This document shows positions 1 to 64,000 of a stretch of DNA of 64,000 nt, piece after piece. This DNA comes from a virus. The stretch's first letter is position 1; each line of letters begins with the position of its first letter. The stretch lies in IMG/VR virus record IMGVR_UViG_3300036937_000041, positions 26,369-90,368 of that record; one strand, written 5' to 3'. The notes below the pieces were generated by a model, which had not been told where the DNA came from, searched no databases, and worked only from the letters and a program-made list of their open reading frames with translations. The position numbers were made by a program, and so were the translations under genes.

Positions 1-833
1 AGCAGCTTCGCATGCTTGGGCGTGAGCGCCACCCCACAGATGGCCACCGTATTCGTATACCCCGCTTGGTACATGCTAAGCTGATCAAAGTAGCCCTCGA
101 CAATGATCACCCCCTTACACTTAGATATTGATCTCCATGCACGGTCTAATCCATATAGGTACGCACCTTTATCGTAAATTGGGGTATCCGGGGAGTTCAT
201 GTACTTGGGGGTCGCCCCGGGCGCCGTACCGGCAAAGCCGAGCGTTCTCCCCTGCAAGTCGATCAGTGGGAACACCCACCGGGATGCCCATCGATCAAAG
301 TAACCACGATCGCCCTTGATCAGCAAACCGGAGAGTGCGATCAGCTCCGGAGACCAGTCGGACAACCGTCGGCGAAGCAGACCATCGTCGTAGCCCAGTC
401 GGTACTCGGCAACTATCTCGGGGGATAGCCCCCGCCGCCCCACGAAGTAGTCCTCGGCGTCGGCCAGCCGCTCCACAAAATATTGACCAGCAAGATCGTG
501 GACAGCCAACAGCTGGTCTGCCTGATCATCAGCTTTGTACTCAAGTTTGATCCCCAGCCTGTTCGCCAGGTAAGCGGCCGCCTGGCCAAAGGTCATCCGC
601 TGATAGTCCATCAAAAACGTGAACACGTTGCCGCCCCGTCCGCAGCCAAAGCATTTGTATATCTGCTTGGTTCGACTGACGCTAAAGCTCGGTGCCTGCT
701 CCGTGTGGTCTAAAAATGGGCATATTGCCTGATATTCGGTGCTCCCCTTGGCCTTGAGCGTAACCCACTGGGATATCAGGTCAACGATGTCCGTCTGCAC
801 ACGTATGTTGTCCAGCAGATTGCGTGGGATCAT
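1..833 (-). CDS. dnaG: DnaG-type DNA primase, N-terminal part (runs off left edge)
   Basis: Makes RNA primers for the phage replisome. The reading frame starts at the ATG at 833 and stays open to the window edge (277 codons). Near residue 40 is a CHC2-type zinc finger: CPFLDH, then PSF, then KCFGCG. The first Cys-to-His spacing is two residues longer than in the usual CPFH. The primase core follows, and then a TOPRIM segment with VEGYFDQLSMYQAG and CGVALT near the left end. The DnaB-interacting C-terminus lies outside the window. The -10 motif TATACT ends only 5 nt before the ATG and I see no ribosome binding site, so the message is probably leaderless. The replicative helicase and its loader are encoded near 37-39 kb. 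Family assignment is firm. Confidence 0.93.
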   Translation of the reverse strand, partial: MIPRNLLDNIRVQTDIVDLISQWVTLKAKGSTEYQAICPFLDHTEQAPSFSVSRTKQIYKCFGCGRGGNVFTFLMDYQRMTFGQAAAYLANRLGIKLEYKADDQADQLLAVHDLAGQYFVERLADAEDYFVGRRGLSPEIVAEYRLGYDDGLLRRRLSDWSPELIALSGLLIKGDRGYFDRWASRWVFPLIDLQGRTLGFAGTAPGATPKYMNSPDTPIYDKGAYLYGLDRAWRSISKCKGVIIVEGYFDQLSMYQAGYTNTVAICGVALTPKHAKL

Positions 834-838
834 AGTAG

Positions 839-847
839 AGTATACGC
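839..847 (-). promoter_or_regulatory. GCG-TATACT -10 element for the primase gene
   Basis: Minus-strand GCGTATACT, a member of the recurrent promoter motif. The ATG at 833 lies 5 nt after the hexamer, so the expected start of transcription is at the start codon. No convincing -35 is visible. Confidence 0.6.
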
Positions 848-1167
848 CGTTCTTCCTTGACAGCCGTTTACAAAATTTCTGATGGCCCCTGTGGTTCATT
901 CCACCCGGCAACGATCAACTTGCCGACGCTAGCGTGGGGCCATATAAGATTTGGCCGGTCTGACGCCCATAGATTAACGATGCTCACCGGGCTTCTGCTC
1001 GCACCATACTCGTCTACGATTTATCAAACCGGCCATTCTATACTTTCTCGGCGCTGCACGTCCACCGGTGGAGGCCCGCAGATGTGCACAAGCGGGTAAG
1101 CCCGGCCGTCGATCGGATGAAAGCTATTAGACCGATCAACAGCGCGCGCCGATTCCTTATATTCCGC
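848..1167 (-). other. Gap with possible remnant reading frame
   Basis: No gene with a credible start is visible here. On the minus strand, the frame that continues past the TAA of the proline-rich gene is open for about 40 codons, meets TGA TAA near 1021, then is open again for about 48 codons to a TAA near 868. The two stretches read like protein (for example HPIDGRAYPLVHICGPPP and IWPHASVGKLIVAGWNEP) but lack start codons and ribosome binding sites. This may be a decayed gene or chance in a compositionally biased region. Confidence 0.25.
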
Positions 1168-1575
1168 TTATCGATTCTCTACCGGGGGTGCCGGAGGCTC
1201 TTCTACAGTCGCCGCGGGCTCGGTCGCCGTAGGTTCGGGCGCCGGAGGCTCTTCTACGGGCGCCGTAGGTTCAGGCGCCGGAGGCTCTTCCGGGGGCACT
1301 GTGGGCGCCTGTGGCGGTGCCGTGGGGGCAACAGGCGGCCGCTCGACTGCCTCCGCCTTCTCGGCCTCCAGGGTGGCGAGCGCCTGCTTGGTGATCAGCT
1401 TTCCGTCGTAGACGGTCAGGTCGAGACGGCTTTCGTTAAGCACCGAACTGGGGCCGACCAGACGATCGATAGCCTGCTCGGCAAACTTGCGGATCAACGG
1501 GCTATCCGGAACATCCAGCTCGTCCTTGAGCGCCTGCGCCAGCTCGTCGCCGACGATAATCTTAATCTCTGACAT
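1168..1575 (-). CDS. Hypothetical protein with Pro/Ala/Glu-rich repeat tail
   Basis: A 135-aa protein of unknown function. Residues 1-75 look like a small folded domain (MSEIKIIVGDELAQAL...). Residues 80-135 are a low-complexity tail built from repeats of the type EEPPAPEPT, likely extended and acidic. I chose the ATG at 1575 because GGAAAGGAGA lies just upstream; an in-frame ATG further up overlaps the terminase stop and the promoter. Its own promoter motif is at 1600-1608. It lies between the terminase ATPase and primase genes. Confidence 0.75.
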   Translation of the reverse strand: MSEIKIIVGDELAQALKDELDVPDSPLIRKFAEQAIDRLVGPSSVLNESRLDLTVYDGKLITKQALATLEAEKAEAVERPPVAPTAPPQAPTVPPEEPPAPEPTAPVEEPPAPEPTATEPAATVEEPPAPPVENR

Positions 1576-1599
1576 TCGGGTCTCCTTTCCTTTTGATAC

Positions 1600-1608
1600 A
1601 GTATACGC
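1600..1608 (-). promoter_or_regulatory. GCG-TATACT -10 element, leadered gene
   Basis: Minus-strand GCGTATACT followed by a leader of about 24 nt containing GGAAAGGAG before the ATG at 1575. It overlaps the region just after the terminase stop codon. Confidence 0.6.
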
Positions 1609-1612
1609 TATT

Positions 1613-2704
1613 TTAGAGTACATGGCTAGCATTTGCAGAGTGATCTACTGGTTTTCCCTGGGCGTCCACTATACACCTGTTCGCCTTATCGAATAAAAAT
1701 GTTTTACCGCTAAAGTGCTCGCGGGGGTGCCCGTCCCATGTACATCTACGGCGGAAGAATATTTTCCTATCAGTCCTGGACTTCTTGGCCATACGCTCAA
1801 GAAAATCATTGCCATGCCGTGTGTTGGAGAACATGGTGAGCAGCCCGGGGAGCCTGCCGTTAACCGACTTCCAGGCGACAAATCGAGATTTCATACGCCC
1901 GTAGATCGCGCTGTACATTACTTCCGCCGCGTCATAATCTTGGCCCATGACCGCCTTCTTTGACCCCTCTACGACCTCCAGATAGTTTGCCTCGTCAATT
2001 CCGCCGCCCATCAGATTGTAGCCTATGGCGGACAACGCCGATCCGCTCCCGGGGAAGATCACCACATCCTTGGGAAACCGCAGCTCCGATGGATATTTTT
2101 GGCTCTCTTCAATTTTGGCAATATTACACTGGGGCGGGAAATAGGTGTTGAAAAACGGACAATCAAATGCTTTGAGCACCGAGGTAAACGTGACCTTGCG
2201 CGCCAGCTTGGCGTTGCGCGACATGCAGACAAACGAGATACCCTGACCATCGGGGTCAAGACGATAGTACTCCATTGGCTTCGCACGGGTGAGCACCTGC
2301 ATCACGTCCAGGCGGAGCAGCGATCGAAATTTGTGGGTCTTGCCCGAGCCTATGCCCTCGATGTCAATAAATGTGTCGGTGCCATACCGGTGGCGCGCAT
2401 GCCACAGGTCAATAATATCCTGCCTGTGCACCGGCCACAGCCCCTGGATCTCCCGAGTTTCGTCCTCTATCTGCTCAACGTAATAGCGCCCGCCGCCATA
2501 ATACGGGTCGTCCAACAGTGTCTCCAGCGGCACCGTATCAAACTCTGCCTGATCATGTTCGTCCCACCGCGACTTAGGCTCGTAGACTATTCCACGATCA
2601 CGATCGCGCTCGACCAGCCGAGTGGTCTCGTTTGCGAGCGCGCGGAACATCGGGGTATCAAGGGGATTGTACTGCGGATCGCCAGGTTCAATCATCTGCG
2701 TCAA
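1613..2704 (-). CDS. terL: Terminase large subunit, ATPase domain only
   Basis: Motor subunit for DNA packaging into the procapsid. The 363 residues contain the packaging ATPase signatures: Walker A GIGSGKT at 117-123, Walker B with catalytic Glu in GGGIDEAN at 233-240, and the coupling motif LLTMFSNTR at 288-296. The protein stops soon after an FSGKTFLFD segment, whereas phage large terminases usually run 450-600 aa and carry a C-terminal RNase H-fold nuclease. No nuclease domain follows: the TAA is succeeded by a promoter motif and an unrelated proline-rich gene. The nuclease half may be a separate gene left of the window, or the gene may be truncated. The start overlaps the 67-aa gene upstream by 17 nt. 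Confidence 0.85.
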   Translation of the reverse strand: MTQMIEPGDPQYNPLDTPMFRALANETTRLVERDRDRGIVYEPKSRWDEHDQAEFDTVPLETLLDDPYYGGGRYYVEQIEDETREIQGLWPVHRQDIIDLWHARHRYGTDTFIDIEGIGSGKTHKFRSLLRLDVMQVLTRAKPMEYYRLDPDGQGISFVCMSRNAKLARKVTFTSVLKAFDCPFFNTYFPPQCNIAKIEESQKYPSELRFPKDVVIFPGSGSALSAIGYNLMGGGIDEANYLEVVEGSKKAVMGQDYDAAEVMYSAIYGRMKSRFVAWKSVNGRLPGLLTMFSNTRHGNDFLERMAKKSRTDRKIFFRRRCTWDGHPREHFSGKTFLFDKANRCIVDAQGKPVDHSANASHVL

Positions 2705-2891
2705 AGAATCCTTCTGCTATTGGTCGGCCTTCACGGGCCGCCACGGCCGCCTCTTCCTTGGCCTGTTTATACAGCCCGTAGCACATGCCCAGACGTTCTT
2801 TACCGTTCGGCTTGGTCTTCTGCGCCTCGGCGCTGCCCATGCACCGACTGACAAAGTCGCCCACGCTTTCATTCTTTCTCGGCCGTGGCAT
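2688..2891 (-). CDS. Small conserved phage protein of packaging region
   Basis: A 67-aa basic protein. The pattern FVSRCM...KERLGMCYGLYKQAK resembles small proteins often found beside phage portal, protease or terminase genes. The function is not established. The ATG at 2891 is preceded by GAGGAGAAGACG; the further upstream in-frame ATG at 2915 lacks a site at the right distance. The end overlaps the terminase start and the start overlaps the end of the upstream 97-aa gene, so translation is probably coupled. Confidence 0.7.
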   Translation of the reverse strand: MPRPRKNESVGDFVSRCMGSAEAQKTKPNGKERLGMCYGLYKQAKEEAAVAAREGRPIAEGFFDADD

Positions 2892-3162
2892 CGTCTTCTC
2901 CTCGAATGATATCAATAGAGTCTATGGATAGTATCTCGGTGACCACCCGTGTGCCGTTCGAGCCCATGACAGTCCGGGCGCGCCCACGAATTCCAAACTT
3001 CAAATCGGTGGACGGAATGCTCTGCGCACCCCCGTGAACCAGTTCGAACGGTGGCGCGCCGGAGCGCAGATGATCGGCCATCGTCTTCATCGCCGCGGCG
3101 GAGATTATTGTTCCATTTTTACCCGGTTGGCCCGCCTTGATCAACGTCCCTTTATGTTTCAT
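2869..3162 (-). CDS. Hypothetical protein
   Basis: A 97-aa protein with no family I recognise. It starts at an ATGA overlap with the exonuclease gene stop, with TTGGAGGACATAGG before the ATG. The N-terminus is rich in Lys and Gly; the C-terminus (EILSIDSIDIIRGEDD) is acidic. Context is the nuclease/terminase operon. Confidence 0.65.
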   Translation of the reverse strand: MKHKGTLIKAGQPGKNGTIISAAAMKTMADHLRSGAPPFELVHGGAQSIPSTDLKFGIRGRARTVMGSNGTRVVTEILSIDSIDIIRGEDDATAEKE

Positions 3163-3755
3163 CCTATGTCCTCCAACGTAAAGGTAAGCTGTACGGTGTT
3201 CTGCTCCCCGTCGATCACCCAGCCTTTCTCCAAGATGTGTTCAAACAGCTGGCGAAGTCGCCGGACATCCTGCAGCACATATCCAAAGAGATCGGCCCAG
3301 TGACCGTCGGCGAGCATGCTGGGCGCCAGACGGCCGAGCTTCGCCGGTTTACCGTGGCCGAGGGTGGCCGCGCACACCACGTCGAGGCCCAGCGATCCGT
3401 TTAAGACCGTGGATCTGCCCAGGCGTGCAAGCGCGTCATCTATCGAGGTCGCCGAGTGCTTGGCACACACTATCAGCTCAAACACATCTATGTCGGTCCA
3501 CAGCGTTGTATCGGGGGTGTTCGACTGCTGAACAATATACGAGTCAAAAGCTTTCCCGTTGTAGGAGACCACCCTGTTCCCCCGAAGATATCCCTCAAGC
3601 TGTTCCTCCTGGCCGGGCATGAAAAAGTTGTATCGATCATGGTCATAGTTGTAGACGCAGCCGACGCCCAAGCGCATACCCGCCTTATCAACCCATCCGC
3701 CCTCAAGCTGCTCGGCCAGGTACTTCGTTTCAATATCGTAGACTAAGAGTGACAT
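3159..3755 (-). CDS. RNase H-like 3'-5' exonuclease domain protein (DEDD type)
   Basis: A 198-aa nuclease-like protein. The start MSLLVYDIETK carries the exo I D-x-E (D7, E9). SYNGKAFDSYIV near residue 65 matches exo II (N/D). A distal acidic motif lies in FGYVLQDVRRL. This resembles the YprB/DnaQ-like ribonuclease H superfamily, so it probably trims DNA or RNA 3' ends; the substrate cannot be told. The start overlaps the stop of the DUF4406-like gene, with GGAGGGCGATAA before the ATG. Confidence 0.7.
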   Translation of the reverse strand: MSLLVYDIETKYLAEQLEGGWVDKAGMRLGVGCVYNYDHDRYNFFMPGQEEQLEGYLRGNRVVSYNGKAFDSYIVQQSNTPDTTLWTDIDVFELIVCAKHSATSIDDALARLGRSTVLNGSLGLDVVCAATLGHGKPAKLGRLAPSMLADGHWADLFGYVLQDVRRLRQLFEHILEKGWVIDGEQNTVQLTFTLEDIG

Positions 3756-4114
3756 TTATCGCCCTCCAAAGTCCAGCGCAGCAGGTGATCGAACTTGTAG
3801 AAAATGGGGTACTTGAGCTTCTGCGCCAGGTCATATTCGTCGCGCGCCCCCGGAGAGTTTATCCACCCGTCGACCATGAGCATGCAGTTACATACGTTGA
3901 TGATAATCAGTTTATCGAGCGCAATCCAATAATCGTATTCCGCTGTGGGCGCATACCGATCCATATGCTGGCTGTGCGTGTGTGGACAATAGTGGTAGAT
4001 ACTGTGCTCCGCGCAGCTGATCGCCAACGCGCGCGCCCGCCCAACATTCTCGTCGACGGCGAGCATGGTCGGCGCCGAGTATGGTCCGGCTATGTACACA
4101 AATGGGGTTACCAT
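3743..4114 (-). CDS. DUF4406 / nucleoside 2-deoxyribosyltransferase-like protein
   Basis: A 123-aa Rossmann-like protein. It starts with FVYIAGPYSAPT and has ILVD-like and gate residues in CMLMVDGWINSPGARDEYDLA, the signature of the DUF4406/deoxyribosyltransferase-like fold that binds nucleotides. The family is common in phage genomes and is thought to act in nucleotide salvage or base exchange, but a specific substrate is not shown by the sequence. The ATG overlaps the TAA of the upstream MmcB-like gene. Confidence 0.75.
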   Translation of the reverse strand: MVTPFVYIAGPYSAPTMLAVDENVGRARALAISCAEHSIYHYCPHTHSQHMDRYAPTAEYDYWIALDKLIIINVCNCMLMVDGWINSPGARDEYDLAQKLKYPIFYKFDHLLRWTLEGDKCHS

Positions 4115-4890
4115 GACGGGAGCGCCTCTACAAAGCCGGGGTCAAGTTTATCGGTCTCGTCCTTAAACTCTTTGACGGCGCGCAGAAGATGCCGCAGGTT
4201 ATTGACACCCCCGGCGGTCTCGATCACCTGTTTTATCGCGGGCAACACTGTAGATAGCTGATCAAGACTATCAACCCCGAGCTCTTTTTTCAGATTGTCG
4301 ACCTCGGAGCGCCGTTGTGCGCTCTCCAAGCGCCTGACCTCGGATGACAGCATAGCTATCTCTTCGGCCATCTTAGTACCGATCTCCCGGCCGAGCAGAT
4401 GATTTCGCTTGCGATCGGCCATCCACGATCTAAAGTAATCTATTTTATTCCCGTGAAATGGCCACCTGTCCGGGTCTACTTTGTTCATCAGTATATACAT
4501 CAGAAAATTGGCATCGAGTGGTACGTTCCTATTCAGCGGTTTGACCACGGTCCTGACCGTCCCCGACTCATGCACGTAGACCAGACCGACCCCGCCGCCG
4601 ATGGTCTTCACCTCGTTCTGGTGGATCAACCCATTGGGGCAGGCGAAGGCAAACACATCACAGTATTGAAGATACTGTGGCCACTTAGTATCGGACAGAA
4701 AATCCTGCCTCGATACTTTTATCTCATAGGCGGTGACCAGCGGGTTGGCCCACGATTTGGCGATGGCCACCAGGTCCATACGACACATGTTATCGTTGAA
4801 CCAAGTGGGGCCGTTCTTGCACTCGGTGACAACAAAGTCTTTTGCATGCCTGCCCTCGGCGAGGGCGCGCGCGATCTCAGCGGCTACCAT
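4108..4890 (-). CDS. MmcB-like PD-(D/E)XK nuclease-fold DNA repair protein
   Basis: A 260-aa protein. The N-terminal 150 residues match the MmcB family: RMDLVAIAKSWANPLVTAYEIKVSRQDFLSD has the D...E-x-K arrangement of a PD-(D/E)XK core, followed by CDVFAFACPNGLI. The C-terminal half (MAEEIAMLSSEVRRLESAQR...) is predicted coiled coil. In bacteria MmcB members are linked to the DNA damage response; the phage role is unknown. I chose the ATG at 4890, which overlaps the TAG of the upstream small membrane gene and has AAAGGACC upstream. Confidence 0.7.
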   Translation of the reverse strand: MVAAEIARALAEGRHAKDFVVTECKNGPTWFNDNMCRMDLVAIAKSWANPLVTAYEIKVSRQDFLSDTKWPQYLQYCDVFAFACPNGLIHQNEVKTIGGGVGLVYVHESGTVRTVVKPLNRNVPLDANFLMYILMNKVDPDRWPFHGNKIDYFRSWMADRKRNHLLGREIGTKMAEEIAMLSSEVRRLESAQRRSEVDNLKKELGVDSLDQLSTVLPAIKQVIETAGGVNNLRHLLRAVKEFKDETDKLDPGFVEALPSW

Positions 4891-5072
4891 TGTAAGTATG
4901 GTCCTTTCTGCCACAAAGGCCATCTGATCCAGATGCCGAACAGCAACGGAACATACTTGTATCCCCAGGGTGGCTCTATGGAAAAGGCAGGGCGTAGCCT
5001 CCCCCACCGAAGATATCCGAACACCCAGAAGAATCGCATGGGAACTGTTATAAGATATTCAGCGTCGTTCAA
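4884..5072 (-). CDS. Small hydrophobic/aromatic protein, TTG start
   Basis: A 62-aa protein of unknown function, rich in Trp, Phe and Tyr (MRFFWVFGYLRWG, LLFGIWIRWPLW), possibly membrane associated. I prefer the TTG at 5072, which overlaps the upstream TGA (TTGA) and has GGAGAGGAC upstream. A GTG at 5096 has no such site. The stop overlaps the next ATG. Confidence 0.5.
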   Translation of the reverse strand: MNDAEYLITVPMRFFWVFGYLRWGRLRPAFSIEPPWGYKYVPLLFGIWIRWPLWQKGPYLQW

Positions 5073-5464
5073 GATGGACCGTCCTCTCCGGGCCACGATG
5101 GTCGTCGGTCAACCTCCAGGTCGAGCCCACGCTCATCCGCCTCCTCTTTGATCAGCACGTATACCGGGTTATCCTGCAGGTTGAGCATCGCCCAACTTAG
5201 ATAGTGATCGTCCAGATCGCAGATCAGCGTCCCCGCGTGCTTACCGAACGAGAGCGCGACCGTCTGCGGCGATAGTCTACGCTTTTTGTACTCCTGCTCG
5301 GCGGCGGTCAACCAGTATCCGGGGTCAAAGGTAGAGCATATAAATAGGATATACTCATCGGGGACCTGCGCAATGGTCTGCCCCTTGTACTTGCCAAAAG
5401 GGAGCTCGGAAACCCCGTTCTGCCGCCGGTCCAGCTCCAGGTCATCATCTCGTGTATGTCTCAA
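5069..5464 (-). CDS. Tandem DUF3820-like protein, TTG start
   Basis: A 131-aa protein with two copies of a DUF3820-type motif: LPFGKYKGQTIAQVPDEYI at about residue 21 and LSFGKHAGTLICDLDDHYL at about 71. DUF3820 occurs in exonucleases and in phage proteins but has no agreed biochemical role. The TTG at 5464 overlaps the TGA of the upstream mini-ORF, and AGGAG lies 10 nt before it. Confidence 0.7.
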   Translation of the reverse strand: MRHTRDDDLELDRRQNGVSELPFGKYKGQTIAQVPDEYILFICSTFDPGYWLTAAEQEYKKRRLSPQTVALSFGKHAGTLICDLDDHYLSWAMLNLQDNPVYVLIKEEADERGLDLEVDRRPSWPGEDGPS

Positions 5465-5523
5465 CGCCTACTCACTCCTATGATCAAGATAACTATGGGG
5501 ATCAAGATGACCAGCACGGCCAT
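5461..5523 (-). CDS. 20-aa membrane mini-protein
   Basis: MAVLVILIPIVILIIGVSRR: a single very hydrophobic helix with a basic end. It lies just downstream of a promoter motif (5543-5551), with an ATG at 5523 or an in-frame TTG at 5532. Its TGA overlaps the TTG start of the DUF3820-like gene. It could be a true microprotein or only a leader peptide that couples translation of the next gene. Confidence 0.4.
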   Translation of the reverse strand: MAVLVILIPIVILIIGVSRR

Positions 5524-5542
5524 CCCGATCAATATGTAGTCT

Positions 5543-5551
5543 ATTATACGC
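5543..5551 (-). promoter_or_regulatory. GCG-TATAAT -10 element
   Basis: Minus-strand GCGTATAAT followed by AGACTA. The hexamer contains the TAA stop of the RMF-like gene, so promoter and coding end coincide. No -35 is seen. Confidence 0.6.
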
Positions 5552-5777
5552 AATTGTAGACAAACCTTCTCGTCTGCTCGTCGCTTATGGCCGGATATTC
5601 TTCGGCCAACCTGTATCCGGCGGCCCACAGTTCTCTGAACCTCGCCGACCATCCAGGTCCCCTGTACGGACAGTCAGAAAACGCATGGCCAGCCCGCTGG
5701 GCGACAAATCCTTGCCAGCATTTACCGGCCATCGATCGGTTGCCCGGGGGTCTAAAGTTTAGATCGGGCCATTTCAT
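5544..5777 (-). CDS. RMF-like small protein
   Basis: A 77-aa protein. The core from about residue 16 (MAGKCWQGFVAQRAGHAFSD, then CPYRGPG and RFRELWAAGYRLA) has the Cys-Pro-Tyr and Trp-x2-Gly spacing seen in ribosome modulation factor and its many small phage relatives. RMF dimerises and silences ribosomes; whether this phage version does so is inference. Its ATG at 5777 forms an ATGA overlap with the 39-aa membrane ORF. Confidence 0.6.
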   Translation of the reverse strand: MKWPDLNFRPPGNRSMAGKCWQGFVAQRAGHAFSDCPYRGPGWSARFRELWAAGYRLAEEYPAISDEQTRRFVYNCV

Positions 5778-5893
5778 ACCGCCAACCAGATCAAAAAGGC
5801 CAAACATATCAACAGGCAGATTGTCAAAGACAGGCAGCCGATCGACTTAGTATAGCCGATGCGCATACCCCGACGATTACCCCAAAACCACAT
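5774..5893 (-). CDS. 39-aa membrane microprotein
   Basis: Starts MWFWGNRRGMRIG and continues with a hydrophobic helix (CLSLTICLLICLAFLIWLAV). It starts just after the upstream 254-aa gene, and its TGA overlaps the ATG of the RMF-like gene. Not recognised; predicted single-pass membrane protein. Confidence 0.5.
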   Translation of the reverse strand: MWFWGNRRGMRIGYTKSIGCLSLTICLLICLAFLIWLAV

Positions 5894-5898
5894 ACCCA

Positions 5899-6663
5899 CT
5901 AGCAGATGTCCCTTCTCGACGTACGCAAGTGCTTCATAACAGAACGAAGGTTTTCAACCTTGGCCTCGAACACCTTTGAGTCCTCGAAGCCCAGCTTGTG
6001 AAAACCGAGCGCGCGGACGATCACGACCATCGGATCCGCGTAAACGGCATCCCCACCATATTTGGCGAACGCAGATCCGGCAGATCCAACGGTTGAACTT
6101 CGAAGCACCTCAAACAGTCTAGATGTGGCCAGGCGTTCTCCGATCAAATGGTCATCAACGTCCCCAAACGCACGGACAGCCACGCCGTAGTAGACTACGC
6201 TGCCGATAAGCTTGTGGCAGATGATAGCGCGCAGCCGATCATCGCAGTCTTGGACGTAGGTCAGCGTAGAGCCCTCGACCATCGCCGCCTTTTTCTTGCT
6301 ACGCATCTTCGTCGCGCTGTCCATCGCCTTCTTCTCAAGATATCCAGCGGCGACCAGCTTGTCGAACAAGATCGACAGGGCGCCAATACGACTGCTATCT
6401 TCGACCTCGATTATGCGCTTGTCAAAAAAGAGTAAAGTATATCTGGAAAATGGTTTAGACCCGCCCATGCCAACACCGAGCAAGACTTCCAGCGTAGCCC
6501 CGGCGGGAAGCTGTTTGCACAGCCATTTCTCTATGTGACTCGGCCTGGCCAACAGACTGGTAATCGGTGAACTGCCAGCCAGTATGATTTCATTGTCAGG
6601 ACCGTCGTCAAACCCCCAGTCCCGTAGTCGTCGGGCAAACTTCTCATCAGCACACGCGTTCAC
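5899..6663 (-). CDS. Hypothetical protein, GTG start
   Basis: A 254-aa mixed alpha/beta protein that I do not recognise. GTG at 6663 is chosen because AAGGAGATTGTAA precedes it directly. It lies in the operon that begins with the DUF6166-like and ubiquitin-like genes, which may hint at a joint role but nothing in the protein itself shows one. Confidence 0.65.
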   Translation of the reverse strand: MNACADEKFARRLRDWGFDDGPDNEIILAGSSPITSLLARPSHIEKWLCKQLPAGATLEVLLGVGMGGSKPFSRYTLLFFDKRIIEVEDSSRIGALSILFDKLVAAGYLEKKAMDSATKMRSKKKAAMVEGSTLTYVQDCDDRLRAIICHKLIGSVVYYGVAVRAFGDVDDHLIGERLATSRLFEVLRSSTVGSAGSAFAKYGGDAVYADPMVVIVRALGFHKLGFEDSKVFEAKVENLRSVMKHLRTSRRDIC

Positions 6664-6694
6664 TTACAATCTCCTTCTCTAATTCGAATTTCTC

Positions 6695-6964
6695 TTAGGC
6701 CGGTTTTTTCCAATTTATTGGTACACCTAACACTGGAATATGTTCTGGTCGTAGCCGCTCTATCAGTCCACGTTTAAAGTGCAGGCGTTTGATCTCCTTG
6801 TCTATCCTGGCGATCAACGCATGCTGTGCGCCATCCAGGGTAGCCCACCTGTGGCTTGCCGGAAAATCGACCCCGACCTTGCGCGGTGCTTTATGTGGTG
6901 TATATCCAGATTTGACTATCCCACAATCATCGACGTTTCTAAAATAAGGGGTATACGAGATCAT
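6695..6964 (-). CDS. Hypothetical protein next to ubiquitin-like gene
   Basis: An 89-aa protein with a basic helical C-terminal half (ARIDKEIKRLHFKRGLIERL). Its ATG overlaps the TGA of the ubiquitin-like gene, with CGGGAGAACGTAC upstream. Not recognised. Confidence 0.6.
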   Translation of the reverse strand: MISYTPYFRNVDDCGIVKSGYTPHKAPRKVGVDFPASHRWATLDGAQHALIARIDKEIKRLHFKRGLIERLRPEHIPVLGVPINWKKPA

Positions 6965-7236
6965 GTACGTTCTCCCGGGGGCAAGAATTCAAAACGATCG
7001 CCATCGTGGACGAGCACCGGGGCGTCGACCGGGGGCAAGAATTCAAAACGATCGCCATCGTGGACGAGCACCGGGGCGTCGACCAGACGCAGCCTGTCCC
7101 CGTTTTCCAGCGTCTTCCACAGCTCGTGGTCATCTGGGACGCCCGAAATCACTCGCAGTTCTTCAATCTGAATATTGTCATAGTAACATATGTGCTCGAC
7201 GCCATTCATGTAGTATTTGCGTTCAACGTCGGTCAT
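6961..7236 (-). CDS. Ubiquitin-like (multiubiquitin-type beta-grasp) protein with duplicated end
   Basis: A 91-aa protein. Residues 6-69 fit the bacterial multiubiquitin domain pattern: YYMNGVEH, a strand, IQIEELRVISGVPDDHELW, then a final strand pair in VHDGDRFEFLPP. In bacteria such domains belong to ubiquitin-like conjugation loci with E1, E2 and deubiquitinase genes. None of those partners is visible here, so the function is open. The last 18 residues before the tail (VDAPVLVHDGDRFEFLPP) occur twice because of an exact 54-bp tandem duplication. The start has GGAGGAACAAG upstream and overlaps the DUF6166-like gene by 14 nt. Confidence 0.6.
   Translation of the reverse strand: MTDVERKYYMNGVEHICYYDNIQIEELRVISGVPDDHELWKTLENGDRLRLVDAPVLVHDGDRFEFLPPVDAPVLVHDGDRFEFLPPGERT
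6976..7083. repeat. Exact 54-bp tandem duplication
   Basis: Two identical 54-nt units, 6976-7029 and 7030-7083, inside the 3' part of the ubiquitin-like gene. They keep the reading frame and double the last 18 residues of the domain. Identity between copies implies a recent event. Confidence 0.95.
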
Positions 7237-14239: not shown

Positions 14240-14712
14240 TTCGCCTCCAGTATGGCGATAAGTGCCTTCAAGGCGGCCTTGAGACGGCTATCGGCGTGAA
14301 TGTGAGTTGTAACCGAACTGCCGATCTTCTTGACTGTCATGCGATACAGACCGTCATATTCCTTTGATCCGCCCAGTTGAGATTCGTACCCCCGTTCCTC
14401 GATCTCGTTGAGGACGGTGTCCAAGTCGGGGATACCGACAAAATTGTAATCAATATCCCGCATTTCAGCACTCATGTTTTTCATGATTTGGCGAAATGTT
14501 CGGCCCCAATAACCACGGCCGGGACCCAACATTGGTTCTATTTTCATGATATCAATTTCTCTAAGGTGCACAATAGTTCCGGGCATTAAAACATTTGCGG
14601 TTCCACTCTCGAAATCCGGGGCAGTAAAGTATCCTTCTCGACAGATATCTTGCAGCCAGCCGGCCTCTTTCCGCTTGAGGCAGAGGTCATAGAGTTCTCG
14701 GTCAATGTTCAT
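14236..14712 (-). CDS. Hypothetical protein
   Basis: A 158-aa protein starting MNIDRELYDLCLKRKEAGW, an opening similar to the 110-aa gene at 11219-11551. Not recognised. The start overlaps the end of the 52-aa gene. Confidence 0.6.
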   Translation of the reverse strand: MNIDRELYDLCLKRKEAGWLQDICREGYFTAPDFESGTANVLMPGTIVHLREIDIMKIEPMLGPGRGYWGRTFRQIMKNMSAEMRDIDYNFVGIPDLDTVLNEIEERGYESQLGGSKEYDGLYRMTVKKIGSSVTTHIHADSRLKAALKALIAILEAK

Positions 14713-14860
14713 CGGTATCCTCTTTCTGCACGCCTTTTAGAATCACTATGTTGGGTTCCGTCTGGCCGGGGGTGGCGATAGCGGCGGCTACCCCGTCCGG
14801 CATATCCATAACCATGAGCCTTATCGTCTGGCCACATACTGTGATGGTCTCGATGTTCAT
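14702..14860 (-). CDS. 52-aa hypothetical protein, leaderless
   Basis: MNIETITVCGQTIRLMVMDM, then PDGVAAAIATPG; a small beta-rich protein not recognised. The promoter hexamer ends 8 nt before the ATG and no ribosome binding site exists. First gene of the accessory operon running leftwards. Confidence 0.5.
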   Translation of the reverse strand: MNIETITVCGQTIRLMVMDMPDGVAAAIATPGQTEPNIVILKGVQKEDTDEH

Positions 14861-14868
14861 CTTAGTCT

Positions 14869-14877
14869 ATTATACGC
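14869..14877 (-). promoter_or_regulatory. GCG-TATAAT -10 element, leaderless start
   Basis: GCGTATAATAGACTAAG then ATG at 14860. Confidence 0.6.
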
Positions 14878-14884
14878 ATAGAAG

Positions 14885-15217
14885 TTAGTCGCCCTTCTTC
14901 ATTTCCTCGGCCGCCCGCTGGCCCGCCATTGCCATTAGTATTTCGCTCTGCCGTGTCTGCCAAGCTTGTGCCCGCGCAAGCTCATCGGCGAACAGCTGCT
15001 CATCCTCGTCGAGCACCCGACCTTCTTGGGCCATCCGACACGATGGCCCCGGCGGAAGATCACCGGCAAGCTGTGACAGTACCTTATTTTGAATCCGAAG
15101 ATAGCGGATGATCAACGCCGTCCGTTTTATGGCCCGGCGCTCACGTCTCTTCGAATCGTAGAACATTATAGACGCAAAAACAAGCAGCAGCGCTATGGTA
15201 ATAAACTTCTCGATCAT
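14885..15217 (-). CDS. Single-pass membrane protein
   Basis: A 110-aa protein with an N-terminal helix (FITIALLLVFASIMFY), then a basic stretch (DSKRRERRAIKR) and a helical cytoplasmic part. Could be a spanin, a holin-like or a membrane adaptor protein; nothing decides it. Overlaps the upstream gene end. Confidence 0.55.
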   Translation of the reverse strand: MIEKFITIALLLVFASIMFYDSKRRERRAIKRTALIIRYLRIQNKVLSQLAGDLPPGPSCRMAQEGRVLDEDEQLFADELARAQAWQTRQSEILMAMAGQRAAEEMKKGD

Positions 15218-15414
15218 TGATGTCCACCTCTCTTTAACTCGGTTCGTATTTGTCCGAGCAGCGGGGCCACAAACTCGTCAACGGCGGGCTTAAGCCGCAG
15301 GGCAAACTCCTTATCGACGGTAAACACCTGACATACTCGGAGCATGCTCTTCTTGTCGAGAGGACACACGTGCCCAACACGCGGACCAGGATCGTCCACC
15401 CGACTACTGCTCAT
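15214..15414 (-). CDS. Hypothetical protein
   Basis: A 66-aa protein (MSSSRVDDPGPRVGHVCPLD...). ATG at 15414 with GAGGAAAAAG upstream, overlapping the previous gene. Not recognised. Confidence 0.5.
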   Translation of the reverse strand: MSSSRVDDPGPRVGHVCPLDKKSMLRVCQVFTVDKEFALRLKPAVDEFVAPLLGQIRTELKRGGHQ

Positions 15415-15724
15415 CTTTTTCCTCAAAACCGTCGCAAGACTGAAGCCATACTGGGTCGAAGTTGACCGGCCAGATAAACCAACCACGTTTGACCCCAGTA
15501 GGATGGCCAACGATATTCAGCTTCTTTGCATTCTCAGATAAGCCGAGCCCGATCCTCCCCACACCGGCCAGAATACCGAACACCTGGGCCATTGGATTGT
15601 CGAGCAGGTCGGCGTTTATCGGGTGCTTACATTGACTGTGGGCATTGCCCGGCAGCGTACCACGATATTTACAGTTATAGCAGTTCGGCCGACTACTATC
15701 GTCCACGATCTTCCCCTCGATCAT
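15404..15724 (-). CDS. Cysteine-containing hypothetical protein
   Basis: A 106-aa protein with CYNCKYRG and a later CKH, a possible zinc site, and a Gly-rich middle (AGVGRIGLGLS). The ATG at 15724 lies inside the end of the lipoprotein gene without a clear ribosome binding site. Function unknown. Confidence 0.5.
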   Translation of the reverse strand: MIEGKIVDDSSRPNCYNCKYRGTLPGNAHSQCKHPINADLLDNPMAQVFGILAGVGRIGLGLSENAKKLNIVGHPTGVKRGWFIWPVNFDPVWLQSCDGFEEKDEQ

Positions 15725-16268
15725 ACGCCGACAGGTCAAACGTGTGTCCGTTCCCCTGACGGTCATGCCAGCAGAGGAGGATAGTCGTGTCACACCCACG
15801 GGCTGGCCGGGCGCCGGGGAGCAGCGTGTCCACGGAAAAGCTTACCCGACTGTACTTCCAAAGTTCGAGCGGGCTGCCGTCCAATATGTATTTAAGATCG
15901 TCGTAGTCCAACTTTCTGGAAAGCATGTCGGCAAATATGAGGGCCGTACTATCGGACACGCGATTCTGCTCTGTAGAAATGGAGTTGAACGCCAGGGCGG
16001 CCGCGTGATCGTCAACCAGATAATGCCGTTCATCCTCATGCAAGTAATAGAAGTCGTTGAAGCTCGTAGTCGCCCAGAACTTGACGGTATAGCAGATGTT
16101 CGCGGTCGCCAGCTCGTTGGGCACCGTCCACGAACAGTTGTAAAAGATGTCGATGGTCGACAGCGTATCGGCCGCCGCGTCCGACTGCGCTACTCTAATC
16201 GGATCTTGCTCGGCACATGAGATCATGGCCAAGCAGAACAGCCCGACGATTATCAACCGCAGTCGCAT
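15696..16268 (-). CDS. Putative lipoprotein
   Basis: A 190-aa protein. Residues 1-19 form a lipoprotein signal (MRLRLIIVGLFCLAMIS followed by C-A-E), predicting lipid attachment at the cysteine and an envelope location. The mature part is not recognised. A phage lipoprotein could act in superinfection exclusion, but that is inference. GGAGAGTAGGGT precedes the ATG. Confidence 0.65.
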   Translation of the reverse strand: MRLRLIIVGLFCLAMISCAEQDPIRVAQSDAAADTLSTIDIFYNCSWTVPNELATANICYTVKFWATTSFNDFYYLHEDERHYLVDDHAAALAFNSISTEQNRVSDSTALIFADMLSRKLDYDDLKYILDGSPLELWKYSRVSFSVDTLLPGARPARGCDTTILLCWHDRQGNGHTFDLSAYDRGEDRGR

Positions 16269-16271
16269 ACC

Positions 16272-16406
16272 CTACTCTCCTTTCGGAACACCCGGGTAGG
16301 TGCTCCAATGATAATGGTGAACGACAGGGGTCGTCGGCCGCTCGTGCCGAACTATATGGCCGAAGAATATCGACCAGAAAAACAGGCCGCAAAGCAAGTA
16401 CCTCAT
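16272..16406 (-). CDS. 44-aa membrane microprotein
   Basis: MRYLLCGLFFWSIFFGHIV followed by a His/Pro-rich tail. ATGA overlap with the upstream gene; AAAGGAG precedes it. It directly precedes the lipoprotein gene, so the two may act together in the envelope. Confidence 0.5.
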   Translation of the reverse strand: MRYLLCGLFFWSIFFGHIVRHERPTTPVVHHYHWSTYPGVPKGE

Positions 16407-16816
16407 ACTCTGATCTCCTTTACTCTGTTAAGATATGTCTCTATTTGTCTGCACAAAACGGCGCCCGCGGTCGCGCGCGCACGCTCAAGCAACTCCGTGG
16501 TCACCTTTGAGTGGTACCCGATCATCAGGGTAAATATCATATCGGCGGTCATGCTGGTCAGCAGCTCCAGGGTAAGCTCCACGTCCAGCTTCCGCCTGTT
16601 CATATCCCGTTTAAACTCATATGCGAGGAAAATATTGCGCAACAACTCGATAGCCCACTGATGATCACTGTGCCGAGCAAGATCTTCGCACACCACCCCA
16701 TAGTCCCCACGAATATGCAGCTTAACATCTGTGCCCAAAACATGTAGGCATACCCTGCCCTCATCTTCGAGGGGAAGGATCTCGATGGTGATCTCCGGAG
16801 TCCAGGATATTCTCAT
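16403..16816 (-). CDS. Hypothetical protein
   Basis: A 137-aa protein, beta-rich first half (MRISWTPEITIEILPL...) and helical second half. Not recognised. ATG at 16816 preceded by CCAGGAGGTAAG. Confidence 0.55.
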   Translation of the reverse strand: MRISWTPEITIEILPLEDEGRVCLHVLGTDVKLHIRGDYGVVCEDLARHSDHQWAIELLRNIFLAYEFKRDMNRRKLDVELTLELLTSMTADMIFTLMIGYHSKVTTELLERARATAGAVLCRQIETYLNRVKEIRV

Positions 16817-17034
16817 CTTACCTCCTGGACGGTCTTGCACACAGCACACCGGTGAACGCGCATCCGCGGCTGGCCGACCAGACGGCGAGTGCACTCGTGT
16901 ACCTCTCCCCACATATGGCGACCGCGGGCGCACAACCGCTTGCGGCTGCGCCGACGACACTTGGAGGCCCCCGGTTTTCTCATCGCCGGGCGCCCATGAT
17001 CAAGTTCACGCATCAGCTTGGTCAGCTTGTCCAC
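16813..17034 (-). CDS. Small basic zinc-ribbon protein, GTG start
   Basis: A 73-aa very basic protein (KCRRRSRKRLCARGRH) ending CAVCKTVQ, which may bind zinc and nucleic acid. GTG at 17034 follows AAAGGAGG. Confidence 0.55.
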   Translation of the reverse strand: MDKLTKLMRELDHGRPAMRKPGASKCRRRSRKRLCARGRHMWGEVHECTRRLVGQPRMRVHRCAVCKTVQEVR

Positions 17035-17233
17035 TATCTGCCTCCTTTAGAAAAACATCATCCGGTACTTCATAAACACATCCGACATTGGCTGCCCGTG
17101 CCTCAACAAACTCAACATCAAAATCTGTATAAAATTCAACAGATTTAATCGAATCACAATCTATTTTCAGCGCATGAGCACACCAACAGCGGACAATCCT
17201 CTCCAGTGATACACTGCCGAGCCTAATCTTCAT
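17006..17233 (-). CDS. Hypothetical protein
   Basis: A 75-aa acidic protein (MKIRLGSVSLERIVRCWCAHA...). ATG at 17233 overlaps the upstream TGA with GGAGCAGACG before it. Not recognised. Confidence 0.5.
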   Translation of the reverse strand: MKIRLGSVSLERIVRCWCAHALKIDCDSIKSVEFYTDFDVEFVEARAANVGCVYEVPDDVFLKEADSGQADQADA

Positions 17234-17430
17234 CGTCTGCTCCACTCTATAAAGTTGTCCACCTGGTCGGTCTCGGCCAAATATTGTACAGCCAATCTCC
17301 CTGAAGTCCTGCGGGCCAGCCAGCGCATCCGCCGCTTAGTCTGCGCATCCGGCTGGGGAAGCTTGGCCAACAGCTTGCGGTACTCCCGCACATCATCTAT
17401 CAACGTCAAGATAAGCCGAATAATAGGCAT
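17230..17430 (-). CDS. Hypothetical basic protein
   Basis: A 66-aa helical, basic protein (MPIIRLILTLIDDVREYRKL...). AAAGGAAG lies upstream. Overlaps both neighbours. Not recognised. Confidence 0.5.
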   Translation of the reverse strand: MPIIRLILTLIDDVREYRKLLAKLPQPDAQTKRRMRWLARRTSGRLAVQYLAETDQVDNFIEWSRR

Positions 17431-17746
17431 TTGTACACGCTTCCTTTATCTTCTCAAAGTTAGGCCACAGGCGCTCGAACTCGATCTTACGCTCTCTGAC
17501 GTCCTCGGCGGCAAGCTGGGTAAACCCGGGAAAAGGATGATCCTGGGAGATGATCAGGCGCGGCCGCTTGCGCTTGCCCATGCTGCCCAACAGATCATGC
17601 CGCTCATACTCTACGGTGATCGCCACCGGCTTGCCCGCCCGATCGTCAACGATATCGATTATCTCGACCATCAACTCCGGTCTATCATCTGTACCGCGGC
17701 GTAGCCACCCGGTGAACAACAGCCGTTCTCTTACTTGATTATCCAT
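17393..17746 (-). CDS. Hypothetical protein, leaderless
   Basis: A 117-aa protein starting MDNQVRERLLFTGWLRRGTD. TATAAT ends 5 nt before the ATG. Not recognised. First gene of its transcription unit. Confidence 0.55.
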   Translation of the reverse strand: MDNQVRERLLFTGWLRRGTDDRPELMVEIIDIVDDRAGKPVAITVEYERHDLLGSMGKRKRPRLIISQDHPFPGFTQLAAEDVRERKIEFERLWPNFEKIKEACTNAYYSAYLDVDR

Positions 17747-17751
17747 ATCTT

Positions 17752-17760
17752 ATTATACGC
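17752..17760 (-). promoter_or_regulatory. GCG-TATAAT -10 element, leaderless start
   Basis: GCGTATAATAAGAT then ATG at 17746, nearly identical to the element at 7774-7782. Confidence 0.65.
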
Positions 17761-17762
17761 TA

Positions 17763-17969
17763 TTAGTCGACGATTATTTGATCGACCGGCGGATCTTGTT
17801 GGATGATCACCCGTAATATCGCCCCACAGTACCAACAAGGGCGATCGTGGGCCTCCGCGTCGGTCACCAGATGGTCCAGTGATATCTCCTGGCCCCGATG
17901 GCAATCAGGACATTCAAACGAGTAGAGAAAGCGCAGCTGGGCGGCCGATACGGTTATCTTGGCCATCAT
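17763..17969 (-). CDS. Zinc-ribbon protein
   Basis: A 68-aa protein with CPDCHRG and CWYCGAI. Starts at tandem ATGs overlapping the upstream TGA, with GGAGAACG before them. Possibly a partner of the adjacent zinc-finger regulator. Confidence 0.55.
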   Translation of the reverse strand: MMAKITVSAAQLRFLYSFECPDCHRGQEISLDHLVTDAEAHDRPCWYCGAILRVIIQQDPPVDQIIVD

Positions 17970-18340
17970 CGTTCTCCTTTTAGTTTGTTGGTCAGCGTGT
18001 TTCTGGATATATGAAGCCAGCGGGAGGCCGCCGACCTGCTCTTGAAATAGTCGACGGTGCGCACGATCATCCGATAGCCCACCAGGGACAGAAGTTGATT
18101 GTACTTGATGCCCTGGGCCATCGCCTGCTCAACCAGCTCATCGGCAAGCTGCTCCACGGTCTTGTCCACCCGGGGCCGCCGAGCCGGAGTGTAGGCCAGC
18201 GACTTATGGTGCCCGCGCCCACGATCATCGTCGGTCCGACGCCCATGGGCGGCCAGCGAATGGCGCTCCAGATCGTACTCGGTGGTAAACCCGTCAAGGT
18301 CACAAATAGGGCACTTATATGCTTGTAATTTCGATACCAT
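17966..18340 (-). CDS. C2H2 zinc-finger plus Fis-type HTH regulator
   Basis: A 124-aa protein. Residues 9-32 form a C2H2-like finger (CPICDLDGF...RHSLAAH). The C-terminal 25 residues (SRWLHISRNTLTNKLKG) match the Fis/NtrC-type helix-turn-helix. The combination suggests a phage DNA-binding regulator of this early/accessory region; its target is not known. The ATG at 18340 has no clear ribosome binding site; a TTG five codons upstream is possible. Confidence 0.65.
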   Translation of the reverse strand: MVSKLQAYKCPICDLDGFTTEYDLERHSLAAHGRRTDDDRGRGHHKSLAYTPARRPRVDKTVEQLADELVEQAMAQGIKYNQLLSLVGYRMIVRTVDYFKSRSAASRWLHISRNTLTNKLKGER

Positions 18341-18368
18341 TGAAATATTTCGCAATTTAATGACCGGG

Positions 18369-18950
18369 TTAAACGTTTCCCCGCAGAACAGCGGTCCACT
18401 GGTCTGCCATTGCCCGTGCTATACCGGGAAAGGTCTTTGACCTCAGTAATGATCTTTCTGGCGATGGAGCCATTTTAAACACTCTTTGCTCTCTGCCCGG
18501 GACAACGTTTGTCGGAATCAGCTTAGGAAGACCGCGCAGCCACAGACAGGTCGCCTTGGTCTCCCCGTGGCCGAACATCCATGGTTGAACAATCTGATTG
18601 GGCTTGCGCCATTTTGTTGACATAATACTGATAGGATTTTCAATCGCCACCCTCTCACACTTACAGTCGGCAAAGCACATAAAGAAGTCAATCGCATCCT
18701 GCTGTCGACCATCCGCCCGCTTTTCAGCAAACCAACGAGCACCACTAACACTCAAGTGTGTGCAGGGCGGAAACGCGATAATCATATCCCAGTGTTGATC
18801 CAATAGCGGTAGTACATCTTGCTGTAGATGCCACTCCGGGTGTCCGCCCGAACAGGGAAGTATATCACAACTATATGCTTCGATTCCCAAACGCCGAAAC
18901 TCAATGGTTACCGCCTGCGATTCCTCACAAGCGACTAATATCTTTTCCAC
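18369..18950 (-). CDS. Cytosine-C5-like DNA methyltransferase (phage type), GTG start
   Basis: A 193-aa protein. The N-terminus EKILVACEESQAVTIEFRRL resembles the AdoMet-binding start of C5-methylases. PPCTHLSVSGARWF carries the Pro-Cys catalytic motif, and IENPIS fits the following ENV-like motif. It is shorter than typical C5 methylases and lacks a clear large recognition domain. It may modify phage DNA against restriction. GTG at 18950 gives the best match to the family start. Confidence 0.7.
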   Translation of the reverse strand: MEKILVACEESQAVTIEFRRLGIEAYSCDILPCSGGHPEWHLQQDVLPLLDQHWDMIIAFPPCTHLSVSGARWFAEKRADGRQQDAIDFFMCFADCKCERVAIENPISIMSTKWRKPNQIVQPWMFGHGETKATCLWLRGLPKLIPTNVVPGREQRVFKMAPSPERSLLRSKTFPGIARAMADQWTAVLRGNV

Positions 18951-19173
18951 AGCGAATCTGTATCTCCGTCTTGAACAACAAATCAAATCCATCTTCCATA
19001 TGTCTGCCGAACACGCTGGCAACCTTCCACAACTGCCATCTCGACCACCCATCAACCTCCTCTACCGTGCACCCTTGTGCGCGGGCCAACCGACGCCCCC
19101 TGGCGGTCAGTCTAATCCACACATCATGGTTGACGTTGAACGTCCAATCAGCAGCAGAATCTTCTAATCTCAT
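18925..19173 (-). CDS. Hypothetical protein, leaderless
   Basis: An 82-aa protein with a basic segment (RLTARGRRLARAQG). Two ATGs are near the promoter: one overlaps TATAAT itself, the second at 19173 sits 7 nt after it and is the likely leaderless start. Not recognised. Confidence 0.55.
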   Translation of the reverse strand: MRLEDSAADWTFNVNHDVWIRLTARGRRLARAQGCTVEEVDGWSRWQLWKVASVFGRHMEDGFDLLFKTEIQIRCGKDISRL

Positions 19174-19180
19174 ACTACCC

Positions 19181-19189
19181 ATTATACGC
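19181..19189 (-). promoter_or_regulatory. GCG-TATAAT -10 element, leaderless start
   Basis: GCGTATAATGGGTAGT then ATG at 19173. It begins right at the stop codon of the upstream methyltransferase. Confidence 0.6.
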
Positions 19190-19888
19190 CTAAAGCAATC
19201 CTTTTACCGAGGTGCGGCGTCTGATCAGCTGTAGATAATCTGGATTAAGCTCGATAAGAACCCATCGTCTGCGCAGCTGCTCGGCCACCCGCCCGGTCGT
19301 CCCGCTCCCACCAAACGGGTCGAGAACAATGTGGCCCGCAGATGATGATTTCTCAATCGGGATGGCCGCGCTCGCTATCGGTTTTCTCGTCAGATGCACA
19401 TCGGTGTTTTCTCTTACAATATCCCAACAATTTGTAATCCTCTTCCCGTTCAGCAAATGTCTTCCCTTCGTCGCCCAGGCGATAAACTCCGTAATATTTC
19501 CATAGTCCCCTTCCAGATCACCAGATGTATGATTGTTCTTCCGAAGAACGATAAGCCTTTTTGGCGTAAATCCTACCGATTGATATTCTTTCCTAAAATC
19601 AGAAGCCCCATAGTCGTTACAACAAGAGTAGATGGCACCACCATCGGCGAGCACCCGAAATGACTGGACAAGAAATGGGGCCAGCCACTCAAACCCTGCG
19701 TCCCCGGCAATATAGTCATGGGAAACGGATCGCATATTAGACTTGTACATCATTCCATACGGCGGATCCGTGCACACCAGGTCGATCGAGCTGTCGGGGA
19801 TACCGCGCATGATCTCCAGACAATCCCCGTGGTAGATGACCCCCGAGTCATCTTGATAATATGGTTCAGGCAAGTTGCCCCGCGACAT
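19190..19888 (-). CDS. N6-adenine/N4-cytosine DNA methyltransferase, beta group
   Basis: A 232-aa amino-methyltransferase. Motif IV DPPYGMM near residue 42 comes before motif I DPFGGSGTTGRVA near 197, the order of beta-group enzymes. The early segment HGDCLEIMRGIPDSSIDLV is typical. No restriction partner is adjacent, so it is a solitary phage methylase. A second enzyme of the same group is at 33294-34079 and shares the start PYYQDDSG/PYHQDDSG, suggesting common descent. ATG at 19888 has AGAGAGGAC upstream. Confidence 0.88.
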   Translation of the reverse strand: MSRGNLPEPYYQDDSGVIYHGDCLEIMRGIPDSSIDLVCTDPPYGMMYKSNMRSVSHDYIAGDAGFEWLAPFLVQSFRVLADGGAIYSCCNDYGASDFRKEYQSVGFTPKRLIVLRKNNHTSGDLEGDYGNITEFIAWATKGRHLLNGKRITNCWDIVRENTDVHLTRKPIASAAIPIEKSSSAGHIVLDPFGGSGTTGRVAEQLRRRWVLIELNPDYLQLIRRRTSVKGLL

Positions 19889-20249
19889 ACCGATAGTCCT
19901 CTCTGTGCTGCACAAGCCAGGTCAGCACATCCATATCCTGATATTCTTTACACTTCTGTTCTACTTTAGAGTAATCCCATAGGTCTACGCCCCATGTTTT
20001 ATACTGGACGAGCGTCCGCCGCACATTATCCGGGATCTCCAGCGTGGGGCCGAGCACATGCGCGTCCAGCTTGGCCAGCTCGATAGTATGCGCATCTACC
20101 TCGGCCAACCTGGCGGCCAAGCTGGCCACCAAATCGGATGATATTAGTACATAATCGGGAAGCCCCTCGATAACCTGGACCAGCTGTGGGTCCACCACCG
20201 CGGCCGCGGCGGCCCGCAGCGCCCGGTCAAGCTCTTGTCTGGTCTTCAA
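19866..20249 (-). CDS. Hypothetical protein, probable TTG start
   Basis: A 127-aa helical protein (LKTRQELDRALRAAAAAVVD...). The frame opens upstream to a TTG at 20282; the TTG at 20249 gives a smaller overlap with the upstream gene. The true start is uncertain. Not recognised. Confidence 0.5.
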   Translation of the reverse strand: MKTRQELDRALRAAAAAVVDPQLVQVIEGLPDYVLISSDLVASLAARLAEVDAHTIELAKLDAHVLGPTLEIPDNVRRTLVQYKTWGVDLWDYSKVEQKCKEYQDMDVLTWLVQHREDYRYVAGQLA

Positions 20250-21132
20250 CCCGAGATCCCGGCAGCTTCGGCTGCCTGACAATCGTTCCCCGCTGATCTA
20301 CAGGCGCATCATCCTGGATGAGCATCTGCATACTCTTATTAATAGGGAAGTACACCCGGCGATGAAATTCGGCGACAACCTTGCTATACTGCGAGCGCGA
20401 TAGGGTTTCGCCCAACAGCTTGAACAATGAGCTGACAAACAGCTTGAGGCTCTGCGTGTCCAGCAACAGCCGCTCGGTCATAATCTGCTGCCGCGCGCGC
20501 TTCACCCGGGCGAGCGCCACCGTCGTATCCCGGATCTCCGCGGCCGCCACGTACTCCAGGTTGAGCAGATGCTTGAGCACCAGGTTAAGCGAATGAATCT
20601 CGATCTCCACGTCGCCCAACCGCGGGTCGTCGAGCACGTACGGCGCGATGTCAAACAGCTCCTTCATCTCCAGCGCGAGACCCTGAGCCGAATATCCGGC
20701 GAGCACGTTCAACGGGCTCCGCTGAGAGCGTATTTGCTCATGATATCTACAATACCCATAGCCCACATGGTTGGTCGCCCGACCGGCGGGCGCCAGACAC
20801 CTGAGCTTCAACCCCTGTTTGCTGCGCAACATCCCGCATATCCGTCGATCCCGTAGGTAAGGACGAGACCCGGGGATCAGCGGATCAAAGTCAGGGTTTT
20901 CCCGCAACGAATATATCTCGTGCTCGGACACTATCTCGCACAAGGTCGATAGATGGTCATGCTCATACGCGTTGATCGGCCTGTCCGACTGACTCAGCTC
21001 GTCCATAACCGTGTCCAGCAGCCGCGCCCTATCCGGGGGGCTCAGCATCGACCGACCGCGCTCCAGATCTCGCGCACGCTTTTGCTTTATCTGCGCGATC
21101 AACCGGTCCAGCTTAGTCTTGCGCTTGCTCAT
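20227..21132 (-). CDS. Hypothetical 301-aa protein with Cys/His site
   Basis: Basic helical N-terminus (KRKTKLDRLIAQIKQKRARD), a central Cys/His segment (RCLAPAGRATNHVGYGYC, then RYHEQ), and a long helical C-terminal half. The Cys/His pattern is reminiscent of some phage small-terminase-like and packaging proteins, but the match is weak. Function not assigned. Start coupled to the 40-aa gene. Confidence 0.55.
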   Translation of the reverse strand: MSKRKTKLDRLIAQIKQKRARDLERGRSMLSPPDRARLLDTVMDELSQSDRPINAYEHDHLSTLCEIVSEHEIYSLRENPDFDPLIPGSRPYLRDRRICGMLRSKQGLKLRCLAPAGRATNHVGYGYCRYHEQIRSQRSPLNVLAGYSAQGLALEMKELFDIAPYVLDDPRLGDVEIEIHSLNLVLKHLLNLEYVAAAEIRDTTVALARVKRARQQIMTERLLLDTQSLKLFVSSLFKLLGETLSRSQYSKVVAEFHRRVYFPINKSMQMLIQDDAPVDQRGTIVRQPKLPGSRVEDQTRA

Positions 21133-21235
21133 CAAAGTAGTCCAGTAGTTCTCTCACCGTTGAAAAAGATTTGTATCGTCCTTCCGCTATCTCCGCATCG
21201 GCCTCACGCTCCCCGGCCATCCAACGATCATCCAC
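21113..21235 (-). CDS. 40-aa hypothetical protein, GTG start
   Basis: VDDRWMAGEREADAEIAEGR then YKSFSTVRELLDYFDEQAQD. The pattern (acidic helix, EIAxGRxxxF, hydrophobic helix) resembles short phage and antitoxin-tail proteins. Overlaps the end of the 34-aa ORF and the start of the 301-aa gene. Confidence 0.4.
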   Translation of the reverse strand: MDDRWMAGEREADAEIAEGRYKSFSTVRELLDYFDEQAQD

Positions 21236-21332
21236 CCACCCACGCTGGATCCTCTACATCAGTCGCATGATACACGAACAGCTGTTGAGTTAGATCAGCA
21301 TCGGGTACCGGGGCTATCACGTAGGTTAACAC
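21228..21332 (-). CDS. 34-aa mini-ORF, GTG start
   Basis: Begins MLTYVIAPVPDADLTQQLF. GTG at 21332 follows GGAGGGGAGG by 6 nt and overlaps the upstream TAA. A short but well-signalled ORF of unknown role. Confidence 0.4.
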   Translation of the reverse strand: MLTYVIAPVPDADLTQQLFVYHATDVEDPAWVGG

Positions 21333-21508
21333 CGATCGCCTCCCCTCCACCGGGTAACCGTCGCATCCGCTTCATATCGAAGCAGATCACCCTTCCGGAT
21401 CGTATCCGCCTTCGAGCATGGAAGTATACATATATTTTTAGTCCGGCGGATCCTCGCAAATCTAGTGAAGGCTTGACCCGCCGCACCGGCACCTACTTCT
21501 TTGGACAC
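21326..21508 (-). CDS. 60-aa basic protein, GTG start
   Basis: MSKEVGAGAAGQAFTRFARI with a beta-rich remainder (NICILPCSKADTIRKGDLL). GGAAG precedes the GTG. Not recognised. Confidence 0.45.
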   Translation of the reverse strand: MSKEVGAGAAGQAFTRFARIRRTKNICILPCSKADTIRKGDLLRYEADATVTRWRGGDRC

Positions 21509-21528
21509 GTATTATCTTCCGCCATCAG

Positions 21529-21858
21529 TCATTTATTACCCTTCGGATCCTGCGCCTCGGCGACCACCTGCTCCAGCACCGTCCGAAGCTTCTGCAGCTC
21601 GTCAATCCTGGTCTCAGCATCATGCAGTGCTTCGTCGTCCACACTCGACCTGGCCATGATCTTCAGGCCGATAATCCTGCTGCTGATCGCGGCCATGATA
21701 TACTCCCTGTCCGTAATTTCCATATCTTGCTCCTTCTCCGCAGGTGGAAAATAAATGTTTTCGATTGCCTGTAGGTCAGCATCTGCCTTGCGAGCGGATT
21801 CTACTGCTATTGGTCGCATCATCGACAGGCATAAAATACATATAATTGATATTATCAT
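21529..21858 (-). CDS. Hypothetical protein, possible dual start
   Basis: A 109-aa frame. The first 16 residues are hydrophobic (MIISIICILCLSMM) and the start is coupled to the upstream stop (ATGA). A second start, M46 at 21723, has a strong AGAAGGAGCAAGAT before it and would give a soluble 64-aa form ending in a coiled coil. Both a membrane-anchored and a soluble form are possible. Confidence 0.5.
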   Translation of the reverse strand: MIISIICILCLSMMRPIAVESARKADADLQAIENIYFPPAEKEQDMEITDREYIMAAISSRIIGLKIMARSSVDDEALHDAETRIDELQKLRTVLEQVVAEAQDPKGNK

Positions 21859-22199
21859 TTCTTATCCCTGATCAGTAGATCGGCCTCATATTCACGCATT
21901 ATAGAAAGAAGTTCCTCCCCCTTCAGTGTAAGCCAGGAACAACGAATTGAAGAACCATGCTCAATAGCATCTGTACGATCTAATGTTGTGGCAAGCAAGT
22001 AAAATACCGCATCACCACCAAGACCCTCGTGCTTGCCCCAGTTCTCCTGTTTTTCAAAATGTTCAAGACCAGCCTTTAACAGCGGAAAAATAGAACACGG
22101 ATCTCCACATCCGCATACACCAATTTCCTCAAAAAACCATATCCTAAACTTCTCACGTGCAGCCTGTAAACTATATTTATAATCTGAATTGGTCATCAT
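21855..22199 (-). CDS. Hypothetical protein with Cys cluster
   Basis: A 114-aa protein with GVCGCGDPCS near residue 27 and a helical remainder. Starts at tandem ATGs overlapping the GroES-like gene stop. Not recognised. Confidence 0.55.
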   Translation of the reverse strand: MMTNSDYKYSLQAAREKFRIWFFEEIGVCGCGDPCSIFPLLKAGLEHFEKQENWGKHEGLGGDAVFYLLATTLDRTDAIEHGSSIRCSWLTLKGEELLSIMREYEADLLIRDKK

Positions 22200-22873
22200 C
22201 CACCCTGTTCGATCATCACACACTCCGCCTCGTGGGTCAGCCAGTATATCTGGCGCTCGGTCCCCACATACCACGATATACGCACACCCGACTGCGGTGC
22301 GGCCCACACGATGTCGCCAGGCCGCGCCTCGGTGGGCACCCGATTCTCGTAGTCGATGTCGGTCTTGGTCTTGCGCGGCTCCCCGGGACCGACGGCCACC
22401 ACCTCCCAGCGACGATAGTCGTCGACGGCCAGCCGCTCGTCGAGCAAGATGACCCCCGTGTCCGTTTTGTGCTCGCCGACCTTGATCTCACGAAGTAGCA
22501 GCCGGTCATACCGGGGGCGGACCCGCGAGATATTACCCTGCCCATCCAGATCTACGTAGGCGATTACCCCTCGATCTCGAGTAAACACGTATGTTCGATC
22601 ATCAGCGCCCTCAAACGTCTCCTTGCCATACCGAGTGTAGTAGGCGAGCTCCCCGATGTCCAGCGGTGGACGCCTGTACCGTCCTTTACCGTCGGTCAGC
22701 CCCGGACCCGCCGAGATGATTCGCCCGATCTTGGACTCCATAATATTCGTATTGGTCGTCTGCGGAACATAGATGTTTCCGATCTTCTGCGCCCCGTCAA
22801 ACGCCTCCTCTTTCTCCAGGCAAACCCAATCCCCGTACATGCGGGCCAGCTTAGCCTTCTCGATGCTAAACAT
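22196..22873 (-). CDS. Tandem GroES/Cpn10-like co-chaperonin
   Basis: A 225-aa protein with two Cpn10 folds in one chain. The first spans residues 8-115 (YGDWVCLEKEEAF, GNIYVPQT, GRIISAGPG). The second spans residues 118-222 (RYDRLLLREIKVG, TGVILLDE, VVAVGPGE, then AECVMIEQ). GroES normally has one such domain (~97 aa). Phage co-chaperonins such as T4 gp31 cap host GroEL to fold capsid protein; this may do so as a double-domain ring or act on another host chaperonin. No GroEL gene is in view. Confidence 0.8.
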   Translation of the reverse strand: MFSIEKAKLARMYGDWVCLEKEEAFDGAQKIGNIYVPQTTNTNIMESKIGRIISAGPGLTDGKGRYRRPPLDIGELAYYTRYGKETFEGADDRTYVFTRDRGVIAYVDLDGQGNISRVRPRYDRLLLREIKVGEHKTDTGVILLDERLAVDDYRRWEVVAVGPGEPRKTKTDIDYENRVPTEARPGDIVWAAPQSGVRISWYVGTERQIYWLTHEAECVMIEQGG

Positions 22874-22874
22874 A

Positions 22875-23102
22875 TTAGACGACCTTCCGTGCCGAGCCGA
22901 CGAAGAACTTTTTTCGCTGCTCGGCGGTCATCGAGCCCATCCGCCCCTCAAAGTTCTTGATCGTCTCCCGCACTTCATGCAGGTTGAGACCGCGCATGAG
23001 CAACATCTTCACCGTGGGGGCCACCCACAACGGTGGGTTCTCGGGCAGCTGCAACAGCTCTCGCCCCTCACAGGATATCCCGGTCAAATCACAGCGTTGC
23101 AT
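22875..23102 (-). CDS. Hypothetical protein
   Basis: A 75-aa protein, starting MQRCDLTGISCEGRELLQL and helical thereafter. CAGGAGAGTACG precedes the ATG. It sits one base upstream of the co-chaperonin region. Not recognised. Confidence 0.55.
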   Translation of the reverse strand: MQRCDLTGISCEGRELLQLPENPPLWVAPTVKMLLMRGLNLHEVRETIKNFEGRMGSMTAEQRKKFFVGSARKVV

Positions 23103-23592
23103 CGTACTCTCCTGTGATCAACGAGTACTGCCTGAAATACCGATATAGTGGATGATCCTCATCCGTGGACTTGAGGTTCAGGATGCTGCGCAACAGCGAT
23201 CGGCGGACAAACGTGCACCCGGTCGTGCGCAACCACGCCCAGACCACACTCTTCTGCCCCTGGTAGACCAGGACGGCCCCCGGACGCTGCTCCTCGAACG
23301 TCAGGTTAAGCGGTTTGATCATCGGGTGCACCGCCGCATACTCCCGGAAGTCGGCGACCATCCGGTCAAACGGGTTGCCCATCCGAAAACGCTGATCCGC
23401 CGGTGTGTCGGAGGCCAGTTGATCGGCCAGGCTCACACCGTCATCGGCAGGCGGAGGATCGGGCGGCCGCGGAGGATCAACCTTCGGCGGCGACGGCTGT
23501 ACATTTTTTTGATCGGCGTTCTGCTTCGGCGGTCGGCCTCGCTTTTTTGACTGCTGCGCCTGCATTATCTTGTCCAATCCTGTGGGCGTCAT
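23089..23592 (-). CDS. Hypothetical protein with AT-hook-like and proline-rich N-terminus
   Basis: A 167-aa protein. Residues 14-22 contain KKRGRPPKQ, an AT-hook-like element, followed by a Pro-rich linker and a globular C-terminal 95 residues. ATG at 23592 follows GGAGGCCG; an ATG at 23568 is also possible. Its first ~115 nt overlap the end of the RuvC-like gene in another frame. Possibly a DNA-binding protein. Confidence 0.55.
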   Translation of the reverse strand: MTPTGLDKIMQAQQSKKRGRPPKQNADQKNVQPSPPKVDPPRPPDPPPADDGVSLADQLASDTPADQRFRMGNPFDRMVADFREYAAVHPMIKPLNLTFEEQRPGAVLVYQGQKSVVWAWLRTTGCTFVRRSLLRSILNLKSTDEDHPLYRYFRQYSLITGEYDATL

Positions 23593-24193
23593 CATCGGCC
23601 TCCATAGCTGTATGTTCGACCAATCTGGCCAGCGCATACGCGTCGGCCAAATCATTTATATTAGTATCATATCCCCATCGTTTGTAAACCTCTTTGATCA
23701 CCACCTCTTTTTTGATATTCCCCTTACCGATATACTTTTTGATCTGCGATGGGACGTACTCAAGATAGGATGTGAGGCGCAGGGTGTCCATGGCGCGCGC
23801 GCGCGCAAACATTGTCAGCACAAACACGGTGAACGCCCGATCTACCTTGGCCCCCGCACCCACATGCGATCCCATTGGAATCTCAATCCCAAGATAAATA
23901 TTTGGAGTGCCGTCGGCCCCCGTGGCGAACAACATGCTTCGATATAGCTCTTCGACTGCGTGCCCGACCGCATGCGCGTAGCCCATGACCTCCCATATAT
24001 TCATACTCAAATCATATCCAACTTTTGAGCTAGAATGAACATCCCCAGGGATGTAGATGAAGTTAGACGTGTACACCCCGTCTTCCTTGGACTTCGATCT
24101 GACTATGTTCACCGACGCATATAAATCTTGTTCTTTGAGAACGATAATCCCCGTGCTACTCAAACTGGGGTCAACGCCTATGTAAAAGTTCAT
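23477..24193 (-). CDS. RuvC-like Holliday junction resolvase
   Basis: A 238-aa RNase H-fold nuclease. Catalytic acidic residues are visible in GVDPSLSSTG (D8), in YLGIEIPMG (E about 104) and in NDLADAYALARL near residue 185. The segment PSQIKKYIGKGNIKKEVV is typical of phage RuvC relatives. It would resolve branched DNA from recombination-dependent replication before packaging. The last ~40 residues are low complexity and overlap the next gene. ATG preceded by AAGGAGTGTC. Confidence 0.85.
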   Translation of the reverse strand: MNFYIGVDPSLSSTGIIVLKEQDLYASVNIVRSKSKEDGVYTSNFIYIPGDVHSSSKVGYDLSMNIWEVMGYAHAVGHAVEELYRSMLFATGADGTPNIYLGIEIPMGSHVGAGAKVDRAFTVFVLTMFARARAMDTLRLTSYLEYVPSQIKKYIGKGNIKKEVVIKEVYKRWGYDTNINDLADAYALARLVEHTAMEADDDAHRIGQDNAGAAVKKARPTAEAERRSKKCTAVAAEG

Positions 24194-24216
24194 GACACTC
24201 CTTGTCTTATATGTTC

Positions 24217-24245
24217 ATTATACGCCAGAAGGTCAGATCGTCCAA
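24217..24245 (-). promoter_or_regulatory. Promoter TTGGAC-17-GCG-TATAAT for the resolvase gene
   Basis: -35 TTGGAC at 24240-24245, 17-nt spacer ending GCG, -10 TATAAT at 24217-24222, then a leader with AAGGAGTGTC. Confidence 0.7.
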
Positions 24246-24262
24246 GATAAAAGTTTAACATT

Positions 24263-26470
24263 CTACTCGCCGATGGCCACCGATGACCTACCATTTTCCT
24301 TGGAGACGATAAGTCGGTAATCGGTGTCGATCACTATGTCGTCTATTTTTGTATGGGTGATCAAAAACTTCTGCCCCTCTATCTTGTTCAGCAGGGCGAA
24401 AAAGTAGGTCATACCCGTCGAGTCTATGTTGTCCAGCAGTTCGTCGACCAGCAAGTAGCCCAGGGTGGTGCCCGCCGCCCGTTGGAGCGCCAGTCTCCGG
24501 AGCCCAAATCCGACGGCGACCATGATCCTCGACTTCTCACCCCCCGAGTAGGAGCTGTAGTTCGCCCAGTGCTGGCCGTCAAACACCTCGATGGCAAACC
24601 CGATCTTGGTCCCATCCCCCGAGCGCTTATCCACCTCGGTGACAAACCGAATGCGCTCCGCGATCTCCAGCTCTGATAGATATTCGTTTACCTGGCTCTC
24701 GAACAGGGGGACAAACGAGTCTATGATCTTCCGCTTGATCTCTGGGTATATCTTAGACCAGTAGACAAGCTGGGCCGCCCGCTCTCGCTTGGCCGCCACC
24801 GCGGACTCACTCGCGCCCAGCTGCTGCCCCAGCTCGGACAGCCGTGCCAACGAGGTCTCGGTCGCACCCTTCTGCTCGGTCATGTGCAGGATCATCCGCT
24901 GTAGACCATTAATTTCATCATCGGTGTCCGCCACAGCGGTGTTCAGCGCCGACATAAGATCGGTATGGTGCTCGCCCAGCAGCATATTAATCTTGCGGAC
25001 AAGTTGAACAGTGTCAAGATCATGCTTTTCGGTGGCCGAATGCATGTCTGCCTTCGCCTGGTCATATGCGGCCTGCATCTGATTAACCTTGACGATCAGC
25101 TGATCGTACCCGGATAGGTCAAGAGCGTCAACCTGCGCCTTCAAGTCGATCATCTTCTTCATCGCAAACTGCTGTGCCGATAACTTTGATCTGCTTTGCA
25201 GTAGATCGGCAACTTTTATCTCATGCGCATTCTCAAGCTGTTCGAGCTTCGCCTGCGCGGACGCCCGGGCGGCCTGCGCGTCGGCCAACCGTTGTTCGGC
25301 GATCTGCATGTCAAACTTTGCCACCTTGTTGTGGCTGACCATCAGGCTCTGCGAACAATAGGGGCATGCCTGCGCGTGGTCTACCTGTGATCGCAGATCG
25401 GCCTCCAGGTCGATCGCGGTCTGCAGCTCGGACCGGGTGGCCATCATCTCCGCATGCGCCGCGGCTTTGTCACGTTCCAGGCCGACAATCTGATCCTTAA
25501 CCTCATCTACCTTGACGCGCAGCCCCTCGTACTCCGGGGCCGTCCGCTCCCACTGGGCGCGCAGCTCCAGCCCCCGCTGATTATCGACGGTCGCCCGCTC
25601 ATACTGGGCGGCGAGCCGCCGCGCCTCATCCACAACTTTTTGATATCTATCTTTTGCTGAGGAGTAGGTGCTCGCTATCTCTCTGCTTTGCCGAACATAC
25701 TCGTCCAGCTGTGTGCGCGCGCTCTTCTTGGCCTCCAAGTTGGTGCGCGCCAACCCCAGGCTCTCCAGTATGTCCTTCAGCTTGGCATCCAGCGCCGCAG
25801 GATCACCATATGCGGCTATCTGCTCGTGCATCGACGCTATCGTGGCCTCCGCGTACGCCAGTGCCTCTCTATCGGCCTTTAGATCGTCTTTGACCAGCTG
25901 AGCGGCAACGTCAAGGCTGCCCAGGCCCATAAATCGTTCGAGCACCTGCTGACGCTCAGCCGGTGTCGCCTCGGCGGACAGAAATCCTCGGCCGCTCATC
26001 GCCGAAAAGTATATCTGCGATAGATAGTCGTCAAATCCCTTGCGCTCATCGTATCCCAAGTATCTACATATAGCTTTTTGGGTCAGGGTGGCCGTACGCA
26101 ACGTCAGGTCAGTCTGGGCGGCGCCGCGCACGACCGTCGCCTTCAACACCGATTTCTTTCCGCGCTCCCGGGTGATCACCAGTTCATCGTCGCCGCGCAT
26201 CAACGTCAAGGATGCTGTCGCATGGTCGGCGCCCCGGCGCAGTATATCTCCGGTAAAGTCATCTCCGCGGGGAACCTTGCCCCAGATAGCCCAGCTTATC
26301 ACGTCGAACAGACTCGACTTGCCCGCCCCATTCGAATCGGCGCCCGAATCATCCAGGTTTTGCCCGAGCACCAGCGCCGTTTTATCGGCGGGGAGCTCTA
26401 TGTTCAACGATTCATATGAAAATAGATTAGACGCGCTGATCCGTAGAATCTGCCAGCCACTAACTGTCAT
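24263..26470 (-). CDS. Rad50/SbcC-like recombination ATPase (gp46-like)
   Basis: A 735-aa SMC-type protein. Walker A is SNGAGKSS at 46-53. Two long coiled coils flank a zinc hook CPYC around residue 365. Near the C-terminus come the ABC signature SGGEKSR and Walker B LLVDELLDNID. With the Mre11-like protein it should form the nuclease complex that resects DNA ends for recombination-dependent replication, like T4 gp46/gp47. The DUF1643 gene lies between the two subunits; the start overlaps its stop. Confidence 0.92.
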   Translation of the reverse strand: MTVSGWQILRISASNLFSYESLNIELPADKTALVLGQNLDDSGADSNGAGKSSLFDVISWAIWGKVPRGDDFTGDILRRGADHATASLTLMRGDDELVITRERGKKSVLKATVVRGAAQTDLTLRTATLTQKAICRYLGYDERKGFDDYLSQIYFSAMSGRGFLSAEATPAERQQVLERFMGLGSLDVAAQLVKDDLKADREALAYAEATIASMHEQIAAYGDPAALDAKLKDILESLGLARTNLEAKKSARTQLDEYVRQSREIASTYSSAKDRYQKVVDEARRLAAQYERATVDNQRGLELRAQWERTAPEYEGLRVKVDEVKDQIVGLERDKAAAHAEMMATRSELQTAIDLEADLRSQVDHAQACPYCSQSLMVSHNKVAKFDMQIAEQRLADAQAARASAQAKLEQLENAHEIKVADLLQSRSKLSAQQFAMKKMIDLKAQVDALDLSGYDQLIVKVNQMQAAYDQAKADMHSATEKHDLDTVQLVRKINMLLGEHHTDLMSALNTAVADTDDEINGLQRMILHMTEQKGATETSLARLSELGQQLGASESAVAAKRERAAQLVYWSKIYPEIKRKIIDSFVPLFESQVNEYLSELEIAERIRFVTEVDKRSGDGTKIGFAIEVFDGQHWANYSSYSGGEKSRIMVAVGFGLRRLALQRAAGTTLGYLLVDELLDNIDSTGMTYFFALLNKIEGQKFLITHTKIDDIVIDTDYRLIVSKENGRSSVAIGE

Positions 26471-27035
26471 AGGTAAATCTTTCCATTTTAGCCGTCAACG
26501 ATACATAAAGTGGATGCTTTGGATGCCCATCTTTTGACCGGCCAACAGAGTAGACGGCGACCCCCTGCGCGGCCAACCATGCCGACCAATATCTTCCTTG
26601 ACCTCGGTGAGCGCCGTGCACACCCCAGGCGGCCACCACACTCCTGTCCACCAGATCGGTGGAGTTGGGGAACATAAACCTCATATCGGCAACGTAGGTC
26701 GGGATGCACTCTAAATATGCAAGGTTATGCTCGCCAACAGGATCATCTTCTCCGTAGAGCTGGCGGGGATCCGTAGACCGCAGGGCAAACAGATTATAGA
26801 CCTCAAACCCCCCGTAGCCCATGGCCTTCGCATATGAGCCACATTTTTTAACCGTAGGGTCAAGATACTGCTCGTCGGCCGTCGACGGGTTGAGCATAAT
26901 CCAGATCATCGACGGATGCTGCAGCGACCACATGCGCCAAAAACGATATCGATATCGTGTATCACCGCTGAACACCGCCCCGGCGTACGCGTTTCCGCGA
27001 ACAAGATCGTCGTCAAACTTAGTGCCCGGATGCAT
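26460..27035 (-). CDS. DUF1643 domain protein
   Basis: A 191-aa protein. RYRFWRMW, MIWIMLNPSTADEQYLDPTV and YGGFEVYNLFALRSTDP are the hallmarks of DUF1643, common in phages and of unknown activity. ATG at 27035 follows GGAGGGCCAAG and lies within the end of the Mre11-like gene. Its placement between the two recombination nuclease subunits suggests, without proving, a role in DNA processing. Confidence 0.85.
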   Translation of the reverse strand: MHPGTKFDDDLVRGNAYAGAVFSGDTRYRYRFWRMWSLQHPSMIWIMLNPSTADEQYLDPTVKKCGSYAKAMGYGGFEVYNLFALRSTDPRQLYGEDDPVGEHNLAYLECIPTYVADMRFMFPNSTDLVDRSVVAAWGVHGAHRGQGRYWSAWLAAQGVAVYSVGRSKDGHPKHPLYVSLTAKMERFTYDS

Positions 27036-28122
27036 CTTGGCCCTCCAGTGCACGATGATAGTATTCGGCGCCCGGCGCAGGATCCTGGCCGTCGGCGCGC
27101 GCCTGATCGACGAGCATCTGCACTATGTTCAGCTTGTCCGTTCCCTCATATTTTGGGAGTTCGGCGGTCGCCCGACGGCCCACCGGTTTGAAATTCCAGA
27201 TCACCTTTGACGCGCCGAGCTTGGTCAACAACTTAGCATATCGACCGGGGTTGCACGTGGCAAACCAATCATGAGATCCCTCATACACAAGTTTAATCAC
27301 ATCCCCCTCGCCGATCTCCACATCAAGAGGCCGATCAATTTCGTCTTTCCGTCCCTCAACAAATTTGATCTCGGTCAGTCCTATATCATCCAGGGGATAG
27401 AATTTGTGAGTGGTGTCCAGAATAGCATGGCTATGCTGATCGTACTCGATGGTAACCAAACAGCATCGAGGTTCAATATGCATATCCCCAAAGTTTGCGC
27501 GCGCCATCGCACCCACGTAGACCACTTTGTCGACGAGCACCTGTCCCCTGTGGATGTGACCCAGATACGTGGGCCACAGACGAGAAGTAAAGTACGCTTG
27601 ATCTACCCCGGACAACTCTTGCTCTCCCGATGGGTAGACCGCACCCCGAACACCAAAGTGCCCGAGCACCATATGCTGCGGATGATCGGCCAACGCGGCG
27701 ACAATCTGATCATAATTGATCTCCGGAACGTAGATCAAATCGGACAGCACAGGATGATCCTCGACGCCGGTCACCAGGTGATAGCCGGAGGCCAGCAACG
27801 ATGCATCAAGACCATCGGCTTCTCGGCCATCCGTTTCATGGTTTCCGCACACGCGGACCACCCGTATGTGCGCGTCGAGCGCGCGGGAGATAACCCGAGC
27901 ATAGGCGTTGCGCAACCGCGACGCCGGGTTTATCGAGTCAAATAGATCTCCGAGGTCAACCAGCTCGTCAACGGACTCACGGACCGCCAGCTCGATAACC
28001 GATTCGAGCAAGAATAGTTTTCGGTCGATCCGGGTGGTCAACCGGCCGCCCGGCAACGGGGTGCCCAGCGGATCGTTAATCCGCAGATGCAGATCAGAGT
28101 GGAGTAGTATTTTGTACGTCAT
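27019..28122 (-). CDS. Mre11/SbcD-like metallophosphoesterase (gp47-like), leaderless
   Basis: A 367-aa nuclease. Metal-binding motifs appear in order: HSDLHLR (8-14), DLGDLFD near 56, CGNHET near 92, VLGHFG near 150 and GHIHRG near 188. It pairs with the Rad50-like ATPase encoded downstream. The promoter hexamer TAGAAT ends 5 nt before the ATG with no ribosome binding site, so translation is probably leaderless. Confidence 0.9.
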   Translation of the reverse strand: MTYKILLHSDLHLRINDPLGTPLPGGRLTTRIDRKLFLLESVIELAVRESVDELVDLGDLFDSINPASRLRNAYARVISRALDAHIRVVRVCGNHETDGREADGLDASLLASGYHLVTGVEDHPVLSDLIYVPEINYDQIVAALADHPQHMVLGHFGVRGAVYPSGEQELSGVDQAYFTSRLWPTYLGHIHRGQVLVDKVVYVGAMARANFGDMHIEPRCCLVTIEYDQHSHAILDTTHKFYPLDDIGLTEIKFVEGRKDEIDRPLDVEIGEGDVIKLVYEGSHDWFATCNPGRYAKLLTKLGASKVIWNFKPVGRRATAELPKYEGTDKLNIVQMLVDQARADGQDPAPGAEYYHRALEGQDASGH

Positions 28123-28125
28123 AGT

Positions 28126-28338
28126 CTATTCTACGCTAAGCAGCTGCAGCAGCGATTTAAGCTGCGCCACAATAGCCTTCGCCTTAGGTTTGGTTACCTG
28201 CTTACCGGTCATCAACTCCGAGCAGGTAAACGCATGATCAACAATGTGCAACATATGGTATATTGCCCGCTCATCCGCTTCCGGAAAGTCACTCTTGATC
28301 GTCTGAATCAGTATCTGTTTTTCTTGTTCGTTGAGCAT
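28126..28338 (-). CDS. Hypothetical helical protein
   Basis: A 70-aa protein (MLNEQEKQILIQTIKSDFPE...), overlapping the end of the recombinase gene by 50 nt. Its last codons form the promoter of the Mre11-like gene. Not recognised. Confidence 0.55.
   Translation of the reverse strand: MLNEQEKQILIQTIKSDFPEADERAIYHMLHIVDHAFTCSELMTGKQVTKPKAKAIVAQLKSLLQLLSVE
28128..28136 (-). promoter_or_regulatory. GCG-TAGAAT -10 element, leaderless start
   Basis: GCGTAGAATAGACT then ATG at 28122. Variant hexamer of the recurrent motif. Confidence 0.5.
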
Positions 28339-29479
28339 TTGAGAACCTTAAAATATAGTCGTACAAAGGTTTGCACTCTGGCTGCTTACAGAAGGATACA
28401 AACGTGTCGGCGCCATGCCACTTCATGTCAATGTCCATGATCGGAAATTCATCGACCATGACAGGATTTGGATAATACCACGACCCCGACTTGGTGATCA
28501 CCTTCTTTCTGATCGCCAGGTCTACGATAGCCTTGCTATCGGTGGTGAACACCCCCGTCCGATTATCCAGATAGAGCTCGATAAACCGACCGCCGGGGCT
28601 CAGCTTGGTCTTCTGACACGTTATCTTGACCCGCGTGTATATTGGGTTACCACTCTCATCCAGATCCTCATAGGACATGCCCCTGCGGGTCAACCACAGG
28701 CGTTGTGAGTAGATAAACTGAATGTCGCGGCTTCCACTCACATCATTCCCATAGCCGTCAAACGCGTGTTTCAGGTGGTTGATGGTGATCAACGTCACCC
28801 CCGAGTCCGTGCCCTTGACCACCTTACGCCCTTTGTTCTTGGGCGTCAGCGGAGCCCACCCGTTCTTCCACAGCTTGGCGAACATGGCGACCAGTTGGGC
28901 GCCCGCCATCTTGGTGTTCATCTTGGCCCCGACCAGCCGCGCGTCAGATGTTGATTCACCCTCTATGCCAAACAGCGAGTCGATGACAATCAGATTATAT
29001 CCAAGCTCTGCCAAGCGGAATATCTCTTCTAAAAACTGGGGGCCGCTCAAGAACGTGCGCGTGCGCACGCCCTTGACCATACGGTCCTCATACCCTTTGA
29101 ACACATGGTATGTACCGGGGGGCATGCCGATCCGCGCCGCATAATCTTCGGTGAACGTCCCCTCGTTCTCGGCGATCACACACGTTAACCCGGCGGCTAT
29201 CGCCTCTCTGACTATATTGAGCGCCAGCGTGGTCTTCCCCGCACTGGTCTCCCCCGCCAGCTCTATCGCGCGCCCGAGCGCAATACCTCCGATGGACAGC
29301 ACATCGTAGTCGAGCTGGGCTATTCCAGTGGGCAACACCTCGGGCGGGGTAAACTCGGAGGATACGGCGATGGTCCCCCGCCCTTTGGCCTGCTTGTGCG
29401 CGACCGCCAGCTGATCAAGTTTGCTGACCACCCGGTTGGTCTGCTTGCCCTTGCCCATCAGATCGTCGAGCTGGCCCAT
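28289..29479 (-). CDS. RecA/UvsX-like recombinase
   Basis: A 396-aa strand-exchange protein. Walker A GETSAGKT at 76-83, the catalytic Glu in AENEGTF, Walker B LIVIDSLFG near 166, and the DNA-binding loop region around TLITINHLKHAF. The C-terminal tail is acidic (DTDSDDQE). It should act with the adjacent ssDNA-binding protein and the Mre11/Rad50 pair. The start lies just after the ssDNA-binding protein gene. Confidence 0.9.
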   Translation of the reverse strand: MGQLDDLMGKGKQTNRVVSKLDQLAVAHKQAKGRGTIAVSSEFTPPEVLPTGIAQLDYDVLSIGGIALGRAIELAGETSAGKTTLALNIVREAIAAGLTCVIAENEGTFTEDYAARIGMPPGTYHVFKGYEDRMVKGVRTRTFLSGPQFLEEIFRLAELGYNLIVIDSLFGIEGESTSDARLVGAKMNTKMAGAQLVAMFAKLWKNGWAPLTPKNKGRKVVKGTDSGVTLITINHLKHAFDGYGNDVSGSRDIQFIYSQRLWLTRRGMSYEDLDESGNPIYTRVKITCQKTKLSPGGRFIELYLDNRTGVFTTDSKAIVDLAIRKKVITKSGSWYYPNPVMVDEFPIMDIDMKWHGADTFVSFCKQPECKPLYDYILRFSNAQRTRKTDTDSDDQE

Positions 29480-29482
29480 CGG

Positions 29483-30709
29483 CTACTCATCCCCCTCGCT
29501 GGCAAAATCCTCGACGAAGGCCGGACGACTGCCCGCCGGAGCAGGTTTTGCCGAGGCCGGAGCGGGCTTGGCCGCCGGAGTGGGCTTGGCCGCGGCCGCC
29601 TGCTTTTTGCCGCCCATCAAACCGGCCAACTTGGACCCGGGCGCGGGCTGTGTGGGCGCAGTAGTAGGGGCACTCGTAGCCGCTGCGGCCGCCGGGGGCG
29701 CCACAGTGGCCGCCTGTGCGGGCGGGGGCGCCACATTTGGGGCAGGCTGTGACGGCGGTGTGGCCTCGGCCGCGATCCGACCACTCTGAATCTGAACCAG
29801 GCCACCGGCAATCGAACCGTGAGATATCTGCTGTCGATTTAGCGCGTCCGCAAACTCTTGGGGATCGGGGAAGATCATTACATGATCGTTGTTCAGCGCA
29901 TCCAGGCAAAGCGGCGCCCTTATCGCTAACTGCTCGGCAATGTCCTCCGGGGACTGCGGCTGGTAGAGCGGAAACATCTCCGCCTCTTCGGAGAACATCT
30001 GGAGCACACCGTACTCAACGTCGGTGAATATCCCGAGCTCTACCGAGTTTTTCTCCAGCTCATCAAGATTATGTGGCTCCAGAATCGCCTTGTCGAACTG
30101 TCCGGCAAACGGGTTATTTTTTGCCCCGTGAACCGTGTACGTGGTTTTGAACTTTTCCCGCTGGTTGCCCTCTTTCTTGATCTTTCGAATAACGATATCG
30201 TGCACCCAGTGGGGGCCGAACGCCAGCTTTTGCGGATCATCTTCATCCGGCTGGTTGCGCAGCAACCTGATCGCGTTGGTAATCGTCCACCCCGCTTCTA
30301 AAAACTTGATCTGCGGTTCGCTGTCCCGCCGGTCAAATACGGGGATCACCCAGAGCTTCTGGGGGTCAAAAAACGATTTGATCTCCTCGGTCACGCCCAC
30401 CGGTCGATTTTGCTTGCGGATCTCCAGGTCAATCTGGCGCAGCATGTCGACGACCGTCGGCTGCTTCTGCCAACCCAGAGGTTTGTACGTGAGGGGCAGC
30501 CGGATCGACCGCCAACTCTGTCGCAGCTGGCCGGGGTTCTTATCGTCGGGGACCAGACATGGGTACACTACTTTGTGCACCGGAAGTATGGGCTCCAGCG
30601 CTCGGAACTTATATGAAATATCGTACTCCAGACTTTTCATCTGGATCACGTTCCCCGGCTCATATCCACCGGCCTTTACCGCGTCGTCTACTGTGCTATC
30701 GTGTCTCAT
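29483..30709 (-). CDS. Probable ssDNA-binding protein (gp32-like)
   Basis: A 408-aa protein. The N-terminal ~300 residues include ILPVHKVVYPCLVPDD and RSIRLPLTYKP and look OB-fold-like. Then comes an Ala/Pro-rich linker of ~80 residues and a short acidic tip (FVEDFASEGDE), as in SSB and T4 gp32. Position directly before the RecA-like gene supports the call. I cannot trace a zinc motif. AAAGGAGTTAGGTG precedes the ATG. Confidence 0.65.
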   Translation of the reverse strand: MRHDSTVDDAVKAGGYEPGNVIQMKSLEYDISYKFRALEPILPVHKVVYPCLVPDDKNPGQLRQSWRSIRLPLTYKPLGWQKQPTVVDMLRQIDLEIRKQNRPVGVTEEIKSFFDPQKLWVIPVFDRRDSEPQIKFLEAGWTITNAIRLLRNQPDEDDPQKLAFGPHWVHDIVIRKIKKEGNQREKFKTTYTVHGAKNNPFAGQFDKAILEPHNLDELEKNSVELGIFTDVEYGVLQMFSEEAEMFPLYQPQSPEDIAEQLAIRAPLCLDALNNDHVMIFPDPQEFADALNRQQISHGSIAGGLVQIQSGRIAAEATPPSQPAPNVAPPPAQAATVAPPAAAAATSAPTTAPTQPAPGSKLAGLMGGKKQAAAAKPTPAAKPAPASAKPAPAGSRPAFVEDFASEGDE

Positions 30710-30721
30710 CACCTAACTCCT

Positions 30722-31285
30722 TTATTGTTTATAGCGCAAGTTCATTAGAATTTTAGCCCTCGAATCAATATCGTCAGCAATAGCCTTCACCAAGTTCATC
30801 CCCCGCTTGATCTTCTCCATATAGTCGTGCCACGCTCGATTTTCTTGTTCATAGTCGATTAGAAATTGGTTCTGTACATCATCTTTTGTCACCGTAATGG
30901 CCGTCTTGCTCAGCGCACCCGCTTTGAACAATGCTATTTTATCATCGATTAACTTCCGTTGACACTTCATATACCGGGGGGCGGTCCACGCCCGATATTC
31001 TCGCTCCGCCTTCGCCAAGTACAGATCTAGGTCGGCCTCCATCTCCCGAAAGGTAAACCGATGCTGAGAGCAGACGGTCAGCTGCTCTTCGCGTTCATCG
31101 TCGGTCAACCTGGTGACCAGCGTCTCGGACGCTATGGAAACAAAGTTCATCACCTCCAAAAATTGACCTCCGAACACCCGGCGCTCTATGATCTCCGTCA
31201 GCTCCTCCGCCCAGCTGGAAAACCTATCCAGCATGTCCTCGCGCGCGACATCGGTCGCCATATATCGAAAATCAGTATGTTGCAT
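30722..31285 (-). CDS. Hypothetical helical protein, leaderless
   Basis: A 187-aa mostly helical protein (MQHTDFRYMATDVAREDMLD...). It heads the operon of ssDNA-binding protein and recombinase, so a mediator role is conceivable. The ATG lies 8 nt after TATAAT without a good ribosome binding site. Not recognised by family. Confidence 0.6.
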   Translation of the reverse strand: MQHTDFRYMATDVAREDMLDRFSSWAEELTEIIERRVFGGQFLEVMNFVSIASETLVTRLTDDEREEQLTVCSQHRFTFREMEADLDLYLAKAEREYRAWTAPRYMKCQRKLIDDKIALFKAGALSKTAITVTKDDVQNQFLIDYEQENRAWHDYMEKIKRGMNLVKAIADDIDSRAKILMNLRYKQ

Positions 31286-31293
31286 ACACTCTC

Positions 31294-31322
31294 ATTATAC
31301 GCTAATTTTCACACTTGATCAA
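31294..31322 (-). promoter_or_regulatory. Promoter TTGATC-17-GCG-TATAAT
   Basis: -35 TTGATC at 31317-31322, 17-nt spacer, -10 at 31294-31299, ATG 8 nt later. The -35 lies inside the end of the DNA polymerase gene. Confidence 0.65.
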
Positions 31323-33297
31323 GACTGTGCCCCGACGATGGTTCGAGTAACATCGGAATAGTGATATGCGCCTCGTCCTCCCGGGTCCCCAGATCGGGGA
31401 TCTCGTGCATAACCAGATCAACCTTGTCCTCGGGGACGAACATCACCTGCTGATCGTGGACGGCCAGCGCGGGCTCAACCCCCCAGGACCGTCGATCGAA
31501 CTCAGCGATCTCGTCCATAAAGTGAAACGTTTGATACAGGCTCCCGGTCGACTGCGGGTTGAAGTTGACCGCCTGACGCTCCGCGTGCTCGCGCTGTCGA
31601 TCATCCGCACTGTTTATCTCCGGCAGATATCGAATCGATCCATATTCGGATACCACATACCCGTCGGCGCGCGCCCGCTTGATCACCCGCTGAGTCCAGG
31701 GGAGTAGGCCCGCATACATCTCCATATACTTTCTACGGATCTCCTGTGCGCGGGCGAGCAGCACCTGCTTATCGATCTTGACCTTCTTAATCTGGTCAAA
31801 GGGGATGCCCAGGCGCTCGGCATACTCCGGTCCCATAATCTCGTTGCCGATCCCCTTCGGCCCCCAGACGAGCACCCCGGCGGCCCCCAGATAACACAGG
31901 GCGAAGTTCGCCGGTTTTCCGATCTTCCGCTGAAAACCGGTAACCTGATCGAATGGTATGCCAAAAATACCACTGGCGGTCAGTCGATGCAGATCCAGGT
32001 TCTCTCGATATGCCTTGAGCATCATCGGATCCTGTGACAAGTAGGCGATCAACCGCAGTTCCATCTGCGAGTAATCGGCGCCGACCAGCACATACCCCTC
32101 GGGGGCGACGAACATCTGTTTGACAATCCTGGAGCTGGCTTTCAGCGTCGGCAAATTCTGTAGATTGGGCTCGCTCGAACTCCAGCGCAGGGTCTCGGTC
32201 CCGTGCGCTTTTATATCCGAGTGAACGCGGCCGGTCACCGGGTTTATCTTGGACTCTACGCCATCAAAGTAGGTGCTGATCAGCTTGGTCAGCCGCCTGT
32301 ACTCCAAGATATCCCGCGCAATATCACACCCATGCTGTTCCGCGTAGGCGCTGAGCACCGGCTCGTCAAATACGTGTTTGACCACCGTACGTTTGCTCCG
32401 CTGATCATACACCTGGTTCTCCACCGGGGGCAGCCGCAGACTCTTGATCAGCAGCTGCTCCAGATAAGATTCAGCATTGGGGTTGAACTGCTTATTGTGC
32501 GCCCCCTCCCTAATCTGCTCCAGCAACCCGGACTGCTGGGCGCGCAACCGCTCTCGGGTACGCTGTAGATAATCTATATCGACGGGAAACCCATTGTGGA
32601 CCATCCGGGCAACAAAATGTATTTCCGGCATATACCGAGTGTGCCACAACGGAGCATACGGCTTGCCCCGCATGTCCTCAAGATCCGCATGATATTCTCT
32701 GAGCGCCACATCACAGTCACCGCAGCAGTATTCTCCGATCTGCTGGGTTGTTCGATATAGGGAAAGATCTTTATCCCCATGCTCATCCTCCCGAATTCCC
32801 TGCCAGATGCTTTTCAGATATGATAAATCTGGGTACTTCTCGTGAACAATGTGGTCCAAGCCGAGTCGCCGCTCATACCCCTTGGACGTATCTGGATAGC
32901 GGATGAACCGATACCAAAAGGTGCAAAATGTGTTGACCAACTCGGTCTGCCAATGGTGGCCAATCCACTTGATCTCAAACTCAGCATTGTGGGCGATCTT
33001 GATCATCGCAGAGCAGGTCATCACCTGGCGAAGAAGATCGATCAGCCGCTCATTCTGCTCGGCCGTCCACCTCGGACGTAGATCGGAGACCATCAACCCT
33101 AGGTCGCGGACCATCAGCGGAATATATATCCCGGTGTGGACCTTCCACGATATTCCTATGCCAAGTATTTGCCCCCGGTACTCATTTCGAGAAGTTGTCT
33201 CGATGTCTATGCTGATCGCCGACGGTCGGCGGGCCAGCAGCTGGGCGAGCAGCCGCTCGGCCATACTAATATCCTCAATAACATAGTACTCGTTCAT
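31309..33297 (-). CDS. Family A DNA polymerase with 3'-5' exonuclease
   Basis: A 662-aa replicative polymerase. Exonuclease motifs: IDIETTS (30-36), HNAEFEIKW and YCCGDCD. Polymerase motif A is DYSQMELRLIA. Motif B is RKIGKPANFALCYLGA, with Ala where NFG is usual. Motif C is VHDQ, with Gln replacing the usual Glu of HDE. Both polymerase aspartates are kept, so the enzyme should be active. It acts with the DnaB helicase, clamp and primase of this phage. Start is just upstream of the methyltransferase stop overlap. Confidence 0.95.
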   Translation of the reverse strand: MNEYYVIEDISMAERLLAQLLARRPSAISIDIETTSRNEYRGQILGIGISWKVHTGIYIPLMVRDLGLMVSDLRPRWTAEQNERLIDLLRQVMTCSAMIKIAHNAEFEIKWIGHHWQTELVNTFCTFWYRFIRYPDTSKGYERRLGLDHIVHEKYPDLSYLKSIWQGIREDEHGDKDLSLYRTTQQIGEYCCGDCDVALREYHADLEDMRGKPYAPLWHTRYMPEIHFVARMVHNGFPVDIDYLQRTRERLRAQQSGLLEQIREGAHNKQFNPNAESYLEQLLIKSLRLPPVENQVYDQRSKRTVVKHVFDEPVLSAYAEQHGCDIARDILEYRRLTKLISTYFDGVESKINPVTGRVHSDIKAHGTETLRWSSSEPNLQNLPTLKASSRIVKQMFVAPEGYVLVGADYSQMELRLIAYLSQDPMMLKAYRENLDLHRLTASGIFGIPFDQVTGFQRKIGKPANFALCYLGAAGVLVWGPKGIGNEIMGPEYAERLGIPFDQIKKVKIDKQVLLARAQEIRRKYMEMYAGLLPWTQRVIKRARADGYVVSEYGSIRYLPEINSADDRQREHAERQAVNFNPQSTGSLYQTFHFMDEIAEFDRRSWGVEPALAVHDQQVMFVPEDKVDLVMHEIPDLGTREDEAHITIPMLLEPSSGHSLDQV

Positions 33298-34079
33298 AGC
33301 AGCGGATCCAACGAGCAGGTGAGCCTGCGCTTGGCCATCAGACAGTATTTCTCCTCGATCTCTATCCCGATGTACCGGCGTCCGAGTTCTCGGGCGGCCA
33401 CCAGGGTCGTCCCACTACCCATAAACGGATCGAACACAATGTCCCCCGGGTCAGAGCTGTTCAATATCATTCTACGCATTACATCCAATGGCTTCTGCGT
33501 CGGGTGGGCAATATTTTTCGACTCTCGTGGCATCCACCAAAGCGCAGGCTGCTTACTACCCCCTCGCCATTTCGTGGGAGGACGGGTAAGCCACACAAAC
33601 GGCTCAAAATTATGCTTATATCTGGCGTTTAGCGCCGGATATTTAACATTGGACTTCCCCCAGATGAGCATTTGATAGTGAGTAAAAGGAATCGGTGGGT
33701 ACACCCAGTGCGATCGACTTTCCGAGTAAAAAACATATGCTCCCCCAGAGCACAAGATCAGCAACCGGTGTAATTCACTGAATAATCGAGTATATAGATT
33801 GTTACTATCCCCAAAAATCTTTTCCCGCCATTGATGCTTGTTAACCTCATTGACAATCAGTTTATCACTCACAGGACGATGTTGTCCTCCAGCATAGTCA
33901 ACCCCGTACGGCGGATCCGTGACCACCAGGTCAATAGATTTGTCGGGCAGTCTTTTCATGATCTCAAAACAATCCCCGCAATATATTGTCCCCGAATCAT
34001 CTTGATGATAAGGATGAACACCGACTTGAGCAACAATGTCATCAAATGTCATATAACAAAAGCGAGGCATGCGATACAT
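33294..34079 (-). CDS. N6-adenine/N4-cytosine DNA methyltransferase, beta group
   Basis: A 261-aa enzyme. CGDCFEIMKRLPDKSIDLVV and TDPPYGVDY (motif IV) come first; VFDPFMGSGTTLVAA (motif I) and RYIGIEIEEKY (motif II) come near the end. It has a close layout to the methylase at 19190-19888. Solitary, with no restriction enzyme. An in-frame ATG nine codons downstream is an alternative start. Confidence 0.9.
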   Translation of the reverse strand: MYRMPRFCYMTFDDIVAQVGVHPYHQDDSGTIYCGDCFEIMKRLPDKSIDLVVTDPPYGVDYAGGQHRPVSDKLIVNEVNKHQWREKIFGDSNNLYTRLFSELHRLLILCSGGAYVFYSESRSHWVYPPIPFTHYQMLIWGKSNVKYPALNARYKHNFEPFVWLTRPPTKWRGGSKQPALWWMPRESKNIAHPTQKPLDVMRRMILNSSDPGDIVFDPFMGSGTTLVAARELGRRYIGIEIEEKYCLMAKRRLTCSLDPLL

Positions 34080-34109
34080 GCTCTCGCTTTTCCAGTAGAA
34101 AGGGGTTGT

Positions 34110-34886
34110 CTATTCTGCCGGTATGGCGGGGGCCACATTCGGTGTGAGGGGAAGCTTGGTCATGGTCACCCGACCATCAAGCTCATCGACCTGCCAACCA
34201 CGCTTTTTCGCATCGCGTATGACGATGTAGACCAGTGTGGGAACCCACTGTGTTTTGGTCTCAAACTTGCGTTCGGCCAGCACCTTCTCGATATGCGAAT
34301 AGAAATCAACTTTGGTTCCCGACCAGCGTTGGAGCTCCTCGAAGATCACCGCGGCCTTCGAACCTTCGGTAAACGGAACGGCTTTGTCCGCCCACCGATC
34401 TACGTGTGCGCGCGCAGCCCGGGGCTTCCGCTTCTTCTGTTCGGGCGCACTCTGGGCGTCCGTGGTCGTGATCGGAGGAGCAGCGGCTGCACTGACCTCT
34501 GCGGGCGCCGATGGGGCTACAGTGGCCTCCGTTGGCGGCGCCACAGGCTCTGTCGGGGGCGCAGGAGCAGCCGCTTTCTTGGCCTTCGGTCGTGGTTGTT
34601 CGTCTTCGGTGAAGTTCGTGTAGATAAAAAAGCAGGTCTCGGCCATAGGCTGAGGACCGACCACACCGGCTTCGAGCACGCGGGTCACATGCCCATCATT
34701 AGCCGGATCGAATGCCTCACCGATCAGCTTGGTGAAGTACGGTCCACACTTGTCCGGGGCCTCGGCAAACATTTCGCCAACCCCTTCCTCGGTAAACCGC
34801 AGTTCCTCGCGGAGAATCTTCTTCGTCTCCTCCGGCTTATTCTTAGCCAGTTCGAGGAAATCGTTTACAGTGTAGGTCTCACTCAT
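34110..34886 (-). CDS. Hypothetical protein with Ala/Pro linker
   Basis: A 258-aa protein. Residues 1-100 form one domain (MSETYTVNDFLELAKNKPEE...), residues 103-150 an Ala/Pro/Thr-rich linker, and residues 150-250 a second domain with a basic entrance (KKRKPRAARAHVDRW) resembling a winged-helix or similar DNA-binding fold. GGAAAGGAATTTATC precedes the ATG. Expressed from its own promoter; function unknown. Confidence 0.6.
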   Translation of the reverse strand: MSETYTVNDFLELAKNKPEETKKILREELRFTEEGVGEMFAEAPDKCGPYFTKLIGEAFDPANDGHVTRVLEAGVVGPQPMAETCFFIYTNFTEDEQPRPKAKKAAAPAPPTEPVAPPTEATVAPSAPAEVSAAAAPPITTTDAQSAPEQKKRKPRAARAHVDRWADKAVPFTEGSKAAVIFEELQRWSGTKVDFYSHIEKVLAERKFETKTQWVPTLVYIVIRDAKKRGWQVDELDGRVTMTKLPLTPNVAPAIPAE

Positions 34887-34932
34887 GATAAATTCCTTTC
34901 CTATCGTATTTTCATTCTATTCCGCTTACTCT

Positions 34933-34960
34933 ATTATACGCACTTTTCACAGAAAATCAA
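34933..34960 (-). promoter_or_regulatory. Promoter TTGATT-16-GCG-TATAAT
   Basis: -35 TTGATT at 34955-34960, 16-nt spacer, -10 at 34933-34938, then a ~40-nt leader with a ribosome binding site. It lies just after the clamp gene stop. Confidence 0.65.
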
Positions 34961-36130
34961 TCAAATTGGGCGAACTATTTGAGTATAGTATATGAAAGAT
35001 GAGCCCTTTTGGGAGACAAATATGGGCTTATTTGGGGCGATTACGGTGATCATCATCGGCGCCCCGGCCTTCGCATCGTACAGCTTGGTCAGCGCATCAA
35101 CCGAGGGCACGCTCAACCGCAGCTCCAACGGGGGGACATCCTTTTCCTCTGCCCCATCGGGAAGCTGCAGATCATCAATGGCAATCGTCTCGGCCGAGCT
35201 AGCGGTGCCGAGCGCGCTCTTACACGATAACACCAGCGACCGACCAGCGAACTGCAGGCCAAGCTGGGCGAACTTATCGGTGTCCAAGATGAGCACCCGG
35301 CGCACCGCCGACTGGAACGCCACGCTGTCGATCATCGCCTTGAACATAAAGTTATTCCGCAGGTCGAGCACCTGGTTGAGCGCCTCCCACGGAAACTCGG
35401 CCTCGGCCAGCACACAGCTGTAGGTAAAGCTGTCGCTCTCGATTATAAACGTTGCCCGATCAGTCCCGTACTTCACATCGCCGATCTTCGAGCGGTTAAT
35501 CGAGTTCAAAAACTTGATCGCGTACGGCCCTATGGTAATCCGCTCAAATACATCCTCCTGGCGTTTGTGGATCGCCCCGTGGGTGCCGACCGTGCTCACA
35601 TACACCTCGTCGGACACGCTGACGCCCGCCAGTTCGGGGCGCGCCAGCTCCTTGGCGGCCAGGGGGATCATGCGGTCGAGTGTGTCCAGAAATTGAAGAT
35701 CGCCCAGGCTCCTCATCTCACAGGTCGGCCGACGGTGTACCGGAAACGCATCGGCGTCGATGCCCGGAAGTTTATATCGACTTTCGGTGTAGATAGTGAA
35801 CCCCTGCCGCTCGTAATCCCATTCGAACTTGACCCGGTCCTTGCCACTGTTGAGCAAGATCTTCTGCAGGGTGTCAAATGATACCGCGGTTGAAAAATCC
35901 GGGCCGATCTGCCCATCGAAGGCAAGACCGCGAATATGCGCGTACGACACGCCGTCCGCCACCTCCAGGTCAAGCCGGGGCGCCTCCAATTCCGATTGGC
36001 GGACCATCCTGATCACCACACACTTAAAGATCTCGTGCAGCTGGCCGCTGAATGTGAATGATTTTCCTATCGCGGCCATCCAGTCGACAAGCTGACCGCG
36101 GTCAACCGAGAACACGGCTGATGTCTGCAT
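34961..36130 (-). CDS. dnaN: DNA sliding clamp, DnaN-like
   Basis: A 389-aa protein. The N-terminus FSVDRGQLVDWMAAIGKSF and the C-terminus MMITVIAPNKPIFVSQ...YYTQIVRPI follow the bacterial beta-clamp pattern of three repeated folds. It would tether the family A polymerase and could also serve as a transcription coactivator if the adjacent sigma-like factor works like T4 gp55. ATG at 36130 is preceded by GGAAAGGACTATGCGTT and lies 29 nt inside the sigma-like gene. Confidence 0.8.
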   Translation of the reverse strand: MQTSAVFSVDRGQLVDWMAAIGKSFTFSGQLHEIFKCVVIRMVRQSELEAPRLDLEVADGVSYAHIRGLAFDGQIGPDFSTAVSFDTLQKILLNSGKDRVKFEWDYERQGFTIYTESRYKLPGIDADAFPVHRRPTCEMRSLGDLQFLDTLDRMIPLAAKELARPELAGVSVSDEVYVSTVGTHGAIHKRQEDVFERITIGPYAIKFLNSINRSKIGDVKYGTDRATFIIESDSFTYSCVLAEAEFPWEALNQVLDLRNNFMFKAMIDSVAFQSAVRRVLILDTDKFAQLGLQFAGRSLVLSCKSALGTASSAETIAIDDLQLPDGAEEKDVPPLELRLSVPSVDALTKLYDAKAGAPMMITVIAPNKPIFVSQKGSSFIYYTQIVRPI

Positions 36131-36773
36131 AACGCATAGTCCTTTCCCGCTGTCCAAAGGCAATCGCCTCTTCTCGTATGCACCTGAGCGCCTGCCGAAC
36201 GTGGACCACCGATTGGTGGGCCAACCTCGATAGCGAACGTACACCGATGTCCGACGCCCAGAGCTTAAGATCGTAGATGCTCAGCACCTCGGGGGCAACC
36301 CGGGTCTGCAGATGATCTCTGAACCTGGCGAGCAAACTGGTGACCATCAGCTCATCAGAGTAGGCGGCGAACTCCTGGACCAGCAAATTGTTTATGTTTT
36401 CAACCTGACTTTCATTGACTATCTGACTGCCGATACGCCGCTTATTCGTGTTCAGCGACCGTATCTCGCTTATGAACTGGTTGGCGATCACCCGGCAACT
36501 CCAGGTGCTCCACCTGATCCCAAACTTGGGGTCGAAACTCTTCCATTTTTCAGCAAACCTAAGAGCCGCCACCTGCTGCCAATCCGCTTCGGTGAGCAGC
36601 CCCGTTCGATCAACCGGAATGAACTTCAACCACAGACGCCAACTGCGCTCATACAGCAGGTCGAGCGCACGACGATCCCCACGAAAAGCTAATTCCCACA
36701 GGCGTTCGTGGGATAACCTGCCGAGCCGGAGACCATCCAGCCGAAGGTTAATCTTCTCCCTGTTCAGCATCAT
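36102..36773 (-). CDS. Sigma-factor-like protein
   Basis: A 223-aa protein. The block AALRFAEKWKSFDPKFGIRW, then STWSCRVIANQFISEIRSLN, fits sigma region 2 (core binding and -10 recognition, cf. FDP-x-G-x-F-x-T). A C-terminal SLSRLAHQSVVHVRQALRCI is helix-turn-helix-like and could be region 4. It probably redirects host RNA polymerase to phage promoters. ATG at 36773 has GGGAGAACAGAG before it. It is coupled to the sliding-clamp gene. Confidence 0.65.
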   Translation of the reverse strand: MMLNREKINLRLDGLRLGRLSHERLWELAFRGDRRALDLLYERSWRLWLKFIPVDRTGLLTEADWQQVAALRFAEKWKSFDPKFGIRWSTWSCRVIANQFISEIRSLNTNKRRIGSQIVNESQVENINNLLVQEFAAYSDELMVTSLLARFRDHLQTRVAPEVLSIYDLKLWASDIGVRSLSRLAHQSVVHVRQALRCIREEAIAFGQRERTMRYADISRVLG

Positions 36774-36786
36774 CTCTGTTCTCCCA

Positions 36787-38178
36787 TCAAAATCCGCCAC
36801 CGAGTTCATCCTCCTCCGCGGCCGAAGGAGGCGCTTCATCCGATATTCGCATGCACTCCGGTTCCCACAGCAGCTTGACCGTCCGGGCGGCCGTGCCCAT
36901 GCGTTGTTTGCCTATATATATCTCAATGGAATTGTCTACCAGCTCGTCCGGTTTGTATTTGGCCGGGCGCTCAACCTGGAACATCAGGTCGCACCGCTGC
37001 TCGTATGCGCCGGATTCCGCATACAATTCTTGGCGGTCGATCTTCCCCCGATCCTTGCCCATTCGCTTGAGCTGGACCACACAACAAATATGTGTCTGGA
37101 TCCGACGCGCCATGTTTCCAACCTCAACCATTTTCTGTGCGATCAATCCTGCCTTCTTCCCCGGATCATATATACCAGTAAAATCGTCTAATTGGTTGAA
37201 TAAGTCAACAAAAATAATCTTCGGATCGGTACCTTGCTTGCGCGCCTGTTCCACGTACTTTGGGATATCCTTCAGGTAAAAGGCGCCACGCGGCTCCAGA
37301 TAGATATGGGGTCTTTTCGGGCTAGACAGGTAATCTACCGCTTTTTCGAACATTTCATGGTTAAACTGCTCGTGTGTTTTGCCCTGAGCGGCGGCGCGCA
37401 GCCCCCTGACCATGTCGGGCACGCTCATGCCCGTCCGGATTGATATTTGTCTGAAATACTCGTCCAACAGTGATTGTTCTCGGGCGATCGTTATCGTCTG
37501 GTGGCCAACCGAGGAGAGCAATCGCTGGACATTGGCCCTGAACGTCGATTTGCCCATGCTCGGACGACCGGCCACCGCACTCACCCCGGGAACAAAGCCA
37601 AATGTTAGATACCTGTCTATGCGTTCGTATCCGGTGCCCAGCAGGCTGGTGCGCATGATCTGCTCAATACCGGGGGAAATGGTGTTCCAAAATGTTTCCG
37701 GTTCACCGACGACCACGCCCGAAATTTCAAGCTGATTAAAACAATCTATTATCTTGTGCGCCGCGTGATACAACTCCTCTACAGGGCTCGCCGGATCAGC
37801 GACAAGCTGTTTGAACTTCTCAGCGGCGTCGACGGCCAACAGCTTAGATCTTTTCTCCAGGAGCAAACGGGCGAAAAATTCATATTGATCAGCCTCTGGT
37901 GCCCCGACTACCAACCCCGCCAGATATGCAGAAGGAACATCCAGGTCGACCGGGCGCTGATCAACATGCTGCAAAATTGGAGCCAAGCTTTCCCAGCGAT
38001 ACTGTTTGCCCGCCGCAGTCAGATCAACACATGTTTGAAAAACAAGAGACAACGCCTGATCTCCAATTTCGGCCGGGGTTAAAATTTTCCCCACACGGTC
38101 AACCATTTCCGGATACTTCACGACCATGGCCACCAAAGCCCGTTCGGCCGTTAACTCCTCAATCGACTTGTTGGCCAT
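36787..38178 (-). CDS. dnaB: Replicative DNA helicase, DnaB-like
   Basis: A 463-aa hexameric helicase. The N-terminal DnaB domain covers residues 5-150. The RecA-like motor has Walker A GRPSMGKST at 204-212, the Glu motif in TIAREQS, Walker B IIFVDLFNQLDD and the late segment CVVQLKRMGKDR with SGAYEQRCDLMFQV. It unwinds the fork ahead of the polymerase and is loaded by the AAA+ protein encoded upstream. The start overlaps the loader gene end. Confidence 0.95.
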   Translation of the reverse strand: MANKSIEELTAERALVAMVVKYPEMVDRVGKILTPAEIGDQALSLVFQTCVDLTAAGKQYRWESLAPILQHVDQRPVDLDVPSAYLAGLVVGAPEADQYEFFARLLLEKRSKLLAVDAAEKFKQLVADPASPVEELYHAAHKIIDCFNQLEISGVVVGEPETFWNTISPGIEQIMRTSLLGTGYERIDRYLTFGFVPGVSAVAGRPSMGKSTFRANVQRLLSSVGHQTITIAREQSLLDEYFRQISIRTGMSVPDMVRGLRAAAQGKTHEQFNHEMFEKAVDYLSSPKRPHIYLEPRGAFYLKDIPKYVEQARKQGTDPKIIFVDLFNQLDDFTGIYDPGKKAGLIAQKMVEVGNMARRIQTHICCVVQLKRMGKDRGKIDRQELYAESGAYEQRCDLMFQVERPAKYKPDELVDNSIEIYIGKQRMGTAARTVKLLWEPECMRISDEAPPSAAEEDELGGGF

Positions 38179-38866
38179 CTGGAAACCTGTAGTCTATTCT
38201 GTTCTTAATCTCATACTCGATGCACGTTCCCGATAATCTGGAGCCAATGGATTCCATTATGTTGATTTTAATCATCTCCTGCCTGCTAGGCTGATCACCT
38301 GTTTGTCTTAACCGCCGCCAATCCTCTTCGGTGTTCACAAATTCTCCGAGGGTGATCTTCGAGGTGAAGATCGCCCGTTTACGCCTCAACCACAGTTGTT
38401 CGAACAACAGAATATATCTATCGGTCACACTATCGGTCGGCCGTTCCAGCCCTATGTCATCAAAAATAGTCACCGAAGATCCTAATATCTTGGTCATCAA
38501 CATGTTATCCAAATAACAATCATCACGATTTTGCTTCATTGTCTCCATCAGATATCGAAAAGACACAAAAAGAGGTATGCTATCGAGCTTCCCCGTCCTG
38601 ATCAAATCCAGGACGATACAGACGGCCACCGCCGTTTTTCCCGTGCCCGACCTACTGCTGGACAACCAAATTGATTCCCCTGTGTTGTTCTTCGCCCACC
38701 CAGAGTTGTCCGGCCAGCTATCAACAAACTGGCGAGCAAAATCTCGATCCTCCTGGGTCAGATACTTCAGAGCGTCCCAACAGATAAGTGGTTTACCGTA
38801 CCTCTCTGGCAGATGAAATTTTTCAAGCTGAAATTGAATTTTTTTACCCAGTGCACCGTCGTTCAT
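38159..38866 (-). CDS. Helicase loader, DnaC/IstB-like AAA+ ATPase
   Basis: A 235-aa protein with Walker A SRSGTGKT at 71-78, Walker B VTIFDDIG near 133, and sensor-like segment AIFTSKI. It most likely loads the DnaB helicase onto DNA, in keeping with its direct neighbour. A possible internal promoter lies at 38944-38952 in the preceding gene. Confidence 0.88.
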   Translation of the reverse strand: MNDGALGKKIQFQLEKFHLPERYGKPLICWDALKYLTQEDRDFARQFVDSWPDNSGWAKNNTGESIWLSSSRSGTGKTAVAVCIVLDLIRTGKLDSIPLFVSFRYLMETMKQNRDDCYLDNMLMTKILGSSVTIFDDIGLERPTDSVTDRYILLFEQLWLRRKRAIFTSKITLGEFVNTEEDWRRLRQTGDQPSRQEMIKINIMESIGSRLSGTCIEYEIKNRIDYRFPDGQQVD

Positions 38867-39285
38867 AGTCTTCCATACTTTGCACGCTGTTTAACCGACC
38901 GGTCACCCTCTTTCTTGTTGGTAGCGCGCCATCGGTTAAAATCATTATACGCGGATACGCAGGTCTTGAACGAGGTGAAGGTCACCTTCGACCAAAATTG
39001 ATTAGCCTTGCACGCGGCGGAAAAGCACCAATCAATACAGGCCAGCCAATCTTCGATACTCACATGCGAATAGTCATCGTCGGTCTGCACCCGCTGTGCC
39101 CACTCCATGGTGCGCTCCCACTGCGCCCGGCGAAGCAGATATCCATCTTGCTTATGCCGCAGTCGAAAGTGATTGGCAATGCGCGCAGCCGGAGATATCG
39201 AAAAAGCAATATCGGCATTAATCTGCTTTCTAAGCTGTTCAACAGATTTATGCACTTTCAAACGTAGTCTCGCTTTGTAATTCAT
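38863..39285 (-). CDS. Hypothetical basic protein upstream of the helicase loader
   Basis: A 140-aa Arg/Lys-rich helical protein (MNYKARLRLKVHKSVEQLRK..., ending QRAKYGRL). Position next to the AT-rich island and the helicase loader makes an origin-binding or primosome role plausible, but no motif proves it. Confidence 0.6.
   Translation of the reverse strand: MNYKARLRLKVHKSVEQLRKQINADIAFSISPAARIANHFRLRHKQDGYLLRRAQWERTMEWAQRVQTDDDYSHVSIEDWLACIDWCFSAACKANQFWSKVTFTSFKTCVSAYNDFNRWRATNKKEGDRSVKQRAKYGRL
38944..38952 (-). promoter_or_regulatory. Possible internal GCG-TATAAT element
   Basis: GCGTATAATGATTT, identical over 14 nt to the promoter at 11577-11585, inside the coding region of the 140-aa gene and 78 nt before the helicase loader ATG. 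Confidence 0.4.
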
Positions 39286-39755
39286 AATTCTTATCTTATT
39301 CTTCTTTCTTTCTTATAAAGAATTAAGATTAATATAAGAGAGAGAACTTTTTTCATCTGACCAACCGATATCCCATATCCTTTTGAACAGCAAAAAGTTA
39401 ATCGTGTTATATTGGTTTTTTCCAAAAACCTATTTACTTGTATAATCGAGTAACTTTTTAGCGATTTATCTTGCCATTGCACCCCAAAATAGCCAATTTT
39501 CAACCGATGAAAGTAATTTCTTCCAAAACACACGGCTTGTTTGGTATTTTTTGGCAGATAATCGTCTGCGTTTTTAACCAAATTTTGCAAAAAGATAATG
39601 GTATTTTTTTTGAGAGATTGAAAAAAGTTCGGTATTTTACCAAAAATTCGGAAACCAAAAGGCATATTGTATATTTTGGTAGCAGCAAAAAAGCCATAAA
39701 TAGACTTTTTGTTGCGCAATTTTGTGATATTCATAGATGAAATAATTTGCACACT
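39286..39755. other. AT-rich island with AAAATACC repeats, candidate replication origin
   Basis: About 470 nt of sharply AT-richer DNA than anything else in the window. AAAATACC appears on the minus strand at 39543-39550, 39600-39607 and 39631-39638, with further CCAAAA/TTTTGG blocks and a self-complementary GGTATTTTACC. It lies directly upstream of the replication-initiation genes. A 153-codon frame also spans it (see next entry). Confidence 0.45.
39291..39752 (-). CDS. Possible AT-rich foreign ORF
   Basis: A 153-codon frame starting at GTG 39752 after GAGGGGTAGA. The product is very rich in Lys, Asn, Ile and Phe (FGKIPNFFQSLKKNTIIF) with a hydrophobic, then basic end (LSLILILILYKKERRIR). 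Codon use is unlike all neighbours. A plus-strand frame is open here too. It may be a recently acquired gene or a chance frame in a non-coding origin. Confidence 0.3.
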   Translation of the reverse strand: MQIISSMNITKLRNKKSIYGFFAATKIYNMPFGFRIFGKIPNFFQSLKKNTIIFLQNLVKNADDYLPKNTKQAVCFGRNYFHRLKIGYFGVQWQDKSLKSYSIIQVNRFLEKTNITRLTFCCSKGYGISVGQMKKVLSLILILILYKKERRIR

Positions 39756-40190
39756 CTACCCCTCAGGAGGATAATAGGCTCTTGGTCGCGCAAAATATAG
39801 GTAGACAAGACATGCCATTTGCTGCCGGGTGGCCCCCCATTTATCGGCGATGTCCAGTAGATCTTCGGAATTTTTTAGCTCCCAGATCAGAATGTCATCG
39901 AAGGTCTTGAACAACCGGGGGCCGACCAGCTCCCCGGCCGCGTACTTTTCGAGCAGAACGGCGCGCACCAGATTCAGGTCAGAGATCCCAAATTTCAGGC
40001 GCAGGGCGTCGACCACGGTCTCGCTCACCGGCAACCCATCTTGTTCAAGAATGCGCTGCAGCTGTTCGAGCACCTGCACGTCCTCCCGTTTAAACGACAC
40101 GGCGATCGTCTTGGCCGTGCGCCTCCGCTGGCCGTCGAGCTTGTACTTACGGCCGGAGGTCGGCCGTGGCAAATGTTTTCTTTGCGGCAT
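39756..40190 (-). CDS. Putative DNA-binding protein
   Basis: A 144-aa protein with a very basic N-terminus (PQRKHLPRPTSGRKYKLDGQ) and a segment (TIAVSFKREDVQVLEQLQRI, then VSETVVDALRLKFG) compatible with a ribbon-helix-helix or similar fold. It borders the AT-rich island and may bind it. AAAGGAATATA precedes the ATG. Confidence 0.5.
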   Translation of the reverse strand: MPQRKHLPRPTSGRKYKLDGQRRRTAKTIAVSFKREDVQVLEQLQRILEQDGLPVSETVVDALRLKFGISDLNLVRAVLLEKYAAGELVGPRLFKTFDDILIWELKNSEDLLDIADKWGATRQQMACLVYLYFARPRAYYPPEG

Positions 40191-42000
40191 TATATTCCTT
40201 TTCGTCTACAATCTTCAACTCATATTTGGGCTCACCCGCGTAGATCTGTCTGCGGATCTCCGAGTGCTTGGTGCACATAGAGCCCTGGTCATCATCATAA
40301 AAATCGTAAAGTGTAGCGTAATCTTTGTCCTTGGATACTCTGAGCACCCGCCCGAGCTTTTGGATCGTCGCCTTCATGCTCTTGCCCCCACCGGCGATGA
40401 TCAGCGTGTCGATGGCGGGCATGTCAAATCCTTCTTTGAATATCGTTCCGATCAATATTTTGCCATTGGATTTCACGTCCGATATTCCTCGATCGCGCTC
40501 CTGCTTGGTGTGCCCGCCGGTCAGAAACACACACCGATCTTCCCCTATCTCGTGGGCGAGCTTCCACCCCTGATCTTTTATTCGCTCGACGATGATCAGC
40601 ACGTGGGCTCCCCGAGCCTGGCAGTCCAGGGCGAGGTCGACGATTATCTGGTTGCGCCGCTCGTTGTTCAATATGTTGTACTCATAGGCGCCCGGTTCCT
40701 TGACGCCGGTGCGCACCAGCTTTCCCTCAACTTTTTCGTATATGTACTTTGTGGCCCAGACGGTGCGCGCCGGAGAGCATATGCGGATCATCGTGGCCCG
40801 TACCGGGCACAGCACATTGCGATCGATCAGATCGGATACGCCAATGCTGGAGATCACGCGGCCGCACACCGATTCGAGGACAAACTGATTATTCGGCGAA
40901 TCAGCGGTGTTCAGCGTGGCGCTCATCCCAAATCGATAATAGGCGGGGATGGCCATCGCCACCTCCCACCAAGTGTTTGACAAGTTTTCCTTCTGAACCC
41001 ACTTCCCGGTGTACTTATCTCGAACATTTTGAGCCCCGCTGCACGCCGTATGATGACATTCGTCGATGAACATCAGCTTAAACCTGTTCACCAGGTCGCC
41101 AAACCTCGGCCACGAACGCACTAGGTCGAGCGCAATACCGGGGTCGATTACCGTCGGGATCTTCAGCTCATGCCGTTGGCGCTCCGGAGCAGCCTCATAC
41201 AGCTCTTGGTTGCACCTCGACCACTCCCGGCCGTCCTTCACATAGTACTCAGATGTATATTCGACTACGCACTCGGGAACCTGGGTGGCAAAGTAGGTGA
41301 AGCACCTTCTGTACTCACCGTCGGAGGTCATCAGCGGAGCACACTCTTCGACGACCCGCCGGATCTCCGAGCGTTTGAACACGCTGTACAACGTCTGCTG
41401 GGTGGCGATTATTATCGGCGCCCCCGGGTTCAACCGCTTTCCCTCGCCGAGCATGCCCACCGCATGCTCCCCAAAGTAGTCTTGAAATTTGGTGTACGTC
41501 TGGTTGACCAGGGTAAGGTTGGGGACGATCACCAGCGAATCGACTTTGAGCCGGTCGATAACCCTGGCCATGATCACGGTCTTGCCCGCGCCAGTAGGAT
41601 AGTGGAGGAGACCGCGCCCGACCTTAATCGCATCATCTACGGCGAGCTCCTGGAAGGAATAGTCAGCTTGACTGGTGGGCAACGAGGGTAGGCTCAGCCG
41701 AAGATCCGGGTGGTCGTCCGCTCCCGGTTTTTCACGCCGGTCGTCAAACGATACTTGGGCTCCAGCTGTTTTAGCAGCCGCATAAACTCGGGGCAGCAGA
41801 CCCGTCGGAAAGTCCCGGCTTTCCGATCGATAATAATGTACATCTCGCTCTTTCCACTCACCGTGGGCCGCGCCTTTCCTCTTTGAGTAGTAGCGGATGA
41901 CAATTTTTGTCGCCCGCACAATCGTATCCAAATCCTGACCGCCGGTTTCACCCGTGATCTCCACCCGAGTATACAGATTGTCAATCAGTAAGTTTATCAT
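40147..42000 (-). CDS. SF2 DNA helicase, UvsW-like
   Basis: A 617-aa helicase. Q-like region SFQELAVDDAIKVGRGLL, motif I PTGAGKT at 135-141, motif II IDECHH, motif III MSATL, motif V GTIFKEGFDMPAID, motif VI QKLGRVLR. An insertion of ~100 residues lies between motifs Ia and II. UvsW-type helicases remodel branched DNA and R-loops, and in T4 help switch from origin to recombination-dependent initiation; a similar role fits the gp46/47 and resolvase genes here. Confidence 0.85.
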   Translation of the reverse strand: MINLLIDNLYTRVEITGETGGQDLDTIVRATKIVIRYYSKRKGAAHGEWKERDVHYYRSESRDFPTGLLPRVYAAAKTAGAQVSFDDRREKPGADDHPDLRLSLPSLPTSQADYSFQELAVDDAIKVGRGLLHYPTGAGKTVIMARVIDRLKVDSLVIVPNLTLVNQTYTKFQDYFGEHAVGMLGEGKRLNPGAPIIIATQQTLYSVFKRSEIRRVVEECAPLMTSDGEYRRCFTYFATQVPECVVEYTSEYYVKDGREWSRCNQELYEAAPERQRHELKIPTVIDPGIALDLVRSWPRFGDLVNRFKLMFIDECHHTACSGAQNVRDKYTGKWVQKENLSNTWWEVAMAIPAYYRFGMSATLNTADSPNNQFVLESVCGRVISSIGVSDLIDRNVLCPVRATMIRICSPARTVWATKYIYEKVEGKLVRTGVKEPGAYEYNILNNERRNQIIVDLALDCQARGAHVLIIVERIKDQGWKLAHEIGEDRCVFLTGGHTKQERDRGISDVKSNGKILIGTIFKEGFDMPAIDTLIIAGGGKSMKATIQKLGRVLRVSKDKDYATLYDFYDDDQGSMCTKHSEIRRQIYAGEPKYELKIVDEKEYNAAKKTFATADLRP

Positions 42001-42018
42001 ATCACACGCTTTGCCTTT

Positions 42019-42048
42019 AATATACGCTCATAATTTTGATTTTGTCAA
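42019..42048 (-). promoter_or_regulatory. Promoter TTGACA-18-GCG-TATATT
   Basis: Consensus -35 TTGACA at 42043-42048, 18-nt spacer, -10 TATATT at 42019-42024, upstream of the SF2 helicase start. Confidence 0.75.
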
Positions 42049-42071
42049 GCCAAATCGCAAAAAAGAGCACG

Positions 42072-42191
42072 CTATTTTACCAAGGTAATGGTCAGGGTGA
42101 GCAGCGCCCACCCGCCGAGCAGCATGGCCACCCCGATGGCGATCATCTTGGCCATCGTGCGGCCGTTCATTCGCGTTCCAAGCACATACAT
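42072..42191 (-). CDS. 39-aa single-pass membrane protein
   Basis: MYVLGTRMNGRTMAKMIAIG then VAMLLGGWALLTLTITLVK: basic N-terminus and one hydrophobic helix. GAAAGGAGACACACAA precedes the ATG. Unknown role. Confidence 0.55.
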   Translation of the reverse strand: MYVLGTRMNGRTMAKMIAIGVAMLLGGWALLTLTITLVK

Positions 42192-42205
42192 TTGTGTGTC
42201 TCCTT

Positions 42206-43117
42206 TCAGAATGGAAGGTCGTCGTCGGCGGTCAGGCTTGCGTGTGTGGCCGCCTGCGGCGGCTCGTGTTCAACGTACTCGGCGAAGCCGTCCTGTGGGC
42301 GCCTGCCCTCGACAGCCAGCATAAAGTACTCCTCTGCCCGCAGCTTCTTGCCCTGCGAAGTCGAGTACGGGCGGCAGACTATCTCGCACATCACCTCGCG
42401 CTGGCGCTCGCTGAACATCGTCAGCGGACGCCCGTTATCTAAATGATATAGCATATCCGAGATAAATCCGCTTGTCCGCCGTGGGTCCGCGGCGGACAGC
42501 AGGTCGGCAAGCCATATGTTTTCGGTCTTTGCCCGCCGATATGCTTCATGTCGTTGGTGGACAAACCCACGGAGATCGACCTCCGAGTATGCTCCGTCAA
42601 GTGCTCGGCGGATCTTCTGCGCCCCCTCCTCATACCACTTGATTTGTGATCGTATTCGCACATACTTGTTCCGCTTTTGTGGACAGTGGCCACCCCGGGC
42701 AGCCCACCAGAGATCTGACGGCATTCGAAGATCGGCCTCCACATACAGATCGGCGATCAAGCTCATCCTCAACCACAGGCGAGCATACTCGGTCTCTACC
42801 TCGGTATATCGTTTGTCCAGCACGGCCTGGGCCGCTCGTTTTTTCTCCTCTTTGGCCTGCGCTACCAGCTCGGCCGCCCGGGCTCTCATCTTCCGCGCAT
42901 CCTCTGGTCGATATTCTTCATAGTGCATAATACAATGACTACCGAGCATCCGGCGTTCGCCAGTGCGATCGTGCTTCACCTCGTACTCGAATCGAATCGG
43001 GTGCCCGCAAACGCAGACGCCCGTCGCGGCCTCAAGGTCATAGATATGGCCCGTCCAGGTCCACGCCTGTGGTTCCCCGTCCAAGCCGGAGATCAGTCGT
43101 TGTCTATGGGTGGACAT
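42206..43117 (-). CDS. Zinc-site protein with SSB-like C-terminal tip
   Basis: A 303-aa protein. Residues 30-70 hold CVCGHPIRFEYEVKHD...MLGSHCIMHYEE, a zinc-binding segment seen in assorted phage proteins. A long basic helical middle follows. The last residues are ADDDLPF, matching the acidic Asp-Asp-Asp-(Ile/Leu)-Pro-Phe tip by which bacterial SSB recruits partner enzymes. It may bind DNA, or mimic SSB to capture host proteins. ATG at 43117 overlaps the upstream stop. Confidence 0.6.
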   Translation of the reverse strand: MSTHRQRLISGLDGEPQAWTWTGHIYDLEAATGVCVCGHPIRFEYEVKHDRTGERRMLGSHCIMHYEEYRPEDARKMRARAAELVAQAKEEKKRAAQAVLDKRYTEVETEYARLWLRMSLIADLYVEADLRMPSDLWWAARGGHCPQKRNKYVRIRSQIKWYEEGAQKIRRALDGAYSEVDLRGFVHQRHEAYRRAKTENIWLADLLSAADPRRTSGFISDMLYHLDNGRPLTMFSERQREVMCEIVCRPYSTSQGKKLRAEEYFMLAVEGRRPQDGFAEYVEHEPPQAATHASLTADDDLPF

Positions 43118-43811
43118 TGTGGCGCCCCCTATACCTTCTCCTATTATCATCGTTGATTTTCTGCGCAGCACATTTGAGGCATCGTTTCCTTCGATAGGTG
43201 ATAACCACACCGCAGTCAAGACAATGATTGTCGGGGCGATTTGCTTTGATTCTGATTTTTCTCTCCAGTGTTTTTCTATACTGTTCTTTCTTTGCACAAG
43301 CAGGACATCGCTTTCTGTGATAAGGAAAACCGATAAGCACATTACAGTCAACGCAGCGTTTTGGGTTCTCCGCTCTTCTGCGCTGTCGGCGCTCCCGTGC
43401 TTTGGCGTATCTCCGTGCAGCCCACTCAGGATCGTTTTTCAGCCGTTGCTGCACATAATTATGGATATAATCCTTACAACGATCATTGGTTACCTTCTTG
43501 CGACATTTCAAAGAGCAATATTTACTCTTATGCTTGCCCAGAGGTGCTCCGCAGTTTGCACACTTTCCCGGTTCTTTTTGTTCGTTCACCACCGACGGTC
43601 TGCGTCTACTCGGGATGGTGAACATGATATCCCCCGGCGCAATCCATATCTGTTGCGCGAGATCTTCTGGGCAACTAGTTATATTGGTCCAGTGTCTTGC
43701 GATGATCTCCGCATCTACACGGCGTAGCCCACGCTTTTCCAGCAATCGGGCAAACTCAGTCTCATTATATCCCGCCTTTTTGAACAGCTTGGTCAAGTTC
43801 AAGTTTTTCAT
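43104..43811 (-). CDS. Multi-zinc-ribbon protein with N-terminal HTH-like segment
   Basis: A 235-aa basic protein. The N-terminus (LTKLFKKAGYNETEFARLLE) resembles a helix-turn-helix. Three zinc modules follow: CANCGAPLGK...YCSLKC, RCVDCNVLIG...RCPAC and HCLDCGVV...RCLKC. Likely nucleic-acid binding; function unknown. ATGA overlap with the upstream gene. Confidence 0.6.
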   Translation of the reverse strand: MKNLNLTKLFKKAGYNETEFARLLEKRGLRRVDAEIIARHWTNITSCPEDLAQQIWIAPGDIMFTIPSRRRPSVVNEQKEPGKCANCGAPLGKHKSKYCSLKCRKKVTNDRCKDYIHNYVQQRLKNDPEWAARRYAKARERRQRRRAENPKRCVDCNVLIGFPYHRKRCPACAKKEQYRKTLERKIRIKANRPDNHCLDCGVVITYRRKRCLKCAAQKINDDNRRRYRGRHNVHP

Positions 43812-43993
43812 CTTTTGTCCGCTCTCCAGTAGTCACGCCGTTCGCCGTCGATAATTCCGTTGACAAGCGCGTCAAATTTATCATCTGGAACGCTCGGGCA
43901 GCACCGCGCAATCTCCCTGTTGGTACTCTGGCTGCCCAACCGTCCGGCCAGTCCGAGTCTAAACCCAGTCTGAAATGCTTCGCCTGTTGTCAT
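43808..43993 (-). CDS. Hypothetical protein
   Basis: A 61-aa protein (MTTGEAFQTGFRLGLAGRLG...) of the small phage type with a Gly-rich helix near the start. ATG at 43993 is weakly signalled (GTAGGTGTGCCC). Not recognised. Confidence 0.5.
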   Translation of the reverse strand: MTTGEAFQTGFRLGLAGRLGSQSTNREIARCCPSVPDDKFDALVNGIIDGERRDYWRADKR

Positions 43994-44001
43994 GGGCACA
44001 C

Positions 44002-44271
44002 CTACTCGGTAAAGATTTGAAATGAGCATGGCGGGTCGTTGGGGCGAACCCGATGTGACTCGGCGCCCAGCTGCGCGCACTGCCACCAACCAGCGAGTGA
44101 TGAGTTTCGCCGCAGTTTCTCCCCGCAGAGCGGACACTCGCCGGTGGCGACGATCTTCCGCGCCTCGGCGAGCCTGATCTCACGTTCTGCCTTGGCGCAG
44201 GGGCTGCACTTCGTCGCATACTTAGATATACGCTTTCCACAAGTGCATCGGTTAATCTTTTTGGGTTCCAT
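44002..44271 (-). CDS. Double zinc-ribbon protein
   Basis: An 89-aa protein with CTCGKRISKYATKCSPC and CPLCGEKLRRN. Starts just after the upstream stop. Possibly nucleic-acid binding. Confidence 0.55.
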   Translation of the reverse strand: MEPKKINRCTCGKRISKYATKCSPCAKAEREIRLAEARKIVATGECPLCGEKLRRNSSLAGWWQCAQLGAESHRVRPNDPPCSFQIFTE

Positions 44272-44272
44272 G

Positions 44273-44584
44273 CTAAATCGCTTTCTGTACGGTTTCTGGG
44301 TCCTGCGTGTAACATTGAAAACGAAGAATGTCGATGAAGTCATTCATGCTCTTCTCGCTGTCGCTAGTCGGCGCGGAATCGCCGCCGGTCACCCTGTAGG
44401 TTATCCAAACAGATGTGTTGATTTCGTCAAATCGGACCCTAATGCTGGTCACCGTGATAATGGTTCCGCGTCCCAGGGAGTAGAAGTTGCTTCCAACCCG
44501 AACATCGAAAGAGTCTTTGTGGTAGCGGTTCGAAAGCCTGTACTCGATCGTGCGCATTCTCTCTTTTGCGGTTAGCTTTTTCAT
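44273..44584 (-). CDS. Hypothetical protein
   Basis: A 103-aa protein with a basic helical start (MKKLTAKERMRTIEYRL) and a beta-rich middle (GTIITVTSIRVRFDEINTSV). AAAGGGTTTTGAGA precedes the ATG. It is the first gene after the tail module and has its own strong promoter. Confidence 0.6.
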   Translation of the reverse strand: MKKLTAKERMRTIEYRLSNRYHKDSFDVRVGSNFYSLGRGTIITVTSIRVRFDEINTSVWITYRVTGGDSAPTSDSEKSMNDFIDILRFQCYTQDPETVQKAI

Positions 44585-44615
44585 TCTCAAAACCCTTTCA
44601 TTTTTAATCTACCAT

Positions 44616-44644
44616 ATGATACGCCATTTATTCCAATTTGTCAA
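44616..44644 (-). promoter_or_regulatory. Promoter TTGACA-17-GCG-TATCAT
   Basis: Consensus -35 TTGACA at 44639-44644, 17-nt spacer ending GCG, -10 TATCAT at 44616-44621. It starts transcription of the block leftward of the tail genes. The rest of the 125-nt gap (44585-44709) is AT-rich and holds only a weak inverted repeat near 44687. Confidence 0.75.
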
Positions 44645-44709
44645 GCACTTTTTGTAAATAAGTGACAAATAAATACAGAGGACAACCATTTGAATGGTAA
44701 AGACTTAGC

Positions 44710-47700
44710 CTAATATGCGGAGATACCGCTTAAGGTCAGGGTAGTTGTGTTGCCCTTAATATCGTGGGATATGGCCTGAATCCGAAAGCTTTCGCGCAGG
44801 CCCGCCGATGAGTCGAAGATCAGGGGGAGAACCACGTCGATCTGGGTCAGATCTCCGTCGTCGTTGACTATGTCGACATAGGGGGTAAGTGGTAAGCTTA
44901 TGGTGAGCAAAAACTTAGGGTTCGAATAGTAGTAGATTACCCGGTTGGCCAGCTCTTTGGCGATCTCCCTGGAGATAAACGGGTTATCTATATCAAATTC
45001 GCTGCGACCGTACCGCTGACCGCTGTCCCCGGCCATCACGACCTGCAGGCTTCCCGCGTCCTCGGCCAGCGTCTGCCCCGGGCAGTCGACGATAATCCGA
45101 TCCCCCGGTATGAACTCCTGGGTGTAGTTGACCTCGGCCGTCCCCGTTCCGGCCTCAAATTTCATGAACACATGTGTGTCCCCTATTTCGCCCGAATAGT
45201 CGAAGTTTGGCGACCAATATGCGTAGACGACCTCCCCGCCCGCCGGGGTCGAGTGCCAGGCGGCCGTGCCCGAATTTTCAAGCTGCTCGACCGTGAACGT
45301 ACGATCGTTGTCCCACGCGGTCACCCGATATTCATGGTAGTCGTTTGACAGCCTGACTATGTGCCCGGGGCGCAGCGGCGTGGCCAACCCGGAGGCCAGG
45401 GTAAACGACGTACTGTCCGCGCTGGCCACGTAGCCGATGCCCTCGTCGCTCCAGTTGGTACGCGCGTACGCGCTGTCAATCTGGTACGATCTGCCGACGG
45501 TCAACGTCGTCGCATCAGCGATGGCGACCCCAAAAGCCGAGTCGATATCAATCTCCGCCGGATCTTGGGACACGCTGGTGATCGTCCGGGTCAGCACCTC
45601 GCCCGTGCTCTCATCGATCATGCTCACAAAATCGTGCGCGTGCACCCCCTCGTCGGCCACCCCCGAGGTGCCCAGGGTTCCCCCGCCGAACACCGAGTTG
45701 AGGGGGATCGTCGTCGCCGAGGCCAGTACGGCGCCACGGACAGTCACCTCAATCTCCTGGTTGATCACACTATATTTCCATTTGCTCAACCCATTGTCTG
45801 GGTTGCCGCCCGCCACGCAGTAGACGAGTATCTTTTTCTTCGCCGTATCCCGCTGCTCCACCGAGTAGGGAATGAAGTCGAGTGTCTGCGCATTTTTATT
45901 CTGAGAGTTCTTGTCCGTGCGCTCAATGGTGGTCAACACGCTGGGGTCCGGCCCCACGAACTTGGTCGTGTACACGTGGACCTTGACAATGTTGTACACT
46001 CTGCCATACCCGTTGTCCAGCGATATTCCTTTGAACACCGATCTATCATACCCATCTTGATACCCGCCAATCGTGTAGTCGGCGGTACTCGACGTGTATA
46101 TTCGTGGCGTGTACCTGAAGTTCCCCTCACGGTCAAAGAACGACAGGCCATCCCGAGACTGTGATAGGTCTTTGATGATATCCCATTTTGTCTTATCTTG
46201 GAAATATGCGTATTCAACTATGTCGGAAATGCTATCATCAACCTTGAACAGCACATATTTTCCGGGCGCGTACGTGTAGTTGATCTCCAGCGGACCGATC
46301 GGGCTCGTCACCCCATACAGCTCGGGGACGGTCGTGTACGCCTGGTTGAGCGCCAGCCCGGAGAGCAGCCCCGATTCATTGGCGACAATCGAAGACTCTG
46401 TCAACGCATCACACGTACCATCACTTCCGGTAGACGCGGCGGTCAACTTATATATCTTTCCCTCACCTACGGCGTAGCAATATAGCACATCGGTATCCTG
46501 TTCATCGGCGACAAAACCAGTGAAAGGCATAGACGAAAACCGCAGCTTCTTCGCCGCCGTGTACTGGGTATGACTCGCTCCGTACAGATCATATATGCTT
46601 ATGATGACCAATGCGTATACACCTGTTTTTCGATTAAACAGAGAAAGAGCAACGTGATTATTCTGTGATTGAAATGTGGTCAGGCTGCCCGGCCATGAGG
46701 TCAACGAGTCTGTATTGTGCTCAAATGCGCAGCCGTTAATCACAGTCCAGTACTGATCATCTCCGGTCTCATCGGTAAACATAGCCTCATAACTTGTGTA
46801 AAACGGAGAAGATGAAAATGAAAAGTTATTAAGATCAATCAGATTGATGTACGTTGGGAGTACTCCGTTGTCGTTATCAAGATAGATATCATTTCTGATA
46901 CTAAACCAAAAAGCTGTTCGGGTTGCTGATCCTCCATGAAAAAGGGCGAGCGGATAGCGCCGCTCCGACCCGGTGGCCGCGGGCGCCGACGTGTATCTAT
47001 GGGTTGATGTTCCGGAAACCGTGTCAGTACATAGGTATGTTGCCTGTTCATCCGAGGACAGGTTCCCCGCCGAGTCGAGCGGGTAAATGTATCCATTACC
47101 CGACAGAGCATACTGAAAATAGTAGAGCAGCTTCGTCCCCGATGCATAGTACGGGGAGAGCATAACGCACGGATGTTGCCCGGCGAAGTAGCGCAAGCCC
47201 ACAGCAAGATTATTATCTGAGCTTACTGCCAAATGGGTTATCATCCCCGCAGAGCAAAAATTAAAATCAGCTTTTCCAGATACAGAAATATCATCCTGCT
47301 CTACGGCCCCAGATGTTTGTTGGGCAAGTATCTCCGAGGTGTCGAGTGCCTGATAGTATACTTTCTTTGTCGAAGGCGTTGTCGGACCCTGACATATTCC
47401 AACATGCTGCGGGAACGGGATAAACACGTTCTCATGCTCTCTAGTAGCGTAACTAGATTCATATCCAATGAAGTTTGTGGCCGGAGTTCCTCCGAGCGTG
47501 TAGGCCGTCCGAACAATGTAGTTAAAAGGTTCTACTGCTGATGTGGCTTTTGCTGTCAGCGTGGTTCCCGTCCCAGGCCAAGTATATGATGAAGCTCCAA
47601 GACCCGTTCGAGTTCTATTAGATGAAAACGTTTCCCAATATGCATCTTCATACGCGACGATCACCAGCTGATCGTTATCATCATCGTAAAAGATATGTCT

Positions 47701-48588
47701 AATATTTTGCGAAGAACTAATCGTGGAATCGTTTATCAGTCCATAAACACCTGTACTCGGATCATATGACCAGAGTTGATTGTCACACCCAAGGTAGAGC
47801 TTGCCCCCGGTGCTCGCCACATTGGCGAAGCAGATGGCGCGGGCGTACAACCCCAGGCTATTCCACTTGGTGCCATCCCACAGGGGTGGGCGCCCCAGAT
47901 TGGATACGGCGAGCACGTTGTTCAACGTCGGTATCGATGGTGACTTGTCTATGTCGTACGTGCTGGGCAGACTGCCCTCGACCCCATACTCGGATAGCAG
48001 TATCTGCTCGATCAAAAACGATACCGATCTGTATGAATACCAGTCGTACCCGTTTCTAATCCCACCCGCATCCTTTTTCTGCAGACGACCATCCTGTGAT
48101 ATGAGCTTTAGAGATATTGATTCTCCAAGTATATCGGGTATGACATCGTCGATGAAAAAATGGCCAATCGATTCTTCTTGAATGGTGTCCCGTGGTCCGT
48201 CCTGCGCATCGGTTATTAACGTGTTTACGGGGATGCGAACCTGTACGCATATCTTGCACTCTCGGCCTTTGAGCACCGGTCGTTTATACCCGATAGAGAC
48301 CTCAAAGGATGCCGCGGCCCCCTGGACGGTCCGCAGCGCGGTGGGCAGCGGACGATTGAAATACCCATCTCCGTTGCGCAACGTTACGTTCTGAATGGTG
48401 GTCACCAACGTGCCCAGCCCGATCTCAACCTTGTTCGATATCACGCCCACGGAGGACAGACGATCGGCCCCGTTGCCCGTTTTATCCGAGAAGTCGACCC
48501 ACGCTCCATTAAGATCTTTGACGTAGAGTTTAGGATCATACCGGATGTTCCTAGAGTTTACAAGAGTTTGCATCAGGTCGACGGCCAT
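44710..48588 (-). CDS. Large tail tip/baseplate-type protein
   Basis: A 1292-aa protein. The first ~200 residues and the last ~400 look like tail-hub beta domains (VISNKVEIGLGTLVTTIQNV; LTISLPLTPYVDIVNDDGDL). Residues ~220-800 are a Gly/Ser/Tyr-rich region with recurring LYLGCDNQLWSYDPSTG-like and LYCYAVGEGKIYKLT-like segments, suggesting a beta-propeller or receptor-reading insert. It lies at the end of the tail operon, where tip and host-recognition proteins are usual. AAGGAGTGCAGTAGG precedes the ATG. Confidence 0.65.
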   Translation of the reverse strand: MAVDLMQTLVNSRNIRYDPKLYVKDLNGAWVDFSDKTGNGADRLSSVGVISNKVEIGLGTLVTTIQNVTLRNGDGYFNRPLPTALRTVQGAAASFEVSIGYKRPVLKGRECKICVQVRIPVNTLITDAQDGPRDTIQEESIGHFFIDDVIPDILGESISLKLISQDGRLQKKDAGGIRNGYDWYSYRSVSFLIEQILLSEYGVEGSLPSTYDIDKSPSIPTLNNVLAVSNLGRPPLWDGTKWNSLGLYARAICFANVASTGGKLYLGCDNQLWSYDPSTGVYGLINDSTISSSQNIRHIFYDDDNDQLVIVAYEDAYWETFSSNRTRTGLGASSYTWPGTGTTLTAKATSAVEPFNYIVRTAYTLGGTPATNFIGYESSYATREHENVFIPFPQHVGICQGPTTPSTKKVYYQALDTSEILAQQTSGAVEQDDISVSGKADFNFCSAGMITHLAVSSDNNLAVGLRYFAGQHPCVMLSPYYASGTKLLYYFQYALSGNGYIYPLDSAGNLSSDEQATYLCTDTVSGTSTHRYTSAPAATGSERRYPLALFHGGSATRTAFWFSIRNDIYLDNDNGVLPTYINLIDLNNFSFSSSPFYTSYEAMFTDETGDDQYWTVINGCAFEHNTDSLTSWPGSLTTFQSQNNHVALSLFNRKTGVYALVIISIYDLYGASHTQYTAAKKLRFSSMPFTGFVADEQDTDVLYCYAVGEGKIYKLTAASTGSDGTCDALTESSIVANESGLLSGLALNQAYTTVPELYGVTSPIGPLEINYTYAPGKYVLFKVDDSISDIVEYAYFQDKTKWDIIKDLSQSRDGLSFFDREGNFRYTPRIYTSSTADYTIGGYQDGYDRSVFKGISLDNGYGRVYNIVKVHVYTTKFVGPDPSVLTTIERTDKNSQNKNAQTLDFIPYSVEQRDTAKKKILVYCVAGGNPDNGLSKWKYSVINQEIEVTVRGAVLASATTIPLNSVFGGGTLGTSGVADEGVHAHDFVSMIDESTGEVLTRTITSVSQDPAEIDIDSAFGVAIADATTLTVGRSYQIDSAYARTNWSDEGIGYVASADSTSFTLASGLATPLRPGHIVRLSNDYHEYRVTAWDNDRTFTVEQLENSGTAAWHSTPAGGEVVYAYWSPNFDYSGEIGDTHVFMKFEAGTGTAEVNYTQEFIPGDRIIVDCPGQTLAEDAGSLQVVMAGDSGQRYGRSEFDIDNPFISREIAKELANRVIYYYSNPKFLLTISLPLTPYVDIVNDDGDLTQIDVVLPLIFDSSAGLRESFRIQAISHDIKGNTTTLTLSGISAY

Positions 48589-48589
48589 C

Positions 48590-49720
48590 CTACTGCACTC
48601 CTTTGAAGTTTATCGATATTGATATTCGAGATGTGTCCCAGTGGACAAAGCTGGGCACAAACGTCATATAGCCAAAGCATGGGCGCATGTCCAGGTCATC
48701 CGTTTCGAGCATTAGCATACTGCCCTGCCGTTGCCACCAGTCAAGCTGCGCCAGGTTGCGGAGCATCTGCGCGTCCCCGGCGTCGAACACCAGGTTAAAC
48801 CCCCGGGGGCGCAGTACATCGAGCGATCCGCTGATGATCATCTGATTATGATACCCACGATCCACCGTGTCGTACTCATCATCATCCCCCGACACTTGAA
48901 CTGGATTGCAGGGGAGTGTGTATGCCCCGGCCGCCTCCGCAGTGGCGTCCAGCGAGCTAGCGTGCGTTAAATATATGCAGTCAACGCCAAAAGTTATCGA
49001 TGATTCAAGGTCAAAGAGGGCAACCCGGGCGTTAGCCGACGGCGCCTGATATACTCGCCCCACCGCCTCAAACTTTGTCCACGTACTCGTACTGGACATG
49101 ATTATCGGCCAGCTCCCGTGGCTGAAAGAACTATCATATACATTTGCGTAAAAAGAAGTACCGCTGGGAAGCGCAGCATACAATCCAAGTCGATAGACAG
49201 CTTGGTATAAAAGCTTTCTCTGTGTATCATGGTACAAGATCGCCGCGTCTGACCCAGAAGGGCAGGCAAGCGCCCCCCAGAACCCAGTAGTCGTCTTATA
49301 CCCGTCGAAAGGAGCTCCGGTGGTACTCGATCCGAATTTAGTATTTATCCCTATGGGGGTAAATATGTTAGACGCATCTCCTGAGTCATAAAAATCCCAA
49401 CCCTGGGGGGTACCGTGCCCCGTACCATCGACATGATCTCCAGAGGCGTATGAGTAGGCGAGCGCCGAGCTCAATAAAATGTGCCCGCCGGACGGGGCGG
49501 CGGCCAGCCGAGCGTACTCAAATTTTCCACCGTTGCCCGCCGACGACGACAGACCGAGCTTGATAATGTCGCCGGGCAAAAATGTACGGTCAACAAGATC
49601 GTCGTCAACGACATCGATAGCGGTCGCCCCCGCACTCACCGGGTCGACCAGTGATGTCCGCACATAGTTTCCACGACTAAAATTTGATGCCCACTCGACA
49701 ACCGATAGTTTCCAGCTCAT
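48590..49720 (-). CDS. Minor tail protein
   Basis: A 376-aa beta-rich protein (MSWKLSVVEWASNFSRGNYV...; ending TSRISISINFKGVQ). Gly/Ser/Asp content and position between the tape measure block and the tip protein suggest a distal tail or tip component. The central region (SFYANVYDSSFSHGSWPI) resembles carbohydrate-binding folds. ATGA overlap with the upstream gene. Confidence 0.6.
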   Translation of the reverse strand: MSWKLSVVEWASNFSRGNYVRTSLVDPVSAGATAIDVVDDDLVDRTFLPGDIIKLGLSSSAGNGGKFEYARLAAAPSGGHILLSSALAYSYASGDHVDGTGHGTPQGWDFYDSGDASNIFTPIGINTKFGSSTTGAPFDGYKTTTGFWGALACPSGSDAAILYHDTQRKLLYQAVYRLGLYAALPSGTSFYANVYDSSFSHGSWPIIMSSTSTWTKFEAVGRVYQAPSANARVALFDLESSITFGVDCIYLTHASSLDATAEAAGAYTLPCNPVQVSGDDDEYDTVDRGYHNQMIISGSLDVLRPRGFNLVFDAGDAQMLRNLAQLDWWQRQGSMLMLETDDLDMRPCFGYMTFVPSFVHWDTSRISISINFKGVQ

Positions 49721-50946
49721 GTAGGCACCTCGATGAACGTGATCAAAAACTTACGCAGGCCAAAGTTGGTCTGCAGATACTGCTCAGATATATCGACCGA
49801 TAGTCTGCCGACCATCGCATAGGGAAGCCCGGGTACGTCGGGCAGATGGGTCACAAAATATCCACGAGAACAATAGCTGGCCAGCGTGCGGAAAAAATCA
49901 TAGGTGTCCGCCGAAGCGTCAACCACCTCGTAGGTTACCTGATATCGAGTAAATGAAAATATTTGGCTGTTCAGTATCGAGTCAATGCGGGCCTTACCGT
50001 CGATGCCGACCACGGGAGAACCCCCTTCCATAAATCTACCAATGCGTACACCGCCCACAGCCGGGTTATCACCAATGGTCTTAAAATCAGCGGAAGTATA
50101 CTCGGATATACTGCCTATATTATACTCTTCAGTTGTGCCCAGGGCCAGCCCAGCGATGCGTAGCTTGGGCATCACATCAGACCCAGCGTAGAGAAGAATG
50201 TAGTATGGATTTGCATCGGAAGTTAGCTGAAAAGACACACTATACTCATGCCAGTCTGTGGCCGTGGCCGCCACGTTAACGGTCGTCTGCGCGACAACCC
50301 CATTGACATTATTTCTGATCCCGAGGGTGGCCGTCCCCGTGTTGGTCCACGTACCATCTACTTTAAGCTTGGCCAGCAGAGTGTAGTACGTGTAGGGGGC
50401 GAGTTTGGGCAGCCGTATGTACACCTGAGCATCCGCAGAGAAGTTGGTCAGCAGATACATATTTGGATCCGCAGAATATGAATCTACAGCGTCGGCCAGC
50501 ATCGATCCGCCGTAAAATGTATGCAACCCCCCGCCCGGAAATGAGATGGTCCACCCGTCGGGCAGACCGAGCCCGATGATCGTCACCGGATCGCCCGCCG
50601 AGTAGAGGTATGCGATGGTCTTCGCCGGGTCGACGGTGACCACCAGCCCGGAAGCGTTGGCAACATAATGGATTTCGATCGCTCCCGGGTTGCTCGCGTG
50701 GGTTGAGGGGCCGAGAACAATCTTGTTCAGATATCCAAATCTGGTTATCCCCTTTTGAGCATAAGATCCGCTGGCGTACGCGGCGGCAAACAAATTATAC
50801 AACTCGGAGGGCATCCCCTCTTGGGCGACGACGGTGACCGTCGTAGTAGTATGAGAAGCTATGGTTGTCTCATACTTTTTTGCACTGCGCGGGCGGCTAT
50901 TCGGGATGGAGACCGCGGGTGCCCAGCGTCCGAGACTAATCGACAC
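49717..50946 (-). CDS. Minor tail protein, GTG start
   Basis: A 409-aa protein directly downstream of the tape measure, the usual place of the distal tail protein. The ends look like tail-domain strands (YQVTYEVVDASADTYDFFRT; RKFLITFIEVPT). The middle, residues ~130-280, resembles a jelly-roll carbohydrate-binding module. GTG follows GGAGGTTGATCG. Confidence 0.6.
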   Translation of the reverse strand: MSISLGRWAPAVSIPNSRPRSAKKYETTIASHTTTTVTVVAQEGMPSELYNLFAAAYASGSYAQKGITRFGYLNKIVLGPSTHASNPGAIEIHYVANASGLVVTVDPAKTIAYLYSAGDPVTIIGLGLPDGWTISFPGGGLHTFYGGSMLADAVDSYSADPNMYLLTNFSADAQVYIRLPKLAPYTYYTLLAKLKVDGTWTNTGTATLGIRNNVNGVVAQTTVNVAATATDWHEYSVSFQLTSDANPYYILLYAGSDVMPKLRIAGLALGTTEEYNIGSISEYTSADFKTIGDNPAVGGVRIGRFMEGGSPVVGIDGKARIDSILNSQIFSFTRYQVTYEVVDASADTYDFFRTLASYCSRGYFVTHLPDVPGLPYAMVGRLSVDISEQYLQTNFGLRKFLITFIEVPT

Positions 50947-50949
50947 CGA

Positions 50950-53775
50950 TCAACCTCCTGCGCCCGCTAATGATATTTCGCCGGTTTCAATCGCGTCCTT
51001 TATCGCCTTGACCGCGATATTGCCGATCGTAGTGGACGCTGTTTGGAGATCGGTATCGCCGACTATGACCGTGTTCCCCGAGATGGCAACGCTGGGCTGC
51101 ACGTACATATTTTGGATCCCCCGGGTGGTCGTGCCCCCACGAGTTTGGGCGGCCAGACTGGCGCTGTCCAGCGCCTCGTTGCCCGTCGGAACAGCGGTCT
51201 CCTTGGTAATCTTGTCGATGGTACGCTGCGCCGATGCTTCGACAAACGATGCGGCGGCGCCCGCGGCTATGGCGGCCGCGGTCAGCCCCGCGGCCTTGCC
51301 CCATTGTCCTTCTGCGGCGGCGGCTATGGCCTTGGCAGACCATTCTTTAGCCTTAAACTGAAGGATGCCCGCCACCTCATCGGCGGCCAGCTGAATGCCC
51401 ACGGTTTTCAGATATTTTTGTGTACTGATCTCCGCGGCCGCCCACTTGTTGGCCAGCGTCGACAGCGTGTTGTACGCGGTGCTGGCGACGATCACCCGAC
51501 GTTGCATCGCCTTGACAGACTCATTAACAGCGTTTTTATCATGATCTTTTTGAAGATTGGCAATGAGATCAAGTTTTTGCTGCGTGGTCAGCACCTCGTC
51601 GTTCAAAATCCCATTTTTAAGATCTTGATACTGTTGATCAAGCTGAATGCGCTGATTGATATAGTCCTCGGCGTTGGTCAGCCGTAGCCGCTGCCCGGCC
51701 TCATCGGTCTGGTTCTCAAGCTTGTTGATATTGACCTCAATATCATGCGCTTGCTGCCCGTAGTCGGCGATCTGGTTCAGACGGGTGTTCTGCACATCCT
51801 TTTCCATCGCGGCAACATTCTGGTCGATCAGGGCTATCTTGCCCGCAATATTTAGATCGCTGCGGTCAGCAATTTTGTCTATCTTCTGCTGCCAGCTTTT
51901 TCGGATGCCCGCGATCTCCCCATGAAATGCTGTCTCCATGTTGACCTGCGCCTGATCGGTCTGGCTGATCGTGTCCAGGCGGATCTTCTGCAGTTCGGCA
52001 AGATGCTCGGTATCCTGCTCATATTGGGAGAGCTCGCCGATGGCCGCCAGCGCTTTAACCTTCTCCTGTTTGGTCATCACCTCATCTTTGTCTATCTCAG
52101 CTTTCTTTGCCGCGTACTTGGCCATAATCTGGGTGATCTTCTGCTCGGTGTCAGACACTTCGTATACTTGTTGCCTATCGATCTCAGCCGATTGTTTGAC
52201 CATCGCAAGCTTCTCCAGCAGGGCTTTACCCACATCGCTTTCTGTCGGGGCCTTAAACTGGGATTTTTCTTCCGGAGATACTGGGGTGGGCAGCAGAGGA
52301 TTTGCCCCAAATTTCAATCCAAACAGTCCACTGCTAGTAAGAGCGGCCGGGGTCATCCCCGCTGGGGTTACAGACTTACCGGACATTTGAAGCACTGATT
52401 GGATAAGCGCAGCTCGATTAAGATCTTCTAGTTGTTTAGTGCGTATACGCGGGTCAACACCTAACTGGGATACGCCACCATATGATACTTTAGTGTTAAA
52501 CCCTGGGCCGGATGTTACAGGCGTGTACGGCTTCGGCTCATCAACAATATTATGGTACAAGCGATATGCTGCCCAACCAACTGCGGCGGCCGCTAGTACG
52601 CCGACGACTATGGGGATAATGGCCGCCACGCCACCGGCGGCCGCGGCGCCGCCTGCTGTGCCCCCCGCGGTAGCGGCCGTAGAGGAACCTAGGCCGACAG
52701 CGGCGCCGATCTTGGCCAGACTCAGCGCGGCGGTCAGCTTGCCAATTCCTGACATAACAATATAAAGATCACGAGCGAGCAGCAATGCCTTGGTCAGCAC
52801 CACGACTATCAACGCCGTTTTGACCGCCCCAGGATGTTCGACTAAAAACGTGGCGACTTTTTCAAACACGTTCCAGAGCTCGATGGCCACCTGTTTGGCC
52901 GTCTCCCATATTTTGGGCAGCCACTCTTTTGCCTTGTCATATGCCTGCTTAAACGCATCGGCAAACTGCCTGGCCCACTGCCTGAGCTTCCCAGAGTCAA
53001 TCAAGTTAGTCAGATAATCCTGTATCTTGGCCAGATCTGGTTGGATTATCGGAAACAATGCCTTGGCAAACTCGGCTTTGATCTGCGTCCACAAATCAGA
53101 TATGTTGGAGAGCAGTTGGGTGACCGACCCCAAGGTCTCGGCCATCATCCCCTGGAAATGTTTATCGGCGATGACCTTCTGCACCGCGCGGATCATCTGC
53201 AGATTGTTGGAGATAACCTGGCCCTGTTTGCTGAACACCACCCCATATTTTTCAAGATCTTGGTTGGTGATCAGCAACTGCCTGAGCTGCCGCATTCCCA
53301 GCCCGGTGAGCCCCGAGGCTATGCTCTGGATCGCCTGGACAACCTGCTCCAGTGGTTTCTGCGTCGCCGACGCTAGATCGCCCAGGTCGCGCAGCAGATT
53401 ATCTTTTGTGGGCGCCATGCCCACGGCCTTGAGCTTAATAAACGCGTTTGTAATCTCATCTATCTCGAACGGGGTATCCACGGCAAACTTTTTGATCCAC
53501 GCGAACGCACGTTCCCCCGCGGCCGCACTACCGTACAGCACTTTCAGCTGTATTCGAAATCGCTCAAACTGCATACCGGTGTCCAGTACCTGTTTTGCCA
53601 CATAGACAAGTCCGGCGCCCACCGCCGCGGCTCCGATCGACAAGTATTTAAACGCCTTGACCGCGGTACCGCGCAGGCGCCCAAACGCACTCTCGATATC
53701 CGAGACTGTTTTGCCCACCATTTTGGCGTCCATATCGACTATGATCGCGATCTTGCGCTTAAGCGTCTCGTTCAT
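50950..53775 (-). CDS. Tail tape measure protein
   Basis: A 941-aa protein that should set tail length and pass into the host during DNA entry. The N-terminus has the typical tape-measure layout (LSIGAAAVGAGLVYVAKQVL; FERFRIQLKVLYGSAAAGER). Two hydrophobic segments lie in the middle (TALIVVVLTKALLLARDLYI; AAIIPIVVGVLAAAAVGWAA). Long coiled coils (residues ~560-790) and an Ala-rich helical end follow. No peptidase motif is evident. The length would predict a tail of roughly 140 nm by the usual scaling. Confidence 0.92.
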   Translation of the reverse strand: MNETLKRKIAIIVDMDAKMVGKTVSDIESAFGRLRGTAVKAFKYLSIGAAAVGAGLVYVAKQVLDTGMQFERFRIQLKVLYGSAAAGERAFAWIKKFAVDTPFEIDEITNAFIKLKAVGMAPTKDNLLRDLGDLASATQKPLEQVVQAIQSIASGLTGLGMRQLRQLLITNQDLEKYGVVFSKQGQVISNNLQMIRAVQKVIADKHFQGMMAETLGSVTQLLSNISDLWTQIKAEFAKALFPIIQPDLAKIQDYLTNLIDSGKLRQWARQFADAFKQAYDKAKEWLPKIWETAKQVAIELWNVFEKVATFLVEHPGAVKTALIVVVLTKALLLARDLYIVMSGIGKLTAALSLAKIGAAVGLGSSTAATAGGTAGGAAAAGGVAAIIPIVVGVLAAAAVGWAAYRLYHNIVDEPKPYTPVTSGPGFNTKVSYGGVSQLGVDPRIRTKQLEDLNRAALIQSVLQMSGKSVTPAGMTPAALTSSGLFGLKFGANPLLPTPVSPEEKSQFKAPTESDVGKALLEKLAMVKQSAEIDRQQVYEVSDTEQKITQIMAKYAAKKAEIDKDEVMTKQEKVKALAAIGELSQYEQDTEHLAELQKIRLDTISQTDQAQVNMETAFHGEIAGIRKSWQQKIDKIADRSDLNIAGKIALIDQNVAAMEKDVQNTRLNQIADYGQQAHDIEVNINKLENQTDEAGQRLRLTNAEDYINQRIQLDQQYQDLKNGILNDEVLTTQQKLDLIANLQKDHDKNAVNESVKAMQRRVIVASTAYNTLSTLANKWAAAEISTQKYLKTVGIQLAADEVAGILQFKAKEWSAKAIAAAAEGQWGKAAGLTAAAIAAGAAASFVEASAQRTIDKITKETAVPTGNEALDSASLAAQTRGGTTTRGIQNMYVQPSVAISGNTVIVGDTDLQTASTTIGNIAVKAIKDAIETGEISLAGAGG

Positions 53776-54290
53776 TTTTTGGCCTTAGACTTCATTTCCG
53801 CGATTTCACGGGAGCGCACGCGCTCGCGCGCGATCCCTATGGTTCCAAATATGTCGATGATCTGTATGGGGTAGTCCAAGTATCCTCGTTCGGCACCTAA
53901 TGGGGGCACATGGTACTCTCGACAGAACGATTCCATGGTTAGCATCTCATTTATCTCCGCGGTTATAAGAGACTTCGGACATACACCGGGAAAGATATAT
54001 TTTAGCACCTCCAGCGCGGACCACTTGACCTCCACGTCCATGATCTCCGATACCATATCGAGCAACTGTTCGTCATCAACTTCAAACCGTTGGCCATCCG
54101 CGTACGAAACCCCGTGCTCTGGGGCGACCACCGGCTGACCGACCGTTACCGTGTGAACCTCTCCGCCAAACTTGTAACAACATCGTCGTTCCATATCTCC
54201 CTTGGATATGCAGAGTCGGCAGTCATATGTTTTTTGCCTTACCGACTCTGCGTTCATCCAGAGAATAAACTCAACGGAGAGGTCTAGACG
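53772..54290 (-). CDS. Tail assembly chaperone, -1 frameshift extension
   Basis: Second chaperone frame, translated mainly by -1 frameshifting from the 164-aa gene upstream. After the slip the frame continues RLDLSVEFILWMNAESVRQK and adds 172 residues, including CRLCISKGDMERRCC, ending KSKAKK at an ATGA overlap with the tape measure gene. An ATG at 54257 could also start a 161-aa free form. Such G/GT pairs guide the tape measure during tail assembly. Confidence 0.8.
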   Translation of the reverse strand, partial: RLDLSVEFILWMNAESVRQKTYDCRLCISKGDMERRCCYKFGGEVHTVTVGQPVVAPEHGVSYADGQRFEVDDEQLLDMVSEIMDVEVKWSALEVLKYIFPGVCPKSLITAEINEMLTMESFCREYHVPPLGAERGYLDYPIQIIDIFGTIGIARERVRSREIAEMKSKAKK

Positions 54291-54778
54291 TTTTTTAGAC
54301 TCTCCTTTAGCACATTAATATCCGCATGGGCTCTCATGATCTCCTCCTGATCAGTGGGGGAGATGCTCCACCAAATGTACTTCAGGTCATCGGGATCCTT
54401 GGTATCCTTGACCAGGATCGCCCCATCTTCCTGCTTGGCGTACGCCGCGGGTTCGGTATCCGACTTGAGCAGAAAATGATCATACCCGGATGTATCCTCG
54501 GTCGGCCCCGGACAGTTGGGCAACACCAGATAGTTTTTTACCCGGCGTACCGCGTTTATCCAATCATGACTATCGGAGTTGAGCATGGCGTCAACGTTGA
54601 TCTCCCGCTGTCCGCCCCGACGTTTGTCGATGATCGCCTTCGACACATTGGCCGCCTGCACCGCAACATCGCGGGTGCTCTTCGGCACAATGTAAAAGAT
54701 TGACTGCTGATCGGTCGGATTACCCCGATCGGCCTCTAACACGTACGGATACGTGTCGCGTGTGAGTGATGAAATCAT
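54284..54778 (-). CDS. Tail assembly chaperone, 0 frame
   Basis: A 164-aa protein between the major tail protein and the tape measure, as expected for the first chaperone product. It ends ...LKESLKNV, with the slippery site in the last codons. TAGGAGCCTAAC precedes the ATG. Frameshifting at the end yields a fusion of about 335 residues. Confidence 0.8.
   Translation of the reverse strand: MISSLTRDTYPYVLEADRGNPTDQQSIFYIVPKSTRDVAVQAANVSKAIIDKRRGGQREINVDAMLNSDSHDWINAVRRVKNYLVLPNCPGPTEDTSGYDHFLLKSDTEPAAYAKQEDGAILVKDTKDPDDLKYIWWSISPTDQEEIMRAHADINVLKESLKNV
54290..54296 (-). promoter_or_regulatory. -1 programmed frameshift heptamer A-AAA-AAC
   Basis: In-frame codons CTA AAA AAC GTC TAG: the heptamer A AAA AAC fits X-XXY-YYZ and lies two codons before the stop. 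The -1 frame is open from here into the second chaperone frame. GTCTA...TAGAC just around it could form a small stem. Confidence 0.85.
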
Positions 54779-54793
54779 GTTAGGCTCCTAGTC

Positions 54794-55834
54794 TTATGCC
54801 GGTATGCTGAGTTCATTCGCGGAGACAACCGTAATATTCAGTACGTGGTTGGTTCCGTCCGACGCTCCTTCAAACGGCAGGTTTAGCAGATGTTCGGTTT
54901 CGGCCGCATCGACCTCCGCCCCGGTATAGTGGGTGTTGAACGAGAAGATGATCGCCGAGCCACTGTGAGTTCCGGTCAGCAGCAGATCGGCGCCCGACAC
55001 CCAGTTGTCAATCTGTGCGTTGTCACCCAGGGTGGTCGTGCTCATCGCCAACGAGAATGTTCCGGTGACCGACAGTCGGTGGAGGGTAAACCCGGTGGGC
55101 ACCAGACTGTTGTAGAACAGCGGGGTGGCCCCGTTGGTGATCGTGAAGTCAAAGGACTGCAGACGAGCGGTCGTGCCCCCCAGAGTCCACGCGTAGTCCA
55201 AGAATACGTGATCGGCGGTGTCCTCCGGGGTGAACACCGACGCGGCATGCACATAGTTGGTCCGGAACGACCGGCCGGTCAGCTCCGCCTTGGCGATCAG
55301 CCGTTCCCCCTGAGATCCCGATACTCCGAAGCTGGTGCAGATAGCGCCGGTGAGCACATGCCCGTAGCCGGTGACGCTCGCCGGATCACCGATGCTCCTC
55401 GAAACGTCTATCCACATCTCAGGATCGGGTTGCCCCTGGACATATGGAACATATACCTTTGTATATGAGGTGGTTCCCGACTCAGATGCTCCCTTTTGCA
55501 GCAAGCTCCACAAGAATATCTCCGCCTTTTCGGGGGTGAGCCCGAACGACCCCAGGGAGAGCATCGGCTGCTTTTTGGTCAGCGTCAGTTCTTGGCCGAT
55601 GGCCGCCGAGCCGGTGCGCACCTCCGACAGACCGGTCGTCTTCTCCGTGGTAACGATCTCGATCCCCGCGCTGATATTCGGATGATCGTCGAGGATCAGC
55701 CCACACTTTCCCGCACCCCCAGGGCCGTCGTTGGTCGCCGCGAACAGCCCGGTGGTCGCCGAATCTGGTGTGTCGATCGCGGTGGTTCGAAACGACATGG
55801 CATATGCATCTTCCCATTTTACTCTAGTGGGCAT
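54794..55834 (-). CDS. Major tail protein
   Basis: A 346-aa protein, predicted tail tube subunit. Beta-rich, with the order typical for phi-like tube proteins (GIEIVTTEKTTGLSEVRTGS near the start, SFDFTITNGATPLFYNSLVP late) and a C-terminal Ig-like portion. Position just upstream of the chaperones supports the call. Confidence 0.75.
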   Translation of the reverse strand: MPTRVKWEDAYAMSFRTTAIDTPDSATTGLFAATNDGPGGAGKCGLILDDHPNISAGIEIVTTEKTTGLSEVRTGSAAIGQELTLTKKQPMLSLGSFGLTPEKAEIFLWSLLQKGASESGTTSYTKVYVPYVQGQPDPEMWIDVSRSIGDPASVTGYGHVLTGAICTSFGVSGSQGERLIAKAELTGRSFRTNYVHAASVFTPEDTADHVFLDYAWTLGGTTARLQSFDFTITNGATPLFYNSLVPTGFTLHRLSVTGTFSLAMSTTTLGDNAQIDNWVSGADLLLTGTHSGSAIIFSFNTHYTGAEVDAAETEHLLNLPFEGASDGTNHVLNITVVSANELSIPA

Positions 55835-56051
55835 TCTGGTCTCCTTTTCCCTCGGGCTCTATATCCCTTGTGGCCTTTTGTTTGACTAGCTGAATCGTAT
55901 CCGTATACACTTGTTGCAGTGTATTAATTTGATCATCCGGAACATCAATGGTCTCCCCATTGCGCAGCCGCGTCCACAGATCTTTATGCTGGGCAAAAAA
56001 GGGATGTGCTCCGGCGACCACCAGTCGTCTGTCCGTGCGTTTAATCTTCAT
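55824..56051 (-). CDS. Hypothetical small tail-region protein
   Basis: A 75-aa charged protein (MKIKRTDRRLVVAGAHPFFA...). Contains TIDVPDDQINTLQQV. GAGGAGCTGTG precedes the ATG. Not recognised. Confidence 0.55.
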   Translation of the reverse strand: MKIKRTDRRLVVAGAHPFFAQHKDLWTRLRNGETIDVPDDQINTLQQVYTDTIQLVKQKATRDIEPEGKGDQNAH

Positions 56052-56060
56052 CACAGCTCC

Positions 56061-57101
56061 TCATCTATAATTTGTTTCCAATTTAACTCTAGATCGATAC
56101 TCCACGTTGATCGTCGACGCGAACAACATCCCACCCTCGTACGGAGCATACTCGATGGAATTGAGCGCAAATTCCTGGGCCATGCCGTCAACCATGTAGT
56201 TGGCTTCCAGCACGCTGACCAACCTGTCGGCGATCGCCAGGTTTTCTCTGATCAACGCTGCCTTTGGGTATCCGCGGGACACCACTTGGAAGATCATGGG
56301 CCGGGCGAGCACCGCGTATCCGTTTGATCGTTCTTCGACAACATGCTCATTCTGGGGGAGAATGGTTATCGCCGGGTATAAGATTTTAGTCTTGGCCGTC
56401 TTGACAATCCAGTCCTTGGCACCGATGTACTGAGCATCCTGCTCGACAAGGGTGAGCAACCGGTCGAAAAATTCATTATACCCGGCGTCTACTATCTTCG
56501 GACAATATGTGTGATCGGCCATCTGATGATATGAGGTGATGCTCACCTCCAGCGACGCACTGGAGTTAAACCCCTTGGATCGTCCGTCAACTGTTTCGTA
56601 TATATCCTCGGAGTCTATACGGGTCGCAAACGATTGAAGAGTGTTGTCCGCCGCATACAACTGTAGGTCGTATTTGGCCACCTGCTTTACATCATCCACT
56701 ATATCCAGGCAGAAAGATTTTGCTGTATTCAGATCAGTGTGCTTCGCCGAATATACATCGATGGACAGCCTGTAGGACACCCACTGAGTACCGTCGGATA
56801 GCCGGGCTAAAAATGTTTTGCTGAGCGGGAAGATCGTCAGCGCGGGCAACACCGACTCGGGGAAGACAAAGCCGATCGGCCAGCTTTTGATCCGGCGGAG
56901 CGCCCGGCTGCTGTTCTGTCGCGCGTAGTCGATCAGCGCTTTTTTGAGCGCGCGCATCAACCCCCAGGTCTCGGTTGAGGCAAGATCTCCGGGCAGGCGC
57001 ACGCGCTGCCCCGTACCGGTATATCCACCGGCGCCCAGTCCTTGCACCCGAGGTTCAATATGGCCAACGCCAGAATGTCGTCCGCGATCTAGCGGGGCCA
57101 T
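56061..57101 (-). CDS. Tail completion/sheath-position hypothetical protein
   Basis: A 346-aa protein upstream of the major tail protein. Residues 50-200 are beta-rich (GFVFPESVLPALTIFPLSKT; SASLEVSITSYHQMADHTYC). By position it could be a tail terminator or connector, but it is longer than usual ones. AAGGAGGAAGCTG precedes the ATG, which overlaps the preceding stop. Confidence 0.55.
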   Translation of the reverse strand: MAPLDRGRHSGVGHIEPRVQGLGAGGYTGTGQRVRLPGDLASTETWGLMRALKKALIDYARQNSSRALRRIKSWPIGFVFPESVLPALTIFPLSKTFLARLSDGTQWVSYRLSIDVYSAKHTDLNTAKSFCLDIVDDVKQVAKYDLQLYAADNTLQSFATRIDSEDIYETVDGRSKGFNSSASLEVSITSYHQMADHTYCPKIVDAGYNEFFDRLLTLVEQDAQYIGAKDWIVKTAKTKILYPAITILPQNEHVVEERSNGYAVLARPMIFQVVSRGYPKAALIRENLAIADRLVSVLEANYMVDGMAQEFALNSIEYAPYEGGMLFASTINVEYRSRVKLETNYR

Positions 57102-59758
57102 CAGCTTCCTCCTTGGGTAACCGTAGAATCAGGGGAGCTGCCCGCCGTTCCCCCAATATGTCGGTAGATAACCTGTCTGATCAACGTCGCTCCATTATAG
57201 ATCTTGAGCGTGTCAACATCTCCGCTGTAGGTGGTAACCGATCGGGCACCCACGGGCACGCCCAGGAAGATGCCCAGCGAGTCGAGTTCGCGCATGATCC
57301 CCGTCGTATCCGCTTTGAACACATTCTCATTGGTTCCGCTTATGAAGTAGGCATAGACTCCGGCGGGCAACGACCGCACTGAGTCGAGAACGATGTTCAG
57401 GCTATCCTGGGAGGCCAGCCCACTCACATCGGCCATAAAATTGTGCTTATTCACGTCGGCGATCGCCTGGACAACAGAATCGAGTTCGGCCTGATATTGG
57501 CCGAGAGAATCGGCGCACAGACCAATATTCGTATACAATTCGGATAAGAAGGACCCGCCTATTAGATCGCCGGATGTTCTGGCCAGCAGATAGTCGACTA
57601 TCTGGGTGGCGGTCGGCCGCTGGGCCAGCGTTGAATCTTTTACGCGAAACAGCGTGTCGCCCGCGCTGTTGGCCGGGTTGACGGTCACCGTCTCGGTCAA
57701 ACCCCTGGTCACCGGCTTAGCCCACGTTTTGGCCGCCACAGCCGCGTCCTCAAGGGCGGCCAACACCGAATCGCGTTGTCCTGCCGACCAGGTGGCGGTC
57801 GCCCCACCAGCGAGGTTGTTGCGCAACCACTGGCCCAGGCCGGAGGTGTCAACCCCCGATGTATCGATGTTCATCCACACGTTCGCTATATCGGCCCAGA
57901 AAGATGAATCGGCCGAGATGGATAGCAGTTCAGCGAACGTGCCCCCGCCTATGTTACCGGCGGTATCTCGGCCGATTGTTTTAGAGTATATCGATGCGGT
58001 GGCCGCCGCGGCCAGCAGCGAGTCAAACCGAGTATCGTAGACGTTTATAGAGTCGAGTACCCGCTGGAGATTGTGGTAGATGGTCGAAAAATATGTAGCG
58101 GTTCCACCCGTGTCCGACACTAGACGGCCAAACAGCGAGTCAAGGATATCGGGGATGGTCAGCCCGGAGGCCGCACCCTGGAATGAAAGGCTGTCCTTCT
58201 GCCGGGCTAGGGTGTCCCCCGCGCTATTGGCCGGGCTGGCGATCACCGGGTCGACAGTCGGATCCCATCCGTCAAGGTTGACCACCTCGCTCTGGAGGGC
58301 GAGCAGTGAGGTGCTGGCCCTGAACGTCGCTGAATCTTTTACGCGCGCTAGCGTATCACCATCTGAATTTATGGGCAGGATGGTCACCGGGGTCGCCATC
58401 GGGTCAAAGTTATTCATCGCGTCCAATGTTTGTAGGGTTCCCGCGATGGTAAACCCATCTTTATCGGTCAGGGCCTTGACCGAACTGCTACCCCACGCCT
58501 TTGTTCGAATAGCCGCGTCGGCCAGGGCGGCCAGCACCGAGTCACGCTGTCCCGAGGTCCACGTCGCAGTGGCACCGCCAGACAGGTTGTTGATCAGCCA
58601 CTGACCCAACCCCGAGCTGTCAACCCCACTGGTGTCTATGTTCATCCAAACATTTGCTATATCGGCCCAAAATGAACTGTCGGCCGCTATCGATAACAAG
58701 TCTGCGAATGTGCCGGGGCTCACACTCCCCGACGTATCGGCGCCCAACGTTTTGCTGAACACCGATGCAGCAGTAGCGGCGGCCAACAAAGAGTCAAAAC
58801 GAGGACCATACACATCTATCGAGTCAAGTACATGCCGTAGATTGTGATACAATTCCGCTAAATAGGTTCCGCTCACAGTATCCGAGGACAGCCGGTTAAA
58901 GAATGTATCGATGATAGCGGTCGCAGACTCTCCGGTACCGCCCACAGATGCATAGCGGAGTAGCTGTGCAAAATAAGAATCGGCGGTGGTATCCCCCGGC
59001 TGTACGTTCATCAACGAGTCGATCAACGCTTGAACATCGACCGTCGAATCGGCGAGCAGGACGGCCAGCGTGTCGTACACCTGGGCCAAGGTCAGCCCAG
59101 ATGCGGCCCCCTGATAGTGCAGAGAATCTTGGAGCACGGAATCGCGGGCCAGCCCGGCTATCTGTGCCTTCGCCGCGTCCGATACCGCTCTTTGTATAGA
59201 GTCGAGTACCGTTTGATACGCATATAGAGAGTCGAGGACTCGACTTAAAGAGTCTCTGAGTCCAGCATATTTCTCATCAACTGTATACATCGAATCCCGG
59301 CTCTCGATAATACTCGCCATATATACATTAAAATCGGCGCCGGTGAGCAGCTGAAACTCGCCGCTGAACGGCGTGGCCAACCGGTGTCCGCGGCTGTCCA
59401 CAGCTGTGTCGAGGACGATCAACGAGTAGGAGTAGACTCCCTGCACCCCGGATCCATCTATGTCGGCCACCGCAGATCGCCAAACATACTGGGAATCAGC
59501 CGAATAAGCCTGGACGATGATCTGCGAACCATCGTAGGCCGAGCTGTCTGTGTACGCGATTGTTCCCGATGGGTAGAACACGATCAGAAAAATCGAATCG
59601 ACGTCGGCCAGCGGCTCGACATTACCGGCCACGTTCAGCTTGTAGAAGGGGATACTCAGACTGTCGGCGGGCAGACTGCCGCTGTTGTTCACCACCCCGT
59701 AGGCGCCAGCGGACGTGGCCAGCAGTAGTATGCTGATCAGCAAAATAATGTATTTCAT
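57101..59758 (-). CDS. Large exported protein with internal duplication
   Basis: An 885-aa protein with a Sec signal peptide (MKYIILLISILLLATSAGA, cleavage before YG). The body is rich in Asp, Ser, Leu and Thr with many DSL/LDS turns. A unit of ~100 residues (RFDSLLAAATAAS...ADSSFWADIANVWMNIDTSG...GQWL...GGATATW...GQRDSVLAAL) occurs twice, about 280 residues apart. It was probably built by duplication. A signal peptide is unusual inside a tail gene cluster; the protein may act on the host surface. ATGA overlap with the previous gene. Confidence 0.7.
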   Translation of the reverse strand: MKYIILLISILLLATSAGAYGVVNNSGSLPADSLSIPFYKLNVAGNVEPLADVDSIFLIVFYPSGTIAYTDSSAYDGSQIIVQAYSADSQYVWRSAVADIDGSGVQGVYSYSLIVLDTAVDSRGHRLATPFSGEFQLLTGADFNVYMASIIESRDSMYTVDEKYAGLRDSLSRVLDSLYAYQTVLDSIQRAVSDAAKAQIAGLARDSVLQDSLHYQGAASGLTLAQVYDTLAVLLADSTVDVQALIDSLMNVQPGDTTADSYFAQLLRYASVGGTGESATAIIDTFFNRLSSDTVSGTYLAELYHNLRHVLDSIDVYGPRFDSLLAAATAASVFSKTLGADTSGSVSPGTFADLLSIAADSSFWADIANVWMNIDTSGVDSSGLGQWLINNLSGGATATWTSGQRDSVLAALADAAIRTKAWGSSSVKALTDKDGFTIAGTLQTLDAMNNFDPMATPVTILPINSDGDTLARVKDSATFRASTSLLALQSEVVNLDGWDPTVDPVIASPANSAGDTLARQKDSLSFQGAASGLTIPDILDSLFGRLVSDTGGTATYFSTIYHNLQRVLDSINVYDTRFDSLLAAAATASIYSKTIGRDTAGNIGGGTFAELLSISADSSFWADIANVWMNIDTSGVDTSGLGQWLRNNLAGGATATWSAGQRDSVLAALEDAAVAAKTWAKPVTRGLTETVTVNPANSAGDTLFRVKDSTLAQRPTATQIVDYLLARTSGDLIGGSFLSELYTNIGLCADSLGQYQAELDSVVQAIADVNKHNFMADVSGLASQDSLNIVLDSVRSLPAGVYAYFISGTNENVFKADTTGIMRELDSLGIFLGVPVGARSVTTYSGDVDTLKIYNGATLIRQVIYRHIGGTAGSSPDSTVTQGGS

Positions 59759-61845
59759 TTCTTTATCCCTTTCAATTTATGTCGCTGAGGCCCGGGCGCC
59801 GCGGTAGCCTGGGTAGTAAACTCAAGCACAGTATTGGCCGTGTCGGTCATCGTACTGTCTTCAAATATCGTCCGTAGATAGTATGTGGTCGAGGGGAGAA
59901 GACCGGACAGGGTGTGCGTCTGGGGATCCCCGGGGCTGGCCACCGAATCATATCGGACCGTAGGGGGATTGTCGGTGTCCAACAGGTACCAAACGTAGAC
60001 GAGTGGGCCTTCCGCGTAGCTGATCGAGCTGCTGACCGCCGCTGTATCCTGGCCGACGGCCAGCGTGTCATCGACTGGGTCAAGCGAATCGTATGCGGTG
60101 AACGATACGACAGCACTCGTGTCATAGGTTGGGTATTGATCGATTGCGATAGTCTGAATGTAATAGGTGTAGCCGGGGACGAGCCCGGAGAATGCGCTCG
60201 CCTGCGGGTTAGCCGGATCGTATATGGTGTCCACCGGGGTGACCGGCGGGTTTGAACCGTCAATGTGAAAAATCAGGCTGTCGACCGCTGTATAGATATT
60301 TGAGAACGAAGAGGATAGATCGACGGTGTATCGTGTGTGACTGACAATGCTTGTAACATGAGAAAAAGTCGTATCCGGTTCACCGATAGCCCCGATATAT
60401 GACGATCCGAGTCCGTCTACTGTTGTCCCGCCCGTCCTAATGAACGCGGGGGTCGAGTCGGTCCAGCTAAAATCTCCATTGGCCGGATCGGTCAAGTTGG
60501 GATCGATATACTGAGAATTGGCATCCTGCGACGACGCACTTTGCCAAGCGGCCAGATTTTTCAACCCCGACCAGTTCCCAACATGACTTGATGATCCATA
60601 AAAGCAGTTGTTGTCTAAAACACTATTGGACGTGTTGAAATACGAAGTGTTCCCGATGTCCATATAGGCTCCGGATGGCGTTCCCATCCAGATGTTGTTG
60701 AAAATGTACTGATTGTCGGACACGTTATCGGCGGCGGGTGGGTCTGGCGTGCCACCAGAGTTCATCGCGGCTGTCGAAATGACATAGCCACGATTCCCGA
60801 TGTCGTAGACCGTGTTGTTGAAGAAGTAGATCGTATCGACATTCCACGTATAGGAATATCCCTCCCCGGATTCTACTATCCCCTCATTTGGGTTGATAAA
60901 TATGTTGCCGTAGATAATATATTGGCCGCAGGTTACAAAACCTGAGTAATTGTAAGTCCCGCCGGTCGAATAAGTCCCTGTCCTGATGGCCCAAGCAGAA
61001 TGGCCGGTCACGGTGTCCTTAAACGTACAGTTTCGCAACGTGTCTTGATAGTTTAATGTTTTCCAACCGATCCAAGCGTACATTCCCCTGTCGTCATTGA
61101 TAAAGCAACTGTCCCAGCATGACTGCTGTGTTACATAGGAGTGCCACCCATCGAGATTATTCCCAGAGCCAACGGACATGGCCGTCCATGCGGAACCGCC
61201 CGAACTTGATTTCATTGGCCCAGCCGCCTCACAACTGACAAAGCGAATGTATCTTTGACCGCCGGAAAACATACCGAGGGTATAAGCTCCGGCGTTTGAA
61301 TCGCCACTTGTAGCGCAGGCCGATGACGATTTACAGTCGTGGAAGGTGATGTGCTGTGCGCGAGAGATCAACACTCCCTTATAACTATACGCAAATTCCA
61401 GATTATCGAAGGTGACGTAAGATAGGTCATAACCACAGAAGCAGGCGCATCGTAGGGTAGTCCCGGCGGTCAATACTACCGTACTGTCAAATCCGAGAAT
61501 AAGCGGGCGGCTACGACCGTTTGCGGGTAAGCCGATATAATATACGCGGTGGGACTCGTCAGCTCCGCTTGTCTGTGGAGCGAGTACGGCATAGGTGTGC
61601 GGTGTGTTCCCGTAATTACACATGAAATTGTCATTAGCATCTTCGCCCGTCAACCCGTACACCCCACCGTATATGTAGCAGGTGTCACCAGAACTAAGGC
61701 CCGTGCTCGCCTTATACATAGTCGCCCAAGCATTTGCAGAATCCTCTCCTGAATTACCATCGTTTCCTCCATTACGGACATAGTAGGTTGTCGCATTGGC
61801 GGTTACCGCAGATAGCAGAACGAGCATAAACAGGAGTTTCTTCAT
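59755..61845 (-). CDS. Exported right-handed beta-helix protein with FN3-like end
   Basis: A 696-aa protein. Sec signal peptide MKKLLFMLVLLSAVTANA, then TTYYVRNGGNDGNSGEDSAN, the usual opening of pectate-lyase-like parallel beta-helix proteins. Residues ~50-470 are beta-helix. Two fibronectin type III-like repeats follow (FSGLVPGYTYYIQTIAID; LSGLLPSTTYYLRTIFED). It ends HKLKGIKK. Possibly binds or cleaves surface polysaccharide. AGGTAATCCG precedes the ATG. Confidence 0.75.
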   Translation of the reverse strand: MKKLLFMLVLLSAVTANATTYYVRNGGNDGNSGEDSANAWATMYKASTGLSSGDTCYIYGGVYGLTGEDANDNFMCNYGNTPHTYAVLAPQTSGADESHRVYYIGLPANGRSRPLILGFDSTVVLTAGTTLRCACFCGYDLSYVTFDNLEFAYSYKGVLISRAQHITFHDCKSSSACATSGDSNAGAYTLGMFSGGQRYIRFVSCEAAGPMKSSSGGSAWTAMSVGSGNNLDGWHSYVTQQSCWDSCFINDDRGMYAWIGWKTLNYQDTLRNCTFKDTVTGHSAWAIRTGTYSTGGTYNYSGFVTCGQYIIYGNIFINPNEGIVESGEGYSYTWNVDTIYFFNNTVYDIGNRGYVISTAAMNSGGTPDPPAADNVSDNQYIFNNIWMGTPSGAYMDIGNTSYFNTSNSVLDNNCFYGSSSHVGNWSGLKNLAAWQSASSQDANSQYIDPNLTDPANGDFSWTDSTPAFIRTGGTTVDGLGSSYIGAIGEPDTTFSHVTSIVSHTRYTVDLSSSFSNIYTAVDSLIFHIDGSNPPVTPVDTIYDPANPQASAFSGLVPGYTYYIQTIAIDQYPTYDTSAVVSFTAYDSLDPVDDTLAVGQDTAAVSSSISYAEGPLVYVWYLLDTDNPPTVRYDSVASPGDPQTHTLSGLLPSTTYYLRTIFEDSTMTDTANTVLEFTTQATAAPGPQRHKLKGIKK

Positions 61846-61849
61846 CGGA

Positions 61850-62449
61850 TTACCTCTTCCGCAATATGACCTTCCGTCGCGCTCCCGAACCACCGAGCGA
61901 AGCCGCGTACACAAGATAACCTCGTGGCGTGTCGGCTACGCCATCTTTGGCAACCGGAGCAGGGGCAACGGCTTCCAATTCGCCAGCATCGGTGAACGTG
62001 CAGCGATAGGTATCGTTTGAAGTCAGCACTCCCAAATATCCCCCGGCCCCTGACGCAGCTCTAAGCTGAACGGCAAAATAATATGTAGTACCGCCAGTGA
62101 GCGTTAATGTCCCTCCGGCGGCGGCTTGCATTGCCACAAGTCGTAAGCTGGTGGAGCTTCCGCTTATCGCTACCATGCTTGAATATCCGAGGAGCGTTCC
62201 CACGGTGTCAAGCGTCGTCACCGTGTAAATCGCATAGTAGAACGTGTCCGTGGTGTAATTCGGATTGATGTAAAGGCCCATGCTGTCAATATCCTGATTC
62301 CCGGTCCCAGCCATCGTGAACTGCCAAGCAAACACCTGGTCTACGGACATGCTTCTCGAATTGTCTGCCGATGTCGAGAAGTCAAGATGATCCGCAAGGG
62401 CTGTCGAGGCGATCATCGCCAAGCCAACGCATATAAGCAATCGCTTCAT
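61850..62449 (-). CDS. Exported beta-sandwich-like protein
   Basis: A 199-aa protein with signal peptide MKRLLICVGLAMIASTALA and a beta-rich body (WQFTMAGTGNQDIDSMGLYI; GGTLTLTGGTTYYFAVQL) resembling a jelly roll. It ends in a basic tail (RRKVILRKR), like the next gene's KGIKK end. First of three consecutive exported proteins. Confidence 0.65.
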   Translation of the reverse strand: MKRLLICVGLAMIASTALADHLDFSTSADNSRSMSVDQVFAWQFTMAGTGNQDIDSMGLYINPNYTTDTFYYAIYTVTTLDTVGTLLGYSSMVAISGSSTSLRLVAMQAAAGGTLTLTGGTTYYFAVQLRAASGAGGYLGVLTSNDTYRCTFTDAGELEAVAPAPVAKDGVADTPRGYLVYAASLGGSGARRKVILRKR

Positions 62450-62868
62450 GGCCGGACCCCCGTTCCATATAGTTTGTCCAGTTGTTTGACCAGCTGTTCG
62501 AGCACCTGCGTGTTTTTTATCTGATTGGTATATATTAGATCGAGTTTCTCATCCCGCTTTTCCGCTTTTGATTCCTGTTCTGCCTGCTTTTCCTTGACCT
62601 GCCGGATGGTCGAGGCCGTAACCGCGACCTGCGTTTTGAGCTCCTTGCCCTCAGAGGTAGGGAAATACTTATTATCGCTGATCTGCCGTTCGTTGAGCAC
62701 CGCCGCATGAAGGTTGTCGTCCACCGCTTTGAGCACCGCCGCCTTGTCGCTGAAAAGAAGACTGGCCAACGCGAGTAAAAAACTAAGCCCGGTGAGCACC
62801 AGCATACCGATGCCGATCACTTTTGAGAACTCTATGCCGCCCCGTTCGGTTGTCCTGATGTGGTCCAT
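62446..62868 (-). CDS. TM plus coiled-coil protein, possible holin or spanin-like
   Basis: A 140-aa protein with one hydrophobic segment (VIGIGMLVLTGLSFLLALAS) and a long coiled coil (ASTIRQVKEKQAEQESKAEK...). Topology would suit a membrane-anchored lysis or scaffold component. No lysis enzyme is adjacent. ATGA overlap with the next gene. Confidence 0.55.
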   Translation of the reverse strand: MDHIRTTERGGIEFSKVIGIGMLVLTGLSFLLALASLLFSDKAAVLKAVDDNLHAAVLNERQISDNKYFPTSEGKELKTQVAVTASTIRQVKEKQAEQESKAEKRDEKLDLIYTNQIKNTQVLEQLVKQLDKLYGTGVRP

Positions 62869-62883
62869 GGTCGTTAACCCCTT

Positions 62884-63531
62884 CTAGTCTTTCATTCCTA
62901 AATTTTTCAAAAAGTAGTCACCGGCCATCTGGGCCATGCGATCTATGGTGCTCTTGGTCACGGTCATATGCGGTCGCGCGGGCAACTTCACCTGCTTTTT
63001 CAAGAAAAACAGAGGTTCAAGCTCACCATCCTTTTTACGGTAGAGAGATCCGCCGATAAAAAATGCATCCTCATAATCGCGGGGCCGACCGCGCACCCCC
63101 GGGTAGGGGAGGGCCAGAAACTGACCGTGCTTGGGCTTGATCGTGACCCCAAAATGATGTGCGGCAGATATTGCGGACGGCGTTCCGTAGGTCATGCTAA
63201 ACGGAGTGATCTCCCTGACCTTGCCCATCGAGGCGCGGAGCGCCCCGGTCTCCTGCAAGATGGCGCCCACCCGCTTGGTCGACGGCCGACCGGCCAACCG
63301 CGCTGCCGCGGTATAGTCCGATATGGGATGCCAGGCCGTCCGCATGTCCCCCGGAGCGGCGGTAAATATGTCGGGGGGCGCCGACTGTAGCCTGAAGTTC
63401 AACATCACATCCTGGTTGACCACCCCGTAGTACCGGGTCATCAACGTCGAACAGTTGATCCCCCGCTGACGCATTTCCTTCAGCGTGTTCATCAGCTCCC
63501 GGTCGTCTACTCTTACACTAGCGGCCGCCAT
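62884..63531 (-). CDS. Phage virion morphogenesis protein (Mu gpG/tail-completion type)
   Basis: A 215-aa protein. RVDDRELMNTLKEMRQRGIN, VGAILQETGALRAS, GTPSAISAAHHFGV and PARPHMTV form the pattern of the phage virion morphogenesis family, which acts at the head-tail joint. Starts coupled to the upstream connector gene. Confidence 0.75.
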   Translation of the reverse strand: MAAASVRVDDRELMNTLKEMRQRGINCSTLMTRYYGVVNQDVMLNFRLQSAPPDIFTAAPGDMRTAWHPISDYTAAARLAGRPSTKRVGAILQETGALRASMGKVREITPFSMTYGTPSAISAAHHFGVTIKPKHGQFLALPYPGVRGRPRDYEDAFFIGGSLYRKKDGELEPLFFLKKQVKLPARPHMTVTKSTIDRMAQMAGDYFLKNLGMKD

Positions 63532-64000
63532 TATATGTCCATCGGATTAGAGTCATCTGGATAGTCTCCATATACAGTTACATCCCGACCATGACGATCT
63601 ACCGAGTACTCAACCGCCTCATACGGATCATCATCTTCTGCATCGGGCAGGCTGGTCAACGACACCTGCGATTTCGGGTCGACTAGCTTGGCCAGCAGGT
63701 CCATCGCCTGTTTGCGCAACGACCGTGCCCACCCCGCCTCATCCGACTCCGAGTTAGTGTACAGCGAGTTGATTAACGTCGAGGCGGCGAGCTGGGCGCT
63801 GATCACCCTGAGCTGTCGGCGAACAATATAGGTCCCGAAATACACTTCGTCGCCAATGGACGCACCGGCCCCAGGAAGATCCCAGTCCTCTGCTTTTATC
63901 TGGATGTCGCTGTTTGTCGACGTAAAATCAGCGGCGGTGCTCCCGCTCCCCTGTGCCCCGCTAATCTGCGCAACAACATCGTAGGCGGTCGCGCTCGTAA
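63531..64000 (-). CDS. Head-tail connector-like protein (partial, runs off right edge)
   Basis: The frame is open from the window edge for 155 codons and ends MDI. It begins beyond the window. The N-terminal visible part (YDVVAQISGAQGSGSTAADF) and the helical SAQLAASTLINSLYTNSESD fit DUF1320/gp36-like connector proteins, which often precede the morphogenesis gene. A GTG at 63845 is internal, not the true start. Confidence 0.6.
   Translation of the reverse strand, partial: TSATAYDVVAQISGAQGSGSTAADFTSTNSDIQIKAEDWDLPGAGASIGDEVYFGTYIVRRQLRVISAQLAASTLINSLYTNSESDEAGWARSLRKQAMDLLAKLVDPKSQVSLTSLPDAEDDDPYEAVEYSVDRHGRDVTVYGDYPDDSNPMDI

Follow-up and report, generated by a model that had tools for sequence, protein, structure and literature searches.

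Three consecutive genes with predicted Sec signal peptides lie between the neck and tail tube genes of a phage late operon

The DNA analysed here, hereafter the window, covers 64,000 nucleotides and corresponds to bases 26369-90368 of the virus record IMGVR_UViG_3300036937_000041, which has a total length of 90,368 bases. All structural genes of the phage are located on the minus strand, and three consecutive ones, 61850, 59755 and 57101, code for proteins that begin with predicted Sec-type signal peptides. The block and the genes that place it are listed below (positions in the window, or in L002 for genes in the rest of the record).

62884-63531, minus strand: tail-completion/Neck1 landmark upstream of the block (PF05069, 5.5e-7; phrog_26, 2e-12)
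62446-62868, minus strand: 140-aa N-in transmembrane and coiled-coil protein adjoining the block
61850-62449, minus strand: 199-aa Sec-type protein with predicted signal peptide (residues 1-19), beta-rich body and basic tail
59755-61845, minus strand: 696-aa Sec-type protein with predicted signal peptide (residues 1-18), beta-helix-like body and two FN3-like repeats
57101-59758, minus strand: 885-aa Sec-type protein with predicted signal peptide (residues 1-19), internal duplication and a repeat at 430
56061-57101, minus strand: 346-aa protein in the tail-terminator slot downstream of the block, its identity deduced from position
54794-55834, minus strand: tail tube protein landmark (PF18906, 1.5e-9)
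50950-53775, minus strand: tape-measure protein landmark (phrog_973, 9.5e-35)
L002:9751-10890, minus strand: capsid (phrog_133/371)
L002:8742-9674, minus strand: 310-aa signal-peptide protein beside the capsid gene, same head-tail operon
L002:6510-7055, minus strand: 181-aa signal-peptide protein, same head-tail operon
Structural operon, minus strand: 1456-aa BNR_4 protein (PF15892, 2.8e-19)

In the order of transcription, the portal and head genes are followed by the capsid gene, the 310-aa signal-peptide protein, a holin-like protein and an unassigned gene, then by the 181-aa signal-peptide protein, the BNR_4 protein, smaller genes and a gene split by the record ends, and lastly by 62884, 62446, the three block genes, 56061, the tail tube gene 54794, the tape-measure gene 50950 and the tail tip. 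The split gene yields one plausible protein when its halves at the two record ends are put together, apart from a small frame break; given this and the gene order, the best reading of the record is a single late operon running across the joined ends. The position between virion morphogenesis and tail genes that the initial annotation had assigned to the block agrees with the matches of 62884 (PF05069/phrog_26) and 54794 (PF18906). It had also counted 62446 as a possible member, and adjacency is all that links this gene to the block. No family above the cut-off was found for the 62446 protein in family searches, and the 56061 protein had no match in Pfam or PHROGs.

The gene coordinates proposed at the outset were right except for one start, as gene 59755 begins at the ATG at 61845 (696 aa) and not at the TTG at 61914 further upstream. 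Similarly, whereas each of the three genes had been described as ATGA-coupled, this holds for two of the three starts: 62446/62449 and 59755/59758 are 4-base ATGA overlaps, but the start at 61845 lies 4 bases past the preceding stop. Gene 57101 has a 1-base overlap with the next gene, 56061, upstream of which AGGAGG is found, and the three block starts are preceded by purine-rich, ribosome-binding-like sequences (GGGGG, GGAAGAGG and GAAAGGGA). A chimeric assembly of the block is unsupported, since the genes overlap and share an operon.

The presence of signal peptides on three consecutive gene products was borne out, with scores of 14.7-15.3 in a rule-based scorer of n-region, h-region, c-region and A-x-A site (threshold 13). 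All three are complete by this scorer, with a short basic n-region, an h-region of 11-15 residues and an A-x-A site: MKRLLICVGLAMIASTALA followed by DHLD in the 199-aa protein (site A-L-A/D, score 14.7), MKKLLFMLVLLSAVTANA followed by TTYYV in the 696-aa protein (A-N-A/T, 14.8) and MKYIILLISILLLATSAGA followed by YGVV in the 885-aa protein (A-G-A/Y, 15.3). The scorer made one false call at 396 internal Met positions. Among seven known E. coli signal peptides, OmpA, LamB and DsbA passed at 13 and MalE, OmpF, PhoA and Bla failed; the scorer is thus crude and its counts are conservative. Signal peptides were called for 5/26 structural genes of the phage versus 14/1,275 tail-region genes from 90 distant relatives (Fisher p=2e-5). 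Immediately past the block cleavage sites, no start codon was noted in frame, and chance or a wrong start codon as the source of the signal peptides was rejected. Cysteine makes up 1.0% of the signal-peptide proteins versus 0.7% of the other structural proteins, a disulphide enrichment that is not persuasive as a sign of export.

The two further signal-peptide genes in the same operon (310 aa and 181 aa) show that the initial annotation understated the extent of the phenomenon. The product of L002:6510-7055 looks like an outer-membrane barrel, with a signal peptide and the C-terminal end AFAFDF, and its presence in the operon suggests that the host may be a diderm.

Close relatives of the three block proteins were absent from IMG/VR and INPHARED, and searches via capsid and portal yielded no relatives; L004, retrieved by a tail-tube match, was dismissed as spurious. 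None of the block proteins matched anti-phage defence or superinfection-exclusion families above noise (PADLOC, NCBIfam, PHROGs). The 61850 protein combines a beta-rich body with the basic C-terminal tail GARRKVILRKR, and its gene has the most atypical codon usage of the 56 genes. A jelly-roll-like fold had been suggested for the 199-aa protein at the outset; an AlphaFold model calculated without an alignment reached a pLDDT of 34. Apart from a weak, broken match no relatives were detected in IMG/VR, phages or Pfam/PHROGs.

The N-terminus of the 59755 protein has secreted bacterial relatives. Its body opens with TTYYVRNGGND directly after the signal peptide, an arrangement of a signal peptide and then a [T/D]YYV..GxD motif that it shares with secreted bacterial beta-helix proteins, and it ends in the basic tail QRHKLKGIKK. 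Residues ~5-70, which span the signal peptide and the cleavage junction, match bacterial secreted beta-helix proteins; within one phylum, 15 of 297 genomes gave hits. In 8/10 of the relatives fetched (L150-L159), a signal peptide was called by rule in the same register, just before the YYV strand, and hydrophobic leaders are visible in the remaining two. The motif YYVRNGGND had no matches in IMG/VR, and its longer form none in GTDB contigs. Two FN3-like repeats are found near 494-690, where matches to FN3 chains are weak, and the match to the solved parallel beta-helix protein 9rx2 is likewise weak (E=0.007). The AlphaFold model without an alignment had a pLDDT of 32. In codon usage, 59755 is the third most atypical of the 56 genes.

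The 57101 protein, on the other hand, shares a repeat with phage proteins. It contains an internal duplication (59% over 190 aa) and one copy of the repeat, LTDKDGFTIAGTLQTLDAMN at 430 (LTDKDGFTIAGT-LQTLDAMN; residues 430-448), which fits the family pattern LTDKxG[FY]x[IL]xGT and then TLDAL; even when the residues of the search pattern are left out, the match is significant (flank-only p ~9e-5). A pattern scan returned 26 IMG/VR loci, 7 of them considered spurious, and 4 loci in genome contigs, and the repeat is common to at least 20 phage and prophage proteins. These proteins (LTDKxGFxISGTxxTLDALND) are encoded in structural operons, and in the Deltaproteobacteria prophage L132 the repeat protein is followed by a terminator-like gene, a PF18906 tail tube gene and a tape-measure gene, the same order as at 57101. 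In contrast to 57101, the repeat relatives whose N-termini were readable are all without a confident signal peptide (scan cut 12; L103, L112, L116, L120 and L123, with cut or incomplete N-termini, are not counted). The only scan call, in L118 (12.4, MGKSYNVVVTVVAGGVTA), stems from an internal start; read from its longer start, MNRKLADTIVLDF, which is identical in L131, the gene has no signal peptide. The N-terminal domains of 57101 and of the repeat family could not be aligned, and homology between them was rejected at a profile comparison probability of 0.4%, so that the repeat alone is common to both.

Due to the host-secretome likeness of 59755 and the phage repeat of 57101, we conclude that host-type exoproteins and phage fibre-type proteins both carry export signals here. 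This bears on the proposal that the block is a classical moron cassette, that is, recently captured host exoprotein genes with a role limited to lysogenic or lytic conversion. Exported phage proteins acting on the host envelope are known (lambda Lom and Bor, T5 Llp, phi80/N15 Cor); some of their genes lie inside tail regions, and Lom and Bor are late-region proteins. The atypical codon usage of 61850 and 59755 and the resemblance of 59755 to host secreted proteins would fit such an origin. However, overlaps of 4 bases and 1 base pack the genes tightly into the structural operon, and these overlaps argue against independent transcription. Lom/Bor, Llp and Cor are small outer membrane proteins or lipoproteins, whereas the block codes for three large adhesin-type proteins at the neck-tail junction. 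As genes with signal peptides are scattered across the head-tail operon and 57101 belongs to a phage repeat family, the term moron cassette used in the initial annotation is too narrow, and we regard this explanation as improbable.

Comparable genes were found in other phages, prophages and chromosomes; where no family match is cited, genes and their neighbours at the fetched loci were called and named mechanically. G001 (44 kb) encodes two signal-peptide proteins in its fibre cassette, one with the fibre-like motif NADTLEGQNGSYYLD. The last tail gene of G002 codes for a 769-aa beta-helix protein (PF13229, 1.1e-13) with a signal peptide, which has a match in the tail spike of a Salmonella phage (30%, E=3e-11). 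Relatives of this protein in L133 and L143 keep the signal peptide at about 40% identity and come after the same tail gene. Three related phages have a tailspike-like beta-helix with a signal peptide at the end of their tail genes: the beta-helices of L123, L133 and L143 have N-termini that are 39-41% identical, including the signal peptide, and share the same upstream tail gene. In the Mu-like prophage L162, a signal-peptide beta-helix is encoded between gpT and connector/neck genes (PF10124, 1e-72). Chromosomal relatives of the L123/L162 beta-helix family also carry signal peptides and adjoin genes for Wzz, ManC, phosphomannomutase, GDP-mannose dehydratase and DegT, and a relative in a phage-like setting (L136/L144) is without one. 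The beta-helices of G002, L123, L133, L143 and L162 are analogues of 59755, to which we claim no homology. With similar arrangements recurring in other phages and prophages, it was too strong to call exported products of a tail operon unexpected.

Among major capsid proteins, those of Flavobacterium winoviruses and L028 also bear signal-peptide-like leaders (L008, L095, L028), and such an N-terminus is therefore no proof of export. This keeps an ordinary virion location among the candidates: the block proteins could be neck or tail fibres or a tailspike, whose hydrophobic N-termini are not used for export or, while assembly proceeds in the cytoplasm, serve as a propeptide or membrane tether. 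The block indeed sits between the tail-completion and tail tube genes, FN3 and beta-helix domains are typical features of virion adhesins, the 57101 repeat family holds structural-operon positions in other phages, and G002 has no obvious tailspike other than the one with a signal peptide. Against this, clean A-x-A sites close all three h-regions, the confident repeat-family relatives lack a leader, the leader of 59755 is common to secreted bacterial proteins, and a Sec signal would take the protein away from the cytoplasmic assembly site. We consider that the block proteins are rather unlikely to be ordinary virion parts, and favour export because signal peptides persist under divergence in tail-operon genes and are common to secreted bacterial proteins.

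The signal peptides kept in divergent tail-operon genes, the secreted relatives and the parallel with WceF of Pantoea stewartii lead us to lean, with some reserve, towards the view that the block codes for Sec-exported, glycan-active late proteins, which may mask or trim glycans at the surface of the infected cell. WceF, a tailspike-fold enzyme exported by the Tat pathway, acts on the exopolysaccharide of its own cell (PMC7949094). It is the closest functional parallel: a tailspike-type beta-helix is combined with an export signal, and the chromosomal L123/L162 relatives likewise adjoin polysaccharide genes. However, WceF is bacterial, uses the Tat pathway and is encoded in an EPS cluster, and the likeness drawn to the window proteins is a functional one. 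The phage would produce virion-adhesin-type proteins (a beta-helix protein with FN3 repeats, a repeat-fibre protein and a small beta protein) late in infection with working Sec signal peptides. After export and cleavage, these proteins would act in the periplasm or at the surface of the infected cell, and their most likely activity would be to bind or trim surface glycans. Receptors might thereby be masked or removed, which would counteract superinfection and the trapping of progeny on debris, and release through exopolysaccharide might be easier. Modification of the host surface, as the initial annotation had put forward, gains support from the secreted relatives of 59755 and from the signal-peptide tailspike relatives beside polysaccharide genes, with export itself being a prediction. 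It counts against export that the three proteins resemble virion adhesins and sit among virion genes, and no catalytic site or ligand was identified in them.

One might also speculate that the block proteins are exported and then bind virions, in the periplasm or upon lysis, which would give virions decorated with a Sec-routed part. The signal peptides would then agree with the fibre-type architecture and the operon position, but no attachment domain was identified, and we know of no precedent for a Sec-routed virion part in tailed phages; we judge it very improbable. More generally, it is conceivable, if doubtful, that some tailed phages regularly export fibre- or tailspike-type proteins late in infection by way of the host Sec pathway. 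Such proteins would be either exported decoys, by which receptors are stripped or masked, or parts that are added to virions outside the cytoplasm when the cell lyses. We found no description of signal-peptide tailspikes of phages in the open-access literature. Sec export of a late phage protein with a real signal peptide during infection has been described for Lys44, the endolysin of fOg44 (PMC6116005), which is a lysis enzyme and not an adhesin or fibre, unlike the adhesin-type block proteins. Phage DGR target proteins lack the signal peptides that bacterial ones carry (PMC6199706); signal peptides on phage adhesins are therefore not the rule.

If the block proteins are indeed exported, virion adhesins and secreted enzymes that modify the host would be separated by a porous border, and phages would have a route to remove or mask receptors on the cell being left. 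A gene in a tail operon may then not encode a virion part, which would affect the annotation of receptor-binding proteins in metagenomic phages. As a minor observation, the basic tail of the 61850 protein resembles, by eye, the tail of a LamG-like protein in L105.

Genes with a signal peptide or a similar leader also occur elsewhere on the same record, both in the part outside the window (L002, record coordinates) and in the window itself:

L002:6510-7055, 181-aa signal-peptide protein in the head-tail operon, C-terminus IAPQIAFAFDF
L002:8742-9674, 310-aa signal-peptide protein immediately downstream of the capsid gene
L002:13789-14217, small signal-peptide protein
L002:14221-14607, small signal-peptide protein with a dockerin-like DVNQDGVVNGRDF motif at its C-terminus
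Window 15696-16268, 190-aa protein whose leader (LAMISC) is lipoprotein-like

By appearance, the 181-aa protein looks like an outer-membrane beta-barrel, and the C-terminus of the 310-aa protein, judged by eye, is decoration-protein-like. The dockerin-like motif matched PF00404 below the cut-off.

Signal peptides or signal-peptide-like leaders were also found at loci outside this record:

L081:17779-18465 and 19465-20487, two signal-peptide proteins downstream of phage tail genes, the first SGNH-hydrolase-like and the second kelch-like
L008:5281-6363, L095:295-1392 and L028:3900-5252, major capsid proteins with a signal-peptide-like hydrophobic leader

In the winovirus family, Porphyromonas and Elizabethkingia phage homologues of the major capsid protein carry no such leader.

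The LTDK-repeat family of the 885-aa protein encoded at 57101 is widespread among phages, and none of the 12 members scanned matched PHROGs at E<=0.001. Phage-like genes with this repeat also lie on a contig (L130) whose bin is assigned to a Methanosarcinales archaeon; the contig is possibly a mis-binned phage.

Lastly, what is probably a single connector gene is split between the opposite record ends, one half at each (window 63531-63998 and L002:1-332), which suggests that the genome is circular or permuted; a small frame break separates the halves.
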